From Tubulanus polymorphus (lineage: Eukaryota; Nemertea; Palaeonemertea; Tubulaniformes; Tubulanidae): a stretch of 64,000 nt of DNA. The notes below the pieces were generated by a model. It saw nothing but the letters and a program-made list of their open reading frames with translations, ran no database searches and was not told where the DNA came from. This document shows, in pieces, positions 1 to 64,000 of the stretch; position 1 is the stretch's first letter, and every line of letters starts with the position of its first letter. Location: NCBI RefSeq assembly GCF_964204645.1, contig NC_134029.1:9970850-10034849 (forward strand). The letters run 5' to 3'. Both the position numbers and the translations under genes were made by a program.

Positions 1-43
1 GATGCAAAAGCATCGCGCCTTATCTCACTGAGCTACCGAGTCT
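1..43 (-). tRNA. tRNA-like 5' half, cut by the window edge (possible tRNA-derived SINE head)
   Basis: Read on the minus strand, positions 35-24 give an A-box-like TAGCTCAGTGAG, preceded by a possible 7-nt acceptor strand. A hairpin with GATG/CATC arms around CTTTTGC follows; as an anticodon loop it would centre on TTT. The D-arm pairing is weak and the window ends before any T-arm or B box. A tRNA-derived SINE head is as likely as a functional tRNA. Confidence 0.3.
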
Positions 44-59
44 GCTCGATTCAATTCCA

Positions 60-812
60 AAAGACTACAGTAGCGTCAAATAAACATCGTGATATTGCAA
101 TTTACGACAAACGACGTGTAAATTTAATAACTGTTGTGGTGTTCAACGTATGGAAGAGATAACATTTAATTTTCCCGGCACGCATGACATCTATCTGCCT
201 AGTGCGTCAGGGGCTGCTACCGCCTCGTGAGTGCGCAGTAGGCGGGCAGAGCATCTTAAAATGAAAACTTATCTTAGAATATAGCCGAATCGATGGGATG
301 GAATTTTACAATAAAATGTCAGTCAACTGATTGATGACACAACATGGTTGTTCTCGGCGTACTTAACAATGATATTTTCCTCCAATAAACCGCTCTGGTA
401 AAATTGAATACACCATCTATCTTTATTGGTGATATGGTATCATGGTTGGGTAGTACTGTTTACCGTTTGATGTTTTGTGTCATCATGAAATTGTTTCAAC
501 TTTAGTAAAGGCGTTCCTGCCTGATCACATAACTTACCGATAATGCGATAGAATACATTTTTGGGCCAATTAAACAGAAATCTGGCGACGCTATCTTGGA
601 GGGAATAATCGAAATATTATTTTGAGTCATTTTCAGCTGTGTCTAATGTTTTACGGGAACGGAGATACAATTTGAGGTTACTATGAAAAAGAGAAGACTC
701 TTCTCATAGTTATTTTTGCATTTTCGGAAAGACCCGCCCAGTCACACGTGAACTGACCACGCCTTTGACTTATTGTTTTTTGCGGGTACCGGTATACCCT
801 TTTAATTGGCGG
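60..812. other. Non-coding stretch, nothing recognised
   Basis: There is no convincing reading frame and no known repeat signature. An imperfect fold-back near 197-243 pairs a CTGCCTAGTGCG-like arm with a CGCAGTAGGCGG-like arm around a GC-rich loop. Confidence 0.4.
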
Positions 813-906
813 TGCGTTTGAACGTTGTTTTTTCGCAGTTATACTTTTATGATCGTCGATGCGTTTGAACGTTGTTTTTTGCGGTTATACTCCTACAATC
901 GTCGGT
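813..906. repeat. Two-copy tandem repeat, period 47 bp
   Basis: The block starting TGCGTTTGAACG at 813 recurs at 860, with both copies running to ATCGTCG. The copies differ at a few positions. The short frame starting at 859 only reads through the second copy and is not taken as a gene. Confidence 0.75.
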
Positions 907-1117
907 TTCAGTTTGTTAAGCAGTGACATCGGTTTCGTTAAAGATGTCACGAAAGGAAGAAGTCGCTTCAGGATTGCGTCGTTACACGTTCACAAACCTT
1001 TGAGAGGTGAACCATTTAGATCTCGGTGTATTGAAAATGAAAGAAGAGAGGATTGATGCATTGTCGGACTTAAGCGTGATGAGGGAGCTGACCCCTCCAT
1101 TTACACCATAATCATCT

Positions 1118-1612
1118 GTTCTCCACACTGAAGAGATTTATAAAGGATTGCTGGAACATTTTTCCTTTACTCGTCCGGAGGATAACGAAGCTTTATTAGA
1201 CACTGTACAGAAACTGATTTCAGATAGTCGGAGCCGACCTCGAGATTCTCTTGCTAAAATTAATGAAATGACTAAACTGTCCGAGAATGATGATATTCAT
1301 CACTGGTTCCGTATTTTTAAAAATTTAGCAAAGAGGTACGGAATTCCTTTGAGCGATTTAACGAGTGTATTAGAACCATATATGACCGGTCTGGCGCCGC
1401 AGGCATACTTTTCGTTGAGTGAGGGCGATAGAAAGGTCTACGGTATAGGATGCAATATATGCAGGTACCGATTGACACCACTGCGAATCGTCTGAAGTTC
1501 CGTAGGGAAACGAAAAATCACACCGAAACGTTCGTGGATTTCGTTGCAAATTAGGGCACAAACGTCGTGATTGCCCGAAGCGCGGTGATAGGAATCGTCA
1601 GGGTTTGAATTG
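1118..1612 (+). pseudogene. Gag-like relic of an LTR retroelement
   Basis: An open frame to 1495 reads as a soluble helical protein, with segments such as KINEMTKLSENDDIHHWF and KRYGIPLSDLTSVLEPYMTG. A frameshift near 1440-1450 moves to a second frame containing LKFRRETK and ETFVDF, like the SCAN-like part of some gypsy gags. A further shift gives a zinc-knuckle remnant, CKLGHKRRDC, at about 1545-1575. The first cysteine of that CCHC box is missing. The order gag body, SCAN-like segment, zinc knuckle fits a Ty3/gypsy gag. At least two frameshifts plus the lost zinc ligand mark it as dead. No protease or RT follows. Confidence 0.5.
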
Positions 1613-1614
1613 TC

Positions 1615-2140
1615 GCCATGAAATTAATCGTAAGGAGGTGAAATTCGTTACCGTCGGAGGGTATTGCCTAATTTCTTTATTGCTTTATTTTGAGGTCTCT
1701 GAAAAATTTCAAGCTCAAACATTCCGAACTGAATATTTTCTGAAAATAGATCAAAATTTAGTTTAAAATCAGAAAATGTCAAAATTTTATTGGCAATTAA
1801 CTGTTTTTAAAACGGTAAATTTCCCGTTCTAGAAGATCTAAAAACCTTTTGAGTATGTGGAATTAAGTGGACACCTTCCACTCCTTTGCTTACCCAGATA
1901 CCGTAACGTATAGTACCTAAATATACATTATTGTTATGGTTTTACGTCAAGAAACAGCGATTTTTTGGAATATTTACAATAATTTGAATGAAATATGCAC
2001 ATTATATGAATATAATTACTTTAAAAACAACAGCTATTCCTTCTAGAGAAGAGAGCCTAGGTCATTTGAAAATCAATTATTCTTATTCAATAGGAAATTA
2101 TCGGTATACAGTAAAAATGTCCCGGGAAAAAATGTCCTAG
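1615..2140. other. AT-rich non-coding stretch
   Basis: No frame, repeat or RNA signature was recognised here. It lies between the gag relic and the first candidate exon of the next unit. Confidence 0.4.
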
Positions 2141-3179
2141 TCTATCATTACTAACTTGGTAATTCAGGAGGCTCTTGAACCCGTGTGGGGGTTGGCCCCT
2201 GATGGAAAAAACAAAGTGCCGTACCTCTTAACTATGGCTGCAGCAGCTACAGCTCTTCATTCAACGACACTGCGTTCGAAATATGGTGTACAACCCACAT
2301 TCATCCTGAAACAGGGACTGGTGAGTACTGCATGAAATATGTTTTCAAAATTGAATAGGTGATTATGATTGTGTTCAATGATTCTATGTTCTTTATAGGG
2401 AAAACAACAGCTATGACAGCGGGACTGTCAATGAGTGGCGCAATGCACAACATTTTTTCGAATGCCGCCTCCACCGCCTACATTTTGCAAAAGACAGCTA
2501 ATACCACATTGCCGTTGGATATGATGACTGCTCGTCAGCTAAAATACAAGAAAATGTATCGGTGGCATATTTTGATGGAAAGAACGCGGGGACGAAATCA
2601 TCTGGGGAACAATCCGTAAAGGCAGGCGTCCTCATAACCACAAAAATCTCGAGACAGTGTGTAGTGCCAGGTATGAATTTCGTTGTACATACATGTACTA
2701 ATATCTGTGATATGTTTATTGGTTATACATGTATAGCTTAAGTAATTCCCTTTTTTCATTTCAGACTATCAGAACCATTTTCATCCCATTTTTTCGATGT
2801 GAGAAAATGATGTCTGACCCAATTGCCATCCAGGCTGTCATCAGAAGATCAGAGCGGGCAATGGATCTGATGATTGCCCTATACGACGTAATAATTAGTG
2901 ATCGGGCAGAAAATGTCATCCAAAAATTAACTAAACTTACACGTGAAGTACTTGGATTACAAACAAGAGTTAGTAATAATTACGCAATCTTGTTATTTAT
3001 AACAAAAATGGTAAGATTTTCTTCGTTAACACCAGCATAATATTATTAGTTGGAATTTCTACCATTATAATTTCTTATTTTAGCTATGTAAACGTCTACC
3101 GATCGAATTTCAAGAAGTGAAAACTTTCCTTAAAGATTCCTGGAAGGAAAAACTTGCACATGTGTACGCCGGTAGTTAG
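2141..3179 (+). pseudogene. Unrecognised multi-exon gene relic (four candidate exons)
   Basis: Four segments look like spliced exons. 2141-2320 reads as LEPVWGLAPDGKNKVPYLL and further, and ends at GTGAGT. 2399-2670 starts after ATAG and ends at GTATGA; its best frame includes YDSGTVNEWRNAQHFFECRL and YFDGKNAGTKSSGEQSVKAG with one in-frame stop. 2765-2968 starts after TTTCAG and needs a frame change. 3084-3179 starts after TTTTAG and ends in TAG after KLAHVYAGS. Protein-like composition and splice signals argue it was once coding; the stop and frame changes argue it is decayed. I do not recognise the family. Its position next to a recombinase fragment suggests it may be transposon cargo, which is inference only. 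Confidence 0.35.
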
Positions 3180-3283
3180 TCAACGATTCAACTGTATGCG
3201 CATAGGCTAATCAAAGAAAAAGAAAAGGCAAATTAATATACCGTATATGCTATTGATTTTATCGAGTTGATTGATTGAGTTAG

Positions 3284-3700
3284 TTGAATTCGAATACTTC
3301 GTTTTTGTTTTCACAGATACGCAGATACACACGATTTGTGAAATCTAGAGGCCAAGAATGCCTTGCGGTCAATTTGACTGAAATGCCTCCCATTGAGGGC
3401 TTAGATATAACCGCTTTGAGGAGGATGACAGTAGAATGTGGTGGCAGGAAACAAGAGATGGGCATTTGTGGATATTTTCGCATCGGCGAGTTATTACCCA
3501 GGGCTCTTGCCTCAGCGGGGGACGTGATACAGCTTCGAGATGTCGCCGTCACCCCTTCTGGTCTTCAGATTATCGTACGCAAATTCAAACATAGCTCTCG
3601 CGTTGGCCCGCAGGTCATTCAGGCCGAATATTCGTCGCTACCCGTAGACATGGATTTGACTCTCATTATCTCGGATTATTTACGTTTCAGAGGGCCCCTC
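3284..3700 (+). pseudogene. Tyrosine recombinase (phage-integrase-like) fragment
   Basis: The frame contains IRRYTRFVKSRGQE, then ICGYFRIGELLPRA, then DVIQLRDVAVTPSGLQIIVRK. This matches the start of a tyrosine-recombinase catalytic domain: a helix carrying the first catalytic Arg (here in FRIGELL), then a D-V step and a beta-hairpin ending in the conserved Lys region. Animal sources of this fold include DIRS/Ngaro retroelements and Crypton DNA transposons. The H-x-x-R and Tyr boxes that should follow are absent, because similarity stops near 3700 where the duplicated segment begins. It is therefore truncated and inactive as drawn. A spliced arrangement is possible, since CACAG lies just upstream at 3313-3317. 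The fold is fairly secure; the element class is not. Confidence 0.5.
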
Positions 3701-3744
3701 CCTTGCTCATCAACATTTTTGCGACCGAAACGAACCGAGCGCTT

Positions 3745-3997
3745 TGCCAGGCGCCTCCAGCTGGTGGCGCCGCCAATATCTCTTTGTTCTCTCAGCCAAT
3801 CACTGTTGAGTACAAGTTCCTTTCTCTTCCGCATCCCGAGCGTGAAAGGTTACGTTTTATTTTTGTCCTTATTTACCCCAAATAATACATGCCAGGCACC
3901 TCCAGCTGGTGGCGCCGCCAATATCTCTGTTCTCTCAGCCCATCACGGTTGAGTACAAGTTCCTTTCTCTTCCGCATCCCGAGCATGAAAGGTTACG
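3745..3997. repeat. Tandem duplication, period 145 bp, interrupted by the Penelope-like insertion
   Basis: A unit beginning TGCCAGGCGCCTCC at 3745 recurs at 3890. Each copy contains a near-palindromic GC-rich core, GGCGCC-t-CCAGCTGG-t-GGCGCC (3751-3772 in copy 1). Copy 2 is cut after 3997 and resumes at 5099. Copy 1 therefore shows what the empty insertion site looked like. Confidence 0.8.
3985..3997. repeat. Left copy of the 13-bp target-site duplication
   Basis: ATGAAAGGTTACG here is repeated exactly at 5086-5098, flanking the Penelope-like insertion. Confidence 0.85.
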
Positions 3998-4033
3998 ATG
4001 AGACGAGAAGATACACAATATCCGTGTAAGAAG

Positions 4034-4076
4034 ATAACAAGAGAAATCCCACAATAAGTTCAGCCAAAACGAGAAA
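4034..4076. repeat. Left arm of the Penelope-like inverted repeat (right arm 5045-5087)
   Basis: The 43 bases are the reverse complement of 5045-5087, apart from possible ambiguity at the last two bases, which overlap the target duplication. The arm lies immediately before the truncation point of the coding part. Confidence 0.9.
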
Positions 4077-4077
4077 A

Positions 4078-4659
4078 ATTAACAAATTAGCTTACCCCGA
4101 CGACATTTTGAATAAAGCTCTCTTGAGAGCCCGTCGTTCACATTTCAGTCACTCTCAAGGGACCCGCGCGCGTAAACAGCCTATTATTGTACCTTTTGTT
4201 CCTTTTCTGGAAAAATCTAAAACTCCCCTCCATCTCTTAAACAAACAACTCATTTTTACTTATAACAACAAACTTAGTCGTAATCTTACTCATAACTCCC
4301 CCAAAATTGAACCCCTGAACATTGGTGTATATAAAATTCCCTGTAAAGTTTGTAACAAAATATATATCGGCGAAACCGGACGCGATTTACACAAGCGCAT
4401 TCGTGAACATAAGAATGATGTAAAGAATTTTAAGCCTGAAAGCGGTGTTGCTAATCACGTATACGAAACCAGCCACAATTTTGATTTTGAAAAAGCCTCC
4501 ATAATTTTCCCCTGTTCAGAAAAGATTAAACGACACATTATGGAATCGGCCCTGATTATTGAAAACTTGGAAAATTGTGTTAATTTGAATAACGGTTTTT
4601 CCCCCCACAACATTTTGATCTCCAAATTTCTCGCTTCTCTTGTACCCCCGTTATACTAA
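4078..4659 (+). CDS. GIY-YIG endonuclease domain of a Penelope-like element (N-terminally truncated ORF)
   Basis: This is the endonuclease end of a Penelope-type polymerase, the part thought to nick target DNA for target-primed reverse transcription. The frame is open from YPDDILNKALLRARR (about 4099) to the TAA at 4657-4659; an internal ATG lies at 4108. Counting from that ATG, the GIY equivalent GVYKIPC is at about residues 73-79, a C-x2-C zinc pair at 79 and 82, YIG at 86-88, the catalytic-type Arg within RDLHKRIREHK near 97, and the conserved Glu in MESALIIE near 140-147. The preceding reverse-transcriptase domain is absent, so the ORF cannot make an autonomous element. The frame itself has no stops, which suggests a fairly young copy. 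Confidence 0.88.
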   Translation: MNKLAYPDDILNKALLRARRSHFSHSQGTRARKQPIIVPFVPFLEKSKTPLHLLNKQLIFTYNNKLSRNLTHNSPKIEPLNIGVYKIPCKVCNKIYIGETGRDLHKRIREHKNDVKNFKPESGVANHVYETSHNFDFEKASIIFPCSEKIKRHIMESALIIENLENCVNLNNGFSPHNILISKFLASLVPPLY

Positions 4660-4980
4660 TTCCCTCATTGTTTTGCCTTTATCATAGTTTGCTTGTTTCC
4701 ACTCACTCACTGATTATCGCCTTTCATGTTCCTTCTCTTTGTTTTATTTGATTACCCCTTAGCTTGTCCTCCCGTTTTAATCTCTTTAGCTTGTGTCTTT
4801 GTTTATTAATTACTTTAATCTACATTGCCCCTAGTTTGCCTTGCTTACTTTAGCATTGTTTTCTAGTTGTTATGTCATTACTTTAATCTATTCCCCTTTC
4901 AATATTTTAATCACTCACTCTGCTTCTATTGTTTTGGTCTTGTATAAATATCTTGTAATATTCTCCTGTACTCAGTACGC

Positions 4981-5010
4981 CTGATGATGGCTAATAGTCT
5001 TTAGCCGAAA
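4981..5010 (+). ncRNA. Hammerhead-ribozyme-like core in the Penelope 3' region
   Basis: CTGATGA (4981-4987) is followed by GGCTA (4989-4993) pairing with TAGCC (5002-5006), then GAAA (5007-5010). This is the order of the two conserved boxes and stem II of a hammerhead ribozyme. Hammerheads are reported in Penelope-like elements of many animals. One unpaired T precedes stem II, and I cannot place stem III with its cleavage site, so this copy may be an inactive relic. Confidence 0.4.
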
Positions 5011-5187
5011 CGTTGCGCAAATATATATAACTCTTCTATTCAAGTTTCTCGTTTTGGCTGAACTTATTGTGGGATTTCTCTTGTTATGAAAGGTTACGTT
5101 TTACCACCCACCATTTCCTTCCTTAGCACCTTTCGAATTGGTGGCATTTTCTGAGCCCACTTTGACGTATTCACTCATTAATTAATT

Positions 5188-5446
5188 AGGTCAAATAGCT
5201 AGGGCGTTTGACTTCGTTTATATTACGTAACTCTGTATTATTCATCTCCATAACTAGGTCAAAACAGCTAGGGCGTTTTGGCCATAATTTTATGATTTTA
5301 TGTTTATAATATCATTGTCTAAATATTAGTTAATAAGTTTGTAATGGTTTTTTTTTGTATACGTCAAAAACAGCTAGGGCGTTTTTGACATTTCTAATTT
5401 TTATGTTTTGTATATAATAAACGTCAAGCAGCTAGGGCGCTTGGCC
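5188..5446. other. Array of four hairpins sharing the invariant 9-nt loop AGCTAGGGC
   Basis: Four inverted repeats each enclose exactly AGCTAGGGC. H1 has stem 5190-5196/5206-5212; H2 5257-5265/5275-5283; H3 5363-5371/5381-5389; H4 5423-5429/5439-5445. Stems are 7, 9, 9 and 7 bp, built on GTCAA…C/G…TTGAC. They vary in length (AAA, AAAA, AAAAA) and sequence (GC next to the loop in H4), with matching changes on both arms; H1, H2 and H4 each have one G·T pair. The intervening DNA is AT-rich and unrelated between units. I know of no family with this arrangement. It lies between the Penelope insertion and a CR1-type ORF1, so it could be a transposon 5' structure, a recombination substrate or an RNA element. 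Confidence 0.8.
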
Positions 5447-5542
5447 TTTTCATCCAAATATGTCTTCGGGTCGTTTCTGTTGCAAAAATAATGCTGTCGT
5501 TCAAATGTCGAGTAAGTGTGAATAAACAATATATAAAGTATA

Positions 5543-5896
5543 TTGAATGCTATTATGTATGACTGTCTATCATTTCATAATAACTTTTTAGCGGGATATA
5601 ACGGTGATATAAGGGCAAAAAGACGTTCACTTATACCATGCTCATCATTTGCGGAGAGCATTTTGATAAAAATTAATAAAGGTAAGATAAAGAATTCACA
5701 GGCATACTTATTGATATTTATGATGGCGTGTCATGGCAGAAAGTACGGACTGCACGTAAAGCTCAGCGAAGGAAAAATATCACTGATACGCGATAGAGAA
5801 ATACGATTGTTACTCGACAGATATAATCGTAAGCTATATATTTGCTACATACGTGGTTTGTGTCTTATTATTGCTCTCGACACTAAAAGCGTGTGA
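5543..5896 (+). CDS. Open frame of 117 codons, unrecognised
   Basis: The frame begins 97 bases after the last hairpin and ends with TGA just upstream of the CR1-type ORF1. The predicted protein is basic and hydrophobic (segments such as LLIFMMACHGRKYGLHVKL and REIRLLLDRYNRKLY), with no motif I recognise and no signal-peptide-like start. A chance frame in AT-rich DNA or a transposon 5' leader is possible. Its only merit is its length and its place between the hairpin array and ORF1. Confidence 0.25.
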   Translation: MNAIMYDCLSFHNNFLAGYNGDIRAKRRSLIPCSSFAESILIKINKGKIKNSQAYLLIFMMACHGRKYGLHVKLSEGKISLIRDREIRLLLDRYNRKLYICYIRGLCLIIALDTKSV

Positions 5897-5948
5897 TCGA
5901 AGATTTCGAAACGCCGAACGAAGAAGCCGAGGAGCTCACTTAACCAAT

Positions 5949-7681
5949 ATGGCGTCGCACATTGTCCGTAGCCATTGCTGTACTTCCTCGGACTCCAAAG
6001 ACATGATCGAATGTAACATATGTAAACTTTGGGTGCACTTTAGCTGCACTGGTCTACCTGGTTATCAATTGTTTAACCTTGCCACAACTCATAGGAAGTA
6101 CCAATGTATGAACTGTACCGATATTCCATCGGATTCCGAATTTCTCCAGCAGCCATTCCCGGTAAACGTTGCTGTACAGCCATGTGCTGATTTCGCTGTA
6201 CAGACTGAAGAACTATCGTCAACATGTGTTGCCATTCAAACTGATGAGATATCGCTACTTCCGTGTAGGCCTATCACCGGATTAAAAACCTCCAACTGTG
6301 GAACCCAAACTGATATCATCACTGATGGCCTAACTGAGACCCTGATAACGTCGAACGCTATCCTACAGTCGACTGTCAGAGAGTTTGAGGCAAAGCTGCT
6401 TCAAAGACTCACGAATGCTAGTCTCGAGAATGAAAAATTGAAGTTGGAGCTTGCAAATAAAGAGATTAGCGAACTTAATAACCATATTGCAAAATTAAAA
6501 TCCAAAAGAGCAACCAACTCGTGCTCCAATTGTTATGTGCTGAAAAGGTGCGAGGTCTGTCACTTAGAAATCTGATGAATTGAACCGCATAGTCGAGAAA
6601 TACACTTCCGGGATTTGTCAGCTCAGAGAAGAAATTCTCCTGAAAGGGGAGGTTGTGTTGAGAGCACAATCAAACTTCAGATGAACAGTTCTTGGATCTT
6701 GCGACAGCGAACAGGTTATTAAAAGATCATGTAAAAGAGATCGATGATCTTCGTTGTCGAATAAAAGCGTCCGAGATTCGGGAAGATTCGGAACAAGAAC
6801 TTAAAAAAGCGAGAAAGACTATCTCTGACCAACATAGAAATACAACTATCTGCCGAGTCAAGCTCTGAGCCATTCAAGCCAGTTCTGAATAATAAACGAC
6901 GTCAACAATCGAATACAAATACCGAACCAAGAGTCAGTCCCTGATATCACCGGTTCGGAAAACCACCAAAGTCACTGATGTTCTTATCGTTGGAAATTCC
7001 CATACCCGAGGTCTTGTGGCATCAAAAATGTTCAGACACAAAAAATGCGACATCTCGACACTATCTGATAAAACTATTAGGGGTGCAACGAACTACGTAA
7101 CGTCGAGTCGTCAACGAGTGAACATAATTGTTTTACACGTCGCGGATAACGATCTAGCCAATGGGAGTGCTGACCTCTGTTTTACAGAAACGGAGAAACT
7201 AGTTAATGTCTGCAGGGAAACCTTCCCAGATGCGAAAATCTGTATCTCGTTGCCTCTGTCGAGAAACTGTGCAAGCTACAATAAGACCTGTGCTGATTAT
7301 TCTACCTCTGTAAAGAAATTGGACGGGATTCATACCATTGAACACCATTTGGATCGTAAGTTACTTGCTGAGGATGGAATTCACCTCTCTGGACCTGGCG
7401 TCGCTGCTTTTGTGAGAGGCCTCAAAACTGTTTTGAACCCTCTTCTTGGACTTAATCCGACCAATTATACCAGACCTACCGAACATAGGCCGACCAACAA
7501 TCGCACTCAGTTCCGTGGAAATATTCGATATAATATCAACTCTCGTTCATCCAACTCTCGTTCCGTCCCGAATGACAGATTCAACAAACCTGGCAGATTT
7601 TCTGGTAACCACTCGACCAATAACCGAGGTCGCGTGCAGTTGATGGATCTCCTCAATGCATTATTAACTGCTCTACTGTAG
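5949..7681 (+). pseudogene. CR1-type LINE ORF1: PHD finger, coiled coil, SGNH esterase
   Basis: The start is taken at the ATG at 5949 (context ACCAATATGG). The first part carries a C4HC3 PHD-like finger: HCCTSSDSKDMIECNICKLW, then VHFSC, then YQCMNC. A Cys/Thr-rich spacer and a Leu/Glu/Lys-rich coiled coil (about 6340-6520) follow. After a break at 6573-6960, the frame 6960-7681 shows SGNH-hydrolase blocks: GNSHTRG (nucleophile Ser), HVADND and DGIHLSGPG (Asp/His). A basic, Asn/Arg-rich tail ends the frame. This domain set is that described for esterase- and PHD-containing ORF1 of CR1-like retrotransposons; the protein would bind LINE RNA and help retrotransposition. The 6573-6960 gap contains stops and frame changes, and no ORF2 follows, so the copy is incomplete. 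Confidence 0.75.
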
Positions 7682-7719
7682 ACCCGTTCAACTCAACCGA
7701 CATAACTGTGTGTAAACTT

Positions 7720-7870
7720 TGTTACGAGTATTGTGTTAATATGAAGTATGGAATCTAACCATAGGTCTTTAACGTATGGGATCTAACCTTTGGTATATAG
7801 CAATAAACTGTATTCGTTAGTTTAATGGCGTCTCTGCTTGTCATTACTTGGAATTCTCACATCACAAACA
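7720..7870 (+). repeat. Probable 5' LTR of the gypsy element
   Basis: A TGTTACGAG start at 7720 and an ACA end at 7868-7870 bracket about 150 bp containing the polyadenylation-like AATAAA at 7801-7806. TGGTGTCAGAAG follows at 7871 and has the form of a primer-binding site. The 3' partner LTR is missing, so the boundaries cannot be confirmed by comparison and the left edge could be some bases off. Confidence 0.5.
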
Positions 7871-7990
7871 TGGTGTCAGAAGTTATTAGGGAACTTTCAA
7901 GCTGGTTAAAGGATGCGGAGATAGAGGAGATGATATCCTTACATCACTACGAATACCGAGGCAAGTAGGTAGTCGTTGAAACAACACTGA

Positions 7991-8740
7991 ATCAAGTGGT
8001 TTGAAGCGAAGCTCTCCGAACCGGAAGTGAAGAGACGTGTGTACGTGGCAGTATTGAATTTGCAACTGTACTGTACTACTGTACTGGAAAAAATGTTAAC
8101 AGCGACTGAGAGAAAGGATTATGATAAAATAATTCAAGAATTGGAAAGCTATTTTGTTCCCCTGTGCAATGAAATCTACGAACGTTTTGTTTTTGGAAAT
8201 TACACACAAGGAAATGACTCAATCGATGCGTATGTTATTCGACCTCGTAAGTTGGCATCTACTTGCAACTACGGCGATAGAACCGATGAGCAGATCAGAG
8301 ACAGGTTAGTCATTGGTGTGTCGAGTAAAAGCCTACAAAAGAAACTGTTATGTGAACGGAACTTATCACTAAATAAGGCAATTGAGATAGCGAAGGCGTC
8401 TGAAACTGTTACAGAGCAGGTCGATAGATTAGGAGCCTGCGAGGATGTCAAACGTTTTACTTCAAGTAAGCCAAAACGTTTCAGTAAGCCACCAGTATGT
8501 AAATATTGCGGTTCAGCACATCAGAAAGGCAAATGCCCAGCGTATGGAAAAAAGTGTAATAACTGTTCGAAATTAAACCATTTTGCATCTGTTTGTCAGC
8601 AGAAATCGAACAAAGCAGCACATAGTACAAGGGCTCCAGCGAAATATATTGATAAATCTCGTGAGAAACCGGTACGTCAAGTCAAGTACGAATATGACAG
8701 CGAGGAGTCGATTTATAAGATTTCGACGGAAATCGTAATA
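7991..8740 (+). CDS. Gypsy gag with two CCHC zinc knuckles
   Basis: The frame opens after a stop at about 7988. It begins KWFEAKLSEPEVKRR and continues through a helical capsid-like part (ESYFVPLCNEIYERFVFGNY, RDRLVIGVSSKSLQKKLL) to tandem zinc knuckles. These are CKYCGSAHQKGKC (C-x2-C-x3-H-x4-C) and CNNCSKLNHFASVC (C-x2-C-x4-H-x4-C), followed by a basic tail. This is the structural protein that packages the element RNA. The N-terminus is damaged by stops upstream of 7988. After about 8740 the frame runs past the protease start in the wrong phase; pol continues in another frame. Confidence 0.8.
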
Positions 8741-8751
8741 CGTATAATGTA

Positions 8752-9054
8752 CTTATTGGTGTGGAAAACCCGGATGGAAAAAAAGTGTCGATTAGGGCGC
8801 AGATTGATTCAGGTGCTAGTTGTAGTACGATGCGGCTTGCCGATTTACGCAGAATTATGGGTACAGCAGACCCAATTATGCGCGCTACTACAACGACCCT
8901 GCGTATGTACAACTCCGCTCCGTTGAAACCAGTCGGTTGCGTGAGTTTGTATTGTGAAGCGAAAAATGGAGTTAAAAGAAAATACATGTCGAGGTGGTTG
9001 ATAATGTCGATATTACATTGTTATCGGGTAACACCTGCAAAGCGCACAAATTAA
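8752..9054 (+). pseudogene. Gypsy aspartic protease region
   Basis: The frame reads VENPDGKKVSIRAQIDSGAS, where D-S-G is the catalytic triad signature of retroelement aspartic proteases. The usual hydrophobic strands follow (LKPVGCVSLYCEAKNG). A frame change near 8990 links it to the pre-RT segment. Confidence 0.75.
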
Positions 9055-9960
9055 TATCGTTCAATAAACCGCTACCTGTAAATAAAGTCAGTGCGGTGAA
9101 AAGTAAGGAACAAATTCTCGAGGAATATCAGGATGTATTCCAAGGTCTTAGTAGGATGGAAGGCAAATATCACATAGAGCTTGTTCCAGATGCGAAACTG
9201 GTACAAAATAGTCCACGTCGGGTACCGATTCCCGTAAAGGATTGGTTAGAAGAAAAGTTATCAGAACTGTGCACTCGTGAAATTTTGACTAAGGTTGACG
9301 AACCTTCCGATTGGATGTGAAGCTATTCTCGATTCTTGACGTGAGAGAGGGTTTCTGGCATATTGAACTCGATGAGGAATCTTCGAAATTGACTACGTTC
9401 TGGACACCGTCTGGTCGTTATTGATGGCTCCGAATGCCATTTGGTTTAGCGTCTGCACCGGAGGAATTTCAGCGACGTTTAGGCATGGCGTTAGAAGGTT
9501 TAGAAAATACGGCTAAAATCGCAGATGATATCTTAGTGTGGGGCTCGGGTAAGAACCCCGAAGAGCTAAACGAGTCTCATGATCATGCGTTCGAAGCTCT
9601 AATCATCAGGTGTAGAGAACGAGGTATTACATTAAACTAACCGAAACTCCGCTGTAAGAAAACGAGTGCTGTATATTGCGGGAACATCATAAGCGATGAA
9701 GGGTTAAAGCCCGACCCTGAAAAAATAAGCGCAATCACGGAGATGCTGCTTCCGGAGTCAGTTCAAGCCTTCAGCGATTATTGGGTATGATCACATATCT
9801 TTCTAAATTTCTTAAGACGACTGACCGACAAAAATGCGATATGTGAATGGCAGGATAAGCACGAAAAGGCATTCAGTAACGTGAAAGAGTTGTTAACCCA
9901 GGCACTGGTCTTGTCCTATTATGATGCGCTAAAAAATTCAGTATTGAGTGCGATAGCTCA
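8994..9960 (+). pseudogene. Gypsy reverse transcriptase, internally deleted
   Basis: The pre-RT segment KEQILEEYQDVFQGL…RVPIPVKDWLEEKL runs to 9317. It then joins directly to FSILDVREGFWHIELDEESS, skipping the segment of roughly 60-80 residues that normally carries the VVVxKxxGxxRxCxD region. MPFGLASAPEEFQRRLGM follows, and then the catalytic box as IADDILVWG, with the usual aromatic position replaced by Ile or Ala around the D-D pair. Stops occur near 9423 and 9640. The deletion alone would abolish polymerase activity. Confidence 0.8.
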
Positions 9961-10296
9961 CAGGTAGGATTGGGGGCAGGGCTGTTTCAAGATGGCCACA
10001 CAACCGCATATGGATCGCGAGCACTATCCCAAACGGAGCAAAACTATGCTCAAATAGAGAAAGAATGCCTGGCGATAGTATTTGCGGCAGAACACTTCGA
10101 ACAATATATACTAGGGAAGGCTGATATTACTGTATACTCAGATCATAAGCCATTAATGACAATTTTTAAGAAATCTATTCTAAAAGCTCCGAAGCGACTA
10201 CAGCGTATGCGACTGCGTCTGCAGAAGTTTGATATTCACGTGGAATACAAGCCAGAAAACAAATGCGCGTATCCGATAAATTTTGTGTTTAGTTAA
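9961..10296 (+). pseudogene. Gypsy RNase H domain, 3' truncated
   Basis: The frame contains GAGLFQDGHTTAYGSRALSQ, EKECLAIVFAAEHFEQYILG and ITVYSDHKPLMTIFKK, the standard Ty3/gypsy RNase H blocks, with the E and D metal ligands present. It runs into unrelated sequence after VEYKPENK, where a protein leading to the integrase would normally continue. Confidence 0.8.
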
Positions 10297-10299
10297 TCA

Positions 10300-10645
10300 A
10301 AATGTTTCTTCAATCGACATCATCAATTTGCAATATCCTCCTTTCAAATTCCGCAATATCCTCCTTTCATTGAATGAGAACAAAATCATCAAATTCCATT
10401 TTCAAACGTTCTTTGATTATCAATTATGTTGACAATTTTTTGGCTCACAATATATAGTATTAACAAAGAATATGGATTCTATAGATTTTGGTTGGTAATT
10501 GTTTTTGAAAGAATTTTGCATTGAGGAGTTTTTTCATTGATTACGGTATGTATTTCATATATTATTCATTCTATACATATATCACTCATATTTACAGACT
10601 ATCTATCTTATCAATTCCAGTTTGTCTTCGAGAGCATGACGAAGA
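10300..10645. other. AT-rich non-coding gap
   Basis: No frame is recognised. CAATATCCTCCTTTCA is repeated directly at about 10331 and 10354 (a short tandem of about 22 bp). Confidence 0.4.
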
Positions 10646-10649
10646 TGCG

Positions 10650-11346
10650 ATAGAGTGCCGTTTGCCGTGGATGCAATCAATGCGCAGAAAACGTTTTTGA
10701 TTATCACCAAGGCCTTGACAGATTAGCGTCCGCTGCTTGGCGCGGCTTTAAAGCTATGAGTACCGCTGTCATTTTGGAGAAAGTTCTGATGGATGCGAAT
10801 TTATTGTACTCGGAGCATCAGGTTCCATTACGAATACACGAATACTCCGAAAGTTTATTATCAAGCGAGACCATGAAACCAATTGATGTTTCTGCGAACG
10901 GTGACTGTTTATTTAACTCTGTGTCTGTAGCACTCGTGGGGGACGAATCCATGAGCAATCAACTTCGTTTACGAACAGCAGTGGAGTTGATGATTAACTA
11001 CAAACACTACAGGAATCATCATCTATATAATCAATTCCGATTGGTATCGCCTGATTTGGAGGATGCTATTCTAGATTGTGCTCGCCCTGGAGCATATTTG
11101 TCGATGTAATGGGCCTATCATCTGTGATTTGGCGAGTCATCAAAACAGTGTATCCGGCAATGAATGGTATTGTTGACAATAGCATACCGATATTAAATTC
11201 AAATATTTGGCCACGTGAATCCACAGCGAACGACGGATGCGCGATCACGGTGATGTGGACGAAAGTCAGAAACCGAGGAGACTCCCAACGAACGTGGATT
11301 CCGGACTATTTTGTACCACTTTTACCAGCGGAGAGATTTCTAAATT
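10650..11346 (+). pseudogene. OTU/vertnin-like domain exon
   Basis: The upstream part reads CRGCNQCAENVFDYHQGLD, then the OTU nucleophile box ANGDCLFNSVS (N-G-D-C in place of D-G-N/D-C), a helix RLRTAVELMINYKHYR, and RPGAYLSM. A shift of frame near 11100 continues as WRVIKTVYPAMNG, NIWPRE, ITVMWTK and WIPDYFVPLLP, which matches the C-terminal part of vertnin-like OTU domains. The usual catalytic His (…N-H-F-V-P-L) is Tyr here (D-Y-F-V-P-L). OTU domains cleave ubiquitin chains; the lost His and the frameshift argue against activity in this copy. Confidence 0.55.
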
Positions 11347-12043
11347 GTAAGTTACATTCGATCTTGTGTTTTTATCGCATGATTATAATTGAATGAAACT
11401 TAAGTCAATCATGATTTTCAATGCAATCATGATTTTCAATAACTTTCAATGCATTTTTGAGTCAGAGATAACAAACTCCACACTTCAGGACAGGAAGCAC
11501 AGCCGATCTCTTTATATAGTGAGTATATCGGATTACCAATATCCTTAAAAATCTAATTGTTTCATCCATTTGCCTTAATTTCATTTACATTGGTTTGTTT
11601 TAGATTATCTATTAGAGCAACTATCCAAGAAAGGCCTCCTAAATAGGTTGGTCGAAACTGCTAGGGAAAAAAGGGAGCTGGGCAAAGAACTACTAAGATA
11701 CAACACTAAATGTGAAAAAACCAATGAAGCATCACGAGTGCACATGTAACTTGTGGCGAAAGTTGGAGGCAGGCTTGAGGATATTGTTCAAAAGTTGATG
11801 ACGTTAGACAAGAGACTCAGAGGTGATGCGCGAGCGGGTATAGATTTAGTCAACATGATCTTGAATCAATTGCCAAGATCCACAATCTAAACACCGAAGG
11901 TAAGCTGTTAGGTCTCTATTCATTATATTTCCATTTTACAAAATACCTTAGATTTTTACAAAATGTAACAAATAATCCGATGAACATATATAGGCTATAT
12001 ATACATTATATATATATATATATATATATATTGCATGTTTCAG

Positions 12044-12820
12044 ATTTTGAACATAATGTTTCTCGGGATGAAAGCAATGTTTGCAGTAACTGTTCCTCGG
12101 ATAACCTTCTTTCAGTTAATGGTTGTGATATTATCAATATATACATTTTTTACGTTTATTATCAATATTCGATCATTTTTCAGGACTGCCGGAACCTCCT
12201 AATGAAGACCAAAAGTTGAAAGACAATACGCCAGACGAACAAAACCTCTCGGAGGACAATTCATCGGATAACTGTTCCTCGGATAACCTTCTTTCAGTTA
12301 ATGGTAAGTGATATTATCAAACTGATTGCTATTTTTTTTATCAATGGAAAAACTACGTTTTTTTAAACGTTTATTATCAATATTCGATCATTTTTACAGG
12401 ACTGCTGGAACCTCCTAATGAAGACCAAAAATTGAAAGACAATACGCCAGACGAACAAAACCTCTCGGAGGACAATTCATCAACGAAGACCAAGCCGAAC
12501 TATACCAAAGGTAAGCGTTTCATAAATTCTTCATCTTAATTCTACAGCATATATAATAACAACGCCAAATGATATCGTTCTTTTCTTATCAGAAATTTCA
12601 GATTTTCTTGCTGAATCCGACAATGATTTTGCAATGCCTTGCAACAGCACAGGTTAGTGTCTAGGCCTAGGCTACTTTATACAACGGTTTATCATGAGAA
12701 TAGATGAATGGCTATATGATAATAAAAAACTTTGTTATTTTAAAGGCATTTCACCGCCATCACCACCAGAATTGAACGAGTCAATTATTGTTGAGAAAAT
12801 CGCAGCAATTATTTCGGATG
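12044..12820 (+). repeat. Tandemly duplicated linker exons
   Basis: The end of exon 3 (12088-12121) recurs at the end of exon 4 (12270-12303), offset 182. The start of exon 4 (12184) recurs at the start of exon 5 (12400), offset 216. Both encode near-identical acidic peptides (LPEPPNEDQKLKDNTPDEQN and LLEPPNEDQKLKDNTPDEQN). All exons here are symmetric and a multiple of three, so unequal crossing-over would keep the frame. Coding sites look better conserved than the intron between the copies. Confidence 0.7.
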
Positions 12821-12994
12821 GTGAGATTCCATTTTAATTTTGCGTCGATTCTATTCTACCCTAAAACGGAAACGGATTACAAGAAGCGCGTGTCCTTCCA
12901 CGTTCGATACTCACGTTAGAAATATAGCGATCATTGAATATCTAGGCGAAGCACCTCCGTTCAGTGAAACGCATGAAATACAAAAAAGGGGGCG

Positions 12995-13619
12995 GGGATT
13001 GATTATGTAAGGACAACTGACTCTGTTATGGAAAAAATAGCTGAAAAAAGTGTTACTCAGCCAACGCGCGATGTACATAATAAACTATGTTTGATTGAAC
13101 AGTTTGTTGCATTTTCCAAGAAACTTGAAGCAGGTTCAAAATGTTCATCCTCGCGAAAAAACGAAAAATAATACTGGACATATATTTATCGGCCCTCTGT
13201 TTCTACATTGGGACGGGGAAACCGAAACCTATCAGCATTTCTTCTCACACATCAAAGGGAAGCTTGACTCAGCAATAACATCAACTGAAATCGGCTACAG
13301 TGAATCTCTGACTTTCGGTTCGGATGAAGAAAAAGCGCTACTTAAGGCGGTGAAAGAGGCATTCCCCTCCGCTAATCAAATATTATGTCACCGGCACCTT
13401 ATTGAGAATGTAAAAAGACATTTGTTGCACAAAACTGGTGTCAACAATAAAGTTAAAGATAAGATAGTCGATGCGATATTTGGTAAAAGTGGAGCGCTGC
13501 ATCAGCATGACGAATTCAACTACGAACAAAAAATGATTGAAATAAAAGCAGACATAATGGAATCAGCACCAGAGTTTATAGCTTATTTCAATAAACTGGA
13601 ACCGCGACTAAAGCAGTAG
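12995..13619 (+). pseudogene. MULE-like transposase core
   Basis: The frame 13095-13619 includes FIGPLFLHWDGETETYQHFF, then LTFGSDEEKALLKAVKEAFP and QILCHRHLIENVKRHLL. This is the layout of the MULE RNase H-like transposase core: a second catalytic Asp in the '(T/S)D-x-E-x-A-L' segment and the conserved C-x2-H (here CHRH) that follows. The protein would cut and join transposon DNA. The first catalytic Asp region is not clearly present, as the start of the domain is lost or frame-shifted near 13095. After the TAG at 13617 coding fragments go on in other frames (FMELYNQGNFEIVSKLKSN near 13800). Confidence 0.6.
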
Positions 13620-14099
13620 CCTATGTGTTCATTCCGTCAGTCAAGAAAAGGGTACATTCAATCGGTTGGACCAACATTAATTGCGAGACAATTTACAGCA
13701 TTATAAAACTTTCGACCAAATGGAAGATATTAAAGATTCCGGATTAAATTGGGAATTGCATAAAATGGTGAAACTACAATAGGCCTATATCGAAATTCAT
13801 GGAGCTATACAATCAAGGAAACTTCGAAATTGTATCAAAGTTAAAAAGCAATACTGTCAGCCATGTCATTTGGACTCAAAAAACCGAAGACGATAAAAAC
13901 AAACTATTTGAGAAGTTTATGAAAGCCACAATAAGGCCAACAAAACCAATGAATAGGCTACAATGACGTCAACAGATGGTCTGCTGACTATTCCTAAAAC
14001 CGGAAATATTGCCAAAAAACCAGGTCAGAAGAAGCGCGTAAAAAGTGAAAGAACAGCAAATTGAAAAATTCGAAGCCGGAAATTGAGGTTAATAGACAT

Positions 14100-14545
14100 A
14101 TATATATATATATCAGTGATGTACATGTTAACGTTTGTATAATTTCGTTGTAAATTTCGGATCTGAGAAACAGTGAAATGTTCCTAATGTCATTTGTAAA
14201 CTTGTAAATTTGTATATATTTTTGTAATTAATTAATTCACTGAAAAATGTTAAAGTATTTCTTTGCAAATGTATTGTAGCTCTACGTTGGCCTATAGGCC
14301 TATGTTTTTGATGACAAAGTTCAAACTATCAAACTATCAACCGTTGTAAATTTCAGATCTAAGAAATATAGTGAAATAGGCCACTGTAAATTTGTATATA
14401 AGTATATATTTGTAATTAAAAATTCAATGAAAAACGTTAAATAAGTATTTACTTTGCAAATGTGTAGCTCTACCGTAGGCCCTACTCGTTTTTGATGACA
14501 CTAAAGTTCTAACGATCAAAACTATCAATCGTGTTCAAATAGATG
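14100..14545. repeat. Diverged two-copy tandem segment (about 200 bp)
   Basis: A block with GTTGTAAATTTC-GATCT-AGAAA, TTTGTATATA…TTTGTAATTA, GAAAAA-GTTAA, CTTTGCAAATGT, TAGCTCTAC, and GTTTTTGATGACA occurs at about 14150-14330 and again at about 14344-14540. Indels and substitutions separate the copies. Confidence 0.7.
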
Positions 14546-15440
14546 AAAAATAAAAGTTAGGCCTATTACTTTAAATTTAAGAATTTTTTATCCGTTTTAG
14601 TGAGCTTCTCATATCTGGTAGGCGCTTGGACGGCGCTGTGGTCGGCTTTTAGTAGGAGCCCTCAGAAATCATTTTTTTATCAGGGTTTGTACCCTATAGG
14701 CCTACTACTTCTAATATTTATCATTTACACATTCTTACAATCACCATATAACTGTGCATAATTTACTGTCCTAGATTTACATTACTAAACATTTCTGTGC
14801 ATTACACATATTCACTTCATTTGTTAGTATATTTGAATACAAAGATAAAAAATTCGATTGTTTTTTACTTACATAGTTAGGCCTCCTATTTGTACCGTGT
14901 ATTTCAAATGACCACAATCACCACTACGACGATCACTACGTTTGGCGCTACGTTTATCTGGATACCCTTTCACACGCTGATCATTTGGTCGGCTCTGTTG
15001 ATAGGCCTAGGTCTCCGCACAAAATCAACAGAATTTGAATTTGATTGTAATCAGTCAGCGTAAGGTTTTGACGCCTCCACAAGCATAATTCAATTCAATA
15101 TATTCCTATATTTTAAACGAATAATCACAATCAAATATATATCGTAACCGGTTTATATTCATTGCTTGCACTACTGCAAAGCTGAATATGATGGCTGTAT
15201 ATTTCTATGGGGTTGTCATCAAAAACTTGCTTCTCAAACGCTGATAAAATGCTATATACGGCGTCTATAGTCCTAAGCGCTTCTATCGCGGTGTCTTCAT
15301 AAATTAACCAGGAAATGAATGAATTGAAAATATTGAAAAATATCTTGTTGTTGTTAGGCCTTGTTGTTAACTACAGAAAGCTGTTTAGAATCAACAAAAA
15401 ATTTCTTGCTGCGGAGGAAACGGAGAGATAGTAGAACGCG
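14546..15440. other. Upstream flank of ING, non-coding
   Basis: No coding exon is recognised. It contains four of the window's TAGGCCTA octamers. The ING 5' UTR and promoter must lie in the 3' part of this stretch, but no TATA box or initiator can be singled out. Confidence 0.4.
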
Positions 15441-15585
15441 ATGGCAAATCTGTTGAACCAAGCGGCAGTCGAAGCGTTGTGTTCGGCAACGTATCTGGAA
15501 CATTATCTCGACTGTTTAGAGTCGCTTCCCGATGATTTGCAGCGCAACATGACTCAACTGCGAGAGCTCGATCTTCAATTTAACG
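15441..15585 (+). CDS. ING1: ING exon 1 (start codon and first helix)
   Basis: The 145 nt encode residues 1-48 plus one base and end at AACG|GTGAGG. The peptide has the ING hallmark [19 protein letters not shown] followed by a second helix, LRELDLQF. The intron that follows is 3.1 kb, the largest in the gene. Confidence 0.93.
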
Positions 15586-18500
15586 GTGAGGAGGTGAAAG
15601 AAACTGAATAAAACCCTATCCTATCAATTCGAAACAAATTGACATATTTCTACTGACTTGCTCCGTCGAGTAAAGACGAAGTCACGCCCATAGGCCTACC
15701 TCGGAATTACAATCTCAGAGAGAGGACCTCAAGTGGAACCTCCACATATCAAGTAGGCCTATCGCTAAAAGAGCTAACTGTACATTAGGGTTCCTTCGCC
15801 ATAACTTACGGAAGTGTCCTATGCAGAGTAAGAGGACTGCATATATTTCACTCGTCCAATCTGTTGTCGAATATAGTACTGTATTCAGGGATCCGTACCA
15901 GACCGCTGACCAAAACCGCTTGAGTTACCAAGCCTACTAGTTAGTTACCTAATCGTTGGTGGTAAGCTTTTTATAATCGGATGGGCTTATACCAACGTTA
16001 GGGATGACAAGGACCAAAACGCGGTTGAAAAAAGTAACACTTCAAAAATATACTTTCTATTCACTTCAGTCCACAATTAATGGCTTAATTCACAAACTAA
16101 CACAGGTACCTTTCGAAATAATCCAATTTTATGTATGTTTCGAGTGATTAATCAACATTATTTTGAGAAATTAATTAATTTCTCCACAAATTTCGCCATT
16201 GGCCGCCATTTCTCTGTATTGCATATGTGGCATGATAAGACAAGGGGACCTACAAGGATTTATATAAAACTTCCAAGACGAAACGACAATTTTCATTTTT
16301 GATGGTTTTCCAACTTTTATTTCAAATCTTCGTGTTTTCCATAACAAATAATGAAATAGTAAATTTCTGGTAAAAGAAAAATGGGAATAAGTGTTGATTT
16401 CTTAATTTTTTTTAATTTCGTCGTTTCGCTTCGTTAGTTTGTGCTGTTGTCCTGGCCTCAGTCCACAGGTGCCAGCACCTCCAGTAATTTTCAAAATGGC
16501 AGCTGTTGACTGGACGGAAATTTACTCTCACTTTACGGCCGATTTGCACATGGATTAAGATCGTCAGGTGAGGTGTTATAGGTATCAGACAAACTACGAA
16601 TCTGTTGTGCGTCGATTACAACAAAAATTAGACAGATATCTTAAGAGACAATGAAATGCCAGGCAAATTACTCGTCAGTCAAATTGGCTGACGAAGATTT
16701 CATACAAAAATGACCTTCCCATTCCTGACTGTGGTTTGTGAAAATATCCGATCGTGAAACTAAACCACAGACAGGTTACTGACTACAAGCCTACCAACCA
16801 GACGGACGAATCTCCGACTGAGCTTTTTGTACAAAGTGACAAATGGGTTGGTCCCGGCTATGCCCCCTGATCAATTTCTGCAGGCTCCAAAATCAGGAAA
16901 AAGCAGGGATGAAAATCTTCCGTCCATAGACGGATTTCCGACCTTTTCTAACATTTTCTTTATTCCTGGGAACAGTGTAAATCACCTCAATCGCTTTACC
17001 AAAATCGGAGAAACCAATATGGCATCTCATTCAAAAAGCGGCTCTAATTCAGGCCCAAACTATTAACATTTTTACCAAAAGGAAATAAGTTTTTTAGCTA
17101 AAAGTTACTGATTTTTGTTCCCCAAAAAAATTCTTTTTTAAAAAAAATATTTTCCAACTTTTTCAATATGGGCCGTTTTCATCCCTGAAAAAGGGCCATA
17201 TGAGCTAAAACCTACAAAGACTTAAACACGGACAACGTTGTTCAAAGTTAAACGTCAAACAACGGCAAACCCTTCGTTGTCCCGAGGCCAAACATAGCTC
17301 AATACCGAAACTCAATCTTCGTCAAATCCGTCCTCCACTGGAATCAACTGGATGAACAGACGATCCAGGCAAAAACCGCTGATCAATTCCAGCGTATGAT
17401 TGGCCTGCACTTTGACTAAAAATCCCCTCCCCGTTGCCAGGTGCCTTATCAGGGCGTACTCCCAACTACTTCTACAGATAAAACTTGATTTGGTATAATA
17501 ATCAAGGTCAAGCATTAGAGTACGTAGGAATAAGTAAGCTAGAGCGTAAACTGGGTAGCATCCTCCCGCGCTCGGCAGAGGCATTCGGACCTGATTGATG
17601 TCATCACTTCACCCAGCCTCGGCACAAACCCCTGCCACCCTAGACCCGGTGTACCACACAAAACCCCTAACCCCTTCTCTAGGGACCGTAATCCTAACCC
17701 TCCAGACCCAAACCCTATCGAAGTCCAAACCAAGAATACTCCAAAATATTCACTTCCTACAAGATGACGTTAATTCGGGCTTGAACCCACCAACTGCTGC
17801 GTGTTGTAGGCCTAGTGTTTGCAAGTGCAGCATTTTACCACTGGGTCTATTCTACCCAAAAGTTTTAACAATTTTAAAGGGCAAATGCTGTCAAAATTGA
17901 AGTTTCCACGATTTCTTAACCAGAAGAAACTTAAGTATTATAAAACGACCTGAGATCTGACTCAAAAAAGTATCACCAATTAGCCGTGAATTAGTAATTT
18001 ATTTATCCTTCACTTTGTGCGTATAGTTCACATACAACCCGCATTGGTGCTATTTATGATGTTATCTATGACAATCAACACAAGCACGTGTGCGCGCTAG
18101 TATGCGAAACCTACGTAAAATCGATAAAAAAGAGATCTTTTGTTCACCGTATTCAAAGACCTACAGCGCTACTCATTTACCATTATCATGTCATATACAA
18201 CGGTAGCAACTGTATACGATGGTAAGGGTTTATTAATTCAAATCACTCCCAAAACGATAAAATATCGCATGAAATGTCTAGTGAAATGACTGGAAGCCGC
18301 GACCATTTGTCAGAGATGACATCAGAAACACGCACCGGCTTACATAAACAATAACAGAGAGCACATGCTGAAATTGCCGGTTTAAAAGTTGTATGTCAGG
18401 AAAATTTGCTATTTTCTAAAAATTGTCTTTTTTCTTGACTTTCCGTCTCTCAAAAAAATTGGTTATTATTGTAAAAATCGCTAATTTTGATTTTATTGGT

Positions 18501-21500
18501 TTTACTGCTCTTTTCTCAGAACGCCAGATAAATTCCCTACTTTTCTATGAATCGCTATTTGTTACTTCTCGTGTGAAAATTTGCTATTTTTGATTTTATT
18601 AGATCGGAATTTTAATCAACACATGTTATGAAACCTGATTGTCTGGCTTTAGGCCTAGATAATGTTATTCAATGTGAAGCTTTATGTTCCAGATCTGTTG
18701 AAAGATATTGATTATTACCGTGAGAACTATCTGAAGGAAACTGAGGGTTCGATGAAAAAACGTGCTGTGCTACAAGTACAACGAGCTTTAATCAAATGTC
18801 AAGAACTAGGTGATGAAAAACTACAAATTGTTGCTGAAATAATTGAACACATTGAAAATAGATCGAGGCAGTTAGATCAAGACCTTGAAAATCTTGGTAA
18901 GTGCTTCTCAATAATGTGTTTATATGGGGTCTATTCAAGGCCTTGAAATCTTTAAGTCTTGGTCTTTGAATGTTTCTGAGCCCATAATCACTATCCTGAC
19001 CTAAATCCATAGTATACGCTATTGATGAATTTTCCTTGGTGCCAAGCAAAGCATGCCCGTAGCCAGTCATGTCTTTGAGGGGGTTCGACTTTCGTGGAAC
19101 TTTTTGTAAGGTACCAGGATAATGTCGGGTCCTGGGAGTACTCGCGCAGAACATTTTTTAATTTTTAATATGAGATGCAAAGAGAAGCAATTTCACAACT
19201 TCTAGCATATTTGGGGTGAAAATTTAGCTTCTTTTCCCTACATTTTGGCCTCAAATATCATCTAAGTTTGGAAGCATGTGCATGTTTTGAAGTAGAACGA
19301 ATGAGAAAGTGTTAGCAATGAATGTCAAGTGAATGTTTTGAAATCGATGCTCAAATTTTCTTGAGGTCGGTATCTGGGCAGGACTTCCTCAATGAGTGGG
19401 GAAGAGGTTCCCCCCTCCTACACGGGCCTGCAAAAACTGCATGATGGGCTCCTTTGTAAGATTGTTGAAGCATATTCATGATTAATATTGTCGGATTCTG
19501 AGCTGCCCTGTATTAACATATTCGCCTTAATTATGAGAATTCATCCTTTTGTAGGTTTTACTGCTAAGGTCGAGACTAAAGGTATTTACATTATTTAAAG
19601 AATTTAACATGAAACATACTTTAGAAAAGATGGAATTTTCCAGTAAAAGCAATTAAAGTATTCCTGCATAGAATTGATAATGTTTTATATTGTTTGCATA
19701 TCTCATTCACATTAGCAATCTAGTTAACACCAAACCCCAAATTTCGGTAAAAACTGCTCTATAAAAGCAGAACTGATGTTCGTTGTAGTCGCCCATAGCT
19801 CTAGTACTGCCACTGGACACCGTAGTCTAGAGTTTGACTTACTTAAAATGGCTTTCCTTTTTAAATAGTAGATTCCCCGATTGTCATTAAACCTGTCGTC
19901 GAAAAAGAAAAAGTTGAATCTCCTGTCGTTGTTGTCAAACCGCCAAAAATAGTCGAGGAGAAGGAAGTTCCGGAGAAAATAATGCCCGGCCATAAACGAC
20001 ATCGCCGCCAACGAACACATCATGACAGTGTGTCAAAAGAGGAAGATCAAAAGGTAAATATTTCACTTTCAGTTGGGCTTCGTACCAAATCTTATGTTAT
20101 ACCATTTTTTAGTGCATCAGCATTGAAAATGTCAGAATTAGGTACATCGAAATTAGGATTAAATTGATCAGGTTTAAATGGTTCGCCTACCTAGTAGCCT
20201 AATAGAGGAGTGTATTCTGAAATGATTGATTAGGAGGTGTACCGCTGTTGCATCTTCCGTGAAGTATTGTTTGTTACTACGGTTTCACAAGGTTTGAAAG
20301 GTGCTGTCATCTTTTAATAGAGATTTTAACTATCTAACAATTAAACCTTTAAGGGTACACAGTTGGGTAGATTAAATTAGGGCAGTTATGTAGCACATAG
20401 CGGTGTACATGCAGTGAGGGTTAGTGCAATTTGGCAGTAACATATTGAAGCTCTTGAGTTTCACAAGGTTTGAAAGGTGCTGTCATCTTTTAATTGAGAT
20501 TTTAACTATCTAACAATTAAACCTTTAAGGGTACACAGTTGGGTAGATTAAATTAGGGCAGTTATGTAGCACATAGTGGTGTACATGCAGTGAGGGTTAG
20601 TGCAATTTGGCTGTAACATATTGAAGCTCTTTAGTCCTTAATGGCGGAGGTAGCAAAGGCAAATCCAGGTTCTTCTAAGGGGAATGTAGGTTTCCCCTTG
20701 CATGGTTCAAAATCAGTCACAGGCTGAAAAATACTGGCTTGTTAGAGGGTAAAGCATTTTTTTGCAGAATGTCAGTAGGTTTTGCTTCGCATGGCTTTGT
20801 TCCTTGTTGCTGTAACATATTTGGTTGCTTTGCATTGTATTTTAGGACACAGAACCTGAAGATTCAATACTTCTGTTGCCACGGCGACGCAAGCGACGTA
20901 GCCAGCTGTGGTTGCATCGCCCAAAAACACTCTCCGATCAGGTTACAAACCTTGTTAAGAATATTCATTCCATTGTTGGTTCAGTTCTTGTGTGTTGCAG
21001 TTTTTTCTTGTAGGATTTTCTCTTAACCTGGTTTTCGGTCTTTTCTTACCGGTAAACTAATATTTCTACGAGTTTCCTGGAATACTAAAATCAGTTCAAG
21101 GAATCTTTAGGCCACACCAAAAGAAAATCTTGTTTCCCGGGCCCAACTGACCCGATATTGCATCATTTCAAATGATTATTTTCAAAATATAGTAAAATTG
21201 CCCACCGACCCTATTTCAAAACTTCAGATGAAATAACTTCTTTCAAAAATAGCCGACCAACTACAAAGCTCTTCATTCTTGTAAATGAAATATTTTTTTC
21301 TTTCATATCAAATCGTGATGTTGGCACTGTCATCATAAAAACATTACATCGGATTTAACAATTTGATTCTGGAAATGGTACAACTGTGCTCAGACAACTT
21401 TGCTTATCAGACATTGAATTGTAAAGTTCCAGGAATTCCGTATAAAATATAAGCATTCAAGATTTCCATGTTTTTCTTTTCATAAACAGTCTCCAAGTGT

Positions 21501-24500
21501 GAAATATGTTCAAAATATAGTTGTTGTTTTTTTTTTTAGTTTATTGTACAAAAACCTCAACTTCCATTCATTTTTCTAGCTGCTAATCATATTTTTAACT
21601 GGAAATTTGGTCATGTAAAAGATAATTTACGGCAACCATCCCACTGTCAGATTTTTTTTCTGTAAAAAAAAAATCTCTACCTACCTACCCATTTTGGTGA
21701 TTGTCCCGTCCGGGAAAACAGGATCTTTTGGTGTGCCCTTAGGAGTTTTAACCCTTTTACCTTAATTTTGTGTCGGCTCTAAAGTATTTAGAAATGCACA
21801 GCTATAGAACTATGTACCACCTGAAAAGCATCTCATTTTTCGGTTGGTCCCGTAGATACTGTAGTCTCGATGAGAAATTCATAACGGACTCAATAGCTTC
21901 TAATTGAGACACCAGCATCCTGAAACTTGCTCAGGTTTCATGCAACCTTAGTCATCATTCCTTGGGGGTTGAATTCTGGAAATATTGGTTAGCTAAATTT
22001 CAAAATGGCACAGTTTTTGCATGTTTTGTTCGGAGATTTGTTGATGAGACAAGTACCCCACCTGGAACCTAAACATAGTACGACAGCACATCGAATGTGT
22101 TAACTCCTTCGGGTGTAGAATTTTCATGGCTGCCTTAAGCTAAAACTTCTATTGTATACCATTATCCCCTTAAACTATAGTGAACTGACAAAATGTTCCT
22201 AAAATTTCTTAGTTACATGTAGGCCTATTTTGAAAAAAGTTTGCACAAGGATTTAATAATATTGTTAACAAACTAACACTTTTGTTTAATTTTGAAAGGT
22301 TTTTTTTGCTAGGGATCATCATTTGTTATGAAGTCTTGAATAAATCACTTCCGTGTTTATAAGGATGCTAAGGGACGCTTGTCCATGGGTGTAAAATAAC
22401 ATTCCATGTAAGTTCATAATTAATGGATGACTCCTGATTGGATATCGAAAAGTACTAGTATCTTTTAGGGCTAACAGCCCAAGCTCAAGATTTCATTATT
22501 CAATCTATTAAATATACAGTGTTTCGGGATGTAGAGATGTCTGCTGCATGCCTTTATCTGTTAAATTTGTATGTCTTTGTTCCTGTCGAATAATGAAGTT
22601 GCATTGCCATTCTCTAACTGCTACTATAGGCCCATTTTATTTTGTCAATTCCGCCAATTTTTAAAAAATCACATTTTCCTCGAAGGCAGCGGTGGATTTA
22701 GGGTACCTCATATGCCTCACATGAAGCACTCAAAAATCTGAAATGCCCTTCTTGGAATAGCAGCAAAAATTCTACTTTTCAAACGCAAAATTGCCTTGAA
22801 GGTGTGCATCTAATAATTGTTTTCTTTGGATCCTGAATCATGTTTCGAATTTTCAATCGTACGGGATGAGTATTTTCCAGAAAGGGAGGGCAGCCTGAAA
22901 GTGACAAAAGGGCATTGCGTGTACTGAAAAAACATGTTGAAAATTAAAGGCATCAGAATCGAAGAATATCAAGTATAAATATTTCAAGGACCCTTAGAAA
23001 TTTCCATTTGCCTTGCCGCTTCAAAAATTATGCCCCAGTAGGTAGATTCTCAAATTGGAATAAGGAAATTTGCCTTCAAAAAAAGGAAAAATAGAATCTT
23101 TAATCTGGAAATGGGCAAATTAAGGACATCTGATTTTAACTCTTTCTGAAATTTTGTGTGTTTCCTGCTAAAATCCTGGCTACAGGCATGTGGAAATAGG
23201 CACATAAGACGAAAAAAGTAAAATGTAAATGGCATCGCTGTAGTCCGGTCTCTTACAAAAAAAACAAAAATGGTTGAAAATGACTTCAACTGTGCATTGG
23301 AGTTGATTCCTAATGTGCCTCTTTTAAAGGGCCATCTACACGAGAGGAAAAATCCTTTATTTTCAATCTACACTATCTACACAAGATGGGCCTTAAGTGC
23401 CTTTTTTTCAGGGCAAGGCATTCAAAATTGGACCCTGGATCAGCCCCTGGGAGGTTAGTTCCAAACAGTTTTCTCAGTTAATAACCTAATCAAAATTCAA
23501 TTAGATTGTACCAGGGACAGCTGTATATGGTGGGGTAAACGTTATGTTACACGTCACGTGATTATTTATGAAGTTGTATGATGCTTCAATTGTTTCTTGG
23601 CATTGTCAGTAATGAACATTACCGGTACATGTTATGTAGCATAATTTTACAGTGTACACACTGTTCCATAATTCCAAAGGCAATCAATCTGGTCAAGTAT
23701 CATTTTCAAATGTTATTGTGGTGCAATGATGGTGGAATATCTTTGTTAACTCCATAGGAAGAGAAAGAAAAACCAAAGAAAAAGAAGAAACGGAAGGCAA
23801 AGAATACAAATAACAAGAATACAGGTGGTGATAAGTCACCAACGATTGATCTTCCAATTGATCCAGATGAACCCCTATACTGCATTTGTCAACAGGTGAG
23901 TTTTGTAGAAGATTGAATTAAATCAAAAATACATTAAAAGACATGTTTCGATCTCACCCTAGAGATCATCGTAAGGTGTGACTTTTGCAGTGCAAAGAAT
24001 GTGCCCAGTGTGCCACATAGCAGCAGAACTAGGTATTGAAAACGTTTTAGCGAGATAACCTTGAAGTTGACCTGATTACTTAGGAACAGAGTTGAAATTC
24101 TAAAAGTTGCCTTATTAGCTAATGGCCCTAGGTACGACATTTCCAAAATGCAATGCGAACTAATGCGTGGGAGTTGCCTCATGCATATGCCAGTGACTGT
24201 GGCTTGTGGTCAAATGGTGCTTGCGACCTTAGAAAATTTTTAATTACAAACAATTTGGATTGAAAGTCCTAATCCAGGATCTGGGGCGCCCCAGGTTTTG
24301 ACATCTGGGGCATTTTTACAGGCAAGTAAAATCGATTAGGATTTCTCAGTTTATTGAGATTGTTATAGAGTACGGGGGGGTAAATGTGCAGCCTGCAATA
24401 CCAAGTTCCACATTTCTTTTGTCAAAAGTAATTCTAGTATTAAGTTTTCTACCAGTTTTATTCTAGAAGTAAAACGTAGCCGACAAACGTGGAACAAAAT

Positions 24501-25355
24501 CCATAGATTCTCATTTCTGTAGTAGGCAACCATATGGTGTAAAATATCGATCGAATCGCTCCATACGCGATTTAGATTAGGCTAATCTATTTACTCAATC
24601 AAGTTTGTAAATGTAACCATTCGACAAATTTGATAATCAAATCTTTCTTCAAAAAGACAAAAACAAATGGCCAATCGGATTAGCATAATCGACTGCTCGT
24701 AACAATACCTCTGGTCTACTCGATGACACATTAAGTAAACGTCCCAATTAAATTATTTACAGTAAATGTAAATCACAGTCCCAATTACATCAAGTATGGT
24801 GGAGTTTAATGCGCTTGAGTTTATTTGTGCATTGTCCCTGTAAATGCCTGTAGGGGTCATTCATTTATTACGTACGCATTAGGGGAGGGGAGGTGAGGGG
24901 TCAGTGCATGCGTACTGTAATGCTTAATGTATATGAAAAAATTGCTGATTTTGCGTACAGAGGGGGAGGGGGTTGAAAAATTCAAATTTTATGCATACGT
25001 AATAAATGAATGATCCTATACCGGTTGATGTGATTCTATATAAATCTTAACAGAAAAATAGGAAGTTCTTCTAAATGCATCTAAATTTGAGTAGGTTTAC
25101 CAAATTGCCTGGTACATCAAATGGGGAATCTAAGACTGTATGAAGGTGTTTATTTTGCAGGTATCGTTTGGTGAAATGATCGGCTGCGACAACGATAACT
25201 GCGAAATCGAATGGTTTCATTTCCTCTGCGTGGCACTCGTGAATAAGCCTAAGGGTAAATGGTACTGTCCTAACTGTCGTGGTGATAAGAGTAACGTCAT
25301 GAGAAAAGACATTAAACTAGCGCTTGAACAGAATCGCGATAATAACAAGAAATAG
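15441..25355 (+). CDS. ING1: Inhibitor of growth protein, ING1/ING2 type (7 exons, 329 aa)
   Basis: ING1/2 proteins are nuclear subunits of Sin3-HDAC complexes that read H3K4me3. Exons 15441-15585, 18693-18896, 19555-19581, 19869-20053, 20846-20941, 23758-23895 and 25161-25355 total 990 nt, with every junction GT-AG and in phase. The ATG at 15441 has an in-frame TAG six bases upstream. Residues 1-116 form the ING N-terminal helical domain ([37 protein letters not shown]). Residues 117-255 form a basic linker with PRRRKRR near 199-205 and KPKKKKKRK near 225-233, probable nuclear signals. Residues 260-304 form a PHD finger: zinc ligands C261, C263, C274, C279, H285, C288, C301, C304; cage residues Y260, M271, D275 and W283 correspond to human ING2 Y215, M226, D230 and W238. 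RALI-x2-QELGDEK favours ING1/2 over ING3 or ING4/5. It is slightly longer than the human proteins because of the linker. Confidence 0.95.
15725..17418 (+). mobile_element. LINE ORF2 C-terminal fragments in ING intron 1
   Basis: Three pieces in the same orientation read as the thumb and tail of a LINE reverse transcriptase. 15725-15936 reads [10 protein letters not shown]…[27 protein letters not shown]. 16761-16890 reads [20 protein letters not shown]. 17291-17418 reads [16 protein letters not shown]…ADQFQRM. They follow the normal order of such proteins, with about 0.8 kb of unrelated DNA (15940-16760) between the first two. It is one decayed copy interrupted later by another insertion, or two copies. 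The first piece contains a TAGGCCTA octamer that seems to add residues to the family pattern. Confidence 0.65.
17480..18690. other. Rest of ING intron 1, nothing recognised
   Basis: Only short chance frames and AT-rich sequence are visible. Two TAGGCCTA octamers lie at 17807 and 18650. Confidence 0.4.
19051..19431. mobile_element. Probable TIR element (MITE-like) in ING intron 2
   Basis: GCATGCCCGTAGCCAG at 19051 is matched in inverse by CTACACGGGCCTGC at 19418-19431 (inverse GCAGGCCCGTGTAG). Runs of G (GAGGGGG) and C (CCCCCCTCC) are just inside each end. The pairing is imperfect and no target duplication was found. A related end motif (CATGCCTGTAGCCAGGA in inverse) sits near 23175-23190. 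Confidence 0.45.
20054..20845. repeat. ING intron 4 with a two-copy 176-bp tandem duplication (20283-20634)
   Basis: TTTCACAAGGTTTGAAAGG begins copies at 20283 and 20459. The copies run about 176 bp each and differ by very few substitutions, so the duplication is recent. The unit has no coding signature. Confidence 0.85.
21110..21738. mobile_element. Harbinger-like MITE in ING intron 5 (629 bp, TTA target duplication)
   Basis: The ends are GGCCACACCAAAAGA and, in inverse, GGGCACACCAAAAGA: 15-bp terminal inverted repeats with one mismatch. A second, looser match follows inside (TTTCCCGG on both sides). TTA flanks the element at 21107-21109 and 21739-21741. A 3-bp TTA/TAA duplication with G-rich ends is the mark of PIF/Harbinger elements. 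It has no coding capacity. Confidence 0.7.
22687..23449. mobile_element. hAT-like non-autonomous element remnant
   Basis: The left end CAGCGGTGGATTTAGGGT and the inverse of the right end CAGGGGCTGATCCAGGGT agree at most positions and resemble the CAGxGGCGGATxxAGG termini of animal hAT elements. The 8-bp flanks do not match, so this may be two decayed copies instead of one. An inner end motif near 23175 suggests nested insertion. Confidence 0.4.
24853..25016. mobile_element. 164-bp MITE with about 26-bp TIRs and TA flanks
   Basis: The left arm begins GGGGTCATTCATTTATTACG and the right arm ends CGTAATAAATGAATGATCC. They pair over about 25 bp with two or three mismatches. TA lies on both sides (24851-24852 and 25017-25018). 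It sits in the last ING intron, 145 bp before the PHD exon. The class could be Tc1/mariner-like by the TA rule. Confidence 0.7.
25161..25355 (+). CDS. ING1: ING last exon (PHD finger)
   Basis: It starts after TTTTGCAG and encodes [20 protein letters not shown]…[11 protein letters not shown], then a short basic/acidic tail ending NNKK. The PHD finger is split by an intron immediately after its first two cysteines (exon 6 ends YCICQQ). Confidence 0.96.
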
Positions 25356-25903
25356 CATTCGCTTCGTTCGTAAGATTTGGAAACAAACCTCGACTTCCAG
25401 GACCTTGGTTGTAGGCCTACTGCCGTTAACATTAAGTTCAAAAGTTGTTTTGTATCTTCAAGGCATGTCTTACATTGTTGGATAGACTATTAGTATAAAA
25501 TGATGGGCTTATACTGGACTTAAAATCTTAGCAATGCGGGTTCATGTGGATTATCCCAGGTCATTTGCGATATGCTCATCATTGAAAAGAAATATTCAGG
25601 TTATCTTATTCAAAGCGATGCTGATTTTTAAACTTGTTGGCATTCAGAATTTCAATTATGTGAATGCTGTGGTTGAGTAGGGCTGTGTTCCTTCGACTTG
25701 ACCTTTCTGGCATTTATCATCGATGAATCTATACCTCGGCATTGAATTTGCAGAATTTTGCATGTTGTATGCATAAATCTTTCAAGACAAGTTAATACAC
25801 TTGTTACTATGTTGATGGTAAAATGTGCATATCATGATAATATCTGACATCATAATTTTTTGTAATGTACATCAAAAGATTGGTTAATATTTGTAAATTT
25901 GTT

Positions 25904-25909
25904 AATAAA
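25904..25909 (+). promoter_or_regulatory. ING1: ING polyadenylation signal
   Basis: AATAAA lies 549 bp after the ING stop, in AT-rich sequence with no competing perfect signal nearer the stop that I could see. Cleavage would be near 25925. Confidence 0.6.
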
Positions 25910-25929
25910 ATGGTATTATAAGAAAATAC

Positions 25930-28560
25930 TTTGTGTATCAGTGTTCCTGTCCAATTGATCCTCTTTTAATTCGTCAAGGAGTTGCCCACTTATCACCTCA
26001 ATTCACAGTGAATTCAAATCAATAGATTGATTGATTGTTTAATTGGTTGATTTACAAATCCATACAATACATAATAACTTCGTTGATTAGAATCCGGATT
26101 AGCCGGTTGTTGGCTATACCAAGTTTTTCGTTGAGGTTTCACATGTGAGAGGAGTTCTGGAATCATGAGCATCAAATTGTAGAGCAGGTTGGACGAGTGG
26201 TAGTTCGAGTCTGTGAAGCAAGGTCATGATGCCCCGTTCATTACCGTAGTGTCTCTGGGCAAGAATACACTTCTCATTGCCTTTCTCCACCCAACAGTTT
26301 AGAAGGTACCTAGCCTACTAGATGGCTCCAGTAGCTGCTCAGAAGATACTTCTCTCCGGGGAGAGATGACTTTTGAACGTTGCATCACAGTAGAAAGCCG
26401 CTATGGAAAATTTATGCGGGATATCGACAAATTCCTCACGATGCGTTGGATACAATACAAACTCACTTAAAAGGCTAGATATCTCATCACTTCAAGTCTT
26501 TCAAGGAGACCTTCAGACTGTCCTCGAAGACCTCCGACTGCGCATTTGCCTTAGAAAAGTTCTCCGTAGAGGAGCCATTTCTGGATGCGGTCGTTAGACA
26601 TGTGGGAGCCGTTGACTGCCCATCTCAGCTGGGCCCTGCGTGAATGATGTTGATGGATTTTACACACAGATAGTCAATAGAACGTTTACTAGTGAGATTA
26701 CTTCATGCTCATGTATATACATCCAGATGTATGTTCCACAAAACAAATGTGTCGGTTTGAGTAACTACAGTTGACAAACTGCGGCGTTTTTATGAGCACA
26801 CCTGCGGATCCAAAGCTACCAAAAACATTTTTAATCGTTTTCTTGAAGGAATGTACTAAAGACAAATGCGTACACATAGGCCCCTATCATTAGAGATTTT
26901 TTATGAACTTGAAAAAAATCTAGGAATGGATCCACGCCTGATTATGCGATCGTTTTTATGAGCACCGATTTTGTGCCTGTGTATCATACCCGGACATGCC
27001 GAGTAAGGTCACCTGTTAGCGGCGCGGAACCCCGGGACGATAGTGACGTTTGAGGAAATAGACTCGGAAAATCTCAAAGTATCACAATTCGTTCAAAATC
27101 GCTTCCGAAAATCTTCCACCAATAAACTGAATAAAGCCAACTCAACTGACATTTCAATTTAGCGATTTTTTTCAGTTTCCCCCCATTCATAGAAAATACT
27201 TGAATTATCAAAATATTTACTTTTATCGTAACAGCTTTTGTTCTTGTTCAATGAGCCATTAATTTTGATACACCGATATTTAGGAGCATTCATGGGAACT
27301 TGCTACCCGGGTATGTACTCGGCCATCCCAACCAGTAATCTAAATCCACGCAAAGCTCATAAAAATGCCTGGTCTCAGCAAGTATATTGTTCACTACACC
27401 CAGTCGGTTTGCTTTAAACAAATTGTCACGGGTCGGCCCACTGCAATTAATCAAGGTTTTATTCTATGTGAGAACGAAATTCAACAAATAAAAATTGTTT
27501 GGATTATAGAAAATAGCTTTTATTTATAGAAGATAGCGTAGATATTTAAAGAACTTTACACACTCATTAGGTGATTATAATTATAATCATTCGCTTAACG
27601 ATAAAATAAAATATACATTAAAACTACAGTGCAGATAAAAATCATTATTTCACCCAGGATTGGTTTATAGTAGACTACTAGCGTGTACTACTAACAACTA
27701 AATAAATGTTACCGACTTCGTGTTTTGTTGTTCTGTTGACCGTCGTAAAGCCTAAATCACAATTCATTTTCAGTCGAGTCCACTTTAATTCGTACCCGAC
27801 TTTTTTATTCTGATATTTTATATAAGACCCGTCAAAATCTTTTTGAAAGAATGATCACATTAAATCACATTCATGTAAAGCATTTCGTTCCATACAGCAT
27901 CAACACGTCGTATGTTCAGTCAATCCGTATTGATAAGATCGATGATAAATGTACGAGGTGCCATCCACCATTTACGAGGTGGCGATCGCTGTAGAATGGG
28001 ATTAAGTGGACTTGACTGTACATGCATATATCTTCTGATTCGCTATGGCCGCGTTGTGTATAGCCTATATGGTCAAACTATAGTTCTGGGCGAATTTTAA
28101 TTTGACATAAAACGTTGAACTACAGTTAAGCCTGCGAAACAGCATCCTCCCTTATGCCACGTTCGCGCCAGACGTCGAGTATAGCTAACCGTAGGCCTAT
28201 CATAATCTGTTTGTCACTTAAATCGGGCCATTTGTTGGACTTTGAATTCACCTAAAACGTCCAGATTTAATAGTCCTTGAGATCCATTGAGTTACAGAAA
28301 ATAAAATAAAAGTGTGCATATTAGTGTGGATTTCTTCATATCTTTGCGGTGATAGACATAGTACAAAACGCGTGAATATTCAGCTGTTGAATTACGTGAT
28401 AGGTTCATTTATATGTATCCGCGAGATACTTCTACAGGTATTGGCTTCAACTTAGAATGACATAATGTTCGGACTCCATATCGCTCTGATACCGATAAAC
28501 CCTCTCTTCTTCTGATGGAGGGTATCTTTTATACTGCTTTGAGTCGGCATGTGCAGACAA
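25930..28560. other. Convergent intergenic region between ING and the glutamate receptor
   Basis: No exon is recognised. It includes a short dispersed-repeat segment at 26190-26310, a direct repeat of GTTTTTATGAGCAC (26784 and 26950), a perfect 16-bp palindrome GATTATAATTATAATC at 27573-27588, and AATAAA on the minus strand at 27804-27809 and 27519-27524 that could end receptor transcripts. Confidence 0.5.
26190..26315. repeat. Dispersed-repeat-like segment (SINE/DNA element type)
   Basis: A B-box-like GTAGTTCGAGTC is followed by TCTCTGGGCAAGA…CACTT…CATTGCCT…TCTCCACCCA. I recognise this string pattern as recurring in repeats of marine animals, from general familiarity and not from a search. 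Confidence 0.3.
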
Positions 28561-28566
28561 GGGGAA

Positions 28567-49189
<20,623 letters not shown>

Positions 49190-51430
49190 TTTACTGACGG
49201 GTTTTTGTAAGTGATCCAAACGTGCATCGACTCGCAAAATAGCATTTCATAGTTTGATAGTAAAACGGCATTGTTCTCGCCATTGATTTATTACGCTGAG
49301 GAAAAAACGTGGTTTCGCCGAATGATTTCCATTTAGCTTCTCCGCAGTCTAAATGAAAATTCATTTTTTCTAAATTCCTCGTCTTGATTCGTCTCACATC
49401 CCATAACTCTCATGTCTTTCTCCTCCGTATCTCGCTCCCCCTCATTCCAATCGCTACCGGCTGTCTAAATCTCAATCTTAATAGTTATCTCCTATGCTTG
49501 GTTCCATTTCCCCTGGACACCTTGGACATAACCAAGATTTACTTGAGCGTCTTTAGAATATCATTCATTCGTATAGAGTAAACAAAATATTTACTCCTTT
49601 GTTACTACCTTGATGTTATCTATCATAGAGATCTCCGAAACTTGGGCTATTGAGAATTACAATCATGCTATCCCTTATATTCTAATTGGTCATATTTCCT
49701 TATTCAACATTAGGACAAATTTTATTGATGGTGGTGTTGGTTTGAATGTCAAAAGTAGTTTGAACTGAATCTGCCATTGATCAATGTGGTGATTTGATAT
49801 TTACGAATGTATATTTGTTGGGATATGGCAAACAAAAATAATACCTTGTTTCTAATTCATGAAGGAAAACTTTATGCCCAAAAGTGACCCTGCAGGCAGC
49901 ATTTTATTTTTATTTTTTCCATAAAAATGTATGAAATTTGACATAATTCCATCAGGGCGGCCTTTTTTATTCATATTTAAAAAAAGTTTCAACTGAAATG
50001 TTTTAAAATGAAAAAAATAAAAAAAGTGCAGGATATGGTTTTCAGAAGTTCTTACTATTTGTCAAATACCATTCTAGTAGGTTTGTAGGTCTAGTTTGAT
50101 TGCCAGATGTCAGATCAGTACCTTCCTATTTTTCCCAATTTTCGAGGGTACGTCAACTATTCAACTATTTTTCTAATTAGCCAGAATGGAAACAATAAGT
50201 TAGAGACTCAGCCTAGTTAAGCTGCCAGACCATGGATCATTCCTAACGACCGTGGCTTTTTCTTCCGTGGCTACAAAGCGCTCTATAGAATACGCTTTAG
50301 TAAATAGCAAAGAAACGCCATTAAATTGGGAAGTTATGGTTCAGTTACGTGAAAATACTAATTAAGTGCTATGAATTAAGAATCTAAAAGTAAATGAAAA
50401 TATAATTCTCGAAATCCATGACAAGAATCATTATCATCAACATAAACAAAATACAAATTACAAGAGTTCAAGTTATATTTGTTCGTTTGGGCCCCTTTGC
50501 TAACAGAAATAATTCCGCCTCAGTCGAATTGATGTGTATGGAGTCGTTGCGGAACAATGGCTAGATACTAGACAAGGAGTGTTGTAGTAGGTTCGGGTCC
50601 CGGCCTCACGCTATCCGGCATCTGATTTTAAACAAGAAAATCGTTGCCATATACGACTTATATTGACCCCATATTTATTTGTACTATTTCTACTGACCCG
50701 GCCTGGGAATGAGAAACAAGGTATCATTTTTTTGGCCTAACCAAAATTGTGGGCGTCATTTGTCACACTCCTGGTCTTAGTATGAAAATATTTCAAAGTG
50801 AATTTGATCAGGTGTTTGCGCAGTGTAACTCGACACATGCACTATAATGTCGTATACTGGATTAGCGCCACAAATTCTAACTACATGTACCCTCTTACTG
50901 ACAAGCCGACAAAGGTATTTTAGTAACCGATATTACATACTACTTCACGATTTTTGCTTTTAACTCGCGCAAATCCAGGAAGAAAGACACTCTAAATATT
51001 TGGATGGGTATATGAAAGCTGTGGGTACTGGAGTGTGTAATGGGTAGTGTAGTGTGATCTGTGTGCATTTGTGGCCAGCACACAGATCATATTGTTCAAT
51101 GGGGGTTTGGTCCAGGACTCGCCAGATTTTCAACAACAAGTAACGTGTGGAAGTAACGTGTAATAAACAATGACTTGAATTGCATGACTACCTACCACCC
51201 CTCATTATTATTGTTGGAAAACTAAACGTTCGGCACTGACTAAAAATTAGTAATAACATTTTAGAAATGGCCAGAATTTTAACTTAGGTTCTATCTCATT
51301 TTTATTTTACAATTGCGATTGGTATGATTTTTTTTAAACGGCCGTTAAGGCTTCATGTTTCGTCTGCAATTCACTGCAAATAGTTACGCAACTACGCACA
51401 TTTCAATGTTTTTGGCAGCTGTACACTCAA
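49190..51430. other. Upstream flank of the receptor gene, no exon recognised
   Basis: The receptor promoter should lie near 49190-49500; no TATA box or other core element stands out. A tRNA-like segment occurs at 50550-50625. The rest is AT-rich with no recognised element. Confidence 0.4.
50550..50625 (+). repeat. tRNA-derived SINE-like segment
   Basis: ATGGCTAGATACTAGAC resembles a degenerate A box, and GGTTCGGGTCCCGG, about 30 bp on, resembles a B box (GGTTCGAxTCC). No cloverleaf can be closed, so a functional tRNA is unlikely. Confidence 0.3.
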
Positions 51431-51639
51431 TCGGCATCGTTTGTGACTAGCTTCACTGCGGAATTATCATTAATTAACATCGCCATATCACATCATCAAC
51501 TTATATTGTGCCTTAGAACCCTAACAGCCGAAATAATTGAAATGCACACACGATTTCTATCATTGAAAATTGAGAGAGTGGCCATGTTTGTGTTTGCTGC
51601 TTCGCGTAAATCCCGCGCAGTGGCGCAACCGCGCGGAGT

Positions 51640-52394
51640 GGGGCCTAAATTTAAGAGCCCTTGGTTATCATATAGAAAGAAAACGTTTGATGACTGTGGT
51701 TTGTCCTGCATTTGGACGCAGCAATTCATGACTAACAGTAAATCTTTTTCAAAACGAATAAAACAGATACTCCGTGACCAGCACCTTCAAGAAACTGTAT
51801 CTGCCATAAATACTAATCCGATATACACTAACTTTAGGCAATATAAAAATGATATTAGGTTAGAGAAGTATATAATAGAACTTGGTGATGACTTAGGAAC
51901 TAGTTTATTTGAATTTAGGGTGGGGTCCTATATTTTACCTGTGAACAAATTTTCAAACCTTCATTTAGACAGAGCCGATAGAATATGCCCCACTTGTAAT
52001 ACTTTAGGTGACGAATCCCATTTTCTGTTTGACTGTACCTTACTTAACGAACAACGCAAAAACTTTTTGAATTTGAATACCTTAAATACCCTTGATATTC
52101 TGAAAAACCCAACGGTCAACTTAGCTAAATTCATTACGACCGGCTTAGATGTATATAGATCCCTCCAATAGTATATATAGTATTGTAAATAGTTGATGTA
52201 TATAATAGTATATATAGTATTGTAAATAGTTGATGTATATATATATATATATATTTCGTTACGTTTTCATTCTCTAAATTTTATTCACTTCAGTGTTGTT
52301 TTGTAAATATTTGTATATACATGTGTAATAGTTTTCCTCCATATACCATGGAAATGGTTGGAGTGTAAATAAATCGTAATCGTAATCGTAATCG
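51640..52394 (+). mobile_element. 3' end of a LINE: ORF2 C-terminus, UTR and (TAATCG)n tail
   Basis: The open frame ending with TAG at 52169-52171 reads TSLFEFRVGSYILPVNKFSN, DRICPTCNTLGDESHFLFDC and similar blocks. These are the C-terminal zinc-like tail (C-x2-C…H…C) of the same kind of LINE as in the receptor intron. A 36-bp direct repeat (TATATAGTATTGTAAATAGTTGATGT type) follows the stop at 52172-52240. The 3' end is AAATAAATCGTAATCGTAATCGTAATCG, a hexanucleotide tail as in several LINE clades. The frame is open from 51443, but similarity starts only near 51700. The sequence is intact to the 3' end, so a 5'-truncated insertion is the simplest reading. Confidence 0.7.
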
Positions 52395-52615
52395 GGCATA
52401 TACGTCTAGGACCAATTTTTGATCGAAATGTTAACTATTTCAATAGACACCCGATTCAGTTGACTGGTTTGAGATAGATAATTCTGTAAATAAATGCAAG
52501 CGACGCGTATAAACTCTTTATAGACACATGTTGGACCCTATATGACAGAGCATTTCCTACACAAAATCGAAGCAAAATAACACACGAAAATCGCATTCAA
52601 TACCCCGGGGCCGTA

Positions 52616-52700
52616 TTCACGGAGCACCCGTAAGCCTACATGTCACATAAGTTCGTCCGTAAGTTCACCCGTAAATCTTACGTGACACGTAACTTACGGC
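52616..52700. repeat. MITE-end-like segment
   Basis: GGGGCCGTATTCACGGAGCACC followed by internally repetitive TACGTGACACGTAA / CCCGTAAGTT motifs. The 'GGCCGTATTCAC' start is familiar as a repeat terminus in marine animals. The partner end was not found. Confidence 0.3.
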
Positions 52701-52709
52701 TATTATTAC

Positions 52710-52757
<48 letters not shown>

Positions 52758-52768
52758 CATTATTATTG
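52701..52768. repeat. (TTA)n microsatellite
   Basis: ATTATTATT repeats continue with two interruptions. Confidence 0.9.
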
Positions 52769-52942
52769 TACTGGTCATTATTGCCAGAAATTCAATAAAG
52801 CATAAAATCGACTTGGCAAAACGTTTTTGAAATGCTGGCGCTCAGAAAAAGATTATTACTCTAATAAACTATGAGCTTCCGGCTAAAAATTCTAAGAAAA
52901 TATTTGGAATGTCATAAATGACATAATTTTGGTAACCCAGAA

Positions 52943-53330
52943 ATGAAAATAAATTTACCTGATGGCAAGATTATGATTGGTAATCATCGTAAAATCGATT
53001 ATCACATTTCCGACAAGTTCGATAATTATTTTGTTAATGTGGGGCAAAACCTAGCAAAAACATCGAATCCAGGTGTTGATTTTCATGACTATCTAACTCA
53101 CCCCCAAATGAAAAATTTCAAACGCGTAAAAACTACTTTCCTAAGGTGTGTATTGATGAAGAATTATCGTGGAAGGAACACGCAGTGTAGGTATACTCAA
53201 TCGACCAAAACATATTCTGCCACAGTATCCTTACCAATTTCACTCTTATCGATACACACCTAAATTATTGTAATATGGCATGGTCATCAAATTCAACTGT
53301 TGCTGCAATGCAGTCCTTCATTTGATATCA
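52943..53330 (+). mobile_element. LINE ORF2 fragment with a large internal deletion
   Basis: ISDKFDNYFVNVGQNLAKTS and VDFHDYL are the segment between endonuclease and RT in Jockey/CR1-type ORF2. After about 53140 the text jumps to RT-thumb-like pieces (IDEELSWKEHA, then HLNYCNMAWSSNSTVAAMQ in another frame). The whole RT palm is missing. A (TATCG)n run follows and may be the LINE tail. Confidence 0.6.
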
Positions 53331-53366
53331 TTACGTTTTCAATGTACATGTATTGTTTAATTAACT

Positions 53367-53770
53367 AATATCGTATCGTATCGTATCGTAAAGCCTCAGA
53401 TACACTAGGCGATTCAGTCGGCCACCTCAATCGCCCGATTCGTCGGCGAATCTCTCACCGATCTGATCGCCGAGAGTAGCAGACACACTAGGCGACGCTA
53501 TCGGGTGACTGAGTGCACCATTTTTGCGAAATAACGGGACCCTCACAGCGCCACTCTTTGAAAAATCCAGGTGTCATTTTGCAATCACGAGAACCGTCTG
53601 CGAACAGTAATTGGCCGATTAATATAGTACTCGAGGCGAACGATCGCTGTAGCGATTCCGTTGGCCGGCTGAATCGTCGAAGGCGATCTTCAAGCGCCGA
53701 ACCAGACACACAGGCGATTTTACCGACGATTTCGTCGGGCGCTTATCGTATCGTATATCGCATCGTATGT
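53367..53770. repeat. (TATCG)n repeat split by a GC-richer insert (about 53392-53743)
   Basis: Four TATCG units precede 53391, and further ATCGTATCGTAT units resume at 53744. Between them is about 350 bp rich in CGCC/GGCGA motifs, including CACTAGGCGA at 53408 and 53487 and CACAGGCGA at 53709. The insert looks like a MITE that landed in the pentamer array. Confidence 0.6.
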
Positions 53771-53805
53771 CGTGTCGCGTCGCGCCGCAACTTGCCAAAC
53801 TGCAC

Positions 53806-53935
53806 CACGCCACACCACACCACACCACACCACACCACACCACACCACACCACACCACACCACACCACACCACACCACACCACACCACACCACACCACAC
53901 CACACCACATCACACCACACCACACCATACCACAA
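53806..53935. repeat. (ACACC)n pentanucleotide array, about 24 units
   Basis: CCACA repeats run almost without error, then decay through CACCATACCACAACACGCC into CATATCA-like repeats to about 54020. Every frame is open on both strands (HTTPH or CGVVW repeats), which explains the overlapping long frames; none is a gene. Confidence 0.95.
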
Positions 53936-54079
53936 CACGCCATCATAGTTATATCGTGCCACGTATCTCGTATCATATATCACGTATCACATCATATCAC
54001 ACCATATCATATCATGTCATGTATTATTCTATGATATCCACCCGAGTTTGCTCTTCTGTGATATTTGGTTTTTATTGAT

Positions 54080-56295
54080 GACACCAAGTTGGCTTCAAAA
54101 CTTGTTTAGTTTGTAACTAATTTTTGTCGTATTACTTTTCTATCGTTTTTCCTCTTCGTTCTGTACGGTATATATATTTCAGAATTCTATCAGTATTTCT
54201 TAAGACTATTAGGATAAAATCAAACCGTTTGAATAAACTAGGCCTACTAGGCCTACGAAATCTTTTGGACTCATCTTCTTATGTAGTGGGATCTTCCAGA
54301 ATCTCTATCTATCTCTATCTTTCCCTCACCGACTCATTTCGATCTCTCTAAATAGCAACACACAGTTACATTACAACTTTGCATATGTCATCCAATCCCT
54401 GGACATGAAAGCAATCAGTTCAGTGGACTTTTGATGGTTTGTTCTAATGATTATAGCCTCATCACTAACACGAATACCGCCGCACAACTTCGTAATTCCC
54501 TTGTCAAAATTCAATTTCCCTAAAACGAACACGCTTCTCGGCAATTGACTTTTAACGATATTGAAATTTCGTTCGCCGCGATGCAGCGATGGCGCATGAA
54601 TTGAACGAGAAAATGATTTGATGCGACAGATTTATAACTCGTCGTTGACGAAGAAATATGGCTATTTCATATTCATCTGATCATATCGAAATGGTATTAG
54701 GCTTAGGTTCATTACGTCCCGGTCAGTGAACGCGTGTAAGCTCTGCCGCATCAGGCTTAATTAACCGCATGAGTTTATTGCCAGCTATCAACCAGATATT
54801 ACCCGATTTGAGAAATTCGAAATTTCAGGCTTTGATTTGGACCCATAACTTCGTGTAGCTACATTACCGGGAAGCTAAATTACCGATTGTATTGCCCTTA
54901 TCTTTAAGATAACAAAAATAATTAGATACGAAATAATAATCTGAGTGACTGTGTGCAATGCTATTTACTTAGCTAAGCTCTAGATCCTTATTACAATTGA
55001 AAATCAAATCTTTCTAATAAATCAAGTGTTCGATCCAAAGAAAAACTTAAGATGAAAAGTTGCTTATTAATCGTTTTCTAAAAAGACATACAAAATTATT
55101 TTGATTATGAAATAGAATGTGGTTTGGTTAAGGGATGACAATTCTTTTACTTCGTATCCATCTGATCGCGGTGTCACAATGAAAATGATCACATCTCGTA
55201 CAAGAAGAAGCGATCCGAGTTAATCGGAAATATTGAACGGAAATTGTGTTGCGACCTTTGCAAAGGAAGTTCGTGCGGATTATCTAATACTCTCTTATGA
55301 TAATACATTGCTTTGATGCAACGGTCCCTAGAGGCAGGATAATTGAGCTAAATGCTGGAAAGTCGACGTATCTATTACTCTCAATGCTGTTGTTACTTCA
55401 TAATTTTTGTCATAAATGTGCACTCTGATGGATGTTTTTGGAAATGGCATCGAAATGCCTCTGTACACTTTCGTTATACAAATTGAGAAAAAACCATTCG
55501 GCTGATCTCTGTGAAATAAAGCATACGTTTTATTTGCACGAAGAGGTGCAGTCCATGCAAGCATAAATATGAAAGAATAGATAGTTCTGCGTGCGACAAA
55601 ATTGAGATTAATCGTAGAGTGTATGAAATTACGAATGTCCCACTGGAGCAAATATGTTTAGACCGTAATTCGGTTATGTCTTTGGCTATTTGCCGGATTG
55701 GTTATAAATATAAATGCGTTTCGGCAAGAGAGATGGAAAGAGAGGGTGATATAAAACACGATGCGTGGTGAAACGGCGTAATCACAAATTAGATCATTCA
55801 TAACTTATACCAGTTGAGTGGTATTTGATGAAGTGAACTGACGTAATGGTGGCCGGTTATGGCAACGAGGAACATAACATTTGAGATTGGCGTTGCGATG
55901 GCCGGTTATAATTGGAAAAAGAATTGATAAACCCGGAACTGCAAATTGGTGTATATACGCCTCCGAATACCTTGGTCTCTTTTTCTCTTTCAAATATAAT
56001 GCAAACATCGAAGTAGCAGACTAAAATATATCACTTTGCTGTTGGTCCTGATGTTAAACACAGATGCCAATCATCAGCGGTATAAACACATTGAATAATG
56101 AATCAGAATCAACATGATATCACGCGTTATCCGTGAAAATGATAAATGATACCCCATTACCATCTTTAACTTACGTAGGTTTATTGAAATGTTACGTAGA
56201 GCGCATTATCTGGAAAGGATGAAAGATTTTTTCACTTACATCGACCACTTAAGATCAACATCCCGTGGTTGGTGAGCAGCTGTAAACTCTGCTTT
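54080..56295. other. Non-coding stretch
   Basis: No exon or repeat family is recognised, apart from two TAGGCCTA octamers at 54239 and 54248 and two copies of TGGCCGGTTAT (about 55849 and 55899). Confidence 0.4.
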
Positions 56296-56299
56296 TAAC

Positions 56300-56333
56300 C
56301 ATGGACTCTAAAACCATTGTTTTAGAGTCCATG
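56300..56333. repeat. Perfect 15-bp hairpin, 4-nt loop
   Basis: CATGGACTCTAAAAC (56300-56314) pairs with 56319-56333 around CATT. It lies in otherwise featureless DNA, with TTTTAACC on both sides. Confidence 0.85.
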
Positions 56334-57440
56334 TTTTAACCAACCATATCAAGAAAAATATAACTTTATTGGCACATTGAAACATGATATTTATAATGTT
56401 GCTTTATATTGTCAACGAAAATGAATAATGTTATGTATTGAATATGATGGATATTGAGGACCATTAGTTATTTGATTAATTTGAATTTGGATATATCGAC
56501 AATTCGATTGATTTAGTTTGACCAGCAACCAGTATAGCCCCAATATTGATGACAGTGCACATCCACTCGCACAATTCATAACAAATGTAAACAAATTCAT
56601 TCATTCATAGGGGGTAGGGAGGGGAGGCAGAGCGCTATCTTGGTACTGGTTTGACTGGGCGCAAAATAGCCTCGTTATTTGCGCTTTCACAGGATTTCAT
56701 TCGCATTACTGCATCGTGCTTACATGAAAAAACTGTTTAAGTACTGACCCCCGGTATACGCCAATTTCCTGTTGACGTGATAACATCAATCACTAGTGTA
56801 AGATACGTCCAGCTAATCCCGTGCAGCATCTTAATAGATTCAGTATCGCACGTCAAATATAATTTGATTGGACAAGTTAATTATTCCGACTCGAACCGCT
56901 TCCGCCGATGAGTATGGTTCCAGTTCGTGGGGAACTCAATAGTTCATTATAATGCCTCCATGCCTGATGCACATCTCGTAAGGTGACATTCCAGAATGGT
57001 CACGGTCTCGTGTTGAAAATTTCACCTCAGGGAATGATTTACCGAATTTTGGATTTTTGAGCCATGGCCTTGTTGCACTGTATAAAGGTTGATTCATCGC
57101 AGGATTCTGCTCATTCAAATACGGATTGCCATTTTTGGCCGCCGAGCATTTGAAATGGATACAAATAAACATCTATTTAGTAGATAACTATGTAGATTCT
57201 TACTACCTTACTATCGTCTTCCAAAGCGTAGCGAGTTTTTCCCATGAGAATTTTAGGGAAAAATGAGATGTGTATCTTTTTGGTAGTGGCATAATTGGAG
57301 ATTTAGTTATTCTACACATCCATTCACTGTAGACGACCATCACGCCGCAGCTTTAAACACCAAGGGACAAATAGTATAAACACAGTATGTTAGAATCCAA
57401 TGAAAATGCATAGCAATTCTTATGATGACTGCTTCGTATG

Positions 57441-57456
57441 GTGGCTGATTCGGGCC
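57441..57456. repeat. Dispersed 16-mer, copy 1 (copy 2 at 62694-62709)
   Basis: GTGGCTGATTCGGGCC is identical at both places; an 11-base partial match also lies at 45651. Confidence 0.7.
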
Positions 57457-57877
57457 TGCGTGAAATTTGTTCGGTATGCAAATTAATGCCAAAATGAAAT
57501 CCTACTACAGAGATTTAATTTTGGCGCGCGCTTAATGAAAATAAGTCGCCACTCTTCATCTGCATCATTGATTCAAATTTCTTACCAAGGAAGTGCTGAC
57601 ATATGTTTTCAAAATTGTGGTAGATTTCAGATTTAATTTTTGAATGATGGTTACAACGGGCATAGGTGACTTGTAGGGAAAGAATTGAGTAGTCCATACA
57701 TTGCGTTTCACAGCTATATTTGATAGCACAGTTACCTGACTGGTTGGGTTTTGTTTAATTGCACCCGACATCGAAAGCGTACACCCGAATATTAGGTTGC
57801 CAATTAACTGTACAACCTGATGTTGTATAAACAAATTGAATTAGTCGTCGAGAGATATATAAGTTTATTTTGTCAAA

Positions 57878-57898
57878 TATAGCTGCAAAGCAGCGATA
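57878..57898. repeat. Dispersed 21-mer with internal hairpin, copy 1 (copy 2 at 60049-60069)
   Basis: The 21 bases include GCTGCAAAGCAGC, a 5-bp hairpin with an AAA loop, and end in GATA. They are identical at both places. At 60049 the motif runs straight into the AGCGATA…CTGCCC motif shared with 46882. Confidence 0.7.
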
Positions 57899-60166
57899 AA
57901 GAGTTTCTGCAAATTGGTTTAAGTTATCATATGCTCCAATTTTCTTATAATTATAGGCTTGTCGAAATGATTGATCTAGATACCAACTTAAGTATTGATA
58001 CGTTCAAGTGCAACTGAGAAACGTCCCAAGGTACCAAGGTAAATGGGAGTGCCCCTTAGTTTTGAGTGTCCCCTAGTGGAAGGAATATGAACCATTCATG
58101 CAGGGCACCGAGCGATCAAAGTCTTAATTAGAAAGATTACCTGTGTTCCAAGTTTCATCATAATTTGTCTATTCGTATGTACCACTTAGTTGGAAAAAGA
58201 TGTACTAATTTTAAAGGTCGTTGATTAAGACTTCTTAGGAAGTTCACTAGGTTTTTACTGTATAGTAGATACTAACAAATAAATGTGTTTTTAAATATTG
58301 TAGTTGGCACCACCTGTTTAATTCCCTTAGAAATATAATTGTGCAAAATATCCTAATGGAAAAATGGCCTCCTAAAGACCTCTTCATTGCCTACGGTTTA
58401 AGCGTAAACCGGATGCGTAGAAAGCGGATCTGTTCGATTCATATTCAATACGTGTCTCCGCTATAGATACGCAGACGACTATATAGGCTTTTTGATATGT
58501 AGCATCGCTGACAATAGAACGTTGTGAAACGTCGAACCGCATTACGTTGTTTTGGTTGAAGACTCGACTATGTATTGGTTGAAGACTCGACTAACAAAAG
58601 AGATCAAAACCTCGCTTCTTCCGAAACGTCCACGGTTCTTTAAAAATGAAAACAAGTAAAAATTTCCGATCGATTCCGCGCATCGAATTTTTTTAATGAT
58701 ATTAACAAAAATAATACAATTAATTATGGCGAAAGGCCGATTATTCCAAGCGTTATGTAGCTTACTAATACATTTGCAAATGTAATGGTCGCGGAAGGCT
58801 ATGTATACATGTCCACCTCATTCCTTTAATTGCCATTTTTGCTTGCCATGCCGGTCACGAAATATCAAGTACGAGAAAGCATGTTGACATTATTTTATGC
58901 ATATATATATACTCCACAGTGATCCACGTTCACTCTCCCTTTCCCTCCCCTCTCTCCTCTCTCATAGACACCATGTCTTACGTATGTTTTATCTGGCAAT
59001 AGAAATACAAAGACTGACTCTTATTACACCCGTACTTGGATATCCATTGGCAGTCTGACATCGGGTAGGCCTAACCCGTCAGCCAGATTACAAAAAAGTA
59101 ATTCTGCCGAAGCTTACGATCGCCACTGTCCGATAACAGCGCGGTTATCACGGATTAGTTACCCAGGTTTATATATTCGCAGAGGTTTTACGGTGACATG
59201 TAACTCGTGCTTGTTGCGGAAAATTTCGATACTAAGAACTACTATTTGCATTAGCGGGATGTACATGCGGCTCTCTAATTCACTAAATCATGTCAGTCAA
59301 GAACAAAAGTAAGCTTCTATCCAGTAAAAAATTCATACAAAAATAGACAAATATACAAATATGAGCGCTCTTCGGGTAGAACATTTACATAGAGCGATAT
59401 GTATCAAATTGCTGAACCCATTGAATGATGTATCTACGTAATGAAAAATTGAAAAATAACTTTATAAACCCGAATTGTGGTCACATTACAACGTCGTATG
59501 TTCATTTTCTTAAGATTTGTCTCCGGCACAGGTCAAGAGTGAATCTAGAAATTATATAGAGTATCTTACGAGTAGTCCATTCATGTCGTAAACCCGTCAT
59601 ATATAAACCTTCGCACGACAATTTATTCAGTATTCAGCCATAAAAACCAATGACACAAGCGCTGAAATGGACGTTGTACTTAGTTACCATGTTAAGTAAA
59701 AACAAAATATACATGTTGTATGAAAACTTAGTGAAATACAATTTACTAACTAAAAATCTGTTCACGTAGGCTTTGTAGCTGTAGACTGTGATCAGGGGTT
59801 TCCCCGTGATCCCCGTATGGCAATGTAAAGAATGTATTTTTTAATCTCTACCAAAACGCTCATGTATCCGTCGTTTTGACACAACGAGCGCCCTCTTTCC
59901 GGTAGATTAATGAGTGATATTTGAGAATGCGGAATCGACGATTAGCTTCACGAAATTTTCCAAAAATAAGAAAAGCCCTCCTGTTTTGGGTACTTCGTGT
60001 GAAGCAGTTATTCGGCCATCGATAATCGGAACAAATGAAAATGATAAGTATAGCTGCAAAGCAGCGATAGCGGGTTTTCTGCCCTGCAAGTTTAAAGTCG
60101 TACTGGGAAGCGTAACGCGATTTCTTCGAAATTAGTCTCATCAGGTCATACGTGTATTTTGATGGG

Positions 60167-60180
60167 GCGCCACCTAGTGG
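60167..60180 (-). promoter_or_regulatory. CTCF-like motif
   Basis: GCGCCACCTAGTGG is the inverse of CCACTAGGTGGCGC, which fits the CTCF core consensus CCASYAGRKGGCRC at every position. CTCF is present in most bilaterians and its motif is conserved in flies and vertebrates. Occupancy cannot be judged. Confidence 0.4.
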
Positions 60181-63100
60181 TCAATAATCATTTGAAATAT
60201 GTGGATCAATATAGGCTACTACGTACAAAGTACTGATGTACCAAGTTTTGATTAGAGCAATTATTACCGATTAGTAGTCGAATTTCAGAGAAACTTTTCT
60301 GGTTAAAATGGGAAAAGAAATAATACTCACCTTAGGGTTTCCTTATGGTGGTCGGAAAACCCTAATAAGTTTAATTGTAAATTTTAGATGTATAGGTGAA
60401 ATAGACAGAAACGTATATTTCACGGACTAACTTCGTTTTCCAAGCGACATTCTCACACCATAAATAGCTCTAACATGATATTTGCGTATTCCACCGAGAT
60501 TCGGTTCAGTTAAAGGTTGCGGTGGCATACGGCAGTCGGGCATAATTACTAAACGTTCCCAGTTCCCCAACGTGAAACCGAATCACCGCCGTCGCCGTCC
60601 ATCTTATCTATAATTTATCAGCCAATAGAATAATAGCTGTAATTTGGCCCGGCGGTAACGTACAAAATGTTTCGCTAATGATAGAAACCGCTTTCTCTCG
60701 TTTCATAATAAATGAAATAAACAATGGTGACTTAGGATCGGCTGACATAATCGAATTATCTGCTATCATAAAATGATTGGTTAATCGAAACGGACAATTT
60801 TGTGACTATTAGCACACGACCATGTAGGTAGACTCCATGTACGCGATATCGCATACAGAATCATGATGAATATCGCCGATGATTGTGGTCGAATTCGCGG
60901 AAATTTGATGGCGTGTATTAATGCTCGCATATCATGATCTACCGACCGGCGACGTGACTCGCTTTTACTGGTATTTTTTTACACGACAGACAGCACAAAG
61001 AGCAAAAACCAAATGACAAAAAAGTGAAATATCCTAACTGTATCTTTTGAAATCACACGCAAGAAATCATCATACGGATGATCAGTGCACTCTTTTTATG
61101 TATTGGCGAGGTTATTTCGCGCGATTTCGGGTGAAGGAACTGCGAGCATTACACACATTTTTGTATCCGTTTTTTCTGAACCAAACTTAACCCTGTGTCA
61201 AGGCATCATATGCTTTTTATTCAATCTAATTGATCGAATGCCACTCTAATCATTTCAAAACCAAAACATCTTGAAATCCAAATTATTCTATTCTTAACTG
61301 CCGCTAGGCGTCGCACGTATAGTCACCTGGAAAATTTACATTGCACATCATCTGTCGATTTTACATGAAAAAACAAATTCATCGACTCCCAAGCGATACA
61401 TTACAGGCCGACGGCATAATCACAAAAACGTGAAAATGTTTTCAATCAGCATACTGCATATACCATCAGGTTGAATCCGATCTCAGGGGGCGTTGAGTGG
61501 AATATCATCTGCATATCATAATCCAGTTCTAATGAGCGTTACTAAAAACACCAATGCGTCACATTTACGACATTGAATACGGCGTATATTAATCGCTTCC
61601 TCGTCATTTTAAGGTGATTTGATGATTCGGACTAAGGGATAAAATTGGATAAGTAATCGACGCAGAGATGTAATAATGAAAATAATTGCTCAACTAGGTA
61701 CTTCGCTTTGTCCGACTGATAGGCCATTAAGTAGAAGAGTTTAAGTCTGCGGCTCGAATACCAGTAAAGTCGGTCGACGTAATTGAAGTATGTATCGCTC
61801 TGTCAAATAACGTGATAAATTTTGTGACGTATTCTAATAGTGGAAAACCAGCAGGTGTAAAATGAGAGAGATTTTGAAATGAATTGCCCAAGAAATTCCT
61901 ACGATGCTTACTAGTCGGACGTATGAAGTGTGTCAACGCTGCGAGTGCAAGGTTTGATTAATTTATATCTGTTACGCAATCGGCAGAGTACGTTACAGTT
62001 ATTCATATGAATAGAGGCCATTCCTCTAAATCTGGGTATCCGTCGGAACATATCTTCACATTTGACAGTGTTCATAACTTGGGTGTCTGTCAAAGATGGA
62101 GTTCTGCAAATGGTACCATGCAGTTTCGATCTATTTCTTCGAAAAACACGAATAACCAAACATTTGGTAGCCAGTTTTTGTCCCCTTCCCCCGGCTAAAC
62201 TATCCGGTCTATGTTGTGACGGGCATTCCTAAGGCAAAATGTATTCAATAATAGAGGTACCCCTCTCTTTACATGAATAACCGAAGCTGGCTCCTAGTTC
62301 AAAGATTTTCAGTAGTGTGAGTCATAACTAATATAAACCTGACATCGCTTCACGAGCCGAATTCGCCGACTCGATGGTGATCACCGATACGAACACTTAT
62401 TTGGTTTTCATAACGGAGTTGTTTACTCCAGTCGTCGTATCGCTTTTGTTAAACGCTGATACAACGGTCGATTTTGAAAATGGCAGAGATAGCAATGACA
62501 GAGATCTGAAAATATTTCAAACATATATATAATGTGCTAATATATGTGCTAATATATAGTATTCAGTTTGAGCAAGTTCCTGCGATAGAATTCAAAATTT
62601 GACAAAATGATCGATTATTTGGTCTGATTCAGCTATAAGGTTTTACGTATGGATATATGGCGTACGCGAGTGAGAAGAACTATCTATTCTATTGTGGCTG
62701 ATTCGGGCCGCATTGAAATCTTTCGACCATGAAAACAAATTTGATAGCGACAAAACAAATATTGATGCAAGAAAACAATTCATTTTGTTTTCTCGCGATA
62801 AAAATTTTCTTTGTTATTTTATTGACCCCGCCAAAACATAAGAGAAAACTAAATAATCTGTTTTCTCGCACTAAATTTTTTTCTCTTTATCAAATGTTCT
62901 CTGTGCTTAATTTATTTGAGTTTATACTGGTACATTAGTTATTGAAGTGAGTCTCCATATCTAATCAAAAATGGAAAAATAGGCCATTTGAAAGATTCTC
63001 GCCTTGCCTTAAACCTGCGGAAAAAACTAGATGACTCACCAATAATAACATAAACAAGATATCGCATTTCTGTATACATTGAATAACAACTAGAGAAATT

Positions 63101-63654
63101 TCCGGTAACTCCCATTTGAATAATCTCATGTCAAAGAGCATTTACTCAATATGGTATCCAAACACTTGTTGAAATCTATGATAATACAGGTTGTTCTACT
63201 TGCAAACCAATAGTGAACTTGTAAGTGGATCCAAGATCCCATGGTGTTTTATGAATCCTATATAGGTTTCGAAAGTAGATTATTAGATTCTAAGAATTCT
63301 CGAAGACAATCATTCAAAAGTACATATCGATAAACAGCTTGCACAGACAGCTGAACAGGGTAATCCCTCGATAATTGGCAAACGTGGATTATGGACAATC
63401 TCGTAAGTAAGTATCGACATAGGCATAAATTGTTGTCATTTCTACCCTTCACCTGTCCGGTCTATATTACATCTATTAACGAATCCTACACAAACTGTAT
63501 ACCTGGCTCTCTCAAAATGGATAATAATAATCTATTTTCGTAAACCGGTTACGAGGTATCCAGTGCAAGCCAACGGGCTGTACATAAAATTAAGGCGCTG
63601 GAACCGTGTGCAGAGTGCAGGGGAATGTGCAGTGATACTTATAAATAATGCTAT

Positions 63655-63725
63655 TAATAATCTTAATGCTAACAATAATAATTATGCTAATCAATAATAA
63701 TAATAATAATAATAATAATGCTAAC

Positions 63726-63804
<79 letters not shown>

Positions 63805-63868
63805 GTAATAATAATAATAATAATGATTGATTAATAATAATAATAATAATTATTATAATAATAATAAT
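63655..63868. repeat. (AAT)n microsatellite
   Basis: AAT/ATA units extend with short interruptions. The poly-Asn frame through it is not a gene. Confidence 0.95.
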
Positions 63869-64000
63869 GATTGATTACAAATATGGAGAAAGCAAATGCC
63901 ACAGATAATAATGATTACAAAGATAGATAGTCTAGTATAGCAGTCTAGTCAAGTTTAGTTAAGACTAAACACATACCAAGTTTTTCCTCAACGGGAGATG

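What the first reader, a model, noticed from the sequence alone, without database searches (positions are those of the whole stretch)
5188..5446. Four hairpins with an invariant 9-nt loop and compensating stems
Four inverted repeats within 260 bp all enclose exactly AGCTAGGGC. The stems differ in length (7, 9, 9, 7 bp) and sequence but always stay paired, with G·T pairs in three of them. H4 replaces A-T pairs by G-C next to the loop on both arms. A loop kept letter for letter while stems drift together is the signature of selection on structure plus a loop recognised by something. Spacer DNA is not shared, so this is not a simple tandem repeat. Possible roles are an RNA bound by a protein, a recombinase or replication-initiator substrate, or a transposon 5' structure. 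No family I know matches.
Basis: partly seen in the sequence, partly recalled or inferred. Interest (0 to 1): 0.9.

Follow-up and report, generated by a model that had tools for sequence, protein, structure and literature searches.

The report
Hairpin array in a retrotransposon tail
A jumping gene of the Ngaro type carries, near its tail end, several copies of one small folded hairpin whose tip stays nearly the same while its sides change together, possibly a tag by which the element's own proteins recognise its RNA.

Summary
The four hairpins are real, at the stated coordinates. They are not a 5' structure of the ORF downstream. They lie in the terminal B repeat (window 5141-5488) of a decayed Ngaro-type tyrosine-recombinase (YR) retrotransposon that runs left of them and is interrupted by a Penelope-like insertion. 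Fuller copies in the same genome read A1-[SGNH, gag-like, RT, YR]-B1-A2-B2, with hairpins in the B repeats on the sense strand, just 3' of YR.

The '9-nt loop' is better read as a bulged A, two G-C pairs and a tetraloop: C-A-GC-[U/A][A/G]GG-GC-G. Three element families share it. Hairpin columns are 88% identical between two families, spacers 55%; stems change length and sequence on both arms together. The last hairpin follows AATAAA in better-kept copies of all three. A more distant family lacks this hairpin but has its own hairpin in 3-5 copies, placed before the direct repeat; that argues against recombination sites and for RNA.

Best explanation: repeated RNA hairpins in the 3' region, read by an element-encoded protein to pick its own RNA. 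The structure is well supported; the reader protein and the function are inferred. A probable annelid relative lacks the array.

The parts
3458..3702 (+). Fragment of the tyrosine recombinase (YR) gene of the same Ngaro-type element
   Evidence: the genome search with the family-2 YR protein: C5:9974307-9974609 = window 3458-3760, 54% identity over residues 177-281; cut here at the start of the A repeat
3703..3859 (+). A repeat (piece)
   Evidence: 96-97% identical to A1/A2 of L030
3890..3997 (+). Second A repeat piece
   Evidence: 91% identical to A1/A2 of L030
3998..5086 (+). Penelope-like insertion (GIY-YIG ORF 4030-4659) splitting the A repeat; not part of the Ngaro element; bounds approximate
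   Evidence: PF01541 GIY-YIG 29.2 bits, cut-off 22.6; TGAAAGGTTACG on both sides and inverted ends
5087..5140 (+). End of the A repeat and linker to B
   Evidence: 96% identical to L030 A2 plus linker
5141..5488 (+). Terminal B repeat of the Ngaro-type element; ends TTGCAAAAA
   Evidence: 97% identical to B1 of L030 over 351 columns
5188..5214 (+). Hairpin H1 (cap 5197-5205; closing pair U.G in this copy)
5257..5283 (+). Hairpin H2 (cap 5266-5274)
5363..5389 (+). Hairpin H3 (cap 5372-5380)
5416..5421 (+). AATAAA, possible poly(A) signal just 5' of H4
   Evidence: read; same place in L031 and L047
5423..5445 (+). Hairpin H4 (cap 5430-5438)

Best explanation
The hairpins are a cis-acting RNA array in the 3' non-coding region of Ngaro-type YR retrotransposons. 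Shown by computation: they lie on the sense strand 3' of the YR gene, in the B repeats; their arms co-vary in sequence and length; their cap (bulged A, GC:GC, URGG or AGGG) is nearly constant across three families; the last one follows AATAAA in better-kept copies. Inferred: in the element RNA each hairpin shows the same cap, several copies give avidity, and an element-encoded protein (the Gag-like protein or the RT) binds it to select its own RNA for assembly or reverse transcription. A distant family with a different multi-copy hairpin in the same part of its 3' region suggests that lineages keep private recognition signals.
For: Full anatomy A1-ORFs-B1-A2-B2 with four hairpins per B. Pair beside the closing C-G is A-U, G-C or C-G in 6, 3 and 2 of 11 hairpins. 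Own-arm pairing sum 77 against a permuted mean of 44.6, reached by 4 of 200,000 permutations. Stems of 23, 25 and 27 nt total grow by matching A and T on both arms. Families 1 and 2: hairpin columns 67 of 76 identical (22 gapped), spacers 163 of 298 (36 gapped). Non-Watson-Crick cells on the sense strand are 17 G.T against 3 A.C. 101 genome-wide pattern matches against 0 for the reversed pattern. Family 4 has its own repeated hairpin between the YR stop and the direct repeat. LINE proteins strictly recognise their own 3' stem-loops, with loop specificity (PMC4176376, abstract). The Gag-like protein ends in a Cys/His cluster conserved in its single homologue.
Against: No binding, expression or probing data. 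The reader protein is a guess; Pfam finds no zinc finger or other RNA-binding domain in the Gag-like protein. Of the five covariation measures, the numbers of pairs with two-sided changes and of further pair types are reached by 149 and 197 of 500 shuffles. Many of the 17 G.T cells are one inherited U.G. In context, family-2 H1 and H2 are predicted to pair with each other rather than alone, and L051's last hairpin forms with probability about 0.25. Three of four family-3 hairpins in L047 fold no better than shuffles. Old copies have broken stems. The Escarpia relative has no array. Family-4 hairpins fold at only z -1.4 to -3.2.
Confidence: 0.5

Rival explanations
1. Host-facing RNA elements: hairpins bound by a host factor for 3' end formation, nuclear export, stability or translation of the unspliced element RNA.
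For: H4 sits directly after AATAAA in the window, L031 and L047, and AATAAACGTCA..TTGGCC is kept in the Escarpia relative without the cap.
Against: Only H4 is tied to AATAAA; a sister family in the same host uses a different hairpin, which is less expected if a host protein reads it.
Confidence: 0.22
2. DNA sites for the tyrosine recombinase: inverted arms with a constant spacer, or folded single-stranded sites as in integron attC.
For: YR is encoded next door; a constant spacer between inverted arms recalls YR core sites (recalled). L018 joins the left flank of H1 to the right flank of H2, as recombination between caps would; template switching or annealing would do the same. L010/L030 and L009 carry extra A-B units.
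Against: The element's insertion joint is at the A/B ends, about 43 bp beyond H4. Arm spacing varies from 23 to 27 bp overall, which would turn the half-sites against each other in double-stranded DNA. In family 4 the array is outside the direct repeats in 3 of 3 loci where the repeats are seen. G.T exceeds A.C on the sense strand, 17 to 3, though largely by inheritance.
Confidence: 0.13
3. Relics without function of the structure: locally duplicated palindromes that are still similar because they are young.
For: Hairpins of one array share arm letters and some flanking letters, so local duplication is likely.
Against: Spacers of families 1 and 2 are 55% identical while hairpins are 88%; arms change together; the cap persists in family 3, whose YR fragment is 38% identical to family 2.
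Confidence: 0.1

Closest known systems
Ngaro retrotransposons (YR retrotransposons, DIRS order)
   Same: Split direct repeats A1-ORFs-B1-A2-B2, RT and YR, an SGNH ORF, no methyltransferase match (layout from passages of PMC4157794, PMC8547959, PMC9210276)
   Different: A multi-copy hairpin array in B (or just before it in family 4); SGNH ORF comes first, whereas PMC9210276 describes it after YR in amphibians; no such array named in the papers listed, judged from titles and abstracts, nor in the passages seen of PMC4157794, PMC8547959, PMC9210276 and PMC3266345
3' stem-loops of stringent LINEs (ZfL2, UnaL2)
   Same: 3' RNA stem-loop with recognition of the loop by the element's own protein (PMC4176376, abstract)
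   Different: There tied to a LINE ORF2 and target-primed reverse transcription (partly recalled); here several copies, in a YR element, with no protein shown to bind
MS2/R17 coat-protein operator hairpin and dispersed packaging signals of RNA viruses
   Same: Bulged A, two base pairs, then a tetraloop (MS2 shape recalled); many hairpins with one cap motif and variable stems (abstract listing of PMC7612645)
   Different: Different sequence and no known homology; a likeness of shape only
Integron attC sites
   Same: Hairpin-forming inverted repeats acted on by a tyrosine recombinase, with extrahelical bases (recalled)
   Different: Here not at the insertion joint, and outside the repeats in a sister family

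Membership tests
Ngaro retrotransposon | Split direct repeats A1-[ORFs]-B1-A2-B2, inner repeats downstream of YR | tested here: met
   L029 and L031 self-comparison; L030 has A1..B1 A2 B2 A3 B3. The window copy itself is a remnant
Ngaro retrotransposon | RT(-RNaseH) followed by a tyrosine recombinase | tested here: met
   RVT_1 46.1 bits (cut-off 29.6) and Phage_int_SAM_1 27.1 (22.3); RNaseH-like RVT_3 (14.0) and Phage_integrase (14.4) are below their cut-offs; 443 proteins match YR at E <= 0.001
Ngaro retrotransposon | No methyltransferase domain | tested here: met
   No methyltransferase among Pfam matches at E <= 0.1 in the four ORFs of L029
Ngaro retrotransposon | Insertion without target-site duplication | tested here: met
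   One site joined: flanks of L030 give an open LINE RT frame with no duplication
Ngaro retrotransposon | Placement with Ngaro in an RT or YR tree | not tested
   No tree was built; reference Ngaro sequences were not at hand
Rfam RNA families | Match at the gathering score | tested here: not met
   0 matches in the 64-kb window
LINE-type 3' recognition stem-loop | Bound by the element's own RT protein | not testable with these tools
   Needs binding assays
YR core recombination site | Lies at the crossover used for integration | tested here: not met
   Joint is at the A/B ends, about 43 bp beyond H4

The most novel reading that the evidence does not exclude
Each Ngaro lineage carries a private hairpin code: a multi-copy array of one RNA hairpin in its 3' region, swapped for an unrelated hairpin in sister lineages of the same host, read by its own Gag or RT. 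It would work like an operator or packaging-signal array and explain how YR retrotransposons select their own RNA.
Probability: 0.33. Interest if true: 0.7.

Novelty: new variant of a known kind. Interest (0 to 1): 0.5.

Why it matters
How YR retrotransposons recognise and copy their own RNA is, as far as I recall, unknown. A compact, repeated, covarying hairpin with a near-constant cap, and a different one in a sister family, gives a concrete RNA ligand to test against the element's Gag-like protein, RT and YR. If confirmed it would extend strict RNA self-recognition, shown for LINEs, to the DIRS order, and give a marker for finding and sorting Ngaro elements by their RNA.

Tried and rejected
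Rejected: 5' structure of the PHD/SGNH ORF (that ORF is outside the element). Rejected: simple tandem repeat (Tandem Repeats Finder lists no array at 5188-5446) and known RNA families (0 Rfam matches). Rejected: viral relatives; three IMG/VR stretches match the stem-plus-cap pattern once each, and two of them carry the same sequence, so I read them as chance. No YR relative in viral contigs. Genome contigs gave two contigs, both in an Escarpia laminata endosymbiont bin and probably worm DNA (inference). Neither holds the hairpin (best E 1.2); L036 ends inside YR, so its 3' region is not visible.

Weakened: I first read H4-like hairpins of L041, L042 and L049 as bulged NNGG caps, but the fold gives stems with a triloop, so I do not count them as the same hairpin. 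wrongly counted one phage hairpin (L032); the corrected count is, where 4 of 29 distinct hairpins were dropped from the pair count (three bulged H3 forms and one broken H3). Its 121 instances overlap, since some loci share DNA (for example L020/L029, L010/L030, L023/L031).

Clusters: the 100 listed of 101 pattern matches form 34 clusters. 29 were fetched; 27 lie in Ngaro 3' sequence (by BLAST or by eye; L055-L057 are single-hairpin remnants), 2 do not (L052, L054). 5 were not fetched (C4:20712649, C6:3253360, C8:2348069, C8:3161560, C12:9425331); all five match family 2.

Not informative: the MS2 paper looked at (no passage on the operator's shape); the paper searches.

Full report
Observation. 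The window holds AGCTAGGGC four times, all at 5197-5438 on the + strand, where shuffles expect 0.06. Each copy is enclosed by complementary arms of 9, 9, 9 and 7 bp with G.T allowed. Pairing each 5' arm with its own 3' arm is the best of 24 arrangements, 34 against 26 for the next. Folding as RNA shows a finer shape: the arm closes with C-G (U.G in H1), then a bulged A, two G-C pairs and a UAGG tetraloop. The finding is real and correctly placed.

What it belongs to. A search of the window's own genome (G000, 267.8 Mb) with 5150-5480 gave nine further close matches at 94-98% identity, some about 567 bp apart, and a more distant set 640 bp apart. Fetched DNA shows the hairpins just 3' of a tyrosine recombinase gene. 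L029, read on its reverse strand: 118-bp satellite; A1 1788-1978; SGNH ORF; 54-bp tandem repeats; gag-like ORF; RT; YR; B1 7441-7829; A2 7826-8016; B2 8085-8469; satellite. Pfam finds RVT_1 and Phage_int_SAM_1 above their cut-offs; the SGNH (GDSL), RNaseH-like and Phage_integrase matches are below theirs. This is the Ngaro layout as given in passages of PMC4157794, PMC8547959 and PMC9210276. Joining the flanks of one family-1 copy restores an open LINE RT frame without target duplication.

In the window. A YR fragment begins at about 3458. A-repeat pieces follow at 3703-3859 and 3890-3997. A Penelope-like insertion with a GIY-YIG ORF is flanked by TGAAAGGTTACG. Then come the rest of A and the linker (5087-5140) and the B repeat (5141-5488), 97% identical to B1 of L030. 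The element ends near 5488. The PHD/SGNH ORF at 5787-7681 is outside it and does not match the Ngaro SGNH protein. So the hairpins are a 3' feature of the element on the left, not a 5' feature of the ORF on the right.

Families. Family 1 (window, L009-L014, L030 and others) has mostly AGCTAGGGC. Family 2 (L020-L027, L029, L031) has AGCTGGGGC, and AGCAGGGGC in its second hairpin. Its third hairpin varies between copies: GTCAATCC/GGTTGAC in most, and GTCAACC, GTCAATC or GTCAAACC against GGTTGAC in single copies. Family 3 (L047, L048, L051, L053), whose YR fragment is 38% identical over 91 residues, has the cap four times in L047, twice with other stems (TTGC/GCAA and GTTaC/GcAAC). Three of these four fold no better than shuffles; intact H3 stems with one changed cap letter each are in L051 and L053. 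The family-1 and family-2 YR proteins are about 55% identical (L013 locus).

Is it selected as structure? The pair beside the closing C-G is A-U, G-C or C-G in 6, 3 and 2 of 11 hairpins. 99% of cells pair, and 0 of 500 shuffles reach the covariation score; but 149 and 197 of 500 reach the numbers of two-sided pairs and of further pair types. Ten hairpins of three families pair with their own arms to a sum of 77 against a permuted mean of 44.6; 4 of 200,000 permutations reach it. Stem length grows by matching A and T on both sides. Between families 1 and 2, aligned hairpin positions are identical in 67 of 76 (22 more gapped) and spacers in 163 of 298 (36 gapped); hairpin columns were defined on family 2, so family-1 H3, which sits elsewhere, counts as spacer. 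Over 25 of 29 distinct hairpins, 175 stem cells are 150 Watson-Crick, 17 G.T, 3 A.C and 5 other on the sense strand; many of the 17 are one inherited U.G. Dead copies do break stems. In context, the window's H3 and H4 stems form with probability about 0.99 and 0.79, H1 and H2 about 0.3 and 0.46; family-2 H4 forms at about 1.0, but H1 and H2 are predicted to pair with each other.

Genome-wide, the pattern CAGCNRGGGCGNTTG has 101 matches against 0 for the reversed pattern. The 100 listed places form 34 clusters. Of 29 clusters fetched, 27 are in Ngaro 3' sequence and 2 (L052, L054) are not.

A sister family with another hairpin. Loci with more distant YR matches (L039, L040, L043-L046; 31-58% identity over the matched parts) give no match to the hairpin model. 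Their 3' regions carry GAGGgcCAGA-loop-TCTGCCTC in 3 to 5 copies by one regular expression, in 6 of 6 loci. The five typed copies all fold as hairpins, at z -1.4 to -3.2. In L039 they lie at about 174-617, between the YR stop and a direct repeat (702-899 and 1172-1369, 100% identical) that I take for B1 and B2. In L043 and L045 the array also lies before such a repeat; in L040, L044 and L046 no such repeat was seen in the stretch fetched. The array is therefore outside the direct repeats where these are visible. A genome search for one form of this motif gives 5 matches at up to 1 mismatch beside these YR genes, 1 at 1 mismatch and 3 at 2 mismatches elsewhere, and 1 for the control.

Another species. 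The only named relatives with DNA were two contigs of an Escarpia laminata endosymbiont bin. L035 keeps AATAAACGTCA..TTGGCC where H4 would be, without the cap, and has no array. A larger stem just after the YR stop is shared with families 1 and 2. The array is thus not universal in Ngaro-type elements.

Mechanism. Sense orientation, 3' position, structural conservation and the sister array outside the repeats point to RNA. The insertion joint is about 43 bp beyond H4, so a recombination site is less likely; one copy (L018) joining the outer flanks of H1 and H2 could reflect recombination or template switching. I propose that the Gag-like protein or RT reads the cap. The Gag-like protein ends in a Cys/His cluster conserved in its single homologue, but Pfam sees no known domain there. 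LINE proteins read their own 3' stem-loops strictly, with specificity from the loop (PMC4176376, abstract). The reader protein is inference. A host factor acting on 3' ends or export is the main rival.

Novelty. Searches of the held library for Ngaro with stem-loop and with hairpin list 3 and 9 papers, none on such an array by title and abstract; most subscription papers are not held. I class it as a new variant of a known kind.

Noticed in passing
L031 near 7294-7345; L030 reverse strand near 6699-6750; L035 4399-4455: A larger stem just after the YR stop (GTGGGCT..AGCCCAC with an inner stem) is shared by families 1 and 2 and, with paired changes (GTGGGGT..ACCCCAC), by the Escarpia relative.
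   Followed up: partly
window 4980-5012: CTGATGATGGCTAATAGTCTTTAGCCGAAAC in the Penelope-like insertion looks like a hammerhead ribozyme core (motif recalled); Rfam gave no match at the gathering score.
   Followed up: no
L029 and L031 flanks; L020 to L023 downstream: Family-2 copies L029 and L031 sit inside an array of a 118-bp satellite, which suggests site preference of the recombinase.
   Followed up: no
L029 B1, beside H1: In B1 of L029 a stretch of about 20 bp next to H1 is inverted relative to B2, perhaps by template switching at the hairpin.
   Followed up: no
L010/L030 and L009: Family-1 copies carry extra A-B units (three and two B repeats in tandem), as repeated recombination at the A/B joint could make.
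   Followed up: no
L041 108-180, L049 reverse strand near 1236-1210: Another YR lineage shows hairpins with a shared loop TATCGGT (two in L041, TTACGGT in L049) right after the YR end; possibly a third lineage-specific hairpin.
   Followed up: partly
window 7740-10300 and 10654-13619: A decayed gag-pol-like element (RNase H match strong, gag and zinc-knuckle matches below cut-off), then an OTU-like ORF (below cut-off) and a MULE transposase ORF.
   Followed up: no
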